A stretch of 64,000 bases of DNA from Rhodopseudomonas infernalis (GTDB taxonomy: Bacteria > Pseudomonadota > Alphaproteobacteria > Rhizobiales > Xanthobacteraceae), in the NCBI RefSeq assembly GCF_022271405.1, contig NZ_JAJNAL010000012.1, positions 62,001 to 126,000 of the forward strand, given 5' to 3'. Made by a program: the position numbers and the translations under genes. Under the pieces are notes generated by a model, which was given only the letters and a program-made list of their open reading frames with translations, was not told the origin of the DNA and ran no database searches. Shown here piece by piece: positions 1-64,000 of this stretch (position 1 is the first letter of the stretch; each line of letters begins with the position of its first letter).

Positions 1-755
1 TGCGCCAGCACCGCCACCCTGCACCCCTCGCGCTCGGCGACTTCACGCAGCCGCTGCGAATTCGATGAATTCGGCGCGCCGACCACGATCATGGCGTCGA
101 CCACGGGCGCCACCTTCTTCACCGCCGCCTGGCGGTTGGTGGTGGCGTAGCAGATGTCTTCCTTGTGCGGCCCGGAGATGTTCGGGAAGCGCTCGCGCAG
201 GATCGCCACGATCCCGGCGGTGTCGTCGATCGACAGCGTGGTCTGGGTGACGAAGGCGAGATTGTTCGGGTCCTTCGGCGTGAAGGTCGCGGCGTCGGCG
301 GCGGTCTCGATCAGCGTCACCGCGCCGACCGGCAGCTGGCCGACCGTGCCGACCACCTCCGGATGGTGCGAATGACCGATCAGCAGAATCTCACGGCCGC
401 GCTTGAAATGGATCGCCGCCTCGCGGTGCACCTTGGTGACCAGCGGACAGGTGGCGTCGACCGAGAAGAAATTCCGCTTGATGGCATCTTCCGGGACCGA
501 TTTCGGCACCCCGTGGGCCGAGAACACCACCGGGGCGGACGTCACCGGGATCTCCTCGAGTTCCTCGACGAAGATCGCGCCCTTGGCGCGCAGGCTGTCC
601 ACCACATATTTATTGTGCACGATCTCGTGGCGGACATAGACCGGGGCGCCGTACAGCGCCAGCGCGCGCTCGACGGTATCGATCGCCCGCACCACGCCGG
701 CACAGAAGCCACGCGGCGAGCAAAGGACGATCTTGAGAGGCGGTTTGGCCAGCAT
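1..755 (-). CDS. ispH: 4-hydroxy-3-methylbut-2-enyl diphosphate reductase, C-terminus cut by window edge
   Basis: IspH/LytB makes IPP and DMAPP from HMBPP in the last step of the MEP isoprenoid pathway, using a [4Fe-4S] cluster in the cytoplasm; here it supplies carotenoid and bacteriochlorophyll phytol precursors. Reading leftward from the ATG at 755, the protein begins [20 protein letters not shown]. The three cluster cysteines are visible: Cys18 in GFCAGV, one in DATCPLV and one in [10 protein letters not shown]. The active-site HPEVVGT stretch and the SNSQRL phosphate-binding motif are also present. About 250 residues lie in the window; the remaining C-terminal part lies beyond position 1. 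Family assignment is secure. Confidence 0.97.
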
Positions 756-1024
756 ATTTGCGCGTTCCGGGAAGCTTGCCCACAGGCCGAAAAACGGCGG
801 CGACGAACGACGACCTGGCAGCCCCAGGGGGCCTTACGAGTGGTTCGTCCTGACCTTAGGAATTGGGACGGCATTGCGGCTCTGTCAAGGCCGCCCATCG
901 CTGCACTTTAGCAGACCATTGCGTGGCAACGCCCGAACGGCATATATAAACGCCAATTCCCGTCATCACCGATGACCCGCCTTGCCTCAGAAGTCCCAGG
1001 GGCAAGGGATAAAGGAGATTTGCC

Positions 1025-1729
1025 ATGAGCAACGCACCGCTGATGCCGAAGGCCACCGCCGTCTGGCTGCTCGACAACACGGCGTTGTCGTTCGACCAGG
1101 TCGCCGACTTCACCAAGATGCATCCGCTCGAAATCCAGGCGATCGCCGATGGCGACTCCGCCCAGGGCATCAAGGGCATGGACCCGATTTCGTCCGGCCA
1201 GCTCACCCGCGACGAGATCGAAAAGGGTGAGAACGACCCCGACCACCGCCTCAGGCTCGCCGAGAGCAAGGTGATTCTGCCGCAGGCCAGCAAGAAGAAG
1301 GGTCCGCGCTATACCCCCGTGTCTCGCCGCCACGAGCGCCCGAGCGCGATCCTGTGGCTGGTGCGCAACCATCCGGAACTCAAGGACGCGCAGATCATGC
1401 GCCTGGTCGGGACCACCAAGACCACGATCGCCAGCGTCCGCGACCGCACCCATTGGAACGCCGCGACGCTGACCCCGATGGACCCGGTGACGCTCGGCCT
1501 GTGCTCGCAGCTCGACCTCGACTTCGAGGTGCAGCGCGCCGCCAAGGAAAAGCCGACCGACACGCAATACGGCGGCGCCACCCTGCTGCCGGCCTCCGAA
1601 ACCACCCGCAAGGACGAATACGAACCCGCCTCCGGCAAGAGCGAAGACGACCTCAACCTCGACGCGGTGTTCGCCAAGCTCAAGACCATCGGCGGCAAGA
1701 AGGCCGAGGACGAAGACGAAGACATCTGA
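1025..1729 (+). CDS. trcR: DUF1013 / TrcR-type cell-cycle transcriptional regulator
   Basis: A 234-residue protein matching the alphaproteobacterial DUF1013 family, named TrcR for its role as a cell-cycle transcription regulator in Caulobacter. The N-terminal half has a helix-turn-helix-like stretch (AVWLLDNTALSFDQVADF) and a second one near residues 105-130 (SAILWLVRNHPELKDAQIMR). The C-terminus is strongly acidic (KKAEDEDEDI), common in the family. A textbook Shine-Dalgarno (aaaggag) sits a few bases before the ATG at 1025. It is a single-gene unit, divergent from ispH. Symbol given from family resemblance only. Confidence 0.9.
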   Translation: MSNAPLMPKATAVWLLDNTALSFDQVADFTKMHPLEIQAIADGDSAQGIKGMDPISSGQLTRDEIEKGENDPDHRLRLAESKVILPQASKKKGPRYTPVSRRHERPSAILWLVRNHPELKDAQIMRLVGTTKTTIASVRDRTHWNAATLTPMDPVTLGLCSQLDLDFEVQRAAKEKPTDTQYGGATLLPASETTRKDEYEPASGKSEDDLNLDAVFAKLKTIGGKKAEDEDEDI

Positions 1730-2056
1730 GCCGGGCCGCGGCGCGATCCGTCGCGCCGCGCCCGCTTCGAAGCGCCGACGCTTCGCGTAGGATGGGTCGA
1801 GCGCAGCGAAACCCATCGCCGACGAAACCCATCGCTGCCTCGTGTCGACGCTCGCGCCCTGCGCGCGGTACCCTTCCCACCCCCACCGTCATCGCCCGCG
1901 CAGGCGGGCGACCCAGTATCCCAGGGCGCTCGTTGCTGAACGCCGGCGCCCCGCCATACTGTATCCTCCGCCTTCGCAGAGGATGACGGACACGGAGAGT
2001 GCCGGCTCCGCGCTCGATCGCGCGGCTGGCCGCGGGCGCCCTCATCATCCGCACCA
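1730..2056. repeat. Gene-free stretch with two dispersed intergenic repeats
   Basis: No coding region is convincing here. At about 1785-1830 lies a 'cgtaggatgggtcgagcgca' element ending in aacccatc, and at about 1885-1990 an element beginning gtcatcgcccgcgcaggcgg and closing with ggatgacg, so it has inverted ends. Both look like the short palindromic repeats scattered between genes in Bradyrhizobiaceae. Assignment rests on recognising the style; I cannot count genome copies. Confidence 0.55.
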
Positions 2057-2412
2057 TCACCGCTGCGCCGCCACCTCTCGCCAGTACCGCTGCAGCGCGG
2101 CGTAGTACGCGTCGATCGCGGCCGTTTCCTCGGCGAGCGGCCAGGCGTTGTGGCTCACGGAGACGCATTGCGTGGTGACGGTCCGGCAGCACCGCGCGCG
2201 GCGGCAGACCTTCAACCTGCGGCGGCGCCAGCCGTGCAGCGAGTCTGCCATCCGCCGCCGCACCGCGCGTTTGCTGCGCTCACGATCCTCGGCGCGCAGC
2301 GCTTGCCGTGTCTCGGCCTCGGCGACCGCGCGCGCCGTCTCCGCCTCCGGGCGCGCTGCGCCAAAAATTCCTCGTCGTAAATCACCTCGATGTCGTCGAC
2401 ATCACCGGCCAT
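2057..2412 (-). pseudogene. Small Glu/Ala-rich conserved hypothetical, broken by a 1-base frameshift
   Basis: Leftward from the ATG at 2412, behind a strong Shine-Dalgarno (aggagagg), the frame reads MAGDVDDIEVIYDEEFLAQR and then turns into arginine-rich nonsense. From about position 2340 a different frame becomes sensible: an Ala/Glu helix (EAETARAVAEAETRQALRAE) followed by RRRMADSLHGW and a C-terminal part ending YWREVAAQR before TGA at 2057. Adding one G in the run 'gcccggagg' (about 2343-2350) joins the two into one protein of about 118 residues. So this is either a frameshift mutation or a sequencing error. The C-terminal part has three close cysteines (VCRRARCCR, then QC). No function known. 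Confidence 0.65.
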
Positions 2413-3029
2413 CGGCCTCTCCTGTCCTGCTGACGATGTGCTGAAAAGCGGGCACGGCGATGCGTTGTCGGCTGTACGCCGGCTCGGCCGTCCCGGTTGG
2501 CCTCCCTAGTGAGGGAGGCGGAGCGCCGAAAGGCGCAACTTGGTAGTGAGTGCCACAGCGATGCTCGCCGGATCGCCGGCGATCAGCGCCGCGGAACGCC
2601 TTTCGACGCTCCACATCGCAGGCAAGTTTACGCAGCCTGCGGCTGCTCTGGGCGACTTTGCGCCTCAGGGCCGTGCTTCCGGGCACAGGCACGGGTAATG
2701 AAACCCGACGGATCCGGCGGGACTTCTCCGCCTTCACCTGTGCCCGTCCAGCCAACTAACAAGTGGCAGACCCCCGTCGTGGGGCCGGACGGCGACCCGA
2801 GGCGTCCCGAGTGCGCAGGGCGACGTCCACCCCACGCCCGCAGGCGCCACACCCCTCCCCGCGACGACCAGCGCTCCGGCAACGCGCCGCTCGATGGGAT
2901 GGGATGAATAGGAATGACAACTTATATCCCGAATTATCAAGCCCTCGCGCACCTGACGATGGGCTCACGTAGGCCTCTATGAGATACTATCCTTCACAAG
3001 TTCGAGAAGCGTCGCGTTGGCGCTATTCT
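2413..3029. repeat. Gene-free stretch; probable dispersed non-coding element
   Basis: About 600 bases without a credible gene. The block 2490-2760 contains several small overlapping frames on both strands, none with family character, and looks like an intergenic repeat unit of this genus (ending gtccagccaactaacaag). After about 2900 base composition shifts to lower GC, marking the left edge of the accessory stretch. Identification as a repeat is a style judgement. Confidence 0.4.
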
Positions 3030-3687
3030 TCAAGAGGTATCAACCCCGGTTGACTTGGGCGAAAATAGTGTGCCGGCGTAGTTGCGACCAAGATCTAACC
3101 CCCAGTACGCCGCGGCCCTCATGCCGATCACGACCCGACGACCAGCCTCGGCTTCAGGGAAAAGAGCGCTCTGTGCCCATTGCAGCGAAATCCGACTAGA
3201 GGACAACGTAAGCAGAGCCCCATAGCTCCTCACATCTTTCGATGTGATACGCCCCAATGTTGAGAACTGCGAAGTCTAACCTGATAACATCATAGCTTCC
3301 GAAGCAACTCGTTCGACTCTCGATCCAATCGCTACCAGGGGCATTTTCTCGCAGAGGTGTTTCTCCGAGCCTGTTCTGAAAATGGCGATCCATTGCCACT
3401 GGAGACGTAGCTTCAGTGAGAGTCGCCTCGCTGTAGCCAGGTGAAAGATTGAGCAAGACGACCGGGGCGGATCGCAAGCGCCCAGCGAAACTGCCCGGGA
3501 GACAATCAAGTCGAAAACCGTGTTTTTGCGGATCGATCCGCCGAAAGACTTCTGCGTCGGCAGGATGAACATGCCCCCCACGACCAAGACTCGACCAAAA
3601 TTCAAGAATATCCGTGCTGCAAAACCAGAGTGGCGCCTGACGACAGACAAATTGCCCAGCCGGCCTGTCACCTTCCGAGATAGTGGA
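3030..3687 (-). pseudogene. Conserved hypothetical (about 220 aa family), frameshifted and without a start codon
   Basis: Two leftward frames join into one recognisable protein. The first (about 3687-3265) contains HPADAEVFRRIDP, FRLDCLPGSFAGRL, APVVLLNLSPGYSEA and AVLNIGAYH. The second (about 3265-3030) continues SKDVRSYGALL, SSRISLQWAQSALFPEAEAG, GRRVVIGMRAAAYWGLDLGR and ends FSPKSTGVDTS. One extra base in 'tatcacatcgaaa' explains the break. No ATG or GTG starts the first frame: it is bounded by a TAG at 3688-3690, and an ACG sits where a start could be. The motifs match a family of uncharacterised bacterial proteins I recognise but cannot name. The region is lower in GC than its surroundings, suggesting a transferred gene now decaying. 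Confidence 0.7.
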
Positions 3688-4074
3688 CTAACTCTTCGAG
3701 AGGATCACCCAGCCCAGTCCACCTCTTCAGTCTTCGCACGAGCAAGCTTAGCCTGTGTGAGCGTAGCGTTAGCGGGATCTTCATTCTGCGCTTCCCGCAT
3801 ATCGCTCTGCTCATGCGGGCCACGGCGCTCCTTAACGAAATTCGGACTTTATGAGCATTCATACAACTGAGAACCGCACTTCAGCGCCGATAAAACCACT
3901 TGCAACGACTCGAAACAAGTAAGAGCCTCAGAATAAAGATAGCCGGGACTCGTTCTTTCGCGTCCGCGAGCATCGCTCGCCACTGTTACAGAGCTCTGCT
4001 CGACTCAGCCATCCTCCGATTCAGACACCGTATTGATCACTCCGGCGAGAACGAAATGCGGAGGTAAACATATC
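3688..4074. other. Gene-free lower-GC stretch containing one dispersed repeat
   Basis: No supported gene. Positions about 3750-3830 hold the first of three copies of a repeat (gagcgtagcg ... cttcccgcatatcgctctgctcatgcgggcca) also seen at 4981-5060 and 6180-6264; its end is a palindrome (cccgcat ... atgcggg). The remainder (3830-4060) is AT-richer and featureless apart from the ribosome-binding site of the next gene. Confidence 0.6.
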
Positions 4075-4989
4075 GTGCAGCTCGTTTATCTTGATGAGGC
4101 GGGAATCTCCAACAGAGTGCATGAACCCTACCTGGTGGTGGGCGGCGTCATCGTAAATGCCGACAAGAAATGGAAGCTTCTCGAACAGCACCTCTCTACC
4201 TTAGCAGAAGAATTGGTGCCGGAATATGTGCCTTACTACGGGCACCGATTGATCTTCCACGCCAAAGATATTTGGCATGGTTCAGGTCTTTTTGATCGCA
4301 AGAAGTGGCCGCTCGAAAGACGGCTCGAGATTTTAACCCGCCTATCGGCTATCCCAGCGGAATTCAATCTTCCGCTAGTCGTCAGCTACATCAATCGCAA
4401 CCACTACGCCGCCCTCTTCGATGAACAACGGTGCAAAGATCCCGCCGACCAAAAAATCCAAAATATGTGGGCTCATTTGGAAGCATTTATTAACGCCGTA
4501 AGGCGTGTCGAAAAATGGATGGAAGCAAATGCTTCAGATGAGGTCGCGATACTCATTGCAGAAGATACAGATCGGATCAAAAGACTCTTGGCGTCACTGC
4601 ACTCTAGTTACACTGATCGAATGAGCGCCGGAAAAGAGCAGGGCATGGATGAGGTGCAAGCGCTCATCCAACCGTTGGCCCGCGACAAGAATTCAGCATT
4701 CAATGATTACTGGGGTAAGGCGCAACTGTTTCAATCCAACTATATTGTGGATGCCGTTCATTTCGCCAAGAAAGAAGCCTCATTGCTATTGCAGATCGCC
4801 GATCATTGCGCCTTCTTTGCAAAGCGCAAGCTGATGAAGTGCCCGCACATCTCGCCCCTCTACGAAAAGATTACACCACAGATCACATTCAGGACTACAC
4901 GGGAAAGGGATGTAGTTGTGAGAATGCCCTCAAACCATCTCTCGCTAGTGCCACTGAAGCGAGCGAGTCAGCAAGCGCAGCCAGGATGA
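4075..4989 (+). CDS. DUF3800 domain protein
   Basis: A 304-residue protein of the DUF3800 family, identified by the N-terminal pattern QLVYLDEAG followed by YLVVGGVIV and by FHAKDIW, which carry the acidic residues expected of a nuclease-like RNase H fold. The family is frequent in defence islands and near mobile elements; its activity is not established. I choose the GTG at 4075 because 'cggaggt' lies at proper spacing before it; the frame could also open at a TTG at 4033. The last residues (RASQQAQPG) run into a dispersed repeat, so the natural C-terminus may have been replaced. Composition is AT-richer than the core genome, which suggests acquisition. Confidence 0.8.
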   Translation: MQLVYLDEAGISNRVHEPYLVVGGVIVNADKKWKLLEQHLSTLAEELVPEYVPYYGHRLIFHAKDIWHGSGLFDRKKWPLERRLEILTRLSAIPAEFNLPLVVSYINRNHYAALFDEQRCKDPADQKIQNMWAHLEAFINAVRRVEKWMEANASDEVAILIAEDTDRIKRLLASLHSSYTDRMSAGKEQGMDEVQALIQPLARDKNSAFNDYWGKAQLFQSNYIVDAVHFAKKEASLLLQIADHCAFFAKRKLMKCPHISPLYEKITPQITFRTTRERDVVVRMPSNHLSLVPLKRASQQAQPG

Positions 4990-5060
4990 GCGTAGCGATA
5001 CTCGGGACCTTTATTCGGCGCAGCCCGCATGTCGCTTCGCTCATGTGGGCTACCGCTAGC
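4981..5060. repeat. Dispersed repeat family A, copy 2
   Basis: Second of three copies of the element with gagcgtagcgat, ggacc/ggatctt-ttcggcgc/cgctt and cccgcatgtcgcttcgctcatgtggg. It overlaps the last codons of the DUF3800 gene, showing that the repeat can end a reading frame. Confidence 0.65.
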
Positions 5061-5069
5061 TCGTAGCTC

Positions 5070-5247
5070 GTCGGGAGGATTAGCGCAGCGCCATCCGCCG
5101 CATTCATTGGCGTCACGTATCGGCGGATTACGCCTCGACTAACCCGCCCTACAAATTATTCGAACGAGGCTCACTGCCCGCGTCGCCCTCACCCCAGCCC
5201 TCTCCCGCAAGCGGGAGAGGGGGCGCGCTGCGGCTTGGGGATAGGTG
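5070..5247. repeat. Composite dispersed repeat B (copy 1): cgtatcggcgg element plus palindromic tail
   Basis: Left part: tcacgtatcggcggattacgcc ... taacccgccctac. Right part: ctgcccgcgtcgccctcacc followed by the hairpin ccctctcccgc-aagc-gggagaggg and gcgcgctgcggcttgggg. The same two-part unit recurs at 7700-7857 and 8487-8668; the palindromic tail alone recurs at 6091-6158 and in altered form at 24320-24478. Confidence 0.75.
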
Positions 5248-5326
5248 GACTTCAACACCTCGGCGATGGTGCGATGCGGTCATCCAGGGCGTTCGCTCGG
5301 CTCTTGCAAATCCGCGCCGCCCGCCT

Positions 5327-5349
5327 AATCTGGTCAGTATGACCAGATT
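5327..5349. promoter_or_regulatory. 23-bp inverted repeat over the antitoxin start codon (probable operator)
   Basis: AATCTGGTCA-GTA-TGACCAGATT is a perfect inverted repeat with 10-base arms and a 3-base spacer. The ATG of the antitoxin (5339) begins at the last spacer base, so the palindrome covers the translation start. Phd-type antitoxins repress their own operon through such palindromes. There is no Shine-Dalgarno before this ATG, so a leaderless transcript starting within the operator is possible. Confidence 0.7.
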
Positions 5350-5653
5350 GAAGCCGCCGCTCCCCTCACGGCCCCGCACATCGCAGCCGAAGCTCGGCCG
5401 CTGGCAACTCCAGGACGCCAAGGCGCGGTTCAGCGAGGTGGTGCGGTCGGCGCGTGATGAGGGACCTCAGATCGTGACCGTGCACGGCCGCGATGAAGTC
5501 GTGGTGGTGGCGGCGGACGATTATCGCCGGCTCAGCGGCGAGCGCAGCGGCGCATTGCTGGTCGAGGCGATGCAGGCCTCGCCGCATCGCAGGACCGAGC
5601 TGGCTCCGAGGCGCGCGCGAATGCCGGTGCGCGACGTCGATCTGTCGTCCTGA
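5339..5653 (+). CDS. Phd/YefM-type antitoxin
   Basis: A 104-residue protein whose residues about 20-65 follow the Phd/YefM fold signature: GRWQLQDAKARFSEVVRSA, then GPQIVTVHGRDEVVVV and DDYRRL. It should bind DNA as a dimer and neutralise the PIN-domain toxin encoded 3 bases downstream. The C-terminus (ELAPRRARMPVRDVDL) is the likely toxin-wrapping tail. The start codon lies inside a perfect palindrome, consistent with autoregulation. The first ~18 residues are a Pro/Arg-rich extension without family match. Confidence 0.88.
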   Translation: MTRLKPPLPSRPRTSQPKLGRWQLQDAKARFSEVVRSARDEGPQIVTVHGRDEVVVVAADDYRRLSGERSGALLVEAMQASPHRRTELAPRRARMPVRDVDLSS

Positions 5654-5656
5654 GCC

Positions 5657-6079
5657 GTGAGCGGCTGGCTGCTCGACACCAACGTGCTGTCCGAGCTTCG
5701 CCGGCCGAAGCCGGAGCGCAAGGTGGTGGCCTTCGTCTCCGCGCAGCCGCTGGACCTGCTCTATGTCAGCGTCGTCACGCTCGCCGAGCTGCGCTTCGGC
5801 ATCGAGCAGATCGCCGACGCATCCCGGCGCGCCGAGCTGACCGACTGGCTCACCCATCGGGTGCGCCCGATGTTCGATCAGCGCGTGCTCCCGGTGTCCG
5901 AGGACGTGATGCTGAAATGGCGGCTGCTGGTCGAGCAGGGACGCAAGGCGCGGCACACCTTCTCGCAGCCCGATTTGCTGATCGCCGCCACCGCGCTGCA
6001 TCACGGCCTCACCGTCGTGACACGCGACACCCGCGAGTTCAAACGCGCCGGCGCGGCGGTCAGCGATCCTTGGATTTGA
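5657..6079 (+). CDS. VapC/FitB-type PIN-domain toxin
   Basis: A 140-residue PIN-domain ribonuclease starting at GTG 5657, three bases after the antitoxin stop. The conserved acidic residues are visible: Asp in LLDTNVLSE near residue 7, Glu in AELRFGIEQ near 45, Asp in SQPDLLIAATA near 105 and Asp in VVTRDTREF near 123. These bind the metal ions that cut RNA. The LDTNVLSELRRP opening is typical of the FitB/VapC branch paired with Phd-like antitoxins. Nothing suggests inactivation. Confidence 0.92.
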   Translation: MSGWLLDTNVLSELRRPKPERKVVAFVSAQPLDLLYVSVVTLAELRFGIEQIADASRRAELTDWLTHRVRPMFDQRVLPVSEDVMLKWRLLVEQGRKARHTFSQPDLLIAATALHHGLTVVTRDTREFKRAGAAVSDPWI

Positions 6080-6090
6080 GGCGGACTCAC

Positions 6091-6158
6091 TGCCCGGGGC
6101 GCCCTCACCCCAACCCTCTCCCGCAGGCGGGAGAGGGAGCGCGCCGTGCTTGGGGTGG
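6091..6158. repeat. Palindromic tail of dispersed repeat B, solo copy
   Basis: tgcccggggcgccctcaccc followed by ccctctcccgc-agg-cgggagaggg and gcgccgtgcttgggg. It lies just after the toxin stop codon and could act as a hairpin at the transcript end. Confidence 0.7.
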
Positions 6159-6179
6159 CATCGCTCTCTCGCAGCATGC

Positions 6180-6264
6180 GTAGCCCGGGTGAGCGTAGCG
6201 ATAGCCGGGATCTTCATTCTCCGCTTCCCCGCATATCGCTCGGCTCATGCGGGCCACGGCGCTA
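6180..6264. repeat. Dispersed repeat family A, copy 3
   Basis: gtagcccgggtgagcgtagc ... gggatcttcattctccgctt ... gcatatcgctcggctcatgc; close to the copy at 3750-3830 (shared ggatcttcattct and gcgggccacggcgct). Confidence 0.65.
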
Positions 6265-6351
6265 CAGCTCCCTCACCATAGAACACAAGTCGACTTGAAG
6301 CATGCAGTGCGGCTGGGCAGGATCGAGATGATTTCCTGCGAGGCAAATTTC

Positions 6352-6585
6352 ATGTCGGTATTTCTGAAGATCGTTTCAGGCGCCTACCTCTGTTTGGTTT
6401 GGCTGTCGTTTTTCATCGGCTTGCAAGCGCCGTTGTCGCGCGAGTTGCAGATGCCGGCGGGTGGCGCGCCGCTCTTGCTGTTTCTGATCGCCGTGCTGCT
6501 GTCGATACCCGGCGTCGCGCTGTTCGCGTTCGGTCAGCTGGTTGGCGACGTTCGCGCGATTCGCAATCGGGCCACCAACGCTTAG
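6352..6585 (+). CDS. Small two-helix membrane protein
   Basis: A 77-residue hydrophobic protein beginning MSVFLKIVSGAYLCLVW. Two membrane segments are clear (about residues 5-24 and 36-60), separated by a short polar loop (QAPLSRELQMPAGGAP), with a basic tail (RAIRNRATNA). I chose the ATG at 6352, behind 'gcgagg'; ATG 6328 in the same frame is possible. No family is recognised. Confidence 0.55.
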   Translation: MSVFLKIVSGAYLCLVWLSFFIGLQAPLSRELQMPAGGAPLLLFLIAVLLSIPGVALFAFGQLVGDVRAIRNRATNA

Positions 6586-6690
6586 GCGGATCGGCAACAG
6601 GCGGCGCGCTCCCGATCGGCGGGCGTGCAAGCTCCGCTGCCCGACGTCTCGGATGCTCTCTCCGACGATCATCATTCGACAGAGGTAACC

Positions 6691-6990
6691 ATGGCATTAG
6701 TCGCAACAGGCAACATCAATTCTCCCTATCAGGTGCTGGGCGTCGTGCACGCGACCGCCAGCCGGACTCCCAAGGCGGGCGGTTGCGGCCGCGCAGGCGG
6801 GCTGCCGGTTCAGGAAGCCTACGAAGACGTCACGCAGGCGCTGCTTAACGCTGCCCTCGCGTCCGGTGGCGATGGCGTGATCCATGTCGGCTACGACTAT
6901 CGCGAGTCGAGCGCCAATCTCGGATGCAACAACACTCAGCCCGTGTTCGAAGTCTATGGCTGGGGGACAGCCGTCAAAACCCGCGTATGA
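6691..6990 (+). CDS. YbjQ/UPF0145-like small protein
   Basis: A 99-residue protein with the YbjQ-type pattern: NINSPYQVLGVVHATASRTP near the start, a middle helix (YEDVTQALLNAALASGGDGV) and HVGYDYRESSANLGC. The family forms pentameric rings and was once called heavy-metal-binding; its function is not settled. Start at ATG 6691 is supported by 'agaggtaacc'. The stop codon overlaps the ATG of the next gene by four bases, so the two are translationally coupled. Confidence 0.75.
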   Translation: MALVATGNINSPYQVLGVVHATASRTPKAGGCGRAGGLPVQEAYEDVTQALLNAALASGGDGVIHVGYDYRESSANLGCNNTQPVFEVYGWGTAVKTRV

Positions 6991-7373
6991 CCCTCATTGC
7001 GAACGTATGCTGCTCCGCGGTGCGCATTGCCGCGAAGTGCTCGCAACCGCTTTGGTTCGATCCCGTGGTCACGCCGCTGAGCCTTTCGGCGATTCGACTG
7101 TACCGGCGATTATTATCTCGGAGCACGGGGCGAACCTGTCTTTTCAATCCATCGTGTTCACAGCGGGCCCTGGAGGCGATCGAGACACATGGATTCTCCA
7201 GGGGAATCGTTTTGGCCGCAGAACAGATCGACCGCTGCGGCGGCAGCTTCACCTTCAGCGTAACGACGACGGGCGAGACATGGCTCGTGACCTCGGACGG
7301 CCTCCGGTTCGGCCCTGAGGAAATCGCGGACGTTGTAAAGACCGGAGCGCATCGATCCCCGCAAACTCGTTGA
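6987..7373 (+). CDS. YidD-like membrane protein insertion efficiency factor homologue
   Basis: The 128-residue product has the YidD core: SAIRLYRRLLSRSTGRTCLF, NPSCSQRALEAIETHGFSRG, then LAAEQIDRCGG. YidD normally helps YidC-dependent insertion of membrane proteins and sits between rnpA and yidC. Here it is away from that locus, overlaps a YbjQ-like gene by four bases, and carries an extra C-terminal beta-rich extension (about residues 88-128, SFTFSVTTTGETWLVTSDG) not found in ordinary YidD. A diverged paralogue is more likely than the housekeeping copy. Confidence 0.7.
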   Translation: MTLIANVCCSAVRIAAKCSQPLWFDPVVTPLSLSAIRLYRRLLSRSTGRTCLFNPSCSQRALEAIETHGFSRGIVLAAEQIDRCGGSFTFSVTTTGETWLVTSDGLRFGPEEIADVVKTGAHRSPQTR

Positions 7374-7456
7374 CTGATTTAGTCGATCGATGCCCCTCGA
7401 CGCCGAATACACCGTGTGCTTGGTGTTTGGCACAATTAAACGAGGGAGGAATTTTG

Positions 7457-7696
7457 ATGAAGAGCATTATTCTCGTCGGCGCGACGATCCTTTGCCTGAC
7501 ATCGGCTGCGTATGCGCAATATGGCTACGGATCGAACTCCCGAAGCCATTCGGTTTCGCCTTATGTCAACAGCCATGGAACTTACGTGCCTGGCTCCCAC
7601 GCGACAAATCCCAATTCCACGTAGATGGACAACTACACGACCCGTGGCAACATGAATCCCTACACGGGAGAGGTTGGCACGCGCAGGCCGCGCTAG
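7457..7696 (+). pseudogene. Small secreted protein interrupted by an in-frame amber codon
   Basis: Starting at ATG 7457 behind 'gagggagga', the product opens with a signal peptide (MKSIILVGATILCLTSAAYA) and continues SPYVNSHGTYVPGSH and TNPNST, where TAG 7622-7624 ends it at 55 residues. The same frame immediately continues MDNYTTRGNMNPYTGEVGTR to a TAG at 7694. The continuation is the normal tail of a small periplasmic protein family (NPNST x DN-x-T-x-GN-x-NPYTG-x-x-GT), so the amber lies inside the conserved motif. Intact length would be 79 residues. Either a nonsense mutation, an error, or (least likely) readthrough. Confidence 0.75.
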
Positions 7697-8132
7697 CAGG
7701 CAATCCGCCGCCTTGATTGACGTCACGTATCGGCGGGTTACGCCTTCGGCTAACCCGCCCTACATACCGTCCGAATGAGACTCCCTGCCCGCGTCGTCCT
7801 CACCCCTACCCTCTCTCGCACGCGGGAGAGAGGGCGCGCTGCGGCTTAGGGATGGTGATGGCTCGACGCGTGCAGCGCGGCTTTTTCGATTCGCTGCGGT
7901 GCAGTTTGACCTCGCTGTCGCAATTTGCACAACTAATTACGAAGGCGGAATTGACGCATCTTTCGACGACCTGACGCGATAGGCGAAGCAGAACTTTAAC
8001 TAGGCGTTCGGGTCTGATTGGGCCTGCAAGGCAAAAGAATTGACGATCGGCCACACACCAGCTACGCGACTTCTGCGTGCTCATCACGGCACGCGCATTT
8101 GAGTAGTTCACGGCAATTAGGGAGAGTAACTG
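7697..8132. repeat. Gene-free stretch with composite repeat B, copy 2
   Basis: Positions about 7700-7857 repeat the unit seen at 5070-5247: caatccgccgcc, tcacgtatcggcgggttacg, taacccgccctac, then ctgcccgcgtcgtcctcacc and the hairpin ccctctctcgc-acgc-gggagaggg. From 7858 to 8132 I see no gene or clear element other than the ribosome-binding site (ttagggagag) of the next gene. Confidence 0.7.
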
Positions 8133-8474
8133 ATGACCAGATATTATTCCCTCAGTGCGGCCCTCGTTCTGACGTCAGTCCTCGGAATCGGGTCTGCCTC
8201 CGCCGACAGCGTGCGTGCAGTGGTCAGCCTCGACGTCAAGTCCGGGAGTTCGACTCCGCTCAAGCTCGAACAGGAAGTCGGCTTCACGCCGAAAGAAGAC
8301 ACCATCACGGTCGAGGTCAGCGGCTACCGCTGCACGATGGGGTCTTCGACCCAGGGCTCGGTGTCGAAGGGATGCAACTATTCCATCGACATCACCGGCG
8401 CGGCACCGAAGGTCGTCGCCCGTGAAGCCAGCGGCGCCTGCATGAATGTGAAACCGGGCTGTGTCGCCAAGTAG
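8133..8474 (+). CDS. Small secreted protein of unknown function
   Basis: A 113-residue protein with a clear signal peptide (residues 1-24, cleaved after ...GIGSASA). The mature part (about 89 residues) has four cysteines (SGYRCTMG, KGCNYSID, GACMNVKPGC), enough for two disulfides, and alternating beta-strand character. It is preceded by a good Shine-Dalgarno (gggagag). It stands alone between two repeats. I do not recognise the family. Confidence 0.7.
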   Translation: MTRYYSLSAALVLTSVLGIGSASADSVRAVVSLDVKSGSSTPLKLEQEVGFTPKEDTITVEVSGYRCTMGSSTQGSVSKGCNYSIDITGAAPKVVAREASGACMNVKPGCVAK

Positions 8475-8486
8475 TTTTGGACGCGC

Positions 8487-8668
8487 GTCAGGCGGATGAG
8501 CGCAGCGTCGTCCGCCGCCTTTATCGATGTTACGCATCGGCGGGTTACGCCTTTGGCTGATCCGCCGATGAGTTTGTCTGGACGAAATTCCCTGCCCGCG
8601 TCGCCCTCACCTCGGCCCTCTCCCGCAAGCGGGAGAGGGGGCGCGTCGTGCTTGGGGAGAGGCAGCCC
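8487..8668. repeat. Composite dispersed repeat B, copy 3
   Basis: gcggatgagcgcagcgtcgtccgccgcc, then ttacgcatcggcgggttacg, ctgatccgcc, ccctgcccgcgtcgccctca and the perfect hairpin ccctctcccgc-aagc-gggagaggg followed by gcgcgtcgtgcttgggg. Confidence 0.75.
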
Positions 8669-8738
8669 GTTGGGCGAATAGAAACCGAATCTCCAGCGCG
8701 GTATCTTCCGGCAAAATTCGAACCGGGGCCACGATGGG

Positions 8739-9359
8739 ATGATTGAGGCGATCGTTGCGCGGGCACAGACGACCCGGAATGGTTTCAAGGATCTGCAGCT
8801 CGCAGCCGACGAGGTGATCGAAGTCGGCGATGTGGCGCGATCGAAAGACGTCGCGCTGCAGCTGCTGCGATCCGAGGTGCATCAGGCCCGATGTGTGGGA
8901 ACGTTCATCCTCGGGCGCCTGGCCGCCGGTGATCGCGATGCGCTCGCGGTTCTGAAACGACGGGTCAGTCAGGACGACGATTGGCGTGTGCAGGAAATCC
9001 TCGCCAAGGCGTTCGACCGGTTTTGCACGGACACCGGCTATCAGGCCGCGCTGCCGACCATCAGGGAGTGGTTGTCCGCGGCGTCCGCCAACACCCGGCG
9101 CGCCGTGACCGAGGGGCTGCGCATCTGGACCGGGCGTCCTTACTTTCGCGATCATCCAGAGGCCGCCGTCGCCCTGCTGGCGCCGCTCAGGACCGACGAT
9201 AGCGACTATCTGCGCAAATCGGTCGGCAATGCCCTGCGGGACATCAGCAAGAAGCATCCCGATCTCATCCGCAAGGAGGTCGCGACCTGGAGTCTGGATC
9301 AACCAGGCGTCCGGCAGGTCCATCAGCTGGCGACGAGGCTTCTGACGTCGGGCGGATGA
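8739..9359 (+). CDS. AlkD-like DNA alkylation repair HEAT-repeat protein
   Basis: A 206-residue all-helical protein with HEAT-like units (DVARSKDVALQLLRSE, VGTFILGRLAAGDRDALAVL, DWRVQEILAKAFDRFC, ANTRRAVTEGLRIWTGRP, DYLRKSVGNALRDISKKHP). The order and the W-R-VQE and RP-YF stretches resemble DNA alkylation repair proteins that excise alkylated bases by wrapping the duplex. The family's catalytic Asp and Trp positions cannot be fixed by eye, so a non-catalytic HEAT protein remains possible. Confidence 0.7.
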   Translation: MIEAIVARAQTTRNGFKDLQLAADEVIEVGDVARSKDVALQLLRSEVHQARCVGTFILGRLAAGDRDALAVLKRRVSQDDDWRVQEILAKAFDRFCTDTGYQAALPTIREWLSAASANTRRAVTEGLRIWTGRPYFRDHPEAAVALLAPLRTDDSDYLRKSVGNALRDISKKHPDLIRKEVATWSLDQPGVRQVHQLATRLLTSGG

Positions 9360-9406
9360 GCCCAGCGCCATCCGCCGTCTACATCTGCATTCGCAGCCGT
9401 GCGCCG

Positions 9407-10045
9407 CTAGGCGACCTTGTTGACCCCTGACGACGACGTGGAGTCGGCCGACGTGTACTTGGTCGCTGGGACGAGGAACGAGCGGAGGCCGGACTGTACG
9501 ATGATCCTGCCGTTCCTGCCGTCCTCGGTAGAGAGCTGGGCCTGGCCGAACATGATGACGTTCTTGTAGACGAGGCCGGTGCCCTCGCGGGTGATGCCGT
9601 TGATGACGGTCTTGACCTTCGCCTCGTTGCCGTTGATCGACAGCACGCGGAAGCTCGAGGTGCCCTGGGTGTCGTCGGAATGACCGCCCCAGCTGCCGAC
9701 CAGCGGATTGGTGTCGGCCGGCGACGCCTGCTTGTCGAGAAACGCCGCCGCCTTGCCGCCGCCGGAGGTGAACACCAGCGCGGCGGTCTTGCCGTCCTTG
9801 GTGCCGAACGTCACGTTGCCGAAGGTGATCGTGCCTTGTTCGACCTTGGCGATGCCGCGCTCGGTGCGTCCGTTGTGGGTGTATTCGATCTGCGCGCGGG
9901 CGCCGCGGATGTTGACCACCTTGAAGCCGACATCCTGATTTTTACCGGACCACTTGCCCTTCCACTCACCGACCAGACGGCTGAGGCCGTACATTCGCTC
10001 CGCGGCGGGCGAGATCTGGTTGGTGCTGGGTGAAATGACGGCCAT
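9407..10045 (-). CDS. Unknown protein made of two copies of a beta-rich domain
   Basis: A 212-residue protein with no signal peptide. Residues about 24-95 (LVGEWKGKWSG ... FKVVNIRGARAQIEYTHNGRTE ... ITFGNVTFGTKDGKTAALVFTSGG) and about 113-195 (LVGSWGGHSDD ... FRVLSINGNEAKVKTVINGIT ... VIMFGQAQLSTEDGRNGRIIVQSG) align strand by strand, so it is an internal duplication. The tail is Ser/Thr rich (SADSTSSSGVNKVA). The domain looks like a small beta-barrel of lipocalin/avidin style, but this is an inference. Monocistronic, flanked by 240 bases upstream of the tonB gene end. Confidence 0.65.
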   Translation of the reverse strand: MAVISPSTNQISPAAERMYGLSRLVGEWKGKWSGKNQDVGFKVVNIRGARAQIEYTHNGRTERGIAKVEQGTITFGNVTFGTKDGKTAALVFTSGGGKAAAFLDKQASPADTNPLVGSWGGHSDDTQGTSSFRVLSINGNEAKVKTVINGITREGTGLVYKNVIMFGQAQLSTEDGRNGRIIVQSGLRSFLVPATKYTSADSTSSSGVNKVA

Positions 10046-10284
10046 GGATTTCGCAATCCGTGTCTTCGAGCCGACTTGCGATCACGCAGGAGCGGCGCAA
10101 ACAATTCGCAACGCCCGGGAATATGCAGCAATTCTGCAACCCTAGATTGGTGTAGTTAAGAAGTCGTTAAAGCGCTCATTCCGCGTAGGCGACTGCTCCA
10201 TTCACGAACTATCAGGTCGGATGCATGGGCTGCGCTCGTGGCGGATCGACACGCGAGCCTCGCGCGCTGCTCACCCCAGAGTGC

Positions 10285-11183
10285 TCACCGGAGTGAGAAG
10301 TTCACCGGGACGGTGAAGCTCAGCGAGGTCTGAGTCATTTCGGGCGGGAAGGACGGCAGCGGCTGGGCGCGGTGGATCATGGCCATGGTCTCGGCGTCGA
10401 GCGCGGGGTGGCCGGAGGAGCGCGCGAGGCGGCTGCCGAGCACCTGGCCGCTGCGGCCGACGGTGAAGCTGAGCATCGCGGTGCCCTGCTCGCCGGCGGC
10501 TTTCGAGGCCGAGGGATATTGCTTGTAACGGGCCAGATGCGCGGCGAGGCGGTCGCGATAGGACGGCAGCGCGGCCGCCGCGGCGGCGCGGCCGGCCTGC
10601 GGCGAGGATTGTGGCGCCGCCTGACGCTCGGCCCGCGGCGCGGCCGTGCTCCGCGGTGCCGGCGGATCACGCGACTCCGGCTTTGGCTCGGCGCGCTTGC
10701 GCTTCGGCTCGTCGCGCGAGGTGCGCTTGGGCTCAGGCTTGGGCTTAGCGACCGGCTTTGCCTCGGGCTGCTTCGCCGCCTCGGCCTGCTTGGCCGGCGG
10801 CGGCAGCGCGACCTCGGGGGACGGCGCCACCGGGACGGGCTCGGCCTGCTGCAAGGCCTGCTGCGCGACTTGCGGCTGTGTCGGCTCGGTGTCGTGCGTC
10901 GGCCGATCCGGCTCGCTCACCTCCGGCGCCGGCTGCGCCTGCTGCATCGTCGGCCCCGGCGCCAGATCCTGCGGCTGGAGCGAGGGCGCGGCGGGGGCCG
11001 GCGACAGATCGACCATGATGGCCGGCATCTCGACGCCCGGCGGCGGGGCCTGCTGATACCAGGCGAGCGCGGCGGCGATCAGCAGCAGATGCGCCGCGAC
11101 GATCGCGATCGCCGACGCCAGCCATTGCGAGGCGCGGCCACGGCCGGGCTCGTCGTGCAGCGCGTAGGCGTTGGCCGGTTCAG

Positions 11184-11187
<4 letters not shown>
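10285..11187 (-). CDS. tonB: Energy transducer TonB
   Basis: A 300-residue TonB: short cytoplasmic head, one membrane helix (about residues 20-42, LASAIAIVAAHLLLIAAALAWY), a long Pro/Lys/Glu-rich periplasmic spacer (about 60-205) and a C-terminal TonB domain (SYRDRLAAHLARYKQYPSAS ... GTAMLSFTVGRSGQVLGSRL ... TVPVNFSLR). It passes the proton-motive force from ExbBD to outer-membrane receptors such as the siderophore receptor encoded at 36-38 kb. Its start overlaps the exbD stop by four bases; it is the last gene of exbB-exbD-tonB. Confidence 0.93.
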
Positions 11188-11624
<437 letters not shown>

Positions 11625-11627
11625 CGC

Positions 11628-12428
11628 CTACTCCGCAGCCCGCGCCATCAGCCGCGCCGAACGGCCGCGATCGCGGCTGACCAGCAGCAGCACCTGCGCC
11701 GAGGCGTCGCCGAGCAGCGCGCGATAATTCGCGATCTGACGGACCAGGTAGTTGTAGATCACCACCGCCGGCACCGCGGCGACGAGGCCGAGCGCGGTGG
11801 CGAGCAGCGCCTCGGCGATGCCCGGCGCCACCACGGCGAGATTAGTTGTGTGCGCTTCGGAGATGCCGATGAAGGCGTTCATGATGCCCCACACCGTGCC
11901 GAACAGCCCGACGAACGGCGCCACCGCGCCGATGGTGGCGAGGATGCCGGTGCCGCGCGCGATCTTGCGCGACATCGCCGCTTCAGTGCGCTCCAGCCGC
12001 AGCGCGACGCGCTCCTTGAAGTCGTCGTCGAAATTCCAGCCCGAGAGCTGCGCTTCGCGCGTCGCGGTCTGGATCAACTGGCCGACGCCGTCCTGCGCCT
12101 CGGTGCCGCGCAGCTCGGCCAGCGTGGTATCGGCCTCGAGCGTCGCCAGCGCAGCGCGGGCGCCCTCGGTCTCGCGGCGCAGCTCGATGGTCTTCGACAG
12201 CCACACCGTCCAGGTCGCCAGCGACGCGACCGCGAGACCGGCCATCACCACCTGCACGACGATATCGGCACTGGTGAACATCCCCCACGGCGACAGATCG
12301 CGCGGCAGCGTCGCCAGCGCGCTCGCCGCTTCAGCATCCGCTCCGCCGATCAGCAGCAGCGCTGCGGCGGCGAGGCCGAGCGACGCGGGCTTGGGGATCA
12401 TCGGGGCAATGCGGAACTGCGACATCAT
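11628..12428 (-). CDS. exbB: Biopolymer transport protein ExbB
   Basis: A 266-residue MotA/TolQ/ExbB-family proton channel. An N-terminal hydrophobic leader (SLGLAAAALLLIGGADAEAA) precedes three membrane helices: about 55-75, 155-177 (GILATIGAVAPFVGLFGTVWGIMNAF) and 190-215 (ALLATALGLVAAVPAVVIYNYLV). The GTVWGIMNAF and ALLATALGLVAAVPAV motifs are diagnostic. First gene of the exbB-exbD-tonB operon; no regulator or Fur-box sequence could be picked out upstream. Confidence 0.95.
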   Translation of the reverse strand: MMSQFRIAPMIPKPASLGLAAAALLLIGGADAEAASALATLPRDLSPWGMFTSADIVVQVVMAGLAVASLATWTVWLSKTIELRRETEGARAALATLEADTTLAELRGTEAQDGVGQLIQTATREAQLSGWNFDDDFKERVALRLERTEAAMSRKIARGTGILATIGAVAPFVGLFGTVWGIMNAFIGISEAHTTNLAVVAPGIAEALLATALGLVAAVPAVVIYNYLVRQIANYRALLGDASAQVLLLVSRDRGRSARLMARAAE

Positions 12429-12731
12429 CCACTTTCGGCGGGCAATTTCGAGCCGCGACCTATCGCACGGATCGGCTGAGCGAAAAAATCAAATCTGGCC
12501 GGCGCTTGCCGGCAGAAGCCCACGGCGTCGCACACTCGCGCGCGGGGCGGTTTGTTCTGCCTCAAAGCAGCGCACCGGGCTCTTCCCGTCGAAAGTTGAA
12601 CGGCCGCGCCGCGGGGCGGAATATGGCCGCTATGGCGCAGCAGATCGGATTTGCGGACGCGCCGGCGACCTGCCAGACTATCTGGAACAACAACCGGCCT
12701 CACGCCGGTACAACAAGAAACGGGAGGATGC
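12429..12731. other. Divergent intergenic region, exbB / crotonase
   Basis: About 300 bases between divergent operons. I see the inverted repeat ggccggcgc-ttgc-cggc near 12496-12512 and the ribosome-binding site gggaggatgc before the crotonase, but no convincing promoter box, Fur site or small gene. Confidence 0.5.
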
Positions 12732-13580
12732 ATGGGCGGCTTCGAGACCCTCGTTGTCGAACGTCCCGATCCGGCGATTGCGCGGATCGTGATGAACCGG
12801 CCGGAGGCGCGCAACGCGCAAAATCTGCAGATGACCTACGACCTCAACGCCGCGTTCGACGACGCGGTGCAGGACGACGGCGTCAAGGTCATCATCCTCG
12901 CCGGCAACGGCCCGCATTTCTCCGCCGGCCACGATCTGCGCGCCACCACCAAGAACGAAGCCGGCATCGACTTTCCGCCGGTCGGCGCCTGGGGCGGCTT
13001 TCGCGAGCCGGGCGCGCACGGCCGGATGGCGCGCGAGCAGGAGATCTATCTGCAGATCACACGGCGCTGGCGCAATCTCGCCAAGCCGACCATCGCCGAA
13101 GTGCACGGCAAGTGCATCGCCGGCGGGCTGATGCTGGCCTGGGCCTGCGACCTGATCGTCGCCGCCGATAGTGCCGAGTTCTGCGACCCGGTGGTGACGA
13201 TGGGCGTGTGCGGCGTCGAGTGGTTCGTGCACCCGTGGGAGCTCGGCCCGCGCAAGGCCAAGGAGCTGCTATTCACCGCCGATAGCTGGAGCGCACAAGA
13301 CGGCTATCAGCTCGGCATGGTCAACCATGTGGTGCCCGCCGCCGAACTATCAGCTTTCACCCTGGCGCTCGCGCAGCGCATCGCGGCGAAGCCGGCCTTC
13401 GCGCTGAAGATGACCAAGGAAGCGGTCAACCGCTCGGTCGATATTCAGGGCCAGCCGGCCGCGATCGATCAGGCGTTCGCGCTGCATCAGCTTTGTCACG
13501 CTCACAATCTGCAGGAGTTTGGAATGATCGTCGATCCGTCGGGACTGCATCCGTCGGTACGCAAGCAAGTGAAGGTGTAA
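12732..13580 (+). CDS. Crotonase-superfamily protein (enoyl-CoA hydratase-like) lacking the usual catalytic glutamates
   Basis: A 282-residue crotonase fold protein. The CoA/oxyanion-hole loops are present (HFSAGHDLRATTK near residue 60 and HGKCIAGGLMLAWACDLIVA near 125). At the two hydratase glutamate positions, however, it has Met (GGLMLA instead of GGCELA) and Val (FCDPVVTMG instead of FGQPEI). It belongs to the branch with GVEWFVHPWELGPRKAKELL. It starts a three-gene operon with two acyl-CoA dehydrogenases (gaps of 3 and 18 bases), implying a CoA-thioester pathway. The exact reaction cannot be stated. Confidence 0.8.
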   Translation: MGGFETLVVERPDPAIARIVMNRPEARNAQNLQMTYDLNAAFDDAVQDDGVKVIILAGNGPHFSAGHDLRATTKNEAGIDFPPVGAWGGFREPGAHGRMAREQEIYLQITRRWRNLAKPTIAEVHGKCIAGGLMLAWACDLIVAADSAEFCDPVVTMGVCGVEWFVHPWELGPRKAKELLFTADSWSAQDGYQLGMVNHVVPAAELSAFTLALAQRIAAKPAFALKMTKEAVNRSVDIQGQPAAIDQAFALHQLCHAHNLQEFGMIVDPSGLHPSVRKQVKV

Positions 13581-13583
13581 GCG

Positions 13584-14720
13584 ATGGATCTCACGCCCAG
13601 TGACGAACAGCGGCTGCTGCGCGAAAGCGTCGACCGCTTCATCGCCGAGACCTACACGGCCAAGCTTCGCGAGCACAACGCCAAGGAGCCGTACGGCTTC
13701 AGCGAAGGAATTTGGAAGCAGTTCGCCGATCTCGGCTGGCTGGCGCTGCCGCTGCCCGAACAGCACGGCGGCATCGGCGGCGGCGCGATCGAGGTCGGCA
13801 TCCTGATGGAAGCGTTCGGCCGCGGCCTCGTCAGCGAGCCGTATCTGTCAACCGTGGTGCTCGGCGCCGGCCTCGTCGCCGAACATGCCCGCGACGAGCA
13901 GAAGGCAGCGCTGCTGCCGCAGATCGCCGAAGGCACGCTGCGGCTGGCTTTCGCTCATGCGGAGCGCGCCGCGCGCGCAAACCTGTCGCGCGTCGACACC
14001 ACGGCGCGCAAGGACGGCGATCACTACGTGCTGGATGGCGCCAAGGTCGCGGTGCTGGACGGCGCTGCCGCGGATCAGTTGATCGTCTCGGCGCGGCTGG
14101 CGAATAACGGCAGCGGCTCGCTGCGCCTCTTTCTGGTGCCGCGCGACGCGGCCGGCCTGACGCTCGCCGACTATCCGCGGCTCGGCGGCGGGCGGGCCTG
14201 CAATCTGACGCTGGAGAATGTGCGCGTGCCGGCGGAGGCGATGCTCGGCGGCGACTGCGACGCGTATCCGGCGATCGAGGCCGTCGTCGATCGCGCCCTC
14301 GCCGCAATGTCGGCCGAAGCCGTCGGCATGATGCAAACGCTGACCGACAAGACACTCGACTACACCAAAGTTCGAAAGCAGTTCGGCCGGCCGCTCGCCG
14401 CCAATCAGGTGATCCGGCATCGCCTCACCGACATGTCGGTGCAGGTCGATGAAGCGCGCTCGATGGCGCTGCGTGCGGCGCTGAAGGCCGACGCGGATTC
14501 CGCCGAGCGCGGCCGCGCCGCCTCCGGCGCCAAGGCCAAGATCGGCAAGGGCGCGCGCTTCGTCGCCGAGCAGTCGGTGCAGCTGCACGGCGGCATGGGC
14601 GTCACCGAGGAGCTCGACGTCGGCGCGTATTTCAAACGTCTGCTGGCGTTCGAGACGCTGTTCGGCGGCAGCACCCATCATTATCGCCGCCACGCCGCGC
14701 TCAGCGGCCGGCCTGTTTAA
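13584..14720 (+). CDS. Acyl-CoA dehydrogenase, smaller subunit type (PimD-like)
   Basis: A 378-residue FAD-dependent acyl-CoA dehydrogenase, three bases after the crotonase gene. Middle-domain flavin motifs (LRLAFAHAERAARAN, VLDGAKVAVLDGAAADQLIV) are diverged, while the C-terminal helical domain keeps DYTKVRKQFGRPLAANQVIRH and QLHGGMGVTEELDVGAYFKR. At the position of the medium-chain enzyme's catalytic Glu it has FGGST, not YEGT. The 378/398-residue pairing resembles the PimD/PimC dehydrogenase of R. palustris dicarboxylate degradation, so a heterodimer with the next gene is plausible. Confidence 0.85.
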   Translation: MDLTPSDEQRLLRESVDRFIAETYTAKLREHNAKEPYGFSEGIWKQFADLGWLALPLPEQHGGIGGGAIEVGILMEAFGRGLVSEPYLSTVVLGAGLVAEHARDEQKAALLPQIAEGTLRLAFAHAERAARANLSRVDTTARKDGDHYVLDGAKVAVLDGAAADQLIVSARLANNGSGSLRLFLVPRDAAGLTLADYPRLGGGRACNLTLENVRVPAEAMLGGDCDAYPAIEAVVDRALAAMSAEAVGMMQTLTDKTLDYTKVRKQFGRPLAANQVIRHRLTDMSVQVDEARSMALRAALKADADSAERGRAASGAKAKIGKGARFVAEQSVQLHGGMGVTEELDVGAYFKRLLAFETLFGGSTHHYRRHAALSGRPV

Positions 14721-14738
14721 CCAAAGCGAGGCATCGAC

Positions 14739-15935
14739 ATGGACATGACCTTCGGCGATTCCGAGCTCGCCTTTCAGCAGGAAGTCCGCGACTTCATCGC
14801 GGCCAATCTGACGCCCGACATGAAGCGGGCGGAATCGCTCAACGCCTCCGTGTTCTCCGAGCCGGAGGCCGGCGTGCCGTGGCAGCGCGCCCTCAACGCC
14901 AAGGGCTGGGGCGCGCCGGGCTGGCCGGTCGAATATGGCGGCACCGGCTGGACGCCGGCGCAGCGCTGGATTTTTGAGACCGAATGCGCTCACGCAGGAG
15001 TTCCGAGCCCGACGCCGATGGGCGTCAAGATGGTCGGGCCGGTGATCATCGGCTTCGGTTCGCCGGAGCAGAAGAACTACTTCCTGCCGCGGATTCTGTC
15101 CTGCGAGGATTATTGGTGCCAGGGCTATTCGGAGCCGGGCTCCGGCTCGGACCTGTCGTCGCTGAAGACCCGCGCGGTGCGCGACGGCGACGAATACGTC
15201 ATCAACGGCACCAAGATCTGGACCACCCACGCGCACAACGCCAACATGATGTTCGCGCTGGTGCGCACCAGCGACGAGCCGCGGCAGCAGGACGGCATCA
15301 GCTTCGTCCTGATCGACATGAAGAGCCCCGGCATCACCATCCGCCCGATCCTGACGATCGGCGGCGACCACGAAGTCAACCAGGTGTTCTTCGACGACGT
15401 CCGGATTTCGGCGTCGAACCTGGTCGGCGAGGAAGGCAAGGGCTGGACCTACGGCAAGTACTTACTGGAGTTCGAGCGCGGCTCCGGCATCGCCTCGGCC
15501 AAGCTCCGCAAGGCGCTGCACCGGACGGCGGCGTTCGCCGAGTCGGATGCGACCGGCCGGGCGATCGAGGATCCTGACATCGCGATCCGGATGTCGGAGG
15601 CCGAGGTCGATATCGACGCGCTGGAAATGACCGAGCTGCGGGTGCTGTCGGCGTTGCAGAACGGCCAGAATCCCGGCGCGGTGTCGTCGATCCTCAAGCT
15701 GCGCACCAGCGAGATCTATCAGGCGGTAAGCCGGCTCGGCGTCGACGTCATCGGCACCGACGGCCTGTATGTCGAACCGACCCGCCCGCTGCACCGCCTC
15801 AACGCCCCACCGGCGATTCCCGAGGACGAACTTGCCGTGATGCCGACACATCTCAACGGCCGCGCCTACACCATCTTCGGCGGTACCTCCGAGATCCAGC
15901 GCGACATCATCAGCAAGCTGGTGCTGGGGCTGTAG
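14739..15935 (+). CDS. Acyl-CoA dehydrogenase, larger subunit type (PimC-like)
   Basis: A 398-residue acyl-CoA dehydrogenase. The flavin-binding signature is well kept (CQGYSEPGSGSDLSSLKTRA, then YVINGTKIWTTHAHNANMM), as is the C-terminal GRAYTIFGGTSEIQRDIISK. The canonical YEGT catalytic position reads FGGT, so the base must lie elsewhere, as in some long-chain or subunit-paired enzymes, or be provided by the partner. Last gene of the crotonase-dehydrogenase operon. The substrate is not evident; a branched or dicarboxylic acyl-CoA is a guess from the PimC/PimD likeness. Confidence 0.87.
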   Translation: MDMTFGDSELAFQQEVRDFIAANLTPDMKRAESLNASVFSEPEAGVPWQRALNAKGWGAPGWPVEYGGTGWTPAQRWIFETECAHAGVPSPTPMGVKMVGPVIIGFGSPEQKNYFLPRILSCEDYWCQGYSEPGSGSDLSSLKTRAVRDGDEYVINGTKIWTTHAHNANMMFALVRTSDEPRQQDGISFVLIDMKSPGITIRPILTIGGDHEVNQVFFDDVRISASNLVGEEGKGWTYGKYLLEFERGSGIASAKLRKALHRTAAFAESDATGRAIEDPDIAIRMSEAEVDIDALEMTELRVLSALQNGQNPGAVSSILKLRTSEIYQAVSRLGVDVIGTDGLYVEPTRPLHRLNAPPAIPEDELAVMPTHLNGRAYTIFGGTSEIQRDIISKLVLGL

Positions 15936-16255
15936 GCCACGCCGTCATTGCGAGCGAAGCGAAGCAATCCACAGCCGCATTGCACGGCGCTGGATTGCTT
16001 CGTCGGTTCGCTCCTCGCAATGACGGATCAATGATCGATGCGATCCGGCCTCTCCAAAGGGACTACGCCCGTATCCACAGGAGCCCGGCGCAGCCGGGCG
16101 TCTCGAAGGATCAAACCACAGGTGCCAGCGGCCCAAGGTTCGAGACGGCGCTGCGCGCCTCCTCACCATGAGGTTTTGCTGGAGGTGCCGCATCTCTTGA
16201 AAACAAAAATGCCCGGCGCGAGGCCGGGCATTTGCGTTTGCAGCGGTGAGCCGGA
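15936..16255. repeat. Convergent intergenic region with an 81-bp palindromic repeat (C, copy 1)
   Basis: At 15944-16024 lies gtcattgcgagcgaagcgaa ... ttcgctcctcgcaatgac, with inverted ends; the same 81-base element recurs at 44444-44524. From about 16060 to 16180 there is a second degraded repeat (ccggcgcagccgggcg ... ttcgagacggcgctgcgcgc ... cctcaccatgaggt). No gene is present. A terminator for the leftward operon follows at 16207. Confidence 0.8.
16207..16233 (-). terminator. Rho-independent terminator of the leftward liv operon
   Basis: AAATGCCCGGC-GCGAG-GCCGGGCATTT is a perfect 11-bp stem with a 5-base loop. On the minus strand it is followed by a T-rich run (atttttgttttc). It lies 23 bases past the stop codon of the substrate-binding protein gene. 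Confidence 0.9.
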
Positions 16256-17461
16256 TTACTTCTCGGTCTTGTACGACTGGTTCTTGGCGATGGTGGTCCA
16301 GCGGCCGTCCTTGATCTGGCCGATCACGGCGGCGGAGACGCCGAGGTGGTTGTCCTTGGTGAAGCTGATCGGCGCGCCGCCGAAGATGTCGTCGAAGGTC
16401 TCGCCGGACTCCAGGGCGGCCATCAGCGACTCGGTGGTGAGGGCCTTGCCGGCCTTCTTGGCGAAATGCGCGAACACCATCACGCCGTTGTAGCCGGCGG
16501 TCGACTGCTGATTGGCTTCGATGCCGAACATCTTCTTGTAGTCCTCGACGAATTTCTTGACTTCGCCGGTCGCGGTGTCGGCGTAGAAGATCTCGGTCTG
16601 GCCGACGCCGTAGATGCCCTCGGTGGTCTCCTTGCCGAGCTGCGGCAGGTCCGGCACGTAGCTCGGCGACGACACCACGAAGGTCGGCTTCCAACCGAGC
16701 TTCTGCGCCGCCGTGGTGATGCCGACCGACTCGCGTACCACGGAGCCGAGTGCCACCATGTCACAGCCGTCGGCCTTCATCCGGGCGACCTGCGAGTTGA
16801 AGTCCGTGGCGCCGCGCTTGAACGACACCATCGTGGCGCTCGGAATGTTCATGGCCTTGAGCTGGTCGGTGTAGGCGTCGGTGAAGTTCTTGCCCATTTC
16901 GTCGTCCTGATAGACGATGCAGGGCTTCTTCAGCTGGGTCTTCTCGATGACGTATTTGATGCCCAGCCGCATCGTGTCGTAATACGGGCTGAACATGTTG
17001 AACTTCAGCCGGTCTTCCGGTTTGGCCGGGTCCATCTTGAAGGTGAACTCGGCGGCGGTGATCGGGAACAGGTGCAACAGGCCCGCCGACTGCACCAGCG
17101 GCATCGGCGCCAGCGTGGTGGCCGAACCCATCGCCGACACGATCGCGAACACCTTGTCGAGCTCGATCAGCTTCTGCGTGATCAGCACCGCCTTCTTCGG
17201 ATCGTAGCCATCGTCCTCGTTGACCAGGCGGATCTTGCGGCCGTTGATGCCGCCGCCGTCGTTGATCTGCGCGATCGCCAGCTTCATGCCGTTGGTGGCC
17301 GGCACGCCCCACGCCTTCAGCGGTCCGCTGAGGTCCATGTGGGTGCCGATCACGATCTCGCTGTCGGTGATTCCCTGAGTCTTGAACTGCGCGAGGGCGG
17401 GCTGGGCGCCGAGGCCGATCAGCGCCGCGGCGGCGAGCATCGGCAGAGTGCTGGACTTCAT
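16256..17461 (-). CDS. Branched-chain amino acid type ABC transporter substrate-binding protein
   Basis: A 401-residue periplasmic binding protein of the Leu/Ile/Val type (type 1 fold). A signal peptide is clear (residues 1-24, ending GAQPALA). Typical segments are GITDSEIVIGTHMDLSGPLK, INDGGGINGRKIRLVNEDDG, AIVSAMGSATTLAPMPLVQS and YQDDEMGKNFTDAYTDQLK. Last gene of a leftward operon with four Liv transporter genes and an AMP-binding ligase, so it delivers the ligand to LivHMGF. In R. palustris many such proteins bind aromatic acids rather than amino acids; the phenylacetate ligase nearby makes this likely, but it is inference. Confidence 0.92.
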   Translation of the reverse strand: MKSSTLPMLAAAALIGLGAQPALAQFKTQGITDSEIVIGTHMDLSGPLKAWGVPATNGMKLAIAQINDGGGINGRKIRLVNEDDGYDPKKAVLITQKLIELDKVFAIVSAMGSATTLAPMPLVQSAGLLHLFPITAAEFTFKMDPAKPEDRLKFNMFSPYYDTMRLGIKYVIEKTQLKKPCIVYQDDEMGKNFTDAYTDQLKAMNIPSATMVSFKRGATDFNSQVARMKADGCDMVALGSVVRESVGITTAAQKLGWKPTFVVSSPSYVPDLPQLGKETTEGIYGVGQTEIFYADTATGEVKKFVEDYKKMFGIEANQQSTAGYNGVMVFAHFAKKAGKALTTESLMAALESGETFDDIFGGAPISFTKDNHLGVSAAVIGQIKDGRWTTIAKNQSYKTEK

Positions 17462-17500
17462 GGTTTCGCTCCCTCTTTGTGTTGTTTGCTTTGAAATGTC

Positions 17501-19207
17501 TTAGTGCGCGCCGGCGACGGACCGGCGCTTGGTGTCAGTGTCGCCGTCGTCGCCCTTCAGCAGATGCCGCCGCAGCGTCCCCGACGGGGCCAGCTCGGCA
17601 TCGCCCGGGCGCAGCGCGCGTTCGATCAGCGTGAAGCGTTCGATGCGGATGCCGGCGTGACGGCGGTTGACGTCGGCGATCGCCTCGCCGATCAGCGCGC
17701 GGATCTCGTCGGCCTGGCACAGGCTCTGAAAGTGCGTGAACGGAATGCCGCGGTCCTGCGCGTAGCGCACCGCATGGTCGCTATCGAGCAGCACGCGCGC
17801 GACGGCGCGGCCGTCGTCGCCAAGATGCACGAAGGCGTCGGCGATGTAGGGCGATGCGCCAAGCGCCTGCTCGGCGGCGAACGGCAGCACGCGCTCGCCG
17901 CCCCGCTGCAGCACGTCGCCAAGCCGGCCGACGATCGCGTAGCGCTCAGCGCCCTCGCTGCGGGCAATATCGCCGCTGCGCCACCAGCCGTCGCGATGCA
18001 CGGCGGGAGCGTCGTCGCCGGCGTAGCCGAGAAACAGCGCGTCGCCGCGCAGCCAGAGTTCGTCGTGGTCGCCGAGTTTCCACTCCATCGCGTGCTGTTC
18101 GGCGATGCGCACCGCGCCGCCGGCCTCGGCGTGTCCGTACACATCGATGAGCGGCCGGCCGAGCGCGGCGAACCAGTCGGCCACGTCCGGCCGCAGCGCC
18201 GCGCCGCTCGCCAGGCACAGCCGGGCGCGGCCGAGCCCGAGCCGCCGCCGGATCGGCGCCAGCACCACAGGATCGGTGATCACGCGCAGCGGCGAGCGGC
18301 CCCGCCCGTGCGCGAGCGCGGTGCGGCAGGCCCAGCGCTGGAATTTCGTCGTCTCGCCGATCGCCAGCAGGATGCCGGCCTGCAGCTTCGCGAACAGCTG
18401 CGGCGAGGCTTGTACGATCGACGGCTGCAGTTCGGCGAGATCGGCCAGCGCGGTGTCGGGGCTTTCGGGGAAGTTGATCACGGTGCCGGCGAGCAGCGAG
18501 GCGTAGATCCCGACGACGCGTTCCAGCACGTGGTGCAGCGGAGTCAGCGACAGCCGCTCGTCATCGCTGCGCAGACCGAGCGCCTGCCGCGCCCGCTCGG
18601 CCTGCGCGATCACCGCGTCGTGGCCGAGGATCGCACCGCGTGCTGGGCCGGTGCTGCCGGACGAGTAGATGATCACGGCTTCGCGGCCCGGCGCCTGCGC
18701 GCCGTCCCGACGTGCTACTTCCAGCGCCGACAGCGGGATGACGCCCGGATCGCCAGCGCCGTCGTCCCATTGCGGATGCATCGCGACGATGCGCTGGAGC
18801 GCTGGGCAACGTTCGCGCACGCGCAGCGCCTTGTGCAATTGGTCATCGCCGGCGACGAACAGCACGCTGGCCTTGCAGTCGTTGAGGGCACGCGCCAGAT
18901 CATCGGTGTCGCCGTGCGGATCGAGCCCGGCGGAGACGCCGCCGGCGGCGCCGATCGCGAGATCGGCCAGCACCCATTCGGTGCAATTGTCGCCGATCAC
19001 CGCGCCGACCGAGCCTGGCGGAAAACCTTGCCCCAGCAGCGCGGCTGCGACCGCCTCGATGCGGTCCGCGAACTGGCGACCGCTGACCGGCTGCCACAGC
19101 CCGTAGCGCTTCCAGCGCAGCACCGCGGCGTCGCCGTGCTGGCGCAGCGCCGCGACGATGCGTCCTGCCAGCGTCGCGCCGGACCTCAAGTCAGTGCCGC
19201 CTGCCAT
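17501..19207 (-). CDS. AMP-binding acyl-CoA ligase-like protein with altered catalytic motifs
   Basis: A 568-residue protein of the long-chain acyl-CoA synthetase family, encoded within the liv operon (it overlaps livF by 17 bases). The P-loop reads IIYSSGSTGPARGA, with Arg where the family has PKG. The aromatic/Thr-Glu motif reads YGHAEAGG. The motif normally GRxKD reads GRLGDVLQRGG, and the C-terminal stretch that should hold the acyl-adenylating Lys reads APSGTLRRHLL. So several usual active-site residues are changed while overall length and domain order are kept. It may be a weak ligase, have a special substrate, or act non-catalytically with the transporter. Confidence 0.8.
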   Translation of the reverse strand: MAGGTDLRSGATLAGRIVAALRQHGDAAVLRWKRYGLWQPVSGRQFADRIEAVAAALLGQGFPPGSVGAVIGDNCTEWVLADLAIGAAGGVSAGLDPHGDTDDLARALNDCKASVLFVAGDDQLHKALRVRERCPALQRIVAMHPQWDDGAGDPGVIPLSALEVARRDGAQAPGREAVIIYSSGSTGPARGAILGHDAVIAQAERARQALGLRSDDERLSLTPLHHVLERVVGIYASLLAGTVINFPESPDTALADLAELQPSIVQASPQLFAKLQAGILLAIGETTKFQRWACRTALAHGRGRSPLRVITDPVVLAPIRRRLGLGRARLCLASGAALRPDVADWFAALGRPLIDVYGHAEAGGAVRIAEQHAMEWKLGDHDELWLRGDALFLGYAGDDAPAVHRDGWWRSGDIARSEGAERYAIVGRLGDVLQRGGERVLPFAAEQALGASPYIADAFVHLGDDGRAVARVLLDSDHAVRYAQDRGIPFTHFQSLCQADEIRALIGEAIADVNRRHAGIRIERFTLIERALRPGDAELAPSGTLRRHLLKGDDGDTDTKRRSVAGAH

Positions 19208-19940
19208 GTCCGCCCTGTCCGTGGCCGAGATAGAATTCCCGGATCTGATCCGATTGCATCAGGTTGGCGCAGCTGTCGTGCGTCACCACCCGGCCGACCT
19301 CGAGCACGTAGCCATAATGCGCGGTCTCGAGCGCCATCCGCGCGTTCTGTTCGACCAGCAGGATCGAGACGCCCTCCTCCGCATTGAGGCGGCGGATGAT
19401 CGTGAAGATCTCCTTCACCAGCAGCGGCGACAGGCCGAGCGACGGCTCGTCGAGCAGCAGCACCTTGGGCCGGGCCATCAGCGCGCGGCTGATCGCCAGC
19501 ATCTGCTGCTGGCCGCCGGAGAGCTGCCCGGCGAGCTGATCCTGACGTTCGCGCAGCACCGGGAAGTAGTTGAACGCCTTCTCGATGTCGGCCGCCACGC
19601 CCTGCTGATCGGTGCGGATATAGGCGCCCATCTTGAGGTTGTCGCGCACGCTGAGGAACGGGAAGATCTCGCGCCCTTCCGGCACGTGGCTGATGCCGAG
19701 CCGCACCACCTTGTCGGGCTCCATCGACTGGATCTTGCGGCCTTCGAATTCGACGGTGCCCTTGAGCGGATCGAGCACGCCGGAGATCGTCTTCAGGATG
19801 CTGGTCTTGCCGGCGCCGTTGGCGCCGAGCACGGTGACGATCTGGCCGCGCCTCAGGTCGAGCGTGATGCCGCGGATCGCGGTAATCGGTCCGTAGCAGC
19901 TTTCGATATTGGCGAGACGCAGGATCGGCTGGGCACTCAT
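19191..19940 (-). CDS. livF: Branched-chain amino acid type ABC transporter ATP-binding protein LivF
   Basis: A 249-residue ABC ATPase: Walker A GANGAGKTSILK, signature LSGGQQQMLAISRAL, Walker B VLLLDEPSLGLSPLL and a LivF-type ending (GRVVTHDSCANLMQSDQIRE ... YLGHG). It lies four bases from livG and overlaps the ligase gene downstream. It powers import through LivHM. Confidence 0.95.
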   Translation of the reverse strand: MSAQPILRLANIESCYGPITAIRGITLDLRRGQIVTVLGANGAGKTSILKTISGVLDPLKGTVEFEGRKIQSMEPDKVVRLGISHVPEGREIFPFLSVRDNLKMGAYIRTDQQGVAADIEKAFNYFPVLRERQDQLAGQLSGGQQQMLAISRALMARPKVLLLDEPSLGLSPLLVKEIFTIIRRLNAEEGVSILLVEQNARMALETAHYGYVLEVGRVVTHDSCANLMQSDQIREFYLGHGQGGHGRRH

Positions 19941-19944
19941 GCGA

Positions 19945-20706
19945 TCAGGCTCCCAGATACGCGGCGACGACGTCGGGATGGTTCTGCACTTCGTCGGAGG
20001 TGCCGAGCGCCATCGTCCGCCCGTAGTTCAGCGCCAGCACGCGATCGGACACACGGCTGACCAGCGACATGTCGTGTTCGACCATCAACACGGTGATGCC
20101 GAGCCGGTTGTTGATCTCGAGGATCCACTCCGCCATGGCGTTGGTCTCGTCGACGTTGAGGCCGGAGGACGGCTCGTCGAGCAGCAGCAGCTTCGGGCCG
20201 ACGCACAGCGCGCGCGCGACCTCGATCATCTTGCGGACGCCGTAAGGCAGGCTGCCGATCGGAGTGTCGCGATAGCGCTGCAGCCGAAGTACGTCCATCA
20301 CCTCCTCGGCGGCGCGGCGATGTGCGATCTCCTCGTCGCGAACCTTCTTCAGCCGCAGGATGTCCTGCCAGGTCGAGGTGGTGGAATGGCGGTGGCGGCC
20401 GACCAGCAGATTGTCGAGCGTCGAGGCGCTTTCGAACAGCTCGATGTTCTGGAAGGTGCGGGCGATGCCGCGGCCGGCGATCTGCTGCGCCGACAGCCGG
20501 GTGACGTCCTCGCCGAGGAAGATGATGTGCCCGGCATAGGGCGTGTACAAGCGGCTGATCAGGTTGAACAGCGTAGTCTTGCCGGCGCCGTTCGGCCCGA
20601 TGATGGTGAAGACCTCGCCCTCGGCGATGTCGAAGCTGACGTCGTCGACCGCGGTCAGGCCGCCGAATTTCACCGTGAGCTTATCGACCTTGAAGAACGC
20701 GCTCAC
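19945..20706 (-). CDS. livG: Branched-chain amino acid type ABC transporter ATP-binding protein LivG
   Basis: A 253-residue ABC ATPase starting at GTG 20706 (VSAFFKVDKLTVKFGG), which overlaps the livM stop as GTGA. Motifs: Walker A GPNGAGKTTLFN, LivG-type GRGIARTFQNIELFES, degenerate signature LPYGVRKMIEVARAL, Walker B LLLLDEPSSGLN and MVEHDMSLVSRVSDRV. The frame stays open further upstream through livM in another phase; that extension is spurious. Confidence 0.95.
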   Translation of the reverse strand: MSAFFKVDKLTVKFGGLTAVDDVSFDIAEGEVFTIIGPNGAGKTTLFNLISRLYTPYAGHIIFLGEDVTRLSAQQIAGRGIARTFQNIELFESASTLDNLLVGRHRHSTTSTWQDILRLKKVRDEEIAHRRAAEEVMDVLRLQRYRDTPIGSLPYGVRKMIEVARALCVGPKLLLLDEPSSGLNVDETNAMAEWILEINNRLGITVLMVEHDMSLVSRVSDRVLALNYGRTMALGTSDEVQNHPDVVAAYLGA

Positions 20707-21848
20707 CGGTTGCGCTCCGATTTCAGGAACATGCGCTGGGCGCGCGCGCTGGTCGGCCGGTACAGCGGGAACTGGCGGAAATACGATTTGATCCGGGCCC
20801 AGCGGCCGTCGAGTCCCATCGGCTCGAAGATGATGAACAGGATGATGATCAGGCCGAAGATCAGCGATTTCAGCCCCGGCGCGCCGACGACGCGGACCAC
20901 GCCCGCCTGGATCGCGTCGGTGAGCTGATCGGACAGGCCGACGCCCTGCATCGCCCCGAGCGTCAATTGCGGCACCTTGTCCTTCACCAAGATCAGGATC
21001 GGATCGACCATGATCATAAAGATCGCGCCGAACACAGCGCCGCGCAGGCTCAGCACGCCGCCGATGATGATGATCATCACGAACTCGATAGACATCGACA
21101 GGCTGAACATCTCCGGGCTGATGAACGACAGCTTGTGCGCGTACAGCACGCCGGCGAGCCCGGTGAAGGCCGCGGAGATCGCGAACGCGCGGGTCTTGTA
21201 GCGCGCGGTGTCGATGCCCATGCTGCGCGCCGCGGTTTCGCTGTCGCGGATCGCCAGGAAGGCGCGCCCCGTCGGCGAGCGCAGGATGTTGATCGCCGCC
21301 AGGATCACCACCACCGTGACGCCGAGGCAAAGATAATAGAAACCCTGCGAGCCGAGCTTCAGCCCGAACAGCGACGGCGCGCTGAGCATCAGCCCCTCGT
21401 TGCCGTTGGTGACGCTTTCCCAGCGGGTGACGATCTCCTCGACGATGAACGCGAAGGCCAGCGTCGCGATCGCGAGATAAATCCCGTGCAGCCGCAGCGC
21501 CGGCAGCCCGACCAGATAGCCGATCAGCCCGGTGAAGCCGCCGGCCAGCACCAGATAGACAGGCAGCGGCAGGCCGTATTTCTGGGCGACCGCGGCCGTA
21601 TAGGCGCCGATCGCCATGAACGCGGCATGGCCGATCGAGACCTGCCCCGCCTGCCCCGACAGCACGTTCATGGCGATGCCGACGATGGCATAGATCAGCA
21701 CGAACACCAGCTGGCTGAGATAATAGGATTCCAGCAGATACGGCGCGGCGACCAGCACCGCGATCAGGGCGGCGTACCAGAACGCGGCGTTCTTCGACGG
21801 AAACAGCTGCTCGCTTTGCGCGTAGCTGGTGCGGACGTGCGCGCTCAT
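20703..21848 (-). CDS. livM: Branched-chain amino acid type ABC transporter permease LivM
   Basis: A 381-residue permease with about ten membrane helices. The LivM signature GQVSIGHAAFMAIGAYTAAV and the cytoplasmic coupling segment SPTGRAFLAIRDSETAARSM are both clear. Start ATG 21848 lies one base from the livH stop. It forms the channel together with LivH. Confidence 0.95.
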   Translation of the reverse strand: MSAHVRTSYAQSEQLFPSKNAAFWYAALIAVLVAAPYLLESYYLSQLVFVLIYAIVGIAMNVLSGQAGQVSIGHAAFMAIGAYTAAVAQKYGLPLPVYLVLAGGFTGLIGYLVGLPALRLHGIYLAIATLAFAFIVEEIVTRWESVTNGNEGLMLSAPSLFGLKLGSQGFYYLCLGVTVVVILAAINILRSPTGRAFLAIRDSETAARSMGIDTARYKTRAFAISAAFTGLAGVLYAHKLSFISPEMFSLSMSIEFVMIIIIGGVLSLRGAVFGAIFMIMVDPILILVKDKVPQLTLGAMQGVGLSDQLTDAIQAGVVRVVGAPGLKSLIFGLIIILFIIFEPMGLDGRWARIKSYFRQFPLYRPTSARAQRMFLKSERNR

Positions 21849-21849
21849 C

Positions 21850-22722
21850 TCAGACCTTCTTCAGCGCGTTGCTGCCGAACAGGCCCTGCGGCCGCCACAG
21901 CAGCACCGCAAGCAGCACCACATAGGCCGCAACGTCCTTGAAGCCCTCCGGCAGATAGAAGCCCGACAGCGACTCGACGATGCCGATGGTGATGCCGCCG
22001 GCGAGCGCGCCGGGGATGCTGCCGAAGCCGCCGAGCACCGCGGCGGGGAACGCCTTGATGCCGAGGAAGCCGAGATTGGCGTGAATGAAGGTGATCGGCG
22101 CCAACAGCACCCCGGCGCAACAGGCCACGATGGCGCTCAGGCTCCAGATCAGCGAGAACATCCGCTTGACCGGAATGCCCATGTAGTACGCCGCCAGCAT
22201 GTTCTGCGACGTCGCCTGCATGGCGATGCCGATCTTGGTGAAGCGGAAGAAGGCGTACAGTACCACGCACAACAACGCGGTCGCGACGATGATCGACAGG
22301 CTGTCCTGCGACAGCACCAGGCCGCCGAACTGGATCACGCCGCCGGTGAACGGCGTTTCGATGCGCAAATCGTCGGTGCCCCAGATGATGCCGACCAGCG
22401 AGCGGATCACCAGGCCGAGGCCGATGGTCGCCATCACGATCGAGAATTGCGGGTAGCCGAGGATCGGCCGCACCACCAGCCGCTCCATCACCGCGCCAAG
22501 CACCGCCATACTGATCACGCACAGCAGGAAGCCGAGCCAGTAGTTCAGGCCGAGCGTGGCGATGAAGGTGAACGACAGGAAGGCGCCGAGCATCATGATT
22601 TCGCCCTGCGCAAAATTGACGACTTCGGTCGCCTTGTAGATCAGGACGAAACCGAGTGCGATCAGGCCGTAGACGCAGCCGAGCGCAATCCCGCCGATCA
22701 CCTGCTGGACGAAATCGAGCAT
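21850..22722 (-). CDS. livH: Branched-chain amino acid type ABC transporter permease LivH
   Basis: A 290-residue permease with about eight membrane helices, including GIALGCVYGLIALGFVLIYK, EVVNFAQGEIMMLGAFLSF and the coupling motif ATSQNMLAAYYMGIPVKRMF. First gene of livH-M-G-F-ligase-binding protein. About 200 bases separate it from the phenylacetate-CoA ligase gene upstream on the same strand; no clear promoter box was identified there. Confidence 0.95.
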   Translation of the reverse strand: MLDFVQQVIGGIALGCVYGLIALGFVLIYKATEVVNFAQGEIMMLGAFLSFTFIATLGLNYWLGFLLCVISMAVLGAVMERLVVRPILGYPQFSIVMATIGLGLVIRSLVGIIWGTDDLRIETPFTGGVIQFGGLVLSQDSLSIIVATALLCVVLYAFFRFTKIGIAMQATSQNMLAAYYMGIPVKRMFSLIWSLSAIVACCAGVLLAPITFIHANLGFLGIKAFPAAVLGGFGSIPGALAGGITIGIVESLSGFYLPEGFKDVAAYVVLLAVLLWRPQGLFGSNALKKV

Positions 22723-22929
22723 TTCTTCCCCATGTGGTTCCTTGGCGAACCACGTGTATTGCGGCCGACATTGATTGCCGGTCCTGCGTGACTGAGTATT
22801 CCGTCACGCGCTGGCGCGCGAACGCTTACTCAATCGGTTAATTAAGGTGAGATCGGTGCGCGCATGTCAAGGCGCGTGTCGATTACTTTTATGCTGCACC
22901 GCGAAGTTCGCGCGATGGCGCGAAGGCGA

Positions 22930-24264
22930 TCAGATATTCCGCTGATCCTTCACCCGCACCGCTTTGCCCTGCGAGCGCGGAACTTCGCCGGGGGCTTTCA
23001 CCGACACCTTACACGTCACGCCGATCAGCGACTTGATGTGATGCGTGACTTCCGATGCCTTTTTGGCGAGCGCGGCCTCGTCGCGCGGCGCGTCGGGGGC
23101 GATCTCGACTTCGACCGTCATGGCGTCGAGCGCCTTGTCGCGCGTCAGCACGATCTGGTAGTGCGGCGCGATGCCGGGGAAGCCGATGAGGACCGACTCC
23201 ACCTGCGACGGATAGACGTTGACGCCGCGGATGATCAGCATGTCGTCGTCGCGGCCGGTGACGCGCATGATGCGGACGTGGGTGCGGCCGCAGGCGCAGG
23301 GCTCGGTGCAGAGGCTGGTGATGTCGCGGGTGCGATACCGGATCATCGGCAGCGCTTCCTTGGTCAGCGTGGTGATCACCAGCTCGCCGACCGCGCCCAT
23401 CGGCAGCACGTCGAGCGTTTCCGGATCGATCGTCTCGAACAGGAAGTGATCTTCCCAGCCGTGCAGGCCGTTCTGCGCCACCGCGCATTCGCAGGCGACG
23501 CCGGGGCCCATGATCTCCGACAGGCCGTAGACGTCGACCGCCTTGATGCCGAGCCGCGCCTGCAGATCGCGGCGCATCGCATCGGACCACGGCTCGGCGC
23601 CGAACAGGCCGACGCGCAGGGGCGCGCTGCGTAGATCGACGCCCATGGTCTCGGCGACTTCGGCGATGTTGAGCGCGTAGGACGGCGTGCAGCACAGCGC
23701 ATTGGCGCCGAAATCGGCGATCAGCTGCACCTGCCGCTCGGTGCCGCCGCCCGACGCCGGCACCACGGTGCAGCCGAGCCGCTCTGCGCCGTAATGCGCG
23801 CCGAGCCCGCCGGTGAACAGGCCGTACCCATAGGCGTTGTGGACGATATCGTCCGGCGACACGCCGGCGCCGACCATCGAGCGCGCCATCAAATCGGCCC
23901 AGACGTCGAGATCCGCGCGGGTGTAGCCGACCACGGTCGGCTTGCCGGTGGTGCCCGACGAGGCGTGGATCCGCGGCATCTGATTGCGCGGCACCGCGAA
24001 CATCCCGAACGGATAGTTGTCGCGCAGGTCGGTCTTCTTGGTGAAGGGAAACTTCGCGATGTCGGCAAGCGAGCCGAGGTCCGAAGGCTTGACGCCGGCC
24101 GCGTCGAAGCTCTGCCGATAATGCGGCACGTCGCGATAGGCCCGCTCGAGCATTCGCCGCAGCCGCTCGAATTGCAGCGCCGCAAGCTGCGGCCGCGGCA
24201 TCGTCTCGACGAGGCGGTCGTGCATGTAGACGGCGGGTTCACGCAAGGCGGGCTGAGCGCTCAT
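22930..24264 (-). CDS. paaK: Phenylacetate-CoA ligase
   Basis: A 444-residue adenylate-forming ligase of the PaaK type: P-loop HASSGTTGKPTVVGYTRADL, YGYGLFTGGLGAHYGAERLG, the adenylation motif YGLSEIMGPGVACEC, TGRDDDMLIIRGVNVYPSQV and a C-terminal basic stretch (VPRSQGKAVRVKD) with the catalytic Lys. It converts phenylacetate (or an analogue such as indoleacetate) to the CoA thioester with ATP. The ior/kor oxidoreductase genes directly upstream would make the same arylacetyl-CoA from arylpyruvates, so this ligase probably recovers the free acid. Confidence 0.93.
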   Translation of the reverse strand: MSAQPALREPAVYMHDRLVETMPRPQLAALQFERLRRMLERAYRDVPHYRQSFDAAGVKPSDLGSLADIAKFPFTKKTDLRDNYPFGMFAVPRNQMPRIHASSGTTGKPTVVGYTRADLDVWADLMARSMVGAGVSPDDIVHNAYGYGLFTGGLGAHYGAERLGCTVVPASGGGTERQVQLIADFGANALCCTPSYALNIAEVAETMGVDLRSAPLRVGLFGAEPWSDAMRRDLQARLGIKAVDVYGLSEIMGPGVACECAVAQNGLHGWEDHFLFETIDPETLDVLPMGAVGELVITTLTKEALPMIRYRTRDITSLCTEPCACGRTHVRIMRVTGRDDDMLIIRGVNVYPSQVESVLIGFPGIAPHYQIVLTRDKALDAMTVEVEIAPDAPRDEAALAKKASEVTHHIKSLIGVTCKVSVKAPGEVPRSQGKAVRVKDQRNI

Positions 24265-24319
24265 CGAAACAATCCTTTGTCAGTATCCGTCAATGCAGAA
24301 CGATGCGGTGGCCCCGGCG

Positions 24320-24478
24320 CACAGCGCGCCCCCTCTCCCGCTTGCGGGTGAGGGGTGGGGTGAGGGCGACGCGGGCACGAAGTCTCGGCCGCGCGGTGAC
24401 GCCCCCTCACCCGCCGCGCAAGAGAGCGTCGACCTCTCCCCGCGCGCGGGGAGAGGTTTGCGCTGTGCTTGGTGAAAA
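24320..24478. repeat. Palindromic dispersed repeat (B-type tail, inverted and extended)
   Basis: gcgccccctctcccgcttgc and gggtgaggggtggggtgagg, then a second hairpin acctctccccgc-gcgcggggagaggt and gcgctgtgcttggtg. It fills the gap between the korC-like gene and paaK and could shape the operon transcript. Confidence 0.7.
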
Positions 24479-24485
24479 GGCGATC

Positions 24486-25043
24486 TCACGACGCCACTGC
24501 TACGGCCGGCGCCTTGGCCAACTCGTAGCCGGCGGCGAGCGCGTCCAGGTTGAGGTCGAGGAAGCCGCGAGGCGAACTTGCGCGGATCACCTGCTCGACC
24601 GATTTGTGCTTACACAGGCCGGTCAGCTCGATCAGCACGGCGAGCGCGACGATGTTGGTGACGCGTTCGCTGCCGAGCTCGATCGCGGTGCGGCTGAGCG
24701 GCAGCGACAACTGCTTGCCATCGCCGGCCGGTAGCTCCGGGCACAGCCGCGTATCCGCGATCACCAGCGCACCGGCTTTCAGCCGCGGCCAGGACGGCTT
24801 CACCGCGATCTTGTCGAGCAGCACCAGATAATCGAACGCGACCGGCAGCGGATAGTCGACCTCGCCGGCCGCGACCACCAGGTCGGCGTTGCAGAAGCCG
24901 CCGCGCGAAGTCGGCTCGTAGGTCTGCGACTGCGCGACGTGGCGGCCTTCGAGCGCCAGCGCATCGGCGAGCAGCTTGGCGCTGAGCACCAGGCCCTGCC
25001 CGCCGGTGCCGCCGAAGCGCAGTTCGATCCGGGATTTCGGCAT
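24486..25043 (-). CDS. korC: 2-oxoacid:ferredoxin oxidoreductase gamma subunit
   Basis: A 185-residue gamma-domain protein (pyruvate/ketoisovalerate oxidoreductase family). The N-terminus ELRFGGTGGQGLVLSAKLLA is the hallmark, followed by QSQTYEPTSRGGFCNADLVV. The start at 25043 (MPKSRIEL) is supported by 'caggagcgag'. It belongs with the alpha and beta subunits encoded upstream (13-base gap). Symbol by family analogy; the true substrate may be an aryl 2-oxoacid rather than 2-oxoglutarate. Confidence 0.88.
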   Translation of the reverse strand: MPKSRIELRFGGTGGQGLVLSAKLLADALALEGRHVAQSQTYEPTSRGGFCNADLVVAAGEVDYPLPVAFDYLVLLDKIAVKPSWPRLKAGALVIADTRLCPELPAGDGKQLSLPLSRTAIELGSERVTNIVALAVLIELTGLCKHKSVEQVIRASSPRGFLDLNLDALAAGYELAKAPAVAVAS

Positions 25044-25056
25044 CGTCTCGCTCCTG

Positions 25057-25887
25057 TTACTTGGCGGCACGCGCCGCGGCGGCGGCGCGCAAGCTTGCGC
25101 CGTATTCCGGGCGATGGTTGCGGGCCAAAATGCCGGTCGGCAGATCGGTCGAGCGGAACGGCTCGTCGACGCTGTCGCGATAGGCGCTCGGCCGCATCTC
25201 GCTCTTCTGCCGCAGCACCATTTCTGACGACGAGCCCATGTCGTTCTTGCGGCCGTAGACCTCGGTGCAGTCGGACAGCACCTCGATGAAGGCGAAGCCC
25301 GGATGCTGCAGGCCGTGCTTGATCAATTCCTTCATCTTCGGCACGTGGCGCGTCACCTCGCGGCCGACGAAGCCGGCGCCGGCGGCGGTCGCCAGCGCGC
25401 AGGCATCGAAATTCGGCTCGGTGTTGCCGTGCGGCGTCGTCGTGGTCAGCCGCGTCTCCGACGTCGTCGGCGACACCTGGCCGCCGGTCATGCCGTAGAT
25501 CTCGTTGTTGAGCATCAGGCAGGTCAGCTTGAGATTGCGCCGGCAGGCGTGGATCAGATGATTGCCGCCGATCGCCAGGCAATCGCCGTCGCCGGTGATC
25601 ACCACGACATGCAGGTCCGGCCGCGCCAGCGCGAGGCCCGTCGCATAGGCCAGCGGGCGTCCGTGGGTGGTGTGGAAGGTGTTGGCGTCGATATAGGCCG
25701 ACAGCCGCCCGGCGCAGCCGATGCCCGACACGACCGCAAGCTTGTCGCGGTCGATCTTGAGTTCATGCAGCGCCCACAGCAGCGCGCGCAGCGCCATGCC
25801 GTGGCCGCAGCCGGGGCAGAGGAAATGCGGCATCATCTCCTTGCGGAGATAATCGCGGACGTCGAAATGCGGCGCGTCGCGGAACAT
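25057..25887 (-). CDS. korB: 2-oxoacid:ferredoxin oxidoreductase beta subunit (TPP-binding)
   Basis: A 276-residue beta subunit with HFLCPGCGHGMALRALL, cluster and TPP features VSGIGCAGRLSAYIDANTFH, and the TPP/Mg motif ITGDGDCLAIGGNHLIHACR ... LMLNNEIYGMTGGQVSPTT. It carries thiamine diphosphate and a [4Fe-4S] cluster and makes the acyl-CoA. One base separates it from the alpha-subunit gene. Confidence 0.93.
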   Translation of the reverse strand: MFRDAPHFDVRDYLRKEMMPHFLCPGCGHGMALRALLWALHELKIDRDKLAVVSGIGCAGRLSAYIDANTFHTTHGRPLAYATGLALARPDLHVVVITGDGDCLAIGGNHLIHACRRNLKLTCLMLNNEIYGMTGGQVSPTTSETRLTTTTPHGNTEPNFDACALATAAGAGFVGREVTRHVPKMKELIKHGLQHPGFAFIEVLSDCTEVYGRKNDMGSSSEMVLRQKSEMRPSAYRDSVDEPFRSTDLPTGILARNHRPEYGASLRAAAAARAAK

Positions 25888-25888
25888 C

Positions 25889-27049
25889 TCAGACCTCCGA
25901 AGCGAGCTTGGTGGCGCTAGCTGCGATCTGCGCCGGCGTGATCGGCTCGCCGCTGATCAGATGCAGGCCCTCGACGCGGCGATCGCGCAGCAGCCGCTCG
26001 ATCTCCAGCCGGAGCTGGCCGATGTTGAGTTCGGGCACCAGGATCGCCTTGGCGGTCTTGGTCGCCTCGCGCAACGCGATCTCCGGGAACGGCCACAGCG
26101 TAATGGGACGAAACAGCCCGACCTTCTTGCCCTCGGCGCGGCAGGCATCGACCGCGCGGCGCGCGGCGCGGGCGCTGATGCCGATCGCGACGATCACCAC
26201 CTCGGCGTCCTCGCAGCGCACCGCCTCGTAGCTGTCGATCAGGTCGCGATGCTTCTCCAGCTTGGCGTAGAGCCGGCCGAGATTGCGCGTCACCGTTTCG
26301 GGATCCTGCGATGGGAAGCCGGTCTCGCTGTGCGTCAGGCCCGTCGTATGCGTGCGATAGCCGTCGCCGGGGCGCGGCATCGGCGGCACCAGATCGTCGC
26401 CGGCCGCATAGGGCTTGTAGCTGTCGCGCGGGCCGCTCGCCCATTTGCGCGTGGCGTGCACCGGCGGACGGCCGCCGAGCGACACCGTCTCCGAGGATTG
26501 CGCGATCACCTGATCGTACAACACGATCACCGGCGTCCGGCAGATCTCGGCGAGATCGAAGGCGCGGATGGTCTCGTCGTAGATCTCGCGCGCCGAGGCC
26601 GGCGCCAGCACGATGATCGGATAGTCGCCGTGGCTGCCGTAGCGGGTCTGGAAGATATCGGCCTGCGACGGCCGCGTCGGCATGCCGGTCGACGGGCCGC
26701 CGCGCATCACGTTGACGATGACGCAGGGAATTTCCGCACCGGCCGCGTAGCCGATGTTCTCCTGTTTCAGCGAGAAGCCGGGGCCGGAGGTCGCGGTCAG
26801 CGCCTTCACGCCGCCCATCGAGGCGCCGACCACCGCGGCCATCGCGGCGATCTCGTCTTCCATCTGGATGAAGACGCCGCCGGCCTTCGGCAGCAACACC
26901 GATAGCCGCTCGGCGATCTCCGACGACGGCGTGATCGGATAGCCGGCGAAGAACGTGCAGCCGGCGTCGATCGCGCCCTGAGCGCAAGCGGCGTTGCCGG
27001 ACAGCAGCTTGGCGGCGGGCTTTTGGTGCGAACGATCGATCGCGTTCAT
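25889..27049 (-). CDS. korA: 2-oxoacid:ferredoxin oxidoreductase alpha subunit
   Basis: A 386-residue alpha subunit: KLLSGNAACAQGAIDAGCTF, FAGYPITPSSEIAERLS, FIQMEDEIAAMAAVVGASMG, then ATSGPGFSLKQENIGYAAGA and RGGPSTGMPTRPSQADIFQT, and a C-terminal domain II/III. The start ATG 27049 overlaps the iorB stop by four bases; the longer open frame upstream is not translated. It forms a heterotrimer with the beta and gamma subunits. A separate small ferredoxin (delta) gene is absent, but a ferredoxin domain is fused to the neighbouring iorB. Confidence 0.93.
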   Translation of the reverse strand: MNAIDRSHQKPAAKLLSGNAACAQGAIDAGCTFFAGYPITPSSEIAERLSVLLPKAGGVFIQMEDEIAAMAAVVGASMGGVKALTATSGPGFSLKQENIGYAAGAEIPCVIVNVMRGGPSTGMPTRPSQADIFQTRYGSHGDYPIIVLAPASAREIYDETIRAFDLAEICRTPVIVLYDQVIAQSSETVSLGGRPPVHATRKWASGPRDSYKPYAAGDDLVPPMPRPGDGYRTHTTGLTHSETGFPSQDPETVTRNLGRLYAKLEKHRDLIDSYEAVRCEDAEVVIVAIGISARAARRAVDACRAEGKKVGLFRPITLWPFPEIALREATKTAKAILVPELNIGQLRLEIERLLRDRRVEGLHLISGEPITPAQIAASATKLASEV

Positions 27050-27987
27050 CGCGCGGCCTCCATCATCGCTTCGGTGTCGAGATGGACGCGGATCGCGAAG
27101 TCGGGGCACAGCCACTCGCACAGCCGGCAGCCGGTGCATTTCTCCGGCGCGGTCATGGTGGCGATGCGGTCGGCGTTCAGCGTCAGGCAACGCTCCGGGC
27201 ACAGCATGACGCAGATCTCGCAGCTCTTGCACCAGGCGTCGGTGATTTCGAGCCGCGCCGAATAATGCGCGTGCACCGGCACAGCTTTGGTCGCCGCGTC
27301 GTCCGGGGGCGTCGCGGTCTTCGCCTCGGCGATCCAGTTGCGGCCGAGTTCGAACGCCGCACTGTTCACCGCGATGGTCTTCTTCGGCACAAAGCTGGTG
27401 ACGGTCTTCTCCCACTCCGGCAGCTCGAATTCGAGCACGGTCGACAGCGCGCCGAGCAGCACGACGTTGGCGGCGCGGTCGTTGCCGAGTTCTTCGGCCA
27501 TCCGAGTGGCGTCTATCGCATAGGCTTCGGAGACGTAGGCCGAAACCTGCTCGGCGGTCTCGGTGGAGTAGCGCAGCGGCGCGCCGAGCCGGCGGTTGAG
27601 GCAGGCGAACGGCGGCACGATGCGCTTGGTGTCGCAGATGAACACGCCGGTGTCGCGCTTCAGATGGGGCAGCCAGCGCAGGCCCTCGGCCCATTCCAGC
27701 GCGATCAGCACGTCGGCCTCGCCCTTGGCAATGGTCGGCGACCACACTTTCGGCCCGAACCGGACGTGGCTGAACACGGTGCCGCCGCGCTTGGCCATGC
27801 CGTGGACTTCGCTCTGCTTGACCTCGAAGCCGTGCGCCTGCGCCAGCGACGCCAGCACCTTCGACACCATGATGACGCCCTGCCCGCCGACCCCGACGAT
27901 CAGCACGTTGAAAGGTTCGGCCAGCGCCGCGTTGAAGGCGACGGGCTCGCTGTCTACATTCACGGCGATGTTGCTCTGCTCGTTCAT
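27046..27987 (-). CDS. iorB: Indolepyruvate oxidoreductase beta subunit IorB fused to a C-terminal 2[4Fe-4S] ferredoxin domain
   Basis: A 313-residue protein. Residues about 25-220 are IorB-like (FNVLIVGVGGQGVIMVSKVL, EVKQSEVHGMAKRGGTVFSH, ADVLIALEWAEGLRWLP). Residues about 245-300 form a bacterial-type double-cluster ferredoxin with CKSCEICVMLCP and CTGCRLCEWLCP, each giving CxxCxxCxxxC(P). The start ATG 27987 overlaps the iorA stop by four bases, and its own stop overlaps korA by four, so all are coupled. The ferredoxin module may be the missing electron-transfer subunit of the adjacent KorABC complex. The fusion is the unusual point. Confidence 0.88.
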   Translation of the reverse strand: MNEQSNIAVNVDSEPVAFNAALAEPFNVLIVGVGGQGVIMVSKVLASLAQAHGFEVKQSEVHGMAKRGGTVFSHVRFGPKVWSPTIAKGEADVLIALEWAEGLRWLPHLKRDTGVFICDTKRIVPPFACLNRRLGAPLRYSTETAEQVSAYVSEAYAIDATRMAEELGNDRAANVVLLGALSTVLEFELPEWEKTVTSFVPKKTIAVNSAAFELGRNWIAEAKTATPPDDAATKAVPVHAHYSARLEITDAWCKSCEICVMLCPERCLTLNADRIATMTAPEKCTGCRLCEWLCPDFAIRVHLDTEAMMEAAR

Positions 27988-29804
27988 AGCGTCACCGCCG
28001 GGCTCGCGATCTTGATGCAGTCGATGGTGCAGACCTGGGCGCACAGCGTGCAGCCGATGCACAGCGCCGGATCGATCTTGATCCGGTGGCGGCCCTCGAA
28101 CCATTCGTCGCTCCAGGTCAGCGCCGGGCAGCCGAGATTCATGCAGGACTGGCAGGCGGTGCACTGGCTGGCGTTGATCTCCAGCGGCGGCCCTTTGATC
28201 TTGATCGGATCAAGCACGCAGGGCCGGTTCGAGATCAGTACCGCGACGCCCCGATAGGCGATCGCTTCGCGCAGCGCCTGATGGGTGGCGGCGAGGTCGT
28301 AACTATCGACCGTCTTGACCCATTGCACGCCGCAGGCGCGGATCAGCGCTTCGTAGTTGATCTGCGGCGCCGGATCGCCGCGCAACGTCTTGCCCGTGCC
28401 GGGATGTTCCTGGCCGCCGGTCATTGCGGTGATGTGATTGTCGAGCAGCATCACGGCGATGTTGGCCTGGTTGTAGACCGCGTCGATCAGCGCCGGGATG
28501 CCGGCGTGCAGGAAGGTCGAGTCGCCGATGGTGGCGACGACCGGCTTGGACTCGCCGGCCTTGGCCATGCCGACGGCGTTGCCGATCGACGAGCCCATCG
28601 CCACGCAGGTGTCGATGCCGCGCAGCGGATCGAGCACCGCCAGCGTGTAGCAGCCGATGTCGCCGGCGACACGGGCGCCGGAGGCGCGCACAGCCATAAA
28701 GCCCGAGGTGTGCGGGCAGCCGGCGCACAGCACCGGCGGGCGCACCACCGGCTCCGGCACCCAGGCATTGAGCGACGGCGGCGCCGGCAGGATGCCGGCC
28801 TGCACCAGACCGGCCCGCACCACTTCGGGCGAAAACTCGCCGGCGCGCGGGAAGAAGCGCTTGCCCTCGACCTTGATGCCGAGCGACGCGATCTCCTTCT
28901 CGATGATCGGCTCCAGCTCCTCGACCACGAAGACGCGCTCGACCGAGCCGCAGAAGTCGCGCAGCAATGGTTCAGGCAGCGGCCAGGAGGCGCCGAGCTT
29001 CAGCACGGTGGCGTTCGGCAGCACTTCACGGACATAAGGATAGCAGGTGCCGGCGGTGACGATGCCGAAGCTGGCGTCACCCTTCTCCCATTGGGAGATG
29101 CCCGAGACCGTGAAGTACTCCTTCAGCTTCGCCTCGCGCTCCAGCACTGCGACGTGACGGCCGCGGGCATGCGCCGGGATCATCACGTTCTTCGACGGCT
29201 TCTCCAGAAACACCCGCGGCGGCACCTCGCAGCGCAGACCGACCGAGACGGTGCTGCGGGTGTGCGACAGCCGCGTCGTGCTGCGCACGATCACCGGCGT
29301 GTCGAACTGCTCGGAGATATCGAAGGCGAGCTTAGTGAACTCGTAGGCCTCCTGCGCGTCGCTCGGCTCCAGAATGGGAAGCGTTCCGAGCAGGCCGTAG
29401 ATCCGGCTGTCCTGCTCGTTCTGCGACGAGTGGATGCCGGGATCGTCGCAGACGATCAGCACCAGCCCGCCATTGACGCCGATATAGGCGAACGACATCA
29501 GCGCGTCGGCGGCGACGTTGAGGCCGACATGCTTCATCGCGCACAGCGCGCGGGAGCCAGCGAACGAGGCGCCGATCGCGACGTCGAGCGCGACTTTCTC
29601 GTTGGTCGACCATTGCGCGTGCAGATCTTCGGCCGGATAGGTCCCGAGGTTTTCGAGGATCTCGGTACTTGGCGTCCCCGGATAGGCGGCGGCGACACGG
29701 ACGCCGGCTTCCCAGGCGGCACGGGCGATCGCCTCGTTACCGGTGAGCGGACGCAGCTCCTTCGGCTCGCTCACAGCCGTCGCGGCTTGCCAAGGTGTAT
29801 GCAT
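27984..29804 (-). CDS. iorA: Indolepyruvate ferredoxin oxidoreductase alpha subunit IorA
   Basis: A 606-residue IorA that oxidises indole-, phenyl- or hydroxyphenylpyruvate to arylacetyl-CoA with reduction of ferredoxin. N-terminal domain: LTGNEAIARAAWEAGVRVAA, AYPGTPSTEILENLGTYP. TPP domain near 370-470: VLCAGCPHTSGFMAVRASG, GDIGCYTLAVLDPLRGID, TIGDSTFLHAGIPALIDAV and LLDNHITAMTGGQEHPGTG. C-terminal ferredoxin motifs are CTACQSCMNLGCP and CIGCTLCAQVC. First gene of the leftward iorA-iorB-korA-korB-korC group. Confidence 0.95.
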   Translation of the reverse strand: MHTPWQAATAVSEPKELRPLTGNEAIARAAWEAGVRVAAAYPGTPSTEILENLGTYPAEDLHAQWSTNEKVALDVAIGASFAGSRALCAMKHVGLNVAADALMSFAYIGVNGGLVLIVCDDPGIHSSQNEQDSRIYGLLGTLPILEPSDAQEAYEFTKLAFDISEQFDTPVIVRSTTRLSHTRSTVSVGLRCEVPPRVFLEKPSKNVMIPAHARGRHVAVLEREAKLKEYFTVSGISQWEKGDASFGIVTAGTCYPYVREVLPNATVLKLGASWPLPEPLLRDFCGSVERVFVVEELEPIIEKEIASLGIKVEGKRFFPRAGEFSPEVVRAGLVQAGILPAPPSLNAWVPEPVVRPPVLCAGCPHTSGFMAVRASGARVAGDIGCYTLAVLDPLRGIDTCVAMGSSIGNAVGMAKAGESKPVVATIGDSTFLHAGIPALIDAVYNQANIAVMLLDNHITAMTGGQEHPGTGKTLRGDPAPQINYEALIRACGVQWVKTVDSYDLAATHQALREAIAYRGVAVLISNRPCVLDPIKIKGPPLEINASQCTACQSCMNLGCPALTWSDEWFEGRHRIKIDPALCIGCTLCAQVCTIDCIKIASPAVTL

Positions 29805-30015
29805 CGAGAGCTCCCCCCAAGCGCACGCCGCCGCGGCGATTAGAACTGCTGTAAAGGGGCCCTGTTTCCCAAATTTACCTTCTGTCGTATTTGCGCTAAG
29901 TCAACGGGCATGCCGATCGTACTGGTCTCTACGACGACGGACTAATCGTCCGCGACCGTTATTTGTGCTGAGTGTTATCAGTGCACTGCAAGATAGCTCC
30001 GTGCTAATCAGGAAT

Positions 30016-30032
30016 CGATCGCAACGCGATCG
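30016..30032. promoter_or_regulatory. Perfect inverted repeat in the iorA / small-protein divergent region
   Basis: CGATCGC-AAC-GCGATCG: 7-base arms around a 3-base centre, about 210 bases before iorA and 34 bases before the ATG of the rightward membrane-protein gene. It could be an operator for the rightward gene. CG-rich palindromes arise easily by chance in such DNA, so this is only a candidate. Confidence 0.35.
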
Positions 30033-30065
30033 CACAGTTGAACTTTGGTTGGTGGTGAGGACGCA

Positions 30066-30332
30066 ATGACGACGGTCCCCGATAAGCATGTCGAAGCGCG
30101 GATGGCCCGGATCGAGGCCGCGGTGCAGCGGATGCAGCTCTTCATCGTGATGGTGGTCGGCATCGTCGCGATCCTGTGGTGCCTCGACCTCGCCGTGCGG
30201 CTCAATCCCGATCCGGACTCGGCCGCCTGGTTCTATGGCGGCCAGGCGATCGCCGCGGTGATCGGCATGGCGATCGCGTTCGCGTCCGCCAAGCTGATCG
30301 GCTATCCGCTGCAGGTTCTGCAGCGCGCGTAG
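30066..30332 (+). CDS. Small two-helix membrane protein
   Basis: An 88-residue protein: a polar amphipathic N-terminus (MTTVPDKHVEARMARIEAAV), a first membrane helix about residues 24-43 (LFIVMVVGIVAILWCLDLAV), a loop with NPDPDSAAW, and a second helix about 54-78 (GGQAIAAVIGMAIAFASAKL). The ATG at 30066 follows 'ggtgaggac'. Divergent from iorA. No family recognised. Confidence 0.6.
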   Translation: MTTVPDKHVEARMARIEAAVQRMQLFIVMVVGIVAILWCLDLAVRLNPDPDSAAWFYGGQAIAAVIGMAIAFASAKLIGYPLQVLQRA

Positions 30333-30449
30333 CGGGTTTGTTGACCGCGCGCGCGACGATTTTTCACGGGGCGGCGCGTCGCGCGAGGACCCATTTCGGC
30401 CGGAAAGCTGCTAGACTGTGAACGCGGATGGGTGCCGCTGCGGGTTGAT

Positions 30450-31451
30450 ATGCGTCGAGTTGTCAAGAAAGCTGTGGCTGCTCCGCGCGTTGCGGGGCAC
30501 AAGACGGCCGTCAAATCTGCGCGTGCCACGGCCCGCCAGCCAGTCTCCGACTCCATTTCCCTCACGGCGAACAGCACGACAACCGACGCGTTCAAGACGA
30601 TCGCTGCCGCACTTCTCGCGCGGATCGCCTCGCAAAAGCCGGGCGTCGCGCAGCACGACCCGACCGCCGTGCACCAAATGCGGATCGCGCTTCGACGCAT
30701 GCGGGTGGTGATCACGATCTTCGCTCCGCTGGTGCACGGCCCCGAGACCGAGCGACTGAAACGCGAGCTGAAATGGCTGACCGGACGGCTGGGCCCGGCG
30801 CGCGACCTGCACCTGATGGATCTGAAGCTGCGGGAGACAGACGGCGCCGGCTCGCCGGCGTTCCGCAAGCGCGTCGCGGCCGACCGCGCCAGCGCCTTCG
30901 CCACCGCGGGCCGCGCTGTCACCGACAAGCGCTTCGACAAGCTGCTGGCCGATTTGCAGCAGTGGGTCGAGGCGGCGGGCCAGGCGCAGACCGCGCAGGA
31001 GGTGCCGGCCAGGGCCAAGACGTTCGCAAAACGCACGCTGAAGCGCCGCGCCAAACGGCTGATCCGCAAACTCGATCGGTTGGACGAGCTGAACGACGAA
31101 CAGCGCCACCGGGTGCGGATCGCCGCCAAGAAGCTGTACTACACGGCCGGCTTCTTCGAGGGCCTGTTCGACGGGCATAAGAGCGCTAAGCCGCTGGCGA
31201 AGTTCAGCAAGCGCCTGAAGAAGCTGCTGGACGCACTTGGCGCGCTCAACGACGCAGCTGTGCAACGCGACCTGGCGACGAACGTTGCGAACCGATCGGG
31301 GCTGAGCGCCAAGGGCGATGGCAAGGTCAAGCAAGCCGCTAAGGAGGCCGCCGAGGATCTGGCAGCCGGCGGCGACAGCCGCGATGCTCAACTCAAGGCC
31401 GCGCTGAAAGTGGCCCGACGGCTTGCGGATGCTCCGATTTTCGGGGATTGA
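30450..31451 (+). CDS. CHAD domain protein
   Basis: A 333-residue protein with a CHAD domain (conserved histidine alpha-helical domain) of about 270 residues. The paired conserved histidine blocks are HDPTAVHQMRIALRRMRVVI near residue 60 and RHRVRIAAKKLYYTAGFFEG near 220, and the protein is rich in Lys/Arg (KRTLKRRAKRLIRKLDRL). CHAD domains bind inorganic polyphosphate, so targeting to polyphosphate granules is likely. I use ATG 30450 (MRRVVKKA); the in-frame GTG at 30432 is an alternative. Confidence 0.88.
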   Translation: MRRVVKKAVAAPRVAGHKTAVKSARATARQPVSDSISLTANSTTTDAFKTIAAALLARIASQKPGVAQHDPTAVHQMRIALRRMRVVITIFAPLVHGPETERLKRELKWLTGRLGPARDLHLMDLKLRETDGAGSPAFRKRVAADRASAFATAGRAVTDKRFDKLLADLQQWVEAAGQAQTAQEVPARAKTFAKRTLKRRAKRLIRKLDRLDELNDEQRHRVRIAAKKLYYTAGFFEGLFDGHKSAKPLAKFSKRLKKLLDALGALNDAAVQRDLATNVANRSGLSAKGDGKVKQAAKEAAEDLAAGGDSRDAQLKAALKVARRLADAPIFGD

Positions 31452-31526
31452 CCGCGCAGCTCTCGATCCTTGTCATGGCACGTCGTCTTCACGCGAACCG
31501 GGACCGCTTCGCTCGATCACGCTATA

Positions 31527-32324
31527 ATGGACCGCATGCAGCCTGATCCGCACACGCTCGTCGATGCCACGACGACCTCGCGCTTCGCCGTAACCCGGCG
31601 TTGGCTGGCGCGTGCCTCAGGCTGGGCCGCGAAAGCGACGTTCCGAATCAAACGCGGGAGCCCGGAGCTGACCATCGCGGAGCTCGGCAAGAGCTGGCAG
31701 TTGACCGAATTGCAGCGCACCGCGCTGCAGCAGCTCGGCGCCGCCAAGCCGGGCGCGGCGTTCATCGACGAGAAAGTCGGTGATATGAACCGGGCCGCAC
31801 TCCACCGCTCCGCCTTCGTGCTCAATGCCGCGACGCATCTGTTGTTCGTCGATCTCGGCGCGCAGCTGCTGTTGTCGCTGTGGGAGCTGAAGGCCGCGCT
31901 GGTGATCGGCAATCTTCTCCTGGCGTTGCTGGCGCATTGGCAGATGCGCACGCATTTCCGCGCACTATTGGCCGGGCCGCGGGCGCTGCCGAAGAAGCGG
32001 CGGATGTGGGGGCTGTTGTCCAATCCGCGCTACAACAAGGCGGTGAAGAAGAGCTCCAAGCCCTATGCGCGCAGTGCCTGGAAGGAGCAGACGCTGTACC
32101 GCACCGCGTATTTCGGCAATGCGTTGCTGATCTTCCTCGGCTCGCAGTTCATCCTGCCACCAGAGCGACTGATCTTTCCGTTCGGCTTCCTGATCGGCAA
32201 GATCACCGGGCTGATCACCACGATCGTCGTGTTGTTCGACGGTTGGCGCGGCATCCGCGCCGGCGACGACGCGCGCCTCGCCCGCGAACGCGAAGTTTCG
32301 GTGTATCGAAATCTGAAGATCTGA
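31527..32324 (+). CDS. Membrane protein of unknown function
   Basis: A 265-residue protein starting at ATG 31527. The N-terminal third is soluble, then two hydrophobic segments (about 105-145, FVDLGAQLLLSLWELKAALV ... LLLALLAH) and two more near 190-250 (FGNALLIFLGSQFILPP ... FGFLIGKITGLITTIVVLF), with basic loops (LPKKRRMWGLLSN). It follows the CHAD gene by 75 bases on the same strand, so co-transcription is possible. No family match is recognised. Confidence 0.65.
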   Translation: MDRMQPDPHTLVDATTTSRFAVTRRWLARASGWAAKATFRIKRGSPELTIAELGKSWQLTELQRTALQQLGAAKPGAAFIDEKVGDMNRAALHRSAFVLNAATHLLFVDLGAQLLLSLWELKAALVIGNLLLALLAHWQMRTHFRALLAGPRALPKKRRMWGLLSNPRYNKAVKKSSKPYARSAWKEQTLYRTAYFGNALLIFLGSQFILPPERLIFPFGFLIGKITGLITTIVVLFDGWRGIRAGDDARLAREREVSVYRNLKI

Positions 32325-32388
32325 CGCGGCCTCGCTATCACGAGAGCGTTGCGTCCGACAGGGACACCTAGAACGGCCTCACGCTGAG

Positions 32389-32532
32389 CTAGCGCATTTC
32401 GGACTGCTTCGCCTTCTCCGCCTCTCGCTTCCGATCCAGCCGTTTGCCTTGCCATTCCAGCACAAGCCAGCTGCCGGCAAACATGGCGAGGATCAGGATT
32501 TCGAAGTAGTTGAAGGCGCTGTCGCTGTTCAT
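32389..32532 (-). CDS. 47-residue single-helix membrane protein (tandem copy 2)
   Basis: Reads MNSDSAFNYFEILILAMFAG, then SWLVLEWQGKRLDRKREAEK and a short charged tail. One membrane helix (residues about 8-27) is followed by the motif WxxLExQGKRLDRxR, shared with the upstream neighbour. Its ATG overlaps the neighbour's stop codon by four bases. Too short for routine gene callers; the paralogy and coupling make it credible. Confidence 0.7.
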   Translation of the reverse strand: MNSDSAFNYFEILILAMFAGSWLVLEWQGKRLDRKREAEKAKQSEMR

Positions 32533-32663
32533 TGCGGGCGATCCTTGTCGCGTTCGGCGCGGGCGCGGTCGAGGCGTTTGCCTTGGCGCTCGAGGATCAG
32601 CCAGCCGCCGATCAAGCAGGCGAACACCAGGATCAATTCGATCAGGCCGTAATAGTTCTCCAT
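32529..32663 (-). CDS. 44-residue single-helix membrane protein (tandem copy 1)
   Basis: Reads MENYYGLIELILVFACLIGG, then WLILERQGKRLDRARAERDK and DRPQ. One membrane helix, then the same LExQGKRLDRxRAE motif as the next gene, which starts inside its stop codon. It begins 26 bases after the hemF stop on the same strand, so hemF and the two micro-genes form one transcript. Function unknown; a small membrane partner of a complex is the natural guess. Confidence 0.72.
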   Translation of the reverse strand: MENYYGLIELILVFACLIGGWLILERQGKRLDRARAERDKDRPQ

Positions 32664-32689
32664 GGCCGCCTCCGGCAGCTACTCGGGGT

Positions 32690-33592
32690 TCAGCTCCAGC
32701 TCACCAGCGGCGGCATCGAGCTCATGATGGTTTCGGTGTTGCCGCCGGTCTGCAGGCCGAACATCGTGCCTTTATCGTACAAGAGGTTGAACTCGACATA
32801 GAGGCCGCGGCAGGCGAGCTGCTGGGCGCGCTCCTGCTCGGTCCACGGCTCGACCATGCGCTTGCGCACGATCTTCGGATAGATGTCGAGCAGCGCCGAG
32901 CCGACGTCGCGGGTGAAGGCGAAGTCGCGTTCGAAATCGCCGCTGTTGAGGTGATCGTAGAAGATGCCGCCGACGCCGCGTGCGGTGCCGCGATGCGGCA
33001 GGAAGAAGTAGGTGTCGGCCCATGGCTTGAACTTGGCGTAGTAGGTCGGGTCGTGCGCGTCGCACGCGGCCTTCATGGCGGCGTGGAAGATTGCCGCGTC
33101 CTCGGCCTCCTGGCTGCGCTGCTCGGGCAGCATCGGCGTGAGATCCGCGCCGCCGCCGAACCAGCCCTGCGACGTCGACAGAAAGCGCGTGTTCATGTGC
33201 ACGGTCGGCACGCGCGGGCTGCGCGGATGCATGATCAGGCTGATGCTGGTCGAGACGTAGTCGCGGGTCACGCCGTCGCCGGGCAGGTTCTTGGCCATCT
33301 CGGGCGTCAGCGTGCCGTTGGCCGACGAGGTGTGAATGCCGATCTTCTCGAACAGCCGTCCGTTCGTCAGAAAGCCGCCGACCCCGCCGCCGGCGCCGGT
33401 CTTGCGCTGCCACGGCTTGTAGCTGAAGGTCGCGGGCTCGCCGGGAAACAGCTCGGCCGGCGCCTCGCGCTCCAGCGTCTCGATCTCGGCGCAGATCCGG
33501 TCGCGCAGGCCTTCGAACCAAGCCCGCGCGCGGCTGCGCCGGTCCTCGATATGGCCATCGGGTGCGGTGGCCAGGTCGGTATCAATTGTCAT
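32690..33592 (-). CDS. hemF: Oxygen-dependent coproporphyrinogen III oxidase
   Basis: A 300-residue HemF that oxidatively decarboxylates coproporphyrinogen III to protoporphyrinogen IX using O2. Clear motifs: AGGGVGGFLTNGRLFEKIGI, MNTRFLSTSQGWFGGGADLT, HRGTARGVGGIFYDHLNSGD and RGLYVEFNLLYDKGTMFGLQ. Start ATG 33592 (MTIDTDLATAPDG) is preferred over the longer open frame. Feeds haem and, under some oxygen, bacteriochlorophyll synthesis. I found no FNR-type box in the short upstream region. Confidence 0.96.
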   Translation of the reverse strand: MTIDTDLATAPDGHIEDRRSRARAWFEGLRDRICAEIETLEREAPAELFPGEPATFSYKPWQRKTGAGGGVGGFLTNGRLFEKIGIHTSSANGTLTPEMAKNLPGDGVTRDYVSTSISLIMHPRSPRVPTVHMNTRFLSTSQGWFGGGADLTPMLPEQRSQEAEDAAIFHAAMKAACDAHDPTYYAKFKPWADTYFFLPHRGTARGVGGIFYDHLNSGDFERDFAFTRDVGSALLDIYPKIVRKRMVEPWTEQERAQQLACRGLYVEFNLLYDKGTMFGLQTGGNTETIMSSMPPLVSWS

Positions 33593-33677
33593 CGTGTCAT
33601 CCGTTGCGCGTTCCCCTGTTACCGGTATCACGTCACGGGCGTCGATTCGAGAGCTTTGAGACCTGTCGCCGTAGGCC

Positions 33678-34067
33678 CTACGGCGCTGCACCGACGACCA
33701 TTGCGGCGCCGAGCGATGGCGCGAGCCCGAGGCCGAGCAGCGCGATCGTCGCCGACAGCACGGCCGATGCCGTCAGGATCAGCAGCAACCGGTGCGGCGC
33801 ATAGGCATGGATGGCCGCCATCAGGATGACCGCAGCCATCGCGTAGCAGCTCCAATAGATCGGGCCGAGCTGAAGGTCGCCGCCGATCGCCGCAGCGCCG
33901 GACAGTGCGACGCAGGCCGCGGCGATGATGCGGAGGATCGTGCACCGGGCGTGCCCGCCGGCGCCCGCTCGCCATCGCGCGGGCCACGCATGGACGTGGC
34001 GATGCATCGTGAGGCTGACGAGGCCGAGGCCCGTCAGCATCAGCAGCGAGGACAGCAGCCCCTTCAT
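33678..34067 (-). CDS. DUF3325 family membrane protein
   Basis: A 129-residue protein with four membrane helices (LLSSLLMLTGLGLVSLTMHR; IIAAACVALSGAAAIGGDL; YWSCYAMAAVILMAAIHAYA; LLLILTASAVLSATIALLGL). The HRH pair after helix 1 and the WxxCYA stretch fit DUF3325, which travels with DUF3649 and PepSY proteins beside siderophore receptors. Its ATG overlaps the DUF3649 stop by four bases. Last gene of the siderophore receptor operon. Confidence 0.8.
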   Translation of the reverse strand: MKGLLSSLLMLTGLGLVSLTMHRHVHAWPARWRAGAGGHARCTILRIIAAACVALSGAAAIGGDLQLGPIYWSCYAMAAVILMAAIHAYAPHRLLLILTASAVLSATIALLGLGLAPSLGAAMVVGAAP

Positions 34068-34345
34068 CTGCCCAACCAGATCGCGGCGATCAGCAGCGCG
34101 ATCGACAGAGCGAGATGGCGGCACATCCGCCTCACATCGCGGGCGCCGAACGCATACAGCACGACGATCGTGAAGACGGCGAACGAGACAAGCGATGTCC
34201 ACAGAATGGCTTCGGTGCGCTCCAGCGGCAGCCACAACGGCACCGCGCCGGCAAACAGATAGGCCACCGCGTAGCCGCCGGGAACGGCGGCGACGAGGCG
34301 AACCGCAAGGGAGGTCGCGCCGCGACGCGCAGCAGGACGGCTCAT
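34064..34345 (-). CDS. DUF3649 family membrane protein
   Basis: A 93-residue protein with three membrane helices (VRLVAAVPGGYAVAYLFAGA; ILWTSLVSFAVFTIVVLYAF; HLALSIALLIAAIW). The GGYA and E-A-x-x-W-x-S-L-x-S-F motifs are those of DUF3649, a companion of TonB-dependent siderophore receptors. Four-base overlaps on both sides tie it to the PepSY gene and to the DUF3325 gene. Confidence 0.8.
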   Translation of the reverse strand: MSRPAARRGATSLAVRLVAAVPGGYAVAYLFAGAVPLWLPLERTEAILWTSLVSFAVFTIVVLYAFGARDVRRMCRHLALSIALLIAAIWLGR

Positions 34346-35940
34346 CGTGCCCCTGCCCCGCGCCGCTGCGGAATCCGGCGCAGATTCATCCAGAAAAGCC
34401 ACGCCATCACCGCCCCAACCGCGATGATCACGCCGTGAAACGACAGCACGATCGCGTCGCCATCGCGGATCGCCCGGCTGATCCCGCGCGTCATCGCCTC
34501 GTCGAGCGGGGCAACCGCCGCCGCGACACCCACGGCGACACCCCACAGGATCGCCCACAGACGACGCAGCGCCGTCTGGACGCCGTCGACGCTCGTCATG
34601 CGGGAGCGCGACGCCGCCAGAAGGCAGACCGCCACAACGATGCAGCCGAGCCACGCGACGAAGAAGATGGTGACCTCGGTATCGGCGCGGCCCGGCATCA
34701 GCGGTGGCAGCAACCGGTTGGCGACGAAATACGCACCGAGCGCCGTGGCCATTCCGGCGATCACGCCGGCATTGACCGCATCGACGCCGAACGCGACCAG
34801 CACGCCGCGGCCGGAAGCGCCCGCCGCCGCGAAGGCCTTGAAGTGCTTGATGCGCCGCTTGGTGCCCCACAAGGTCGTTCCGGTCGCGATCACGGCCGAG
34901 CTGACACAGGCCATGACGAAGTAGATCCAGCGCAACCCGAGATCGGCGAATTTGATTTCGTGGATGATCCGGAAGACACGGTGGGTGACGAAAGCGGGCC
35001 GGCCCCGCTCCGGCGTCCGTTCGATGATCTCACCACTGACACCGTCGAAGCTGAGGCGATCGCTTTCGCCCCACAGCACGCGTTGCGACATCCGGCTGAC
35101 CTCGACCTTCGCTGCGGCCGTGCCGGGAGCCCGCACGCTGATGTCGGTGACGATCGGGCGATCGGGCGCGGTGTCTTGCAGCCGGGCAAGAGTTCGCGAC
35201 ATGTCCGTCGGCGCCGCCGGCTCCGACGACGTGATCGGCTGAGCAACGGCTCGAGGCGAGGCTGCTCGAAAGAACCCGGCCTGATCGCCGCCGAAGGCCA
35301 GGTCGATGCCGCCGGGCATCCAGATGAACCACCAGATGACCAGGCCGCTGTAAGTAATCACCAGGCAGAACGGCAGGACCGCAATTCCGCAGACCGTGTG
35401 CGCATCGAGCCAGGCCCGCGGCGCGGGCCGCAACGGCCTGAACGTGAAGAAGTCCCGGAAGATATCGGCGTGGATGATGACGCCGCTGACCAGGCCGATC
35501 AACATCGCCATCGCCAAAGCTCCGACGATCCAGATTCCGGCGCGGCCGAGCAACAGCCCGTAGTGAAACCGGTAGATCATCGATCCGCCCCGCGTCTCGC
35601 GCGGCGAGAGCTGCTGGCCGGAGGCGTCGACATAGATCGATTTCAGCCGGTCCTTGGGGCCCTGCTGCCATCGCAGCCGCAGAACAGGAGCGCGGTCCGC
35701 CGGCAGTTCAATCAGCCATCGCGCCGCACCCGGCGCAAGCGACTGCAGAGTCCGCTGGCCGACGGCGACAAGATCGCCGGACTCCATGGGGACATGGAGC
35801 TCCGGCATCATCCAGTAGTCGATCTCGTACCGGAACACGGCGAGCGTTCCGGACACGAAAATGGCGAACAGAAGCCAGCCGAACACCAGGCCGCACCAGG
35901 TGTGCAGCCAGGTCATCGATTGGCGAAACGTGATCAGCAT
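34342..35940 (-). CDS. PepSY-associated membrane protein (siderophore reductase-like)
   Basis: A 532-residue inner-membrane protein of the PepSY_TM/PiuB family. First helix MTWLHTWCGLVFGWLLFAIF with His, later helices near residues 150, 200, 350-370, 400 and beyond, and a large periplasmic part holding PepSY-like repeats. Members are thought to reduce ferric siderophores or help take iron from them. Located between a TonB-dependent siderophore receptor and two small membrane genes, all coupled. Confidence 0.85.
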   Translation of the reverse strand: MLITFRQSMTWLHTWCGLVFGWLLFAIFVSGTLAVFRYEIDYWMMPELHVPMESGDLVAVGQRTLQSLAPGAARWLIELPADRAPVLRLRWQQGPKDRLKSIYVDASGQQLSPRETRGGSMIYRFHYGLLLGRAGIWIVGALAMAMLIGLVSGVIIHADIFRDFFTFRPLRPAPRAWLDAHTVCGIAVLPFCLVITYSGLVIWWFIWMPGGIDLAFGGDQAGFFRAASPRAVAQPITSSEPAAPTDMSRTLARLQDTAPDRPIVTDISVRAPGTAAAKVEVSRMSQRVLWGESDRLSFDGVSGEIIERTPERGRPAFVTHRVFRIIHEIKFADLGLRWIYFVMACVSSAVIATGTTLWGTKRRIKHFKAFAAAGASGRGVLVAFGVDAVNAGVIAGMATALGAYFVANRLLPPLMPGRADTEVTIFFVAWLGCIVVAVCLLAASRSRMTSVDGVQTALRRLWAILWGVAVGVAAAVAPLDEAMTRGISRAIRDGDAIVLSFHGVIIAVGAVMAWLFWMNLRRIPQRRGAGAR

Positions 35941-35977
35941 CGGCGCTTGAACGTCTCGCTGCCGAGCCCGCGCCCCC

Positions 35978-38218
35978 TCACCATTTCGACGACACCTTGA
36001 GGATCACACTGCGCGGCTCACCGTAACGATTGCCGGACGACACCGTGTTGACGTACTGATAATAGGTCTGATCGAACACGTTGGTGGCCGTGAGGGTCGC
36101 CCAGACGTTCGGCGTGAACTGGTAGCCGATCTGCGCGGTGAACACCTGATAGCCACCGCTCTGCTCGATGCGGATCGCGCCGCTCCGCGTGTAGAACGAG
36201 CTCACGATCCGCGCGCCGCCGGCGACGCTGAGGCCGCGCAGAGGTCCGCCTTCGAACAGATAGCGCGACCACAGATTGTAGCTGTGGGCGGGCGTCAGCG
36301 TCTGGAACGGCAGCCCCTCGTTGGTGATCGAGTCCTTCAGGTACTCGGTCTTGGTGTACGCATACCCCGCCGTCAGATCCCACCCCGGCAGCAGCCGGCC
36401 GGTGACTTGCGTCTCGAAGCCGCGGCTTTCCGCCTCGCCGGCGGCGATCGAGAACGACGGATTGGCCGGATCGGTCAGGGCACGATTGACGTCGTTGATC
36501 TTGAAGACGGCGAAATGAGCGTTCACGCGGCCGTCGAGCAGGCTGGTCTTGATGCCGACCTCCTTCTGCGACCCGGTGCGCGGCGGCAGCACGGTTCCGG
36601 CCGCGGTGACCTGCGTCTGCGGCGTGAAGATGTCGGCGTAGGACGCGTACAGCGCGACCTGCTTGGTGACGTCGACCACCACGCCGTAGTTCGTCGTCAG
36701 CTTGTTGGAGATTTCGGCTGCGGACGAGACGGTGCCTCTCAGATTATTCCGGCTTTCGGTCTCCCACTGGCTCAGCCGGCCGCCTCCGATCAGGGTCAGC
36801 CAATCGAGCGGCTTGAACCGCATCTGGCCGTAGACGCCCGACTGCGTCTCGGTGGTCCCGCTGTCGGCGGCGTACGGAATGGTCACATACGGGATCGGCA
36901 CCGGGTTGAAGATATTCTGGGTGACGGTGCCGCCAGAGCCGTTGCGCAGACGATAGTCGAACTGCCGCCAGTCGGCGCCGAGCGTCACGTTCGACGTCTG
37001 TCCGAGAAACTCGAACGGCGTCGTGATGTAGCCGTCGACGACCTGATTGCGTTGAGACGGTGTCAGCCTGATACGATTGAGCCGTCCGTTGCCGGTGACG
37101 GGGTCGATCGCGGAGGCGGGCGTTATATAGGTCGCGTCGCTGTCGCGGTCGGTGTTGCGATAGCTGACCTTGGCCTTGCCGCCATTGTCGAACTTCTGCT
37201 CGAGTTCGACGAAGCTGTCGACGCTGGTCGATGTCCAGCGATTCCAGTCGGCGCCGTACATCGAGGTCCGCGGCACCGGAACCAGCTGGCCGGTCGGGTA
37301 TGCGGGAAAGCCGAAGAACGCCAGATAATCGGTCTTGGTGTAGGTCGACCCTGCCGACAGCGTCAGGCTCTCTGTCAGATCGTATTCGAGCGTACCGTAG
37401 ATCGTCGGGCGCTTGTAGAAGCTGGGCTGATAGAACAGGTTCTTGTCGTCGAATGCGCCGACGATGCGCCCGCGCAGCCGCTTGTCGTTCGTCAGCGGGC
37501 CGGTGACGTCGAATTCGCTGCGCTTGGCGTCGAACGATCCGTAGCTCGCGCTGCCCTGAAACTGCCAGATGTCGAGCGCGCGCTTGCGTACCAGATTGAT
37601 ATTTCCGCTCGGGTTGCCCGAGCCGGTGAACAGCGCGTTCGGCCCTCTGAGAACTTCCACGCGATCGAACGTGTACAGATCCGGAAACGAGAAGAAGTTG
37701 TTGACGTTGGACGTGACGCCGTCGAGCTGGATGGTGTCGAGCTTGTAGCCACGGCTGTAGATATCCGCGCGACCGGCATCGGCCTCCAGCACCGTCATGC
37801 CGGTCACGTTGCGCATGGCGTCTTCGACCGTGGTCAGGTTCTGCTCGTCGAGCCGCCGCCGCGTCAGCACGCTGATCGACTGCGGCGTGTCCTTGATGGA
37901 CGCGCCGGATTTCGACCCGACGCTGGCGCGCGCGGCGGTGTAGGATTTGCTGTTCTCGGTCGCGTTCTCATCCTTCGAATGATTGACCGGCTTCGGCTCG
38001 CGCTCCGGCGCGGGCAACGGCGTCACCACCCGCGGCGCCGCCGTCGTGCGGACCGGCGTCACCCGGCGCTGCCGCGGACGCTCTGCGCGCTGCGCCGGAG
38101 CATCGACCGTGACGGGCGGAAGATCCGCCTGGGCGACCGCCGTATCTGCCTTGATCAGCGCAACGCTATTCAACGCGCCGAGTGCGATGACGCTCAGCAA
38201 TCTGTAATTTCCAATCAA
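35978..38218 (-). CDS. TonB-dependent siderophore receptor
   Basis: A 746-residue outer-membrane receptor. N-terminal leader (LLSVIALGALNSVALIKADT), a Pro/Arg-rich linker, then a plug domain with TPQSISVLTRRRLDEQNL, DAMRNVTGMTVLEAD, IQLDGVTSN and VEVLRGPNALFTGSGNPSGN, and a 22-strand barrel ending YGEPRSVILKVSSKW with the terminal aromatic residue. The plug pattern is that of ferric-hydroxamate/coprogen type receptors (FhuE/FoxA group). It depends on TonB-ExbBD, whose genes lie at 10-12 kb. Ferric siderophore identity is not visible. Confidence 0.93.
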   Translation of the reverse strand: MIGNYRLLSVIALGALNSVALIKADTAVAQADLPPVTVDAPAQRAERPRQRRVTPVRTTAAPRVVTPLPAPEREPKPVNHSKDENATENSKSYTAARASVGSKSGASIKDTPQSISVLTRRRLDEQNLTTVEDAMRNVTGMTVLEADAGRADIYSRGYKLDTIQLDGVTSNVNNFFSFPDLYTFDRVEVLRGPNALFTGSGNPSGNINLVRKRALDIWQFQGSASYGSFDAKRSEFDVTGPLTNDKRLRGRIVGAFDDKNLFYQPSFYKRPTIYGTLEYDLTESLTLSAGSTYTKTDYLAFFGFPAYPTGQLVPVPRTSMYGADWNRWTSTSVDSFVELEQKFDNGGKAKVSYRNTDRDSDATYITPASAIDPVTGNGRLNRIRLTPSQRNQVVDGYITTPFEFLGQTSNVTLGADWRQFDYRLRNGSGGTVTQNIFNPVPIPYVTIPYAADSGTTETQSGVYGQMRFKPLDWLTLIGGGRLSQWETESRNNLRGTVSSAAEISNKLTTNYGVVVDVTKQVALYASYADIFTPQTQVTAAGTVLPPRTGSQKEVGIKTSLLDGRVNAHFAVFKINDVNRALTDPANPSFSIAAGEAESRGFETQVTGRLLPGWDLTAGYAYTKTEYLKDSITNEGLPFQTLTPAHSYNLWSRYLFEGGPLRGLSVAGGARIVSSFYTRSGAIRIEQSGGYQVFTAQIGYQFTPNVWATLTATNVFDQTYYQYVNTVSSGNRYGEPRSVILKVSSKW

Positions 38219-38584
38219 AACGCACGCCCAGCCTGATGCCGGCCCCCGCCAGCTGCGGGCGCGGTTATAGGCTGCCAGCTATGCGCTCAACCGCTCAGCG
38301 GATTGGAATACCTTCAGACAAGCGCTTGGGAAACGCTGCGAAGAGCCGTCGCAATTGGTCGCGATGACTCGGAAAATACCGTTTTACAAGGCGTGCTTTG
38401 GCTGCGCGCGCCGAACGGCACGTCTGTCCATCAGCCGCTGCGCGCGACTTAGAATCCATTTAGTCAACGCCGCGGCCGGCCGCGCAGCACGCGGCGACGC
38501 CGTTGATCGGCTTGATCGGTGCCGAATCGAAGGCTCAGCGGAGGGAGATGCGCGCCGGTCTCACACGACCGCCGCGCGATCCAA
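38219..38584. other. Intergenic region, receptor gene / crtB end
   Basis: About 365 bases without a credible gene. It must hold the promoter of the siderophore operon; I could not pick out a Fur box or riboswitch. It also marks the border between the iron region and the photosynthesis genes. Confidence 0.5.
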
Positions 38585-39649
38585 CTACACGCGGCTGCGC
38601 TGCATCTGGTCGCGGCGCTCGAGCCGCGTGAACAGGTCGACCAGCCAGGCCACCTTCTGCTCGACTGGATTGACCTTCTGGCGCGGCGGCAGGTCGCGGA
38701 CCGGATGGGCGATCACGGCGTCGATCAGGAAGCGGGTTTCTTCCATGTCGCCGAACTTCGCCGGCAGATAGTTCGCCGGGGCCCATTCGGTTTCCTGGAA
38801 GGCGAGCATCCGCGCCAGCACCGCGAGCTTGCGGCCAGTCGACACCACCGCGCGAGACGACACCGAATCGAGGCCCGAACGCTCGACCTCACGGCCGATC
38901 TCGGCATACAGGGCGCGCGCCGCGAAGATGCCGGGACGGCACGCGCGCGGCAAATTGGCGATGCCGAGGGTGGCGCGATCGTACAGCGCGTCGGCGGTGT
39001 CGATCAGCCGCTTGACGATGCCGGCGATCACCGGCGTGAATTTCGGATCGGTGAGCCAGGTTTCCGGATCGAGGCCTGCCTCGCGCATCCACGACAGCGG
39101 CATGTAGATGCGGCCGGCACGGGCGTCCTCGCCGATATCACGGGCGATATTGGTCAGTTGCATGGCGCAGCCGAGATCGCAGGCGCGGGCGACGATGTCG
39201 GGTTTACGCTGGCCCATCACCAGCGTCATCATCACGCCGACGGTGCCGGCGACGCGGGCGCAGTAGGAATACAGATCCGACAGCGTCTCGTAGCGGCGGC
39301 CTTCGGCATCCCATTCCAGCCCTTCGATCAGCGCCTGGGGAATCGCCGGCGGAATCGAGAACCGCGCGATGACGTCGGCGAAGGCCCGGTCGGACGGAAA
39401 GTCGCGCGGCAGGCCGCGATAGGCCCGATCGAGCCGATCCTTCAGCACTTCGACCGCGGCGGCGCGATCGAGCCCGAGATCGACGGCGTCGTCGGCGACG
39501 CGGCAGAACGCATACAGCGCGATCGCCGGATCGCTGATCCGGCGCGGCAGCACCATCGAGGCGGCATGAAAGGTGCGCGATCCTTCCTTGATCATCTCGC
39601 GACAGGCGAGCATGTCGGATTGGGCCAGCAGGTCGGATTGCAGACTCAT
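38585..39649 (-). CDS. crtB: Phytoene synthase
   Basis: A 354-residue prenyl synthase that joins two GGPP molecules to 15-cis-phytoene. Both Asp-rich metal sites are visible: YAFCRVADDAVDLGLDRAAA near residue 50 and MQLTNIARDIGEDARAGRIY near 165, with LP-x-SWMREAGLDPE next. Start ATG 39649 overlaps the crtI stop by four bases, so crtI-crtB is one coupled operon behind the PpsR-type sites. It begins the spirilloxanthin-type carotenoid pathway. Confidence 0.97.
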   Translation of the reverse strand: MSLQSDLLAQSDMLACREMIKEGSRTFHAASMVLPRRISDPAIALYAFCRVADDAVDLGLDRAAAVEVLKDRLDRAYRGLPRDFPSDRAFADVIARFSIPPAIPQALIEGLEWDAEGRRYETLSDLYSYCARVAGTVGVMMTLVMGQRKPDIVARACDLGCAMQLTNIARDIGEDARAGRIYMPLSWMREAGLDPETWLTDPKFTPVIAGIVKRLIDTADALYDRATLGIANLPRACRPGIFAARALYAEIGREVERSGLDSVSSRAVVSTGRKLAVLARMLAFQETEWAPANYLPAKFGDMEETRFLIDAVIAHPVRDLPPRQKVNPVEQKVAWLVDLFTRLERRDQMQRSRV

Positions 39650-41181
39650 GGTGTCACCAGACTGTTGGCCTCGGGGACCAGGGAATCGAGGACGCGTGCG
39701 GACGACAGCACGCCGGGAAGCCCGGCGCCGGGATGCGTGCCGGCGCCGACGAGATACAGATTCTTGACGTCTTCGCTCTGATTGTGCGGCCTGAACCAGG
39801 CGCTCTGCCACAGCACCGGCTCGAGCCCGAACGCAGCGCCGCGGAACGACGACAGCCGGTCCTGGAAATCGAGCGGCGTAGTGATCTTCGAACTCACCAC
39901 CTCGTCTTCGAGACCGGGCAGAACGGTGGCGCCCAGCATCTTGGCAATCGAGGCGCGATACGGCTCGGCCTTGCTGTGCCAGTCGATGTCGCCGAGCAGA
40001 TTCGGCACCGGCGACAGCACATAGAAGGTGTCGCAGCCGGGCGGCGCCAGCGACGGATCGGTCGCGGTCGGGCGATGCAGATACAGGCTGAAATCGTCGG
40101 CGACGATCTTGCGGCCGAAGATGTCGCTGATCAGCTCGCGATAGCGCGGGCCGAGCAGGATGGTGTGATGCTTGACGTCCTCGTAGCGGCGCTTCGTGCC
40201 GAAGTACCAGACGAACAGGCTCATCGAGTAGCGCGAGCGTTCGATCTTGGCATCGGTCCAGCGCTTGCGCGCCTCCGGCGCCAGCAGATAGCGATATGTC
40301 GAGGCCGAATCGGCGTTCGACACCACGATGTCGGCCTTGATCACTTCGCCGTCGGCGAGCTTGACGCCGGTGGCGGTGCCGTTCTCGACGACGATCTGCC
40401 GGACGTCCTGATTGTACAGGATGCGATTGCCCTGCCCTTCGATCAGCCCGACGATGCCGGTGATTAGCGCGCCGGTGCCGCCCATCGCCGAATGCACGCC
40501 CCACTGCTTTTCGAGATAGGTGATCAGGCAGTACACCGAGCTCGACATGAACGGGTTGCCACCGATCAGCAGCGGATGGAAGCTGAACACCTGCCGAAGC
40601 TTCGGATCCTTGAAGTACTTGGCAACGAGACCATAGACGCTGCGATAGCTCTCGAGCCGGATCATCGCCGGGGCGATCTTGAGCATGTCGGTAAAGCGGC
40701 TGAACGGCTGGTCGCCGAGCTGCTCGAAGCCGACCTTGAATATCTCGTGCGACGCCGCCATGAAGCGGTCATAGGCCGGCACGTCGTCCGGACAGAACTT
40801 GGCGATCTGGTCGAGCACCGCGTCACGGTCGTCGGAATAATCGAAGAACGTGCCGTCGTCGAAGCGGATGCGATAGAACGGCGACATCGGCTTGAGCGTG
40901 ATGTCATCCGACATCCGCTTGCCGCACAGCTTCCACAACTCTTCGAACAGATACGGCGCGGTGACGATGGTCGGGCCGGCGTCGAACGAGAAGCCGTCCT
41001 GCTTGTGGACGTAGGCGCGACCGCCGGGCGCATCGAGCTTTTCGAGAACGGTGACTCGGTACCCTTTAGCGCCGAGCCGGACCGCGGCAGCCAGGCCGCC
41101 AAAGCCGGAACCGATCACCACTGCATGCGGCGCGCGGTCATTAAGAGTATGCGGAGCGGGTGTTGGAGCGGGATCGAGCAT
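39646..41181 (-). CDS. crtI: Phytoene desaturase
   Basis: A 511-residue FAD enzyme that desaturates phytoene to neurosporene or lycopene. The dinucleotide-binding motif is near residue 20 (VVIGSGFGGLAAAVRLGAKG), followed by VTVLEKLDAPGGRAYVHKQD; the C-terminal signature reads LYLVGAGTHPGAGLPGVLSS. Start ATG 41181 (MLDPAPTPAPH) is preferred over a TTG at 41223, which would overlap the upstream operator region. Two TGT-N12-ACA palindromes lie just upstream. Confidence 0.97.
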   Translation of the reverse strand: MLDPAPTPAPHTLNDRAPHAVVIGSGFGGLAAAVRLGAKGYRVTVLEKLDAPGGRAYVHKQDGFSFDAGPTIVTAPYLFEELWKLCGKRMSDDITLKPMSPFYRIRFDDGTFFDYSDDRDAVLDQIAKFCPDDVPAYDRFMAASHEIFKVGFEQLGDQPFSRFTDMLKIAPAMIRLESYRSVYGLVAKYFKDPKLRQVFSFHPLLIGGNPFMSSSVYCLITYLEKQWGVHSAMGGTGALITGIVGLIEGQGNRILYNQDVRQIVVENGTATGVKLADGEVIKADIVVSNADSASTYRYLLAPEARKRWTDAKIERSRYSMSLFVWYFGTKRRYEDVKHHTILLGPRYRELISDIFGRKIVADDFSLYLHRPTATDPSLAPPGCDTFYVLSPVPNLLGDIDWHSKAEPYRASIAKMLGATVLPGLEDEVVSSKITTPLDFQDRLSSFRGAAFGLEPVLWQSAWFRPHNQSEDVKNLYLVGAGTHPGAGLPGVLSSARVLDSLVPEANSLVTP

Positions 41182-41190
41182 GGGCACCAC

Positions 41191-41208
41191 TGTAACGAAA
41201 AATTGACA
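41191..41208. promoter_or_regulatory. PpsR/CrtJ-type operator, site 1
   Basis: TGTAACGAAAAATTGACA fits TGT-N12-ACA exactly, 9 bases before the crtI start codon. PpsR/CrtJ redox repressors bind paired sites of this form before carotenoid, bch and puc genes to shut them off in oxygen. Confidence 0.85.
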
Positions 41209-41226
41209 GCTGAACCAGTCCAAATG

Positions 41227-41244
41227 TGTAACGCAAACGTTACA
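41227..41244. promoter_or_regulatory. PpsR/CrtJ-type operator, site 2
   Basis: TGTAACGCAAACGTTACA is a TGT-N12-ACA site with near-perfect dyad symmetry (TGTAACG ... CGTTACA). It is 36 bases from site 1, centre to centre, as expected for cooperative binding by a PpsR tetramer. It lies between the bchO stop (41259) and the crtI start. Confidence 0.9.
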
Positions 41245-41258
41245 CCGGTGTCTTTGAT

Positions 41259-42149
41259 CTATTCGACATTTTTCGAACTCCGGCGCGAATATCGCACGAT
41301 CAGGTCGGCGATCAGTTGCGGCTGCTCCTCGTGGGCCAGATGGCCAAGCCCCGGGATCCGCTCCACCACAGCTTTTGTCTGAATTTCCTGCACCTTACGG
41401 GCAACCGAGGGCGGTATAGCCCGGTCGCCATCAGCGGCGATCAGCACCAATTGCGGCTTCAAGCCTGGCAGAGCATGAAGCAGCGGTTCCAGATCCCAGT
41501 TCGCCATCATCCGCAGCGCGGCGGCGACATGGCCGGAATTTCCGACCAGCTTGCCGTACAGCTTCAGTCCCTGCGCATCGATCGTCGAGCCGGTATTGCC
41601 GATCAGCCGCTCGACCGCGCCGCGCGAGCCGGCCTGCCAGGCGAACAGGCTGGGCACGAACGGATTCAGCACCAGCATCTTGGCCAGCGGCGAGAAGAAG
41701 TTCGCGGCCGGCCCGCCATAGGGCAGGAACGCGCCGTTAAGGCTGATCAGCAGCCGCGGCGAGATCGCGCCGTCGAGGCACATCCGCGCGGCGATCGCGG
41801 CGCCCGCGGAGTGTCCGACCACGATGTCCGGCGACACGCCGAGCACCCGCAGCAACGCGGCAAGATCGGCCGCCATGCCGGGCAGCGACAGCCGATGCGC
41901 CCGCGGCGCCTGGGTGAAGCCGTGGCCGGGCAGATCCGGCGCGATGACCTGATAGTCCTTGGCCAGCAGCGGCATCAGGCCGCGCCAGGAGTGGGACGCC
42001 GCGCCGGTGCCGTGGATCAGCAGCAGCGCCGGCGCGCCCGCCGACCCCATCTGCTGCACATGCCAGCGAAAGCCGCCGGCCTCGACGAACCGGCTGGCCT
42101 CACGATGCGGCCAGTCGGCGCCGTCGCGGCTCCAGACGAGATCGCTCAT
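41259..42149 (-). CDS. bchO: BchO, magnesium chelatase-associated alpha/beta hydrolase
   Basis: A 296-residue alpha/beta hydrolase matching BchO of bacteriochlorophyll gene clusters. Motifs: LLLIHGTGAASHSWRGLMPL, APDLPGHGFTQAPR, nucleophile elbow VVGHSAGAAIAARM, and a late His in PGLGHLAHEEQP. BchO accompanies BchI/BchD and is thought to assist magnesium insertion into protoporphyrin, though its exact reaction is unproven. Nine bases separate it from the upstream hydrolase gene. Confidence 0.9.
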   Translation of the reverse strand: MSDLVWSRDGADWPHREASRFVEAGGFRWHVQQMGSAGAPALLLIHGTGAASHSWRGLMPLLAKDYQVIAPDLPGHGFTQAPRAHRLSLPGMAADLAALLRVLGVSPDIVVGHSAGAAIAARMCLDGAISPRLLISLNGAFLPYGGPAANFFSPLAKMLVLNPFVPSLFAWQAGSRGAVERLIGNTGSTIDAQGLKLYGKLVGNSGHVAAALRMMANWDLEPLLHALPGLKPQLVLIAADGDRAIPPSVARKVQEIQTKAVVERIPGLGHLAHEEQPQLIADLIVRYSRRSSKNVE

Positions 42150-42158
42150 CGCCCGACC

Positions 42159-43115
42159 TCAGACCGACGCCGCCCCCGTGACACGCGCGAGGAATTCGTC
42201 GTAGGCGCGCATGAATTCGCCGGGAACTTCGAAATGCGGCATCGCGCCGGTCTGGAAGATGGTGACGGTCCAATTTGGCCGGCCTTCGACCGTGCTCTTG
42301 AATCCGTAATCGACGAAGTCACCGCGCACGCCGTGGCTGAACCACACCGGCATCTGCAGATCCTGATAGATCCGCAGGATGTCCTGGCTGAACAGGAAGC
42401 CTGAGACGAAGTAATAAGGGGCGTGCTGCGCGCCGGGCTGATGCGTCGTCAGATAGTCGTAGTCGAGCATGCCCTGGTCGATGTTCGGCGAGCCGAACGC
42501 CTTCTTCAGGAACCAGCCGATCACCGGCTTGGCGGTGAGCGCCTTGAAGATGCCCTCGCTCCACAGCGGGTTCTCGAAGAACGAATGCAGCCACGGAATC
42601 GCCCGCGACCCGCGGGTCCAGCGCTGATTCCGCTTGTCAAAGCCGGTCGGCGCGACCAACGCGAGCGTGCGGAACGCGTCCGGCGTCTCGCTCGCCGCGC
42701 GTGCGAGAAACTCACTGCTCAGCGACAGCGCCAGCGCGTCGATCTTCTGGCCGGGATGCGCCTTTTGAATCTCGACAACTACGGAATGTATCGCATCCGT
42801 CATCATCCGAATTGTGTATTGACGCTTTGCACGCGACGAATGACCAAAGCCCGGCATCTCCACCGCATAGACTGGGCGGCTTTTCGCGTAGTTTTCGAAG
42901 ATCGGTTTGACTTCGTAAGCCGATCCGGCGGCGTTGATGCTGTGGATCAGCAGCAGCGGAGGCTGCGACGACGGTTCGGCCGGCGCCGCCGACCAATAGG
43001 TCAGCCGCCCTCCAAAACTGTCGATGTCGTGCTTTTCGCCCGGCACCGGCGGCGGCAGGGCCAACCCCTGTCTGTGGGTTGCGGGGGATGCTGGGGTGGT
43101 TGCGGTTTCGCTCAT
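42159..43115 (-). CDS. Second alpha/beta hydrolase-fold protein with altered nucleophile elbow
   Basis: A 318-residue hydrolase-fold protein co-transcribed with bch[21 protein letters not shown] carries the oxyanion region and [20 protein letters not shown] the next loop, but the expected GxSxG elbow reads [13 protein letters not shown] (A-L-S-L-S), so catalysis may be changed or lost. Start ATG 43115 ([11 protein letters not shown]). Its place between hemE and bchO suggests a role in pigment synthesis; the function is unknown to me. Confidence 0.75.
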
Positions 43116-43225
43116 CTCGAAATTCCTATTCGCGGCGCCTCCGCCGCAGGTCGGCGTGGTCAAGACGGTGTTCGCAGTGTATCAGACCGTCAAGGTCGCT
43201 TGTCGTAAAACAGTGGGTAGATCTC

Positions 43226-44272
43226 TTGACACAGAATCTGGTGACGAAACCGTTCATGGAAGTGCTTTCCGGCAACCGGCAGGCCTCTCCCCCGATGTGG
43301 ATGATGCGGCAGGCCGGTCGCTATCTGCCGGAATACCGCGCGACCCGCGCCGAGGCCGGTAGCTTCCTCGATCTGTGTTACAATTCAAAGCTTGCCGCCG
43401 AAGTCACGCTGCAGCCGATCCGGCGCTTCGGCTTCGACGCCGCAATCATCTTTTCGGACATTCTGGTGGTGCCCCATGCGCTCGGCCGCGCGGTGCGGTT
43501 CGAAGTCGGTGAAGGCCCGCGGCTCGATCCTCTGGATACGCCCGACAAGGTCGGCACGCTCAACCAGGCCATCGACCTCGGCAAGCTCGAGCCGGTGTTC
43601 GAGGCGCTGCGTATCGTCCGCAGCGAACTGCCGAAGGAAACCACGCTGATCGGCTTCTGCGGCTCGCCGTTCACGGTCGCCACCTACATGGTGGCCGGTC
43701 AGGGCACGCCGGATCAGGCTCCGGCCCGGCTGATGGCCTATCAGCATCCCGGCGCGTTCGCGAAAATCATCGACGTGCTGGTCGAGAGCTCGATTCAGTA
43801 TCTGCTGAAGCAACTCGAAGCCGGCGCCGACGTGCTGCAGCTGTTCGACACCTGGGGCGGCATTCTGCCGCCGCGCGAGTTCGAGCGCTGGGTGATCGAG
43901 CCGACGCGGCGTATCGTCACTGGCGTGCGCAAGCAGGTGCCGGGCGCCAAGATCATCGGCTTCCCGCGCGGCGCCGGCGCGCTGCTGCCGGCCTTCATCG
44001 AGCGCACCGGCGTCGACGCCGTCAGCATCGACTGGACCGCCGAGCCGAACCTGGTCCGCGAGCAGGTTCAGACCAAGGTCGCAGTGCAGGGCAATCTCGA
44101 TCCGCTGTTGCTGATCGCCGGCGGCGCGGCGCTCGACGAAGGCGTCGACGACGTGCTCAAGAACTTCTCCGCCGGCCGTCACATCTTCAACCTCGGCCAC
44201 GGCATCACGCCGGACGCCTCGACCGCGCATGTCGAGCAGATGGTGAAGCGGGTCCGCGCCTACAAAGGCTGA
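43226..44272 (+). CDS. hemE: Uroporphyrinogen decarboxylase
   Basis: A roughly 348-residue HemE that decarboxylates uroporphyrinogen III to coproporphyrinogen III. Signatures: [17 protein letters not shown] near the N-terminus, [20 protein letters not shown], and [19 protein letters not shown] at the end. No ATG begins the conserved part. The best start is TTG 43226, giving [10 protein letters not shown], the usual opening of related proteins; GTG 43241 is the alternative. Divergent from the hydrolase/bchO operon and convergent with hemC-bchI-bchD; ended by a strong terminator. Confidence 0.95.
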
Positions 44273-44299
44273 GCCCCCGCGTTACGCGATGCCTGATCT

Positions 44300-44326
44300 A
44301 AGCCGGCGCACCAGCGCCGGCTTTTT
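44300..44326 (+). terminator. Rho-independent terminator of hemE
   Basis: AAGCCGGCG-CACCAG-CGCCGGCTT followed by TTT, 27 bases after the hemE stop codon. Confidence 0.9.
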
Positions 44327-44329
44327 CGT

Positions 44330-44440
44330 TGAGCTTATGACTTCGTCATGGCCGGGCTTGTCCCGCCTGCGCGGCCGAATCCGCTTCGGCGCGGCGAAGG
44401 CCCGGCCACCCACGCCATTTGCCATCAGAACAACAAACTC
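44330..44440. repeat. Palindromic intergenic repeat (gtcatggccgggcttgtcc type)
   Basis: Contains cttcgtcatggccgggcttg and aaggcccggccacc, a GC-rich inverted pair like the element at 54018-54106. No gene lies here. Confidence 0.5.
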
Positions 44441-44443
44441 TCC

Positions 44444-44524
44444 GTCATTGCGAGCAAAGCGAAGCAATCCAGAGGCGCCGTGCACCGGGCTGGATTGCTT
44501 CGTCGCTTCGCTCCTCGCAATGAC
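44444..44524. repeat. 81-bp palindromic repeat C, copy 2
   Basis: gtcattgcgagcaaagcgaa ... tggattgcttcgtcgcttcg ctcctcgcaatgac. Same length and nearly the same sequence as 15944-16024; ends are inverted repeats, so it can fold into a long hairpin. Confidence 0.88.
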
Positions 44525-44562
44525 GATTGGGCTGGAGCCGGCGAATTTAGCCGAATGAATTA

Positions 44563-46335
44563 TCAGCCCATCCGCGCTGCGGCGGTGACGGCTTGGGCCA
44601 GCACGGTCGCATCGGCGTGCGGCAGCGGCAGGTAGCGGGCGTCCATTTCCTTGGCGAAGGCTTCGGCCTGCGGGCCGGGGCGCGGCGACATGTCGATCAC
44701 CACCGAGTTGATGCCGGCGACGCGGAATTGCCGCGCCGAGGTCTTGGCATCTTCTTCCGCCTGCGGCCGGCCCGGCGCGCCGTCGCGCGCGATGTTGGCG
44801 CGGCCGTCGGTGAGGACGATGACGGTCGGCGTCTGGCCTTTGCGCTTGATCGAGTCGGCCATCATGAACGCGGTGTCGAGCCCGGCCGCGAGCGGCGTGC
44901 CGCCGCCGCCCGGCAGGCCGGCGAGGCTGCGCTTGGCGCGCGCCAGCGACCGCGTCGGCGGCAGCAGGACTTCGGCGATTGTGCCGCGGAACGATACCAT
45001 CGCGACCTGATCGCGTCGCACGTAGCAGTCCGCAAGTAACAACTCGACCGCGCCCTTGGCTTCGGCGAGGCGATGCAGCGCCGCGGAGCCCGAGGCGTCG
45101 ACCACGAAGATCGTGATGGTCTCGGTGCGCTGCTTGAAGCGCGCGATCCGGAAATCGTCCTTCTCCACCAGCACGCGCGGCTTGGTGCCGGGCCGAGACT
45201 CGGCCTGACGCCGGCGCAGCGGCTGCCACGGCGCGGCGGCGCGCAGCGTTTCGATGACGTTGAGCTTGCTGCCGTCGCGCAGTTCGCCGCGCAGCGAGCC
45301 GGCGGGCCGGCCGCGCTTCTTGGACTTCTGCAATTCGCCTGCTTTGCCGGCCGAGCGCGACCGCGAGCGTCCCGCGGAAGCGCGCAGCGCTTCGAGCACG
45401 CCGGGCGGCATCGCGGCCTTCACGGCAGCGAGAATGACTTCGTCGAGCGCCTTGTCGAGATCGGGAGTCGGCGGCTCTTGCTGATCGTTGTTGTCGGCGT
45501 TGTCGTCCGGCGGCGGCGGCTCGGGTGGCGGCGGCTCGTCGGACTGATCGGGCGGCTCCTGCTGCGGAAACACGGTGGCGCGCGGCGCCAGCACGAGGCG
45601 CGCAGCGAGGGTGATGTCGTCCTGCTCGATGGTCCGGCGATCGAACAGCGCGGCGCTCGCCTTGGCGGCGCGGATCGCCAGCAGCGGCGCACGCAGCGAC
45701 ACGATGCCGAGCGCGGCCGCGGCGGTGCAGATCGCCTCGATCTGCTCGCTCTCGACCTTGATGCCGGCAAGCCGCCCGCGCGCCTCCGCGATGGCGTCGA
45801 GCTCGACCGGAAAATCCTCGGTCTCGCGCCAGGCGAACTGATCCAAATCCAGATGAAAGCCGAGCCGGTCGCGCAGGCCGGCCGGCGCGAACTCATCCTC
45901 GATGCCCTCGTCGAGCGCCACGACGCCGAACCGCGCCGGCATCCGCAGCGACAGGCCGTCGCGCTCCACCGCGGTTTCCTGCGCGTCCATCGCGGCGGTG
46001 AGATACACGTTGGTCGACGATTGCAGCCGCTCGGCCATCGCCACCACCAGCACGCCGCCGTCGGTTTCCGCCAGCAGACCACGCTCGGCGACCGGGCGGC
46101 CGGCGAGCAGCGTCGCGGACAGATCGAGACCGCCGAGCAGGCGGCCATCGGCGATGTGCAGCGGCAGATTCCTGTAGGGCTGATCAGGCGGCAGCGCGGC
46201 GCGTAGCAGCGCCATCCAGCGGTCGCGCACCGGGCCGGCGCGCGAGCGCAGCAGCACGCCGCCGGTGCCGACCGGGTCTACCGCGAACAACTGCGCCGCG
46301 GTCACCGCATCGGACCATGCTGGCGAAATGCTCAT
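44563..46335 (-). CDS. bchD: Magnesium chelatase subunit D
   Basis: A 590-residue BchD. The N-terminal half is a degenerate AAA module related to BchI. It is followed by an acidic Pro/Asp/Asn linker (about residues 245-285, with SDEPPPPEPPPPDDNADNND) and a C-terminal integrin I domain whose MIDAS motif reads VVDASGSAALHRLAEA, with GGTPLAAGLDTAFMM and VLTDGRANIA. With BchI it forms the motor complex that drives BchH to insert Mg2+ into protoporphyrin IX. Its ATG overlaps the bchI stop by four bases. Confidence 0.96.
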   Translation of the reverse strand: MSISPAWSDAVTAAQLFAVDPVGTGGVLLRSRAGPVRDRWMALLRAALPPDQPYRNLPLHIADGRLLGGLDLSATLLAGRPVAERGLLAETDGGVLVVAMAERLQSSTNVYLTAAMDAQETAVERDGLSLRMPARFGVVALDEGIEDEFAPAGLRDRLGFHLDLDQFAWRETEDFPVELDAIAEARGRLAGIKVESEQIEAICTAAAALGIVSLRAPLLAIRAAKASAALFDRRTIEQDDITLAARLVLAPRATVFPQQEPPDQSDEPPPPEPPPPDDNADNNDQQEPPTPDLDKALDEVILAAVKAAMPPGVLEALRASAGRSRSRSAGKAGELQKSKKRGRPAGSLRGELRDGSKLNVIETLRAAAPWQPLRRRQAESRPGTKPRVLVEKDDFRIARFKQRTETITIFVVDASGSAALHRLAEAKGAVELLLADCYVRRDQVAMVSFRGTIAEVLLPPTRSLARAKRSLAGLPGGGGTPLAAGLDTAFMMADSIKRKGQTPTVIVLTDGRANIARDGAPGRPQAEEDAKTSARQFRVAGINSVVIDMSPRPGPQAEAFAKEMDARYLPLPHADATVLAQAVTAAARMG

Positions 46336-47354
46336 CCGAAGATTTCAGCGATCGCCCGATCGACACGCACGCTCGATCCGGCGTCGTCCAGAGGATTCCG
46401 CCGCAGCCGATGCCGCAGCGCTGACGGCGCAATCCGTTTGAGGTGATCGTCGGTGACGATCTTGTCGTGCTCCAACGCAGCGAGCGCACGCGCCGCCCGC
46501 ATCAGCGTGAGCTCACCGCGCAGGCCGTCGGTGCCGAGCGTCATGCACAGCTTGGCAGCACGCTCCAGCGCAGCGTCGGGGACGCTCACGTCGGGCAGCC
46601 GCTCCTTGGCCTGGGTGATCTTGCGGCGCAGCTTGCCTTCTTCCTTCGTCCACGTCTCGATGAAGGCAGCGGGATCGTTCTCGAACGAATCGCGGCGGCG
46701 CACGACTTCGATGCGTTCCGGCAACGTATCGGGGGTTTTCACTTCCACCGACATGCCGAAGCGGTCGAGCAGTTGCGGGCGCAGTTCGCCCTCTTCCGGG
46801 TTGCCGGTGCCGACCAGCACAAAGCGCGCCGGATGGCGAATGCTGAGACCTTCGCGCTCGACCACGTTCTCGCCCGAAGCGGCGACGTCGAGCAGCAGAT
46901 CGACGAGGTGATCCTCGAGCAGATTAGCTTCATCGATGTAGAGGAAGCCGCGATGCGCGCGGGCCAGCAGGCCCGGCTCGAACGCCTTCTCGCCCTTGGC
47001 GAGTGCGCGTTCGAGATCGAGCGCGCCGACGACGCGGTCTTCGGTCGCGCCGAGCGGCAGATCGACCACCGGCACCGGCACCTGCGCGGTCTTGACCTTG
47101 CCGTGCTTGGCCTTCTCCTTGCACTCTTCGCAGTAGCGCTCGGGCTGGTCGGGATCGCAATTGTAGCGGCAGCCGACGACCGTCTTCATCTTCGGCAGCA
47201 GCGCGGCGAGCGCGCGCACGGCAGTCGACTTGCCGGCGCCGCGATCGCCGAACGCCAACACGCCGCCGACCTTCTGATCGACCGCCGCGATCAGCAAGGC
47301 GAGTTTCATCTCTTCCTGGCCGACGATGGCGGAGAACGGGAATACGATCGCCAT
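46332..47354 (-). CDS. bchI: Magnesium chelatase ATPase subunit I
   Basis: A 340-residue AAA+ ATPase. FPFSAIVGQEEMKLALLIAA opens the domain, Walker A is LAFGDRGAGKSTAVRALAAL, a Cys-containing insertion reads CRYNCDPDQPERYCEECKEK, Walker B is GFLYIDEANLLEDHLVDLLL, and the sensor region includes VLVGTGNPEEGELRPQLLDR. Start ATG 47354 lies 8 bases after the hemC stop. Middle gene of hemC-bchI-bchD. Confidence 0.97.
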   Translation of the reverse strand: MAIVFPFSAIVGQEEMKLALLIAAVDQKVGGVLAFGDRGAGKSTAVRALAALLPKMKTVVGCRYNCDPDQPERYCEECKEKAKHGKVKTAQVPVPVVDLPLGATEDRVVGALDLERALAKGEKAFEPGLLARAHRGFLYIDEANLLEDHLVDLLLDVAASGENVVEREGLSIRHPARFVLVGTGNPEEGELRPQLLDRFGMSVEVKTPDTLPERIEVVRRRDSFENDPAAFIETWTKEEGKLRRKITQAKERLPDVSVPDAALERAAKLCMTLGTDGLRGELTLMRAARALAALEHDKIVTDDHLKRIAPSALRHRLRRNPLDDAGSSVRVDRAIAEIFG

Positions 47355-47362
47355 GGGATGGG

Positions 47363-48355
47363 TTACTCCGGCCGCGTTTTTTCGATGATCGCGGCGGCGC
47401 CCTTGCCGAGCAGATCGAGGCCGACGGTACGGCCGAGTTCGCGCGGGCGATCGGCCCGTCCGGTGCGGGTGGCTTCGATGAAGAGGCCACCTTCCTGATC
47501 GAGCACCGAGGCGCTCAATGTCATCTCGTCGCCATTGATGGTGGAGTAAGCGGCCATCGGCGAATTGCAGTGGCCGTCCAGCACCCACAGCACCTCGCGC
47601 TCCGCATCGCAGCAAAGCCGCGCCTTCGGATCGTCGATCATCGCCAGATATTTGCGGGTCTGCCAGTCGTTGACCGGGCACTCGACCGCGACGATACCCT
47701 GCCCGGCCGAGGGCAGCATCTCGTCCGGCGTGAAGTCGTGCACGATGCGGTCGGCAAAGCCGACGCGCTCCAGGCCGGAGCGCGCCATGATCAGCGCATC
47801 GGCGGGACCGACCTCGCTGCCGTCCGGCAGGCGCTGCTTCTCGCCATTGTCGAGCTTGCGCAGCCGCGTATCTGCCGCGCCACGGAAGTGAATGACATTG
47901 ACCTCGGGGAACAGCCGCTTGGCATAGGCGGCGCGCCGCACCGCATTGGTGCCGATGGTGTAGCCCTTGCCGCGGCTGTTCTTCAGCTCATCGAGCGTCA
48001 GCCCCTTGCGCAGCACCAGCGAGTCATTGGCCGGATCGCGCGCCAGCGTGGCGGCGACGATCAGGCCGGGCGTCTCTTCATTGGCCGGCATGTCCTTGAG
48101 CGAGTGCATCGCGCACTGCAACTCGCCGCGCAGCATCGCAGCACGGATCTCCGCCACGAACGCGCCACCCTTGCCGCCGTGCGGCAGCAGCTTGCTGACC
48201 TGATCGCTGTCGCCGACGGTCTCGAACTTTACGATCTCGACGTCGAGTTCGCTCGCGGCTGCGCGCAGCTGCTTGGCGATGTCCTCGGTCTGGGCAAGCG
48301 CCATCACGCTCTTGCGCGTCCCAATGCGGACTGGAATTTTCACCACATGCTCCAT
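47363..48355 (-). CDS. hemC: Hydroxymethylbilane synthase (porphobilinogen deaminase), divergent form
   Basis: A 330-residue HemC that polymerises four porphobilinogens to hydroxymethylbilane. Core motifs are present but diverged: IGTRKSVMALAQTEDIAKQL (usually IGTRGSPLALAQ), HGGKGGAFVAEIRAAML, MHSLKDMPANEETPGL (with a small insertion), IGTNAVRRAAYAKRLFP and VIHFRGAADTRLRKLDNGE. The dipyrromethane cofactor Cys is near 263 in LDGHCNSPMAAY. It heads an operon with bchI and bchD, so it is expressed with bacteriochlorophyll genes and may be a photosynthesis-specific copy. Confidence 0.92.
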   Translation of the reverse strand: MEHVVKIPVRIGTRKSVMALAQTEDIAKQLRAAASELDVEIVKFETVGDSDQVSKLLPHGGKGGAFVAEIRAAMLRGELQCAMHSLKDMPANEETPGLIVAATLARDPANDSLVLRKGLTLDELKNSRGKGYTIGTNAVRRAAYAKRLFPEVNVIHFRGAADTRLRKLDNGEKQRLPDGSEVGPADALIMARSGLERVGFADRIVHDFTPDEMLPSAGQGIVAVECPVNDWQTRKYLAMIDDPKARLCCDAEREVLWVLDGHCNSPMAAYSTINGDEMTLSASVLDQEGGLFIEATRTGRADRPRELGRTVGLDLLGKGAAAIIEKTRPE

Positions 48356-48581
48356 TCGACGACCGCGAAGGGGCCCGCGGCGACTGACGGCCGAACAATA
48401 CCAGTCCGAGCCAGATTGCAAACAGATGACTACCGGATTTTTCGTAAGACCGAGCTGGGTGCCGCGGTCGTTGATTTCGAACAATTCGGGCGCCAGCGAC
48501 GGCCTTACGCTGCTGTGCAGGTAAAACGTTTCGGCTTCTGTCCATCGCGCCACAATGCTACTCAAGTCAATCGGCGCAATG

Positions 48582-48595
48582 TTGAGCAAGGTCAA
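48582..48595. promoter_or_regulatory. FNR-like half-palindrome before DUF3422 gene
   Basis: TTGAGCAAGGTCAA has the form TTGA-N6-TCAA, close to the FNR/FixK consensus TTGAT-N4-ATCAA but with mismatches at the inner T/A. It lies 8 bases before the ATG at 48603, so it would act as a repressor site or be chance. It is in the hemC / DUF3422 divergent region. Confidence 0.3.
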
Positions 48596-48602
48596 AATAC
48601 CC

Positions 48603-49913
48603 ATGACGGCAGAAGTTCGGATCGGCGATGGTAGACTTTCGCCGCATCCCTTGCGGGCGGTCGTACTCGGCGAGGTTCACGCGCGCCCGTTCACCGCGCT
48701 GTCCGTCCCGGCGCGCGTACTGCATTTCGCATTCGATACTACGGGTGACAGGGCCGCTGCCGATCGCGCCGCGATGACGCGCTTCTGCGAATCGCGCGGA
48801 CTGCAGGGGCCGACAGTCGGCGAGAAGCATCATCGCGCCAGCTTCGGCACGACGACGCTGCGCTGGGAACAGCATTCCGAATTCACCACCTACACCTGGG
48901 AATTCACCGCCGACGCGACTGCGACGCCATTTCATCCCGAGGCCTCGTCGCTCGCCTCGCCGATGCGGCTGCTGCCGCAGCCTGGCCCATTGCTGGTGGC
49001 GGTGGACCTGCATGTGCTGGCCGACAACCCGCCACTCACCGCGCCGGAGCGGCTGTTCGATCGCGCCAGCCTTGCGGTCGCGGAAAATTCCGACGGCGCG
49101 GCGCTATACGCGACCGACTTCCAGCCCGGCCCGTCAGGCTTCGTGCGGGTGTTGGTGATTGATCGCGGCATGGCGCCGGAGCGCGCCGGCGCCCTGACGC
49201 AGCGCGTGCTGGAAATCGAAACCTATCGGACGCTGGCGCTGCTCGGCCTGCCGGAAGCGCAGCGGCTCGGCCCCTCGATCAGCAACGCCGAACGCCGCCT
49301 CGCCGAGGTCACCGCCGAGATGCGCAAGGCCGGCGATCTGGCGATCAACAACAGCCTGCTGCGCGAATTGACCGAGCTTGCCGCGGAGGTCGAGGCCGGC
49401 GCCGCCGCGAGTCTCGGCCGGTTCAGCGCCAGCCGCGCCTATGAGGAAATCATGACGGGACGCCTCGCCACACTCGGCGAGCGCAAGGTCGGCGGCCTGC
49501 CGACCTGGTCGTCGTTCCTCGCCCGCCGGATGAAGCCCGCAATGCGCACCTGCGCCACCACCGAGGCGCGGCAGTCCGATCTGTCGCTGAAGCTTGCCCG
49601 CGCGGCGAATTTGCTGCGCACCCGCGTCGACGTCGAACTCGAACAGCAGAACCAGGAACTGCTGAAATCGATGAACGCACGGACGAGGCTGCAGCTGCGC
49701 CTGCAGACCACCGTCGAAGGTTTGTCCACCGCGGCGATCACTTACTATGTGGTCGGGCTGTTCGGCTATCTGGTGAAGGGCCTGCACGAGGCCGGGCAGA
49801 TCAAGGTCGATCCAAGCCTCGTCACCGCCGGCTTCGTTCCGATCGCGGCGCTGTCGATCTGGTGGACGGTTCGCAGTATCCGCAGACGACACATCGCGGG
49901 GGAGGAGGAATGA
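48603..49913 (+). CDS. DUF3422 family protein
   Basis: A 436-residue protein. The N-terminus has the DUF3422 hallmark HPLRAVVLGEVHARPFTALS. A central coiled-coil-like part (LGLPEAQRLGPSISNAERRLAEVT ... LRELTELAAEVEAG) and FSASRAYEEIMTGRLATLGE follow, and two membrane helices close the protein (AAITYYVVGLFGYLVKGL; VTAGFVPIAALSIWWTV) before a basic end. Function unknown. First gene of a rightward operon; its stop overlaps the next ATG by four bases. Divergent from hemC-bchI-bchD. Confidence 0.85.
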   Translation: MTAEVRIGDGRLSPHPLRAVVLGEVHARPFTALSVPARVLHFAFDTTGDRAAADRAAMTRFCESRGLQGPTVGEKHHRASFGTTTLRWEQHSEFTTYTWEFTADATATPFHPEASSLASPMRLLPQPGPLLVAVDLHVLADNPPLTAPERLFDRASLAVAENSDGAALYATDFQPGPSGFVRVLVIDRGMAPERAGALTQRVLEIETYRTLALLGLPEAQRLGPSISNAERRLAEVTAEMRKAGDLAINNSLLRELTELAAEVEAGAAASLGRFSASRAYEEIMTGRLATLGERKVGGLPTWSSFLARRMKPAMRTCATTEARQSDLSLKLARAANLLRTRVDVELEQQNQELLKSMNARTRLQLRLQTTVEGLSTAAITYYVVGLFGYLVKGLHEAGQIKVDPSLVTAGFVPIAALSIWWTVRSIRRRHIAGEEE

Positions 49914-51514
49914 CGCGCGGCCGCAGGTTCGGTCTCGCCCGTATCGTCGTCGCCATCGTTGCGGTGATCGCCATCGTGGTGGCGCTGTGGCAATTGCAGC
50001 GCGGCAGCGGCGATCTGATCATCACCCATGCGAGCGTCGGCGAGACCCCCGTCACGGTGTTTCGTGAGCCTTCCGTGACGCGCGCCCCCGTCGTGGTGAT
50101 CGCCCACGGCTTCGCCGGCTCGCAGCAATTGATGCAGCCGTTCGCCCAGACCATGGCGCGCAACGGCTATATCGCGGTGACGTTCGACTTCACCGGTCAC
50201 GGCCGCAATCCGGTCACCATGAAGGGCGATGTCGACGAGCCGACCAAAATCACCGGCGTACTGGTCGATGATCTGGCGCGCGTCACCGATTACGCACGCG
50301 CCCTGCCGCAGAGCGACGGCCGCGCCGCGGTGCTCGGCCATTCAATGGCCTCCGACATCGTGGTGCGCTACGCGATGGAGCATCCGGAGATCGCCGCGAC
50401 GGTTGCGGTGTCGGTGTTCACCCGCGTGGCGACCGCAACCAGCCCGCGCAATCTGCTGGTGATCGTCGGCGCGCTCGAGCCGCAGATGCTGATCGACGAG
50501 GGCCTGCGGATCGTCAATCTGTCCGCCGGCGGCGGCGCCGTCGCGGGTCGAACCTATGGTGAGTTCGACAAAGGCACCGCGCGGCGGCTGGCGCTGTCGT
50601 CCGGCGTCGAACATATCGGCGTCCTGTACAGCCAGGATTCGCTGCACGAGTCGCTGGCCTGGATGAACGATTCGTTCGGCCGGCAAAGCTCGGGCTGGAT
50701 CGACCGCAGGCCGATCTGGCTGGCCTTGCTGTTCGGCGGACTGATCGCGCTGGCATGGCCGCTGTCGGCCCTGCTGCCGCAGGCTGTGCCGATGCCGATG
50801 GGCGCGAGCCTTGCCTGGAAGCCGCTGCTGATCGCCGCCATCGTGCCGGCGGTGCTGACGCCGCTGCTGCTGTGGAAAGCGCCGACCGACTTCCTGATCA
50901 TCCTGCTCGGCGATTACCTGACGCTGCACTTCCTGCTGTACGGCGTACTGACGGCGGCGATCCTGTGGCTCATCCGGCTGCGAAAATCGAGCGCCGACCC
51001 GCACCCGGCGCACCATGCCGGCCACAGTCTCACCCGACTGGAATCACTGCCGGACCCGGCGCATCCGCGGGTCTCGGTCGTGGCGCTGATCGTCGCGGCG
51101 GCGGCGGCGATTGCCTACAACATCGTCGGCTTCGGATGGCCGCTGGATACTTATCTGTTCTCCTTCATGCCGATCGAGCCGCGGCTGCACCTGATCGCGG
51201 CGGTCGCCTGCGGCACGATCCCGTATTTCCTCACCGCTGAGTGGATGGCGCATGGCGCCGGCGCACGGCGCGGCGCCTATGCGCTGGGGAAATTCTGCTT
51301 CCTGGCGTCGCTCGCCGGCGCCGTCGCGCTCAATCTGCACAAGCTGTTCTTCCTGATCATCATCGTGCCGGCGATCCTGCTGCTGTTTCTGGCGTTCGGC
51401 CTGATCAGCAACTGGACCTACAAGGCCACCAACCATCCCTTGCCGGGCGCGTTGGCTAACGCCATCTTGTTCTCCTGGGCGATCGCAGTGACGTTCCCGA
51501 TGGTGATCCGATGA
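49910..51514 (+). CDS. Alpha/beta hydrolase fused to a multi-helix membrane domain
   Basis: A 534-residue protein. An N-terminal helix (ARIVVAIVAVIAIVVALW) anchors a hydrolase domain (about 40-270) with APVVVIAHGFAGSQQLMQPF, TFDFTGHGRN and the nucleophile elbow AVLGHSMASDIVVRYA. Residues about 275-534 hold some nine membrane helices (for instance IWLALLFGGLIALAWPLSAL and FFLIIIVPAILLLFLAFGLI). Such a fusion is unusual. It sits between DUF3422 and CIA30 genes, each coupled by four-base overlaps, and upstream of bciB; a lipid- or pigment-ester role is possible but unproven. Confidence 0.8.
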   Translation: MTRGRRFGLARIVVAIVAVIAIVVALWQLQRGSGDLIITHASVGETPVTVFREPSVTRAPVVVIAHGFAGSQQLMQPFAQTMARNGYIAVTFDFTGHGRNPVTMKGDVDEPTKITGVLVDDLARVTDYARALPQSDGRAAVLGHSMASDIVVRYAMEHPEIAATVAVSVFTRVATATSPRNLLVIVGALEPQMLIDEGLRIVNLSAGGGAVAGRTYGEFDKGTARRLALSSGVEHIGVLYSQDSLHESLAWMNDSFGRQSSGWIDRRPIWLALLFGGLIALAWPLSALLPQAVPMPMGASLAWKPLLIAAIVPAVLTPLLLWKAPTDFLIILLGDYLTLHFLLYGVLTAAILWLIRLRKSSADPHPAHHAGHSLTRLESLPDPAHPRVSVVALIVAAAAAIAYNIVGFGWPLDTYLFSFMPIEPRLHLIAAVACGTIPYFLTAEWMAHGAGARRGAYALGKFCFLASLAGAVALNLHKLFFLIIIVPAILLLFLAFGLISNWTYKATNHPLPGALANAILFSWAIAVTFPMVIR

Positions 51515-52002
51515 GGGAGATCGAGCTGTGGCCTGACTCCGGCAAGCGAAGCTGGCGCCTGATCACCGACATGGTGATGGGCGGCGTGTCGCTAGGCACG
51601 CTGCACACCGCGACGATCGGAGAGGACGCGCCGGTGCGGATGCGCGGTGCGGTCTCGACCGAAAACAATGGTGGATTCATCCAGATCGCGCTGGACCTTC
51701 AGCCGGCGGGCGGCGCGTTCGACGCCAGCGCCTTCACGGGAATCGGTCTCGAAGTCTTCGGCAATGGCGAGACCTACGGGATGCATCTGCGCACCACCGA
51801 CGTGGTGCGCCCGCAACAATCTTATCGCAGCGCCTTCGTCGCACCGCAGCATCGAACCCTTCTGAAGCTGCCGTTCGCGGGCTTTGTGCCGCATCGTATC
51901 GAGACGCCGTTCAATTCATCCCGGCTCCGGCGGATCGGTTTGGTGGCGATCGGGCGCGCGTTTGACGCCGATCTATCGGTCGCCCGGGTTTGGCTCTATT
52001 GA
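51511..52002 (+). CDS. CIA30-family protein
   Basis: A 163-residue beta-rich protein matching the CIA30 (NDUFAF1-like) domain: WRLITDMVMGGVSLGTL near the N-terminus, MRGAVSTENNGGFIQIALDL, then FGNGETYGMHLRTTDVVRPQ and LPFAGFVPHRIETPFNSSRL. Mitochondrial CIA30 is a complex I assembly factor; bacterial and chloroplast relatives include proteins near photosynthetic genes. Coupled by a four-base overlap to the membrane hydrolase gene. Confidence 0.85.
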   Translation: MREIELWPDSGKRSWRLITDMVMGGVSLGTLHTATIGEDAPVRMRGAVSTENNGGFIQIALDLQPAGGAFDASAFTGIGLEVFGNGETYGMHLRTTDVVRPQQSYRSAFVAPQHRTLLKLPFAGFVPHRIETPFNSSRLRRIGLVAIGRAFDADLSVARVWLY

Positions 52003-52109
52003 TCCTGATCGCCTGACTTATGGCGAATGGCGAGATGGGGCGGCCCCCTTCTAGAACCGCCGCATCGCGCCGGAGCGCCGCACACGCCCTGCGGCGACAA
52101 GAGGCACAT

Positions 52110-53339
52110 ATGGATAGCCGCGTCGTTCCCGCTCCGCTCGTCACCCCACCGCTCAATGCGCCAGCGCGGCGCGATCTGTGCACCGATTGCGGCGTGTCGC
52201 GGATGAGCGACCCCAAACAATGCGGGCAGGCCTGCCAGTTCATCAAACCGAACTACCCGGCGATGGAACTGCAGGTCCACGGCCGCACCCGCGACTCCGC
52301 AAAACCGGACGAAGCCTTCTTCGGCCCGTACCGCCGCATGCTGCAGGCGGCGATGAAGCAGCCGCGCGAGGGCGCGCAGTGGACCGGCATTACCACCCGG
52401 ATCGGCGAGCGGCTGCTCGAAACCGGCGCTGTCGACGCGGTGCTGACGATGGCGGCGGATCCGGACGACAAATGGAAGCCGCGGCCGGTGCTGGTCACCC
52501 GGGCCGAAGATATGGCGCAGTGCCGTGGCATGCGGATGGGCTACGCGCCGTCGCTGGCGCTGCTCGAGCCGGCACGCGCGGCCGGCCACAAGCGTCTCGC
52601 GGTGATCGGCATCCCCTGTCAGATCTATGCGTTGCGCGCGCTCGAGCAGAAGCTCGGCTTCGAGCGGCTTTACGTGATCGGCACGCCGTGCTCCGACAAC
52701 ACGACGACGGAAGCGTTTCACGGCTTTCTGCATCTGCTGTCCGACAAGCCCGAGACGATCACCTATCTGGAATTCCGCGCCGACTATCATGTCGAACTTC
52801 GGTTCGACGACGGCCGCGTCCAGGAGATCCCGTTCCTGCTGCTGCCGATCTCCAAGCTGCCCTCGGACTTCTTCCCGATCACCTGCCGGACCTGTGTCGA
52901 CTACACCAACACGCTCGCCGACATCACCGTGGGTTACATGGCCGGACGCGGCGAGCAATGGCTGCTGGTCCGCAATGAACGCGGCGAAGAGTTACTGAGC
53001 CTGCTCGGCGACGAAGTCCGGCTCAGCGAGCCGACCAGCGCCGGCAAACGCGCCGCGCCGGTGAAAGGCTTCCTGAAAAACACTGAGCTCGCCGCGGGCG
53101 GCCTCCCGTTACGCGGCATGCCGAACTGGCTGCGACCGTTGATGGGCTGGCTGATGCCGAAGGTCGGCCCGCGCGGCCTGGAATTCGCCCGCGCCCGCGT
53201 CGAAATGAAAGCGGTCGAGACCGTATTGCATCTGCGACGGAACTATCAGCACAAGATCAAGAACATGGTGCCGGCGCACGTGTGGGCCTTGGTCAAACCA
53301 TACGGCCTCACGCCAAAAGAGGGCGAACAGCGGGATTAA
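52110..53339 (+). CDS. bciB: BciB-like 8-vinyl reductase (F420 hydrogenase beta-subunit family)
   Basis: A 409-residue FeS flavoprotein of the FrhB/BciB family. BciB reduces the C8 vinyl group of divinyl (proto)chlorophyllide using ferredoxin. Cluster-binding cysteines are in LCTDCGVSRMSDPKQCGQAC near residue 25 and FPITCRTCVDYTNTLADITV near 255. Other BciB-like blocks are GAQWTGITTRIGERLLETGA, KRLAVIGIPCQIYALRALEQ and VIGTPCSDNTTTEAFHGFL. Start ATG 52110 has 'aagagg' before it; the open frame begins at 52020. Its place in the photosynthesis cluster supports BciB rather than another FrhB-like enzyme. Confidence 0.85.
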   Translation: MDSRVVPAPLVTPPLNAPARRDLCTDCGVSRMSDPKQCGQACQFIKPNYPAMELQVHGRTRDSAKPDEAFFGPYRRMLQAAMKQPREGAQWTGITTRIGERLLETGAVDAVLTMAADPDDKWKPRPVLVTRAEDMAQCRGMRMGYAPSLALLEPARAAGHKRLAVIGIPCQIYALRALEQKLGFERLYVIGTPCSDNTTTEAFHGFLHLLSDKPETITYLEFRADYHVELRFDDGRVQEIPFLLLPISKLPSDFFPITCRTCVDYTNTLADITVGYMAGRGEQWLLVRNERGEELLSLLGDEVRLSEPTSAGKRAAPVKGFLKNTELAAGGLPLRGMPNWLRPLMGWLMPKVGPRGLEFARARVEMKAVETVLHLRRNYQHKIKNMVPAHVWALVKPYGLTPKEGEQRD

Positions 53340-53485
53340 CTTCAACGGCCCGCCTCCCCTGCGGCCTTCGGCACCGTCGCCATGTCCGTAATAGTCCGGA
53401 CAGAACCGCTTTGCTTCCTCCCGGTTGTTTGCGCACGGAACCCACGCCGTGCGCGCACCGTCGCGCTCATCCGAAGGAGGCTTAC

Positions 53486-53938
53486 TTGGATACCAACATT
53501 CTCGATCACCTGAAGACGCTGCACACCGCCGCGATCGACGCCCGCAACGGCTATGAGGAAGCTCTCGAGGACGCCGAGGGCAAGGGTCTGACGTCTTTGT
53601 TTCGCGACATGATCGCGCTGCATCACGGCAACGCCGAGGAGCTCGGCGCGCTGCTGATCAACGCCGGCGAAACAGCCGACGACAGCGGCTCGTTCATGAG
53701 CGTGGTGCACAAGACCATCATGAGTGTGCGGTCGCTGTTCGATGGCCTCGATGGCAGCGTGCTGCCAGGTCTGATCGATGGCGAAAAGCGCAACGTCTCG
53801 AAATACGACGACGCCATCGCCGACGCCGGCGCGGCGCCCGCCGTCCTCACCACCCTGACGGCGCAGCGCGGCAAGCTCCAGGAGAAGATCGCGCTGATGG
53901 AGCAGCAGAACGCGGCGTACGAGGCGGCGAAGGCGTAG
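53486..53938 (+). CDS. Ferritin-like four-helix protein (DUF2383/PA2169-type)
   Basis: A 150-residue helical protein starting at TTG 53486, five bases after a perfect 'aaggagg'. Residues follow the DUF2383 pattern: LDHLKTLHTAAIDARNGYEE, then LFRDMIALHHGNAEELGALL with E/H ligand candidates, MSVVHKTIMSVRSLFDGLDG and SVLPGLIDGEKRNVSKYDDA. Members are stress proteins with a ferritin-like bundle; metal binding is uncertain. Monocistronic. Confidence 0.78.
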   Translation: MDTNILDHLKTLHTAAIDARNGYEEALEDAEGKGLTSLFRDMIALHHGNAEELGALLINAGETADDSGSFMSVVHKTIMSVRSLFDGLDGSVLPGLIDGEKRNVSKYDDAIADAGAAPAVLTTLTAQRGKLQEKIALMEQQNAAYEAAKA

Positions 53939-54017
53939 CTGCCTCCGCTGCGGTTGTTGTAGCTGTAGCTACAGCCGTCGCGAAACCGCTACGACCCGCG
54001 ACAAGCACCCCCTCCCC

Positions 54018-54106
54018 GTCATGCCCGGCCTTGTGCCGGGCATCCACGTCTTGCTGACGGAAACGCAAGAAAAGGCGTGGATGGCCGGGACAAGCCCAGC
54101 CATGAC
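54018..54106. repeat. Palindromic intergenic repeat (gtcatgcccggcc type)
   Basis: gtcatgcccggccttgtgcc gggcatccacg ... gcgtggatggccgggacaag cccagccatgac. Ends and inner parts are inverted copies. Common Bradyrhizobiaceae style; related to the block at 44330-44440. Confidence 0.75.
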
Positions 54107-54171
54107 GAGTGGAGAGGGCATGGGCCAGGTCAAAAGCTTCCACTCGTCGAGCTTAACAAGAGCGCAAACAA

Positions 54172-54195
54172 AACGGGGGCCGAAAGGCCCCCGTT
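54172..54195 (-). terminator. Rho-independent terminator
   Basis: AACGGGGGCC-GAAA-GGCCCCCGTT: a perfect 10-bp stem with a GAAA tetraloop (tttc on the minus strand), followed leftward by ttttgttt. It lies 24 bases past the stop codon of the leftward small membrane-protein gene. Confidence 0.92.
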
Positions 54196-54219
54196 CGTCA
54201 TCGGCGTCAGATGCGGCGG

Positions 54220-54666
54220 TTACTTCGTCACGGTGCCGGTGTTGCCCGGAGAGTTGCCGACACCAGCATCGGAACCGGTGGGAGCGACACGCGGGTCAGT
54301 GCCGGGGTTGGCCGGCTGATACTGCTTCGGCTCGTTCTGGATGTTCTTCGGCTGCGCCATGCCGGTGGTGTTACCGCCCGTCGCGGCCGGCTGCGACACT
54401 TGCGCCGTCTGGGTATCGTTGCGCGAGCTGACGCCGGTGGCCAGCAGGCCCATCGCGATCAGCGCGAACACGGTGACGCCGATCAGTTCCGGCAGAGCGC
54501 CGTCCGGCGCAGCACCGCGGCCCGTGCCGTTGCCTTCAAGCGTATCGGCTGCCACGGCGCGGTTCGAACGCGAGCGAATGAAGTTCAGAAATGCAAAGCC
54601 GACGATCGCAACGCCGGCGGCGAGCGTGAAAAACATCAGCCAGCTAATGGGTTGGTCTCCGTTCAT
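54220..54666 (-). CDS. Small membrane protein with a Gly/Asn/Pro-rich tail
   Basis: A 148-residue protein beginning MNGDQPISWLMFFTLAAGVA at ATG 54666 behind 'ggagg'. Two membrane helices (about 8-28 and 64-84, LIGVTVFALIAMGLLATGVS) are followed by a low-complexity tail rich in Gln, Asn, Pro and Gly (about 95-148). Transcribed alone, downstream of the RND genes but separated by about 120 bases. No family recognised. Confidence 0.65.
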   Translation of the reverse strand: MNGDQPISWLMFFTLAAGVAIVGFAFLNFIRSRSNRAVAADTLEGNGTGRGAAPDGALPELIGVTVFALIAMGLLATGVSSRNDTQTAQVSQPAATGGNTTGMAQPKNIQNEPKQYQPANPGTDPRVAPTGSDAGVGNSPGNTGTVTK

Positions 54667-54786
54667 AGAAGCCTCCGTCAACGGGGTTAAACAGTCGAAT
54701 GTCACCTGTCGACTTACAACCGGAGGTTTTCTCAAAGGTTCCAACGCCGGATACTGCCGGCGCGAGATACTCATGCCTGCGACGAA

Positions 54787-57700
54787 TTAGACGGCGTCTT
54801 TCGGCAGTTGCGGATGCATCGGCACCGCGTGCTCGGGCTGCGTTACCGGATCGTCGGAGCGGTCGCGGCCCAGCAGGCGCTGCACCACGACGTAGAACAC
54901 CGGCACCATCAGCAGCGCCAGGATCACCACGGCGATCATGCCGCCCATCACGCTGGTGCCGAGCGCCTGCTGACTCTTGCCGCCGGCGCCGCTGGCGATC
55001 GCCATCGGCAGTACGCCGCAGACGAACGCCAGGCCAGTCATCAGGATCGGCCGGAACCGGAGATGACACGCCTCCATGGTAGCGTCGCGAAGCGACTTGC
55101 CTTCCTTGCGGAGGTCCTTGGCGAACTCGACGATGAGAATCGCGTCCTTCGCCGCGAGGCCGATGATCGTGATCAGCCCCACCGTGAAGTACACGTCGTT
55201 CGGCAGCGAACGCATCATCGCCGCGATCACCGCGCCGGTGATGCCGAGCGGCACCGTGAGCAGCACCGCAACCGGGATGGTCCAGCTTTCGTACAGCGCG
55301 GCCAGAACCAGGAACACCACCAGCGCCGACAGCGCCAGCAGGAACGGCGCCTGCGAGCCCGACAGCTTTTCCTGCAACGACTGGCCGGTCCAGTCGTAGC
55401 CGAAGCCGCGCGGCAACTGCCCCGCGAGCCGTTCCATCTCGGCGATCGCGTCGCCGGTGGTGAAGCCGGGCCGTGCCTCGCCGCTCATGCGCATCGCCGG
55501 ATAGTAGTTGAAGCCGACGACCTGTGTCGGGCCCTTCGACCATTCGATGGTCGCGAAGGACGATAGCGGCACCAGCTCGCCGCGGCTGTTCTTGACGTTG
55601 TAGGTCAGGATATCATCGGCCTTCATCCGGTCGGCGATATCCGCCTGCACGATGACGCGCTGCATCCGCCCGCGGTTCGGGAAGTCGTTGACGTAGGCCG
55701 AGCCGAGATTGGTCGAGATCGTATTATTGATGTCCTGGAAGGTGACGCCGAAGGCGCTCGCCTTCTCGCGGTCGATCACCAGATTGATCACCGGCGCCGG
55801 CGGCAGGCCTTCGACATAGACGTTTTGCAGAATCGGGCTGGCGTTGGCGGCAGTGACGAGCTGCTGGCTGGCCTGCACTAGCGCGGTGTAGCCCTTCTGG
55901 CCGCGGTCCTGCAGGCGGAAGCTGAAGCCCGAGGAATTGCCGAGGTTGTCGATCGGCGGCGGTTGCTGTGCGGCGATGCGCGCGTCGCGCACCGAACCAA
56001 GCGCCTTGTTGGCGTCACTGACGATCGCTGCCGCCGACGAGTTGCCGTCACGCTCCGACCAGTCCTTCAACGTGACGAAGGCCTGGGCAGCGTTCATGCC
56101 CTGACCGAGGAAGCTGAAGCCAGTGAGGAAGGTGACGTTCTCGATGCCCTCGCGCTTCAGCAGATAGTCCTCGACCTTCTTGATCACGTCGAACGTTCGA
56201 TTGTAGGACGATTCGGACGGGGTCTGCAGATCGACCGTGACGAAGCCTTGATCGTCGATCGGCAGGAATCCGCCCGGCATCCGCACCAGGCCCCAGCCGA
56301 GCACGCCGATCAGCACCGCATACAGAATCATCAGCCGGCCGGTGCGTCCGAGATTCCAGCGCACGACGCGCGAGTAGCGCTCGCGGGTGCCATCCAGAAT
56401 GCGATTGAAGCGGCCGAAAAACCCACGCTCGGCGTGAGCATGGCCTTTCACCACCGGCTTCAGCAGCGTCGCGCACAGCGCCGGGGTCAGCGATAGCGCC
56501 AGCAGCGCCGAGAACGCGATCGCCGACACCATCGTCACCGAGAACTGCCGATAGATGATGCCGACCGAGCCCGGGAAGAACGCCATCGGCACGAACACCG
56601 CGATCAGCACCGCGGTGATACCGACGATCGCGCTGGTGATCTGCGACATTGCTTTGCGGGTAGCTTCCTTTGGCGGGAGCCCCTCCTCTGCCATGATGCG
56701 CTCGACGTTTTCGACCACCACGATGGCGTCGTCGACCAGGATGCCGATCGCCAGCACCATGCCGAACATCGTCAGCATGTTGATCGAATAGCCGAACAGC
56801 AGCAGCGACACACAGGTGCCGAGCAGCGCCACCGGGACCACGATGGTCGGAATGATGGTGTAGCGGATATTCTGCAGGAACAGGAACATCACCACGAACA
56901 CCAGCACCACCGCTTCGATCAGCGTGTGCACCACCTTGGTGATCGAGGCCTCGACCACCGGGGTGATGTTGTAGGGGATCTCGTATTTGATGTTGGCCGG
57001 GAAGAAGCGCGACAGCTCCTTCATCTTGGCTTCGACGGCGCTCGCAGTGGCCAGCGCGTTGCCGGTCGGCGACATCAGCACCGACAGGCCGGCGACCGGC
57101 TTGCCGTTGAGGCGGGTGTTGAACTGATAGCTGAAGCCGCCGATCTCGATCCGGGCGACGTCGCGCAGCCGCACAGTCGACCCATCCGGATTGGCGCGCA
57201 GCACGATCGCGCCGAATTCGTCGGCGGAGGACAGCTGGCCCTTCACCAGCACCAGAACGGAGATCTTCTGCCCCTTGTCGCTGGGCTCGGCGCCGACCGC
57301 GCCGGACGCGACCTGGGCATTCTGCGCCTCGATCGCCTTGGTGACGTCGTCGGAGGTCAGGTTGTAGCCGACCAGCTTGTCGGGATCGATCCAGATGCGC
57401 AGCGCGCGCTCCGTCGAATACAGCGTGGCACGGCCGACGCCGGGAATGCGGCGGATTTCGCCGAGCACGTTGCGGATCATGAAGTCGCCGAGGCCGACTT
57501 CGTCGAGCGAGCCGTCGGTCGAACTCAGCGTGATGATCTGCAGCACCGCGCTGGAGGCTTCCTCGACCAGGATGCCTTGCTGCAGCACCGCGCGCGGCAA
57601 CCGCGCCTCGATGCGCTTGATGCGGTTCTGCACGTTGACCGACGCCATTTCGGTGTCGGTGCCGGGCTCGAAGTTGGCGGTGATTTCGACCTGGCCCAGC

Positions 57701-57951
57701 GAGTCGGACGTCGATTCGAAGTTGAGAATGCCGTTGGCGCCGTTCAGCTCTTCTTCGATCAGCCGGGTGACGCTGTTGTAAAGGTTCTCGGGCGACGCAC
57801 CGGGATATTGCGTCGACACCGAAATCGACGGCGGCGCGATGATCGGATACTGCGCGATCGGCAGGAACGGGATCGAGATCACGCCGAGCAGACAGATGAA
57901 CAGCGCGACGACCCAGGCGAAAATCGGCCTGTCGATAAAGAAGGATGGCAT
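54787..57951 (-). CDS. RND multidrug efflux transporter, inner-membrane permease (AcrB/MexB type)
   Basis: A 1054-residue HAE1-family RND pump with 12 membrane helices and two large periplasmic loops. Clear segments: FFIDRPIFAWVVALFICLLG at the N-terminus, TM4 with the proton-relay aspartates (GMVLAIGILVDDAIVVVENV), the duplicated N- and C-half pattern, and VGLITIIGLAAKDAILIVEF. It exports hydrophobic drugs or metabolites using the proton gradient. The adaptor gene lies 9 bases upstream; no outer-membrane channel or repressor gene is adjacent. Confidence 0.95.
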   Translation of the reverse strand: MPSFFIDRPIFAWVVALFICLLGVISIPFLPIAQYPIIAPPSISVSTQYPGASPENLYNSVTRLIEEELNGANGILNFESTSDSLGQVEITANFEPGTDTEMASVNVQNRIKRIEARLPRAVLQQGILVEEASSAVLQIITLSSTDGSLDEVGLGDFMIRNVLGEIRRIPGVGRATLYSTERALRIWIDPDKLVGYNLTSDDVTKAIEAQNAQVASGAVGAEPSDKGQKISVLVLVKGQLSSADEFGAIVLRANPDGSTVRLRDVARIEIGGFSYQFNTRLNGKPVAGLSVLMSPTGNALATASAVEAKMKELSRFFPANIKYEIPYNITPVVEASITKVVHTLIEAVVLVFVVMFLFLQNIRYTIIPTIVVPVALLGTCVSLLLFGYSINMLTMFGMVLAIGILVDDAIVVVENVERIMAEEGLPPKEATRKAMSQITSAIVGITAVLIAVFVPMAFFPGSVGIIYRQFSVTMVSAIAFSALLALSLTPALCATLLKPVVKGHAHAERGFFGRFNRILDGTRERYSRVVRWNLGRTGRLMILYAVLIGVLGWGLVRMPGGFLPIDDQGFVTVDLQTPSESSYNRTFDVIKKVEDYLLKREGIENVTFLTGFSFLGQGMNAAQAFVTLKDWSERDGNSSAAAIVSDANKALGSVRDARIAAQQPPPIDNLGNSSGFSFRLQDRGQKGYTALVQASQQLVTAANASPILQNVYVEGLPPAPVINLVIDREKASAFGVTFQDINNTISTNLGSAYVNDFPNRGRMQRVIVQADIADRMKADDILTYNVKNSRGELVPLSSFATIEWSKGPTQVVGFNYYPAMRMSGEARPGFTTGDAIAEMERLAGQLPRGFGYDWTGQSLQEKLSGSQAPFLLALSALVVFLVLAALYESWTIPVAVLLTVPLGITGAVIAAMMRSLPNDVYFTVGLITIIGLAAKDAILIVEFAKDLRKEGKSLRDATMEACHLRFRPILMTGLAFVCGVLPMAIASGAGGKSQQALGTSVMGGMIAVVILALLMVPVFYVVVQRLLGRDRSDDPVTQPEHAVPMHPQLPKDAV

Positions 57952-57960
57952 CGGGACGGC

Positions 57961-59178
57961 CTATTGCACCTTCTTCGTCGTTCCGGCGGGCTGGGTGGTG
58001 GCGGTCTGCGGATTCGGCGGCGCTGAAGCTTTGGTCTCTTCAGCGCTCACCGGGACCACGACGTCACCGGCTGCGAATTTCTGAAAGCCTTCGACCACAA
58101 CGCGGGCGCCCGGCTTGAGGCCGTCCAGCACCAGCCATTGTCCGTCTTGCTGCGAACCGACGCGCACAGCCTGCACCGCGACGCGATTGTCGTCCTTGAC
58201 GACGAACACTTCGCTGCCGCCGCCAGCGTTGCGCTGGATCGCCTGGTCGGGCACCGCGATCGCATCGGCGTCGTAGCCCTGCTCGATCCGGACGCGGACA
58301 TACATGCCCGGAAGCAGCTCGCGGTTAGGATTGTCGAACTCGGCGCGCAGCGTCACCTGTCCGGTGTAGGCGTCGACCTTGGCTTCGGAGAACAGCAGCT
58401 TGCCCGGGATCGGATAGACAGAGCCGTCGTCGAGCACGAGCCGGGCGCGCGCCGCGTCCGGCGCGATCTGATCGAGTTCTCCCGATTCAAAAGCGCGACG
58501 CAGCCGCACCATCTCGGCGACCGGCTGGGTGAAATCCGCATAGACGTGGTCGAGCTGCTGGACGGTGGCGAGGTTGGTGGGGTCGTTCTGCACAACGAGC
58601 GCGCCTTCGCTGACCAGCGCTGCGCCGATGCGGCCGCTAATCGGCGCGCGGATGGTGGCGTATTCGAGATTGAGCTTGGCGCGGGCGACTTCGGCCTCGC
58701 GCGCCGCGACTTCGGCCTCGGCCTGGCGCGAGTTGCTGGCCGCGACTTCATTCTGCGCCTTGGATGCAGCCTGGTCGCGCGCCAGCGCGGCGACGCGCTT
58801 GGCCTGCAGTTCCGCCTGCTCACGCGCGGCATTCGCCTTGGCGAGCGCGGCCTCGGCGGATTTCAAGTCGACTTCAAAAGGACGCGGGTCGACCTGGTAG
58901 AGCGGATCGCCGGCCTTGACTTCGCTGCCCTGCTGGAACGAGCGCTTGGTGACGATGCCCGAGACGCGCGAGCGGACATCGGCGACGCGAACCGGTGTGA
59001 TCCGGCCCGGCAGTTCGCGCACGATCGCGCGGGCATGCGCCTTGACGGTGATGGTGCTGACTTCGGGCTTTTCCGGCGCGGCGGCATTGGCCGTTGTCGG
59101 CTCGTTGCAGCCCGCCAGCATCGGCGCCAGACACGCGAGCGCCATCGCCGAGAAGGCTAACCTGATCGATCCCCGCAT
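57961..59178 (-). CDS. RND efflux periplasmic adaptor subunit (AcrA/MexA type)
   Basis: A 405-residue lipoprotein-type membrane fusion protein. The leader ends in the lipobox LAPMLAGCNEP, so Cys should be lipidated. The barrel and lipoyl parts (GRITPVRVADVRSRVSGIVT, FQQGSEVKAGDPLYQVDPRP) surround a long Ala/Glu/Arg coiled-coil hairpin (about 95-160), then IRAPISGRIGAALVSEGALV. It links the RND pump to an outer-membrane channel encoded elsewhere. Confidence 0.94.
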   Translation of the reverse strand: MRGSIRLAFSAMALACLAPMLAGCNEPTTANAAAPEKPEVSTITVKAHARAIVRELPGRITPVRVADVRSRVSGIVTKRSFQQGSEVKAGDPLYQVDPRPFEVDLKSAEAALAKANAAREQAELQAKRVAALARDQAASKAQNEVAASNSRQAEAEVAAREAEVARAKLNLEYATIRAPISGRIGAALVSEGALVVQNDPTNLATVQQLDHVYADFTQPVAEMVRLRRAFESGELDQIAPDAARARLVLDDGSVYPIPGKLLFSEAKVDAYTGQVTLRAEFDNPNRELLPGMYVRVRIEQGYDADAIAVPDQAIQRNAGGGSEVFVVKDDNRVAVQAVRVGSQQDGQWLVLDGLKPGARVVVEGFQKFAAGDVVVPVSAEETKASAPPNPQTATTQPAGTTKKVQ

Positions 59179-59559
59179 CGAAAAAACCTCTTGAAAAACC
59201 GCTTGTCACGCAGGCCCGCGACCGGGCGTGCCGAATACACACGGCACCGCGCCTGCGCTTCGCCACAGACGACCTGATGAACGGAAATTAAGTTTGAATT
59301 GGTGCGGCACAACAAGACGCCCCGGCGGCGCAATGTCACAGCCCCGGAACTCGTTGAACATTAAAACTTTTTTGTCGTTCAAGTGCAACCCCGAGGGAGG
59401 CAGCTGCCGTGAATCTCGGACGGTGTTTGGTCGTAACCGGCCTTTGTGCCCGGCGTGCGCCTGATGGCGTACGAACTTAGATGACCGCGACAGCCGGCCA
59501 TCCCGGTCTGGGATTTGCCGGATAACGACGGCGGGGCTCAGGCCATCAACAGGATCGAC
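59179..59559. other. Intergenic region upstream of the RND operon
   Basis: About 380 bases, AT-rich between 59280 and 59390 (ttaagtttgaattgg, gaacattaaaacttttttg), which probably contains the leftward RND promoter. Near 59495-59525 there is the imperfect dyad ccggccatcccggtctgggatttgccgg. No gene supported. Confidence 0.5.
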
Positions 59560-61098
59560 TCAGCGCGTGTAGACGAACGCCGGATCTTCGAGATCAATCT
59601 TCGGCAGTTCGTCTTTTTCGGTCCAATAGTCCTGGCTGTGCTGCCACTCCGGCTTGGCGCCGCGCTTCGGCAGCAAATGCATGCCGCGCATCAGGTATCC
59701 CGGATTGAAGTTTTCCGGATCCATCCACGGCTGCAGTTCCATCCCGGCATCTTCCGGACGGAGCGCCGGGACGACGCTGCGGTGGCCGCGCTGTTTCATG
59801 TGGGTGAGCAGGCGGCAGACGAAATCGGCGACGAGATCGACGCGCAGCGTCCAGCTGGCGCGAAAATAGCCGAACACCCAGGCCATGTTTGGCACGCCGG
59901 TGAACATCATGCCGCGATACGTCACCGTATCGGCGAAGTTCAGCGGCTCACCGTCTATATTGAAGACGATGTCGCCGAGCACGTTGAGATTGAACCCGGT
60001 CGCGGTAACGACGATATCGGCCTCGAGCGTCTCGCCCGACTTCAGCTTGATGCCGGCCTCGGTGAAGCGCTCGATTTCGTCGGTCACCACCGAAGCCTTG
60101 CCGGAGGCGATGCCTTTGAACAGATCGCCGTCCGGCACGAAGGCGATCCGCTGCCGCCAGGGCCGGTAATTCGGCATGAAATGTGGGTCGAGGTTGTAGT
60201 CGGGCCCGAGATGCGCACGCACGCCGGCAAGCAGCTCCTGCTTCACCACCTCGGGCTCGGTCATCGATCGCCGCGTGAACGCCGCCTGGTCGAACAGGAT
60301 CTTGCGGCGGACGATCTCGTGAATCCACTCCTCGCAAATCCCAAGTTCGCGCAGCGTGTCGGCGATCTCGATCTTGTTGCGGCCGGGAATGAAATAGGTC
60401 GGGGATCGCTGCAGCACGGTGACGTGCTCGCAGGTCGGCGCCAGCGACGGCACCAGCGTCGCGGCGGTCGCGCCGGAGCCGATCACCACCACCTTCTTGC
60501 CGGCGTAATCAAGATCGTCGGGCCAGGTCTGCGGATGGACGATGCGGCCCTTGAATTCGGCCATGCCATCCCATTCGGGCATGTAGCCCTCGCTGTGGCG
60601 ATAATAGCCCTGACACATCCACAGGAAGTTCGCGGTGACGCGGACCTGCTCACCGGTGTCGACGCGCTCGGCAACGATGGTCCAGCATTGCTCCGCGCTC
60701 GACCAGCTCGCCGATTGGATGCGATGGCCGTAGTGGATGTGGCGGGCGAGATCGTTATCTTCGATCACTTCGCCGAGATACTCGCGAATCTCGGCCGCGG
60801 ACGCGATCGGCTTGCCGGTCCATGGTTTGAAGCGATACCCAAAGGTATAGAGATCGCTGTCGGAGCGGATTCCGGGATAGCGATGCGTCAGCCAGGTGCC
60901 GCCGAAACCGTCCTGTGCTTCGAGCACGGCGAAGCTGGTGCCGGCGCATTGCTGGGTCAGATGATAAGCGCCGCCGATACCGGAGATGCCGGCGCCGACG
61001 ATCAGCACGTCGACATGGTCGGGCACTTTGTCAGGAAAGGTCGCGGTGTGAGCAGAGGTCCCGACGCGCGGAGCGGCGGCTTCGGCAGACTGGGTCAT
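59560..61098 (-). CDS. FAD-dependent Baeyer-Villiger-type monooxygenase
   Basis: A 512-residue flavin monooxygenase. The first Rossmann motif is VLIVGAGISGIGGAYHL near residue 33, the second VVVIGSGATAATLVPSLA near 190, and the late TATGFN motif is present. The Baeyer-Villiger fingerprint FxGxxxHxxxWP is exact (FKGRIVHPQTWP near residue 165). It should use NADPH and O2 to insert oxygen next to a carbonyl or oxidise a heteroatom. Start ATG 61098 follows 'gaggaaac'. Substrate unknown; no linked pathway genes. Confidence 0.9.
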   Translation of the reverse strand: MTQSAEAAAPRVGTSAHTATFPDKVPDHVDVLIVGAGISGIGGAYHLTQQCAGTSFAVLEAQDGFGGTWLTHRYPGIRSDSDLYTFGYRFKPWTGKPIASAAEIREYLGEVIEDNDLARHIHYGHRIQSASWSSAEQCWTIVAERVDTGEQVRVTANFLWMCQGYYRHSEGYMPEWDGMAEFKGRIVHPQTWPDDLDYAGKKVVVIGSGATAATLVPSLAPTCEHVTVLQRSPTYFIPGRNKIEIADTLRELGICEEWIHEIVRRKILFDQAAFTRRSMTEPEVVKQELLAGVRAHLGPDYNLDPHFMPNYRPWRQRIAFVPDGDLFKGIASGKASVVTDEIERFTEAGIKLKSGETLEADIVVTATGFNLNVLGDIVFNIDGEPLNFADTVTYRGMMFTGVPNMAWVFGYFRASWTLRVDLVADFVCRLLTHMKQRGHRSVVPALRPEDAGMELQPWMDPENFNPGYLMRGMHLLPKRGAKPEWQHSQDYWTEKDELPKIDLEDPAFVYTR

Positions 61099-61272
61099 GT
61101 TTCCTCGACTTTTTTTGTCGTTGCAGCCAGCTTGCCGCCTGGGCCGCGCTTTGCCCAGCATTTTCTTGGCCAGCGCATAATTCAAACGGGGCGCGACCGA
61201 ACCGTGACCGCCACGAATTTTTCGCCGCGTGAAACGCCCACCTGCGATCCTCGTGAGGCCTGACATGCAAAA

Positions 61273-61298
61273 CGCCGCGGGCATTGCTGCCCGCGGCG
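61273..61298 (-). terminator. Terminator hairpin at the end of the puc operon
   Basis: CGCCGCGGGCA-TTGC-TGCCCGCGGCG: perfect 11-bp stem, 4-base loop, followed leftward by ttttgcatg. It lies 29 bases beyond the stop codon of the six-repeat protein and closes the pucC-repeat gene transcript. Confidence 0.85.
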
Positions 61299-61326
61299 CC
61301 TTGAGGCCTATCGACCGACGGCTGGC

Positions 61327-61617
61327 TCAGATGTTGAGCAGCAGCGGATAGCCGGAGAAGCTCTTGTACTCGCCTTCCTGCTTCAGCAGCAGCGGCGTGC
61401 CGGAGAACGACTGATACTCGCCCTCCTGCTTCAGGATCAGCGGCGTACCGGAATAGCTCTGGTACTCGCCCTTCTGCTCGAGGATCAGCGGCGTGCCGGA
61501 GAAGCTCTTGTATTCGCCTTCCTGCTTCAGCAGCAGCGGCGTGCCGGAATAGCCTTGGTACTCGCCCTTCTGCTCGAGAATCAGCGGAGTACCGGAGTTT
61601 CCTTTATATTCGCTCAT
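61327..61617 (-). CDS. Six-repeat antenna protein, probable LH2 gamma polypeptide
   Basis: A 96-residue protein that is nothing but six 16-residue repeats (units at 2-17, 18-33, 34-49, 50-65, 66-81, 82-96), consensus G-E-Y-[KQ]-S-[FY]-S-G-T-P-L-[LI]-L-[KE]-Q-[EK]. No signal peptide, no membrane helix, no His and no Cys. It ends the operon downstream of pucC, with ATG 61617 behind 'aaagga', eleven bases after the 220-residue repeat protein's stop. As I recall, cryo-EM of R. palustris LH2 found a gamma polypeptide forming an undulating ribbon around six of nine alpha-beta units and binding six extra bacteriochlorophylls; six repeats fit this one-to-one. The gene identity is my inference. With no His, pigment ligands would have to be other side chains or backbone. 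Confidence 0.75.
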   Translation of the reverse strand: MSEYKGNSGTPLILEQKGEYQGYSGTPLLLKQEGEYKSFSGTPLILEQKGEYQSYSGTPLILKQEGEYQSFSGTPLLLKQEGEYKSFSGYPLLLNI

Positions 61618-61628
61618 GATCAATTCCT

Positions 61629-62291
61629 TTACTTAGAGAGTACTGGCAGGCCCAGCCAGGAGGAGAAGATGGACGGATTGTTGATCAGCAGCGGTTCGCC
61701 CGAATAGGATTTGTACGGACCGCTGCTGTCCAGCAACAGGGGAGTCCCGGAAAAGGACTTGTAGGGGCCGCTGCTGTCGAGCAGCAACGGCGTTCCGGAG
61801 AACGACTGATATGGGCCCTTGCTGCTGATGACGAGCGGCGTACCCGAGAAGGTCTTGTCGCTGTCGACGAGCAGCCAGTCGCCGGAATAGGATTTGTACT
61901 TGCCCGAGGTGTCGAGCAGCGTGTCCAGATGCAGCATGTTCGAGAACGGCGTCGCCTCGCTCTGCCCGGCGGCGGCGGACGACGATGTCTCCACGCTGAT
62001 CTTGTTGGGGCCGTAGCTGTCGAGGATCTTGGTCGCCTTGGCGGCGAAGCCGAATTCGGCCTTCACGGCGACCACGACGGCGCCCTTCTTGACGTAGTCG
62101 GCATAGGTCCATGCATCGCTGCGCGCCACATAGGCCTTGGCGAGCGCGGCGACGATGTCGTCGACCGAACTCGATTTACCCGCCTGATAGCCGGTGACGA
62201 CGGAATACTGATAGTTGGCGTTCTTCAGGTCGGCTTCCAGCGCGGCGAGCTTGCTGCTGGAATCGTACAACCGGGTGACGATCTGGGTCAT
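61629..62291 (-). CDS. Two-part protein: soluble alpha/beta domain plus six gamma-like 16-residue repeats
   Basis: A 220-residue protein. Residues 1-100 form an alpha/beta domain with IVTRLYDSSSKLAALEADLK and GAVVVAVKAEFGFAAKATKI followed by LDSYGPNKISVE, in the style of YflT/general-stress-17M domains. Residues about 130-220 contain four good repeats (GKYKSYSGDWLLVDS; GPYQSFSGTPLLLDSS; GPYKSFSGTPLLLDSS; GPYKSYSGEPLLINNP) and two shorter ones (DKTFSGTPLVISSK; SIFSSWLGLPVLSK), six in all. The consensus is that of the 96-residue neighbour. Encoded 24 bases after pucC and 11 bases before the next ATG, so co-expressed with the antenna. A gamma-like antenna ribbon with an added domain, or a chaperone for gamma, are the candidate roles. 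I know of no description. Confidence 0.75.
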   Translation of the reverse strand: MTQIVTRLYDSSSKLAALEADLKNANYQYSVVTGYQAGKSSSVDDIVAALAKAYVARSDAWTYADYVKKGAVVVAVKAEFGFAAKATKILDSYGPNKISVETSSSAAAGQSEATPFSNMLHLDTLLDTSGKYKSYSGDWLLVDSDKTFSGTPLVISSKGPYQSFSGTPLLLDSSGPYKSFSGTPLLLDSSGPYKSYSGEPLLINNPSIFSSWLGLPVLSK

Positions 62292-62315
62292 GGTAACGAT
62301 TACTCCGTTTCGGTC

Positions 62316-63743
62316 TCAGGGCTGCGTGAGCTGGCCCTGCATCAGTAAGGTGTCCCGTCGCCTGATCAGCGGAACCATTGTGACGAGCGTCGCCAACAGC
62401 AGCAGCAGTTCGAGGCCGTAGACGAAATTGTAGCCGGCGGCGGGGCCGAGCTGCGGGGCGAGCGCGGTGACGACGTCGCGGAGGATGCCGCCGAGCGCGA
62501 TCGCGACGCCGGCCGCGGAGGCCTGTACCGCGCCCCAGGCGCCGAGCGCGAGCCCGGCCTGATCCTTCGGCGCGGCGTTCATGGTCGCCGTCAGCGTGCC
62601 GTGGCCGAACAGACCGGCGCCGAAACCGATCAGCAACGTGCCGCAGCCGAACATCAGGGCCGACGCGGCGCCTTGCAGTTCGGCCGCGAAGATCACCAGC
62701 AGGAAGGCCGGAATGCCCACCAGCGCGCCGGCGCTTGCCATCCGGAACGGATCGGCGCCGCGGCTCAGCACCCGCGAGGCGAGGCCGAAGCCGAACAGAC
62801 CGCCGACCGCAAGCGCCGCCGTGAGCTTGGTGGTGTCGCCGACCGACAGATGCAGGATCTGGCCGCCATAGGGCTCGAGCAGCACGTCTTCCATGCTGAA
62901 CGCCATGGTGCCGAAGCCGACCGCAATCAGCCGGCGGGTCGCGTCCTTGCCGGCGATGAAGGCATCCCACGATTCACGAAAGCCGGCCGCAGGTGCGCCG
63001 GGATGCGCGGTCGCGACCTCGCCGCCGGTGCGGCGGCGCGCTTCCATCTTCCAGGACGCGATGCCGTTGAGCACGATGGTGACCACCGCGGAGCCCTGGA
63101 TCACCTGGATGAGGCGCCCGGGCGAGAAGTCGGCGAGCAGCATGCCGAAGATGATCGCGCTCGCGATCATGCCGAACATCAGCATGGTGTACATCAGGCC
63201 GACGACCTTCGGCCTGGACTCGACAGATGCGAGGTCGGTGGCGAGCGCGAGGCCGACGGTCTGCGTCGTGTGCACGCCGGCGCCGATCAGCAGGAACGCC
63301 AGCGCGGCGCCGGCCTGACCGATCCACACCGGGGCGTGCCCCGCCTCGCCGCCGCCGGACAATACCAGCAGCGCGAACGGCAGAATCGCCAGACCGCCGA
63401 ACTGCACCAGCGTGCCCTTGTAGAGAAAGGGGACGCGGCGCCAGCCCAGCACGGATTTGTGGACGTCGGATTTGAAGCCGATCAGCGCGCGGAACGGCGC
63501 AAAGATCAAAGGCAGCGAAACCATGATGCCGACGATCGACGCCGGCACGCTCAGTTCGACGATCATCACGCGGTTAAGGGTGCCGACCAGCAGCACCAGC
63601 GACATACCGACCGCGACTTGAAATAGCGATAGGCGCAGCAAACGGGATAAAGGCAGATCCGGCGTCGCCGCATCCGCGAAAGGCAGAAAGCGAGGACCAA
63701 GCGAGGCCCAGACCTTCATCATCTTTTGGCTGACTGTGTTCAT
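62316..63743 (-). CDS. pucC: PucC-family light-harvesting complex assembly transporter
   Basis: A 475-residue MFS-type protein of the bacteriochlorophyll delivery (BCD/PucC/LhaA) family with twelve predicted membrane helices. Characteristic parts: LSRLLRLSLFQVAVGMSLVL, TLNRVMIVELSVPASIVGIM, PFRALIGFKSDVHKSVLGWR and KGTLVQFGGLAILPFALLVL in the N-half, MEDVLLEPYGGQILHLSVGD in the second half. It aids LH2 assembly in the inner membrane. It lies in the puc operon after the alpha polypeptide gene; its ATG overlaps the stop codon of a short upstream frame. Confidence 0.93.
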   Translation of the reverse strand: MNTVSQKMMKVWASLGPRFLPFADAATPDLPLSRLLRLSLFQVAVGMSLVLLVGTLNRVMIVELSVPASIVGIMVSLPLIFAPFRALIGFKSDVHKSVLGWRRVPFLYKGTLVQFGGLAILPFALLVLSGGGEAGHAPVWIGQAGAALAFLLIGAGVHTTQTVGLALATDLASVESRPKVVGLMYTMLMFGMIASAIIFGMLLADFSPGRLIQVIQGSAVVTIVLNGIASWKMEARRRTGGEVATAHPGAPAAGFRESWDAFIAGKDATRRLIAVGFGTMAFSMEDVLLEPYGGQILHLSVGDTTKLTAALAVGGLFGFGLASRVLSRGADPFRMASAGALVGIPAFLLVIFAAELQGAASALMFGCGTLLIGFGAGLFGHGTLTATMNAAPKDQAGLALGAWGAVQASAAGVAIALGGILRDVVTALAPQLGPAAGYNFVYGLELLLLLATLVTMVPLIRRRDTLLMQGQLTQP

Positions 63744-63862
63744 CGTCCAGCAAATCCAGCTTGCAAGAGGCCGGCGACGTTGGTCAGCGTGACCAGATGG
63801 GCGGCGCCCCGAACGAACAGCACCACTTTGCGGCCGGAGATGAACTGCGACAGATCAAACTG
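63740..63862 (-). other. Short open frame coupled to the pucC start
   Basis: Between the hairpins and pucC an open frame of 40 codons reads SQFISGRKVVLFVRGAAHLV, TLTNVAGLLQAGFAGR and ends in TGA overlapping the pucC ATG (ATGA). It has no ATG; GTG (two consecutive, near codon 13), TTG and CTG codons could serve. The overlap suggests translational coupling, and pucC itself has only a weak ribosome-binding site. It may be a leader peptide, a degenerate gene end or chance. Confidence 0.35.
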
Positions 63863-63892
63863 TCACGACGCCACTCCGGCTACAAAGCAAGC

Positions 63893-63916
63893 GACCGGGA
63901 CCCTTGGATCCCGGTC
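63893..63916 (-). promoter_or_regulatory. pucA-pucC intercistronic hairpin, distal
   Basis: GACCGGGA-CCCTTGGA-TCCCGGTC gives a perfect 8-bp stem. No T-run follows on the minus strand (gcttgctttg), so it is more likely an RNA stabiliser or attenuator than a full terminator. Such hairpins after pucBA keep the antenna mRNA segment abundant relative to pucC. Confidence 0.7.
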
Positions 63917-63923
63917 CAGCCAA

Positions 63924-63942
63924 GCAGCTTCAAAGAAGCTGC
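63924..63942 (-). promoter_or_regulatory. pucA-pucC intercistronic hairpin, proximal
   Basis: GCAGCTTC-AAA-GAAGCTGC gives a perfect 8-bp stem with a 3-base loop, two bases after the pucA stop codon. With the second hairpin it forms a double structure at the 3' end of the antenna messages. Confidence 0.75.
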
Positions 63943-63944
63943 AA

Positions 63945-64000
63945 TCAGCCGATGGTGACCGAGCTCTCGATCGCCGCAGTCTTACCGTTCCAATACTTCG
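63945..64000 (-). CDS. pucA: LH2 alpha polypeptide, C-terminal end only
   Basis: Only the last 17 codons are in the window: KYWNGKTAAIESSVTIG, then TGA at 63945-63947. The KYWNG stretch is the usual periplasmic end of LH2 alpha polypeptides (..TTWFPKYWNG..), just after the single membrane helix that binds bacteriochlorophyll. pucC directly downstream supports this. The pucB gene and the promoter lie beyond position 64000. With several pucBA pairs in such genomes, the exact copy cannot be named. Confidence 0.85.
   Translation of the reverse strand, partial: KYWNGKTAAIESSVTIG

Follow-up and report, generated by a model that had tools for sequence, protein, structure and literature searches.

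The 96-residue repeat protein encoded on the minus strand at 61327..61617 of the window (the whole 64,000-nucleotide stretch of Rhodopseudomonas infernalis DNA that we analysed) is almost certainly LH2-gamma acting by its published mechanism, a reading of identity and mechanism to which we assign a probability of roughly 0.97. Directly upstream lies a gene for a second protein, gammaN, which carries the same ribbon repeat behind an N-terminal domain and belongs to an apparently undescribed family that is wider than Rhodopseudomonas and sits beside light-harvesting genes.

The gamma gene comprises 96 codons and a stop, preceded by a likely ribosome-binding site, AGGAA (61624..61628, minus strand), that can be read 6 nt 5′ of the ATG. 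An earlier, sequence-only reading of this DNA had claimed a histidine-free protein, 96 residues long and built from six 16-residue units, and the minus-strand ORF running from 61617 to 61327 confirmed each of these points, with six SG units spaced exactly 16 residues apart and a histidine count of zero. The repeats had also been called perfect, which held for their spacing but not for the units themselves, whose pairwise identity was 53–88%; in the DNA, TRF found a 48-bp period with 5.4 copies and 78% matches. Charged residues recurred in every unit as read from the sequence, in agreement with the claimed lack of a transmembrane helix. The strand had been left unstated, and the plus-strand frame at 61327-61617 does not encode the gamma protein. 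Gamma had been placed downstream of pucC, and pucC is indeed upstream but is not the next gene: the 220-codon gammaN gene lies in between, a second ribbon-repeat gene that had been overlooked.

We ran the proposed alignment to the deposited R. palustris gamma chain by comparing window gamma with PDB sequences (phmmer), which returned 7zcu_S, 'PucA-LH2-gamma', over residues 2–96 at E 8.8e-49; the identical sequence is present in 7zdi, 7ze3 and 7ze8. Window gamma shares with this solved chain (RPA1495) its length and its six 16-residue SG units, equals it at 79 of the 94 compared positions, and departs from it by substitutions only, except for one residue at the N terminus, a full-length homology that bears out the earlier assignment to the LH2 gamma ribbon. 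The gamma of locus L052, in a related genome, does not differ from the solved chain at any of the 95 residues printed for it, and there too gammaN is directly 5′ of gamma and the gene surroundings are as in the window. Of the 21 gammas that we collected, 17 were aligned (those left out being one four-unit and three short-spacing gammas), and the SG serine, the published Mg ligand, was invariant at all six sites in every one of them. Because these 17 gammas aligned over their full length and the solved chain matched so strongly, chance can be excluded. A merely repetitive protein unrelated to LH2, a reading to which we give next to no weight, is ruled out by the 7zcu_S match, and the serine invariance and the gene surroundings also speak against it.

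Much of what gamma does has been described for its R. palustris orthologue. PMC9618040 names the R. palustris protein RPA1495, reports gamma from Rhodopseudomonas only, and shows it to be a physical part of LH2 that encloses six of the nine alpha-beta units and brings six additional BChl near 800 nm, with a serine as Mg ligand in each repeat; the expectations of a ligand other than histidine and of one repeat per pigment both agree with this account. By the same mechanism, window gamma would wind around the LH2 nonamer at its cytoplasmic rim, where the SG serine of every unit would hold an additional BChl a. A protein of the gamma kind, marked 'gamma(?)', is also listed for a low-light LH2 preparation in PMC9897067. 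Given the match to the solved chain and the 2022 paper (PMC9618040), window gamma by itself is already known.

Gamma is the last gene of a pucB-pucA-pucC-gammaN-gamma cluster that is probably an operon. Only the 3′ part of pucA, encoding LH2 alpha, falls within the window (63945..64000, minus strand; best PDB chain 7ze8_A, E 2.1e-32); the gene extends past the window edge, beyond which lie pucB and then a divergent gene that, going by its sequence, we take to be bacteriophytochrome-like. The 475-residue MFS protein encoded at 62316..63743 (minus strand), which had only a weak transporter match under the NCBIfam cut-off, is presumably PucC, a name that we base on the position of its gene downstream of pucBA and on the usual make-up of puc operons. 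The same five-gene order had 21 occurrences spread over 20 loci, most of which adjoin a phytochrome-like gene, and two further loci (L041 and L051) had pucBA and gammaN, with neither pucC nor gamma in the stretch. On the 3′ side of gamma, a strong inverted repeat (61268..61303, minus strand), with 16-nt arms that are 88% complementary around a 4-nt loop, is a possible operon terminator; its last arm, read on the minus strand, finishes with GTTTTG, and the repeat was absent from the list of our terminator scan. That scan, whose total of three matches was about the shuffled mean of 2.9, included a terminator-like hairpin between pucA and pucC (63893..63916, minus strand).

The gammaN gene (61629..62291, minus strand; 220 amino acids) begins 24 nt after pucC and ends 11 nt before gamma. 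Residues 1 to ~100 form a predicted alpha/beta domain, the N-domain, and the tail has five SG units between an FSN unit and a terminal FSSWLGLPVL unit, so that gammaN differs from LH2-gamma in having an N-domain and five SG units with two variant units rather than six SG units alone. A ribbon repeat confined to the gamma gene is thereby ruled out; a gamma query found gammaN in its own genome at E 3.2e-25. The five SG units were invariant in all 23 Rhodopseudomonas-type gammaN proteins, flanked by FSN-like and FSSWLGLPVL-like units, the latter not in L041 and L051. AlphaFold2 models of 14 sequences gave residues 1–100 an alpha/beta fold with a block pLDDT of 73–89 and gave the tail values below 50, as would be expected of a ribbon that becomes ordered only on its partner. 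A Foldseek search of the PDB returned no match to the N-domain fold at E ≤ 0.001, the best being NDP kinase at E 0.031, and with no clear fold relative there we read no function from the fold. Profiles A3 and A4 likewise retrieved no gammaN from the PDB, only gamma and one chance-level A3 match. In Pfam and NCBIfam, the proteins that we scanned had no more than weak matches. Among them was the YflT (general stress protein 17M) domain PF11181: the N-domains of four of the 22 members matched it weakly at E up to 1, the best value being 0.0014, and the other 18, window gammaN included, had no match at that threshold, so we rejected window gammaN as a member of that family. In the open-access literature, a scope that excludes preprints, we found no printed description of gammaN and no occurrence of RPA1494, which we guess to be its tag; RPA1495 does occur there, in one paper.

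Relatives of gammaN that are puc-linked and unaccompanied by gamma were present in 34 further genomes from 24 genera and 18 families. In the family-level search with gammaN, 21 of 391 genomes had a match, 19 of them in three gamma-bearing genera, and the two outside (G140 and G331) carried the relative next to pucBA. At the order level, profile A1, built from Rhodopseudomonas gammaN only, matched 60 of 397 genomes at E ≤ 0.01; among the 17 other genomes whose neighbourhoods were covered (42 weaker A1 matches were left out), the homologue adjoined pucBA in 15, the exceptions being G688 and G444, and checking revealed puc-adjacent homologues that A1 had missed in G449 and G485 (genus g59). At the class level, profile A3 matched 29 of 385 genomes at E ≤ 1e-4, with the homologue adjoining pucBA in 10 of the 13 other genomes covered (all at E ≤ 3.5e-14; 15 matches were left out) and not in the remaining three. 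At the phylum level, profile A4 matched 8 of 378 genomes at E ≤ 1e-6, five of which were new, and the homologue lay beside pucBA in all five. Its position varied: it followed pucC, lay between pucA and pucC, or occupied the opposite strand, where it was divergent from pucBA in L129, L175, L203 and L204 and convergent in L169. Plasmid records held no match for a protein of family f74 and one weak haloarchaeal match for gammaN. Gamma proper looks restricted to Rhodopseudomonas within reach of the three short patterns with which we scanned 84,980 species genomes, since all 14 loci recovered belong to that group; some genomes of the gammaN family search are absent from the scan's listing.

LHC-domain matches were found in 77 of the 397 order-level genomes, and a puc-adjacent homologue was present in 17 of the 23 that had four or more of them, G449 and G485 being among these 17. 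The seven puc loci of four genomes of genus g77 had no gammaN-like gene at E < 0.1 (the check covered these loci rather than all LHC pairs, with G414 and G643 outside the neighbourhood check), implying that LH2 can do without gammaN, at least beside LH2 genes. Conversely, 14 relatives of the N-domain (A4, E ≤ 1e-6) had no puc gene within 4.5 kb. The genome of the window itself encodes two N-domain proteins with degenerate tails on other contigs (L133:6106-6669 on C34 and L134:6031-6558 on C6), also with no puc gene within 4.5 kb, and unlinked N-domain genes in L049, L054, L056, L057 and L060 stand amid genes that, by eye, do not look photosynthetic.

The tails of these relatives preserve the register of gamma. 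We measured residue identity at fixed lags in tails from outside Rhodopseudomonas (29 tails in all, with 21 as genus representatives) and compared it with that of shuffled tails. In the 21 representatives, identity was 0.180 at lag 16 (0.083 in shuffles, z 15.7) and 0.188 at lag 32 (0.084 in shuffles, z 16.9), values reached by none of 200 shuffles, and there was no excess at lags 13 and 17 (z –1.6 and 1.3). These z values are inflated because the shuffles ignore kinship between tails, and lag 16 had been suggested by gamma, with multiples of 16 already seen in counts of tail motifs (174, versus 13.8 in shuffles, for patterns fitted by eye to the sequences). Six f74 tails from three genera lacked the 16-residue period (z 1.4 at lag 16), and lag 25 ranked highest in them. 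Among the six f74 proteins, a puc-linked one of 345 residues (L194:7066-8178) has, by eye, roughly seven repeats of 25 residues (RMANWPIPLISRRKP), apparently the product of a separate repeat expansion.

A puc-linked family with a 16-residue register, detected in pooled tails from 21 of the 24 further genera, is a likely origin of gamma. In a tree of 46 chosen N-domains, the 10 puc-linked rows from Rhodopseudomonas formed one fork (95/88), which together with the f74 rows and 13 others made up a 29-row fork (90/84); seven unlinked rows fell outside that fork, and ten class- and order-level puc rows stood apart. We infer that the SG units arose once, in the tail of a Rhodopseudomonas gammaN, and that gamma quite probably arose in the same lineage as a copy of that tail lacking the N-domain.

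Six SG units characterized 20 of the 21 gammas, the exception being L038, where a gamma gene with only four (L038:6569-6766) stands beside a longer relative. In the gammas of L053, L055 and L058 the spacing was mixed between 13 and 16 residues, with 13-residue steps in most places and SG units still numbering six, which suggests that the number of units matters more than length. The longer relative, 145 residues, is encoded in four genomes (L036:3077-3511, L038:6076-6510, L044:9168-9602 and L061:225-659) and comprises eight SG units, counted by eye, and a terminal FSS unit; three of its genes lie in puc clusters and the fourth, in L061, at a contig edge. R. pseudopalustris DSM 123 has the nine-unit gene in its sequence record (L077). 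The nine units of this form are as many as the alpha-beta units of the LH2 ring, and we predict that it encircles the nine-fold ring. According to PMC9618040, which states that the reason for gamma's partial coverage of the ring is unclear, a Phe/Met pair is linked to the blue-shifted 803-nm PucD complex, the order of the two residues differing between text and figure legend. The alpha beside the nine-unit gene has Phe-Met in L036 and L038 and Tyr-Met in L044 (window alpha has Tyr-Trp), and judged by these residues the alphas of the nine-unit clusters belong to the low-light PucD type or come close to it.

We infer the whole of gammaN's function. As a relative of gamma that joins a small alpha/beta domain to a tail with gamma's 16-residue unit, it would act at the LH2 ring, whether by being one of its subunits or by helping PucC in assembly or pigment loading, and gammaN-type proteins of other puc loci would lay their periodic tails along the ring; we put the chance that gammaN tails contact the ring at about even. 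A role in assembly, with the N-domain acting alongside PucC while the tail transiently holds BChl or the nascent ring, falls slightly short of even odds. It is suggested by the place of gammaN directly after pucC in the window and by its modelled two-part architecture, and PMC9618040 describes an extra band of ~10 kDa, and not gammaN, on the SDS-PAGE gel of LH2 purified from R. palustris. In view of that band, it is not evident that R. palustris LH2 includes gammaN as a stable subunit. The tail unit, however, is shared with a proven structural ribbon and fits stable binding equally well, and in some other genomes the homologue is flanked by pucA and pucC or is encoded on the opposite strand. 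Somewhat less probably, some LH2 forms, such as low-light complexes, contain gammaN as a second ribbon subunit that binds BChl through its SG serines. The invariance of its five SG sites argues for this possibility, as do the alpha genes, Phe-Met or Tyr-Met, that accompany both the gammaN variants of L041 and L051 and the nine-unit gammas of L036, L038 and L044, but the published model of PucD-LH2 from R. palustris has gamma as its sole ribbon (PMC9618040). On account of the ~10 kDa band, we prefer the role in assembly and pigment loading.

These roles bear comparison with a second system. Rhodobacter capsulatus PucDE is a puc-operon protein that co-purifies with LH2, and we regard it as a toss-up whether gammaN is its counterpart. 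The R. capsulatus table in PMC5359404 contains pucB, pucA and pucC2 together with a gene printed as 'pudCE', which is listed after pucC as gammaN is in the window and as its homologues are in L191-L195; pucDE is also named as a photosystem gene in further literature. This likeness is one of gene order (the open-access literature yielded no usable PucE or PucD sequence), and, unlike PucDE, the homologues of L128, L131, L167, L168 and others lie between pucA and pucC.

Taken jointly, these observations could be read to mean that LH2 of many alphaproteobacteria has a 16-residue-repeat ribbon anchored by an N-domain, in which the gammaN-family ribbon would space serine-bearing units along the alpha-beta pairs, gamma would be a stripped-down pigment-binding form, and the 145-residue form would enclose the whole ring with up to nine BChl; as a whole we consider this reading tentative and rather unlikely. 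Within the scope of our literature searches, the gammaN gene and its puc-linked family are new. The 16-residue register of that family suggests an overlooked component of LH2, its place beside light-harvesting genes suggests that such ribbons may be common, and the natural nine-unit version makes the question of ring coverage testable.
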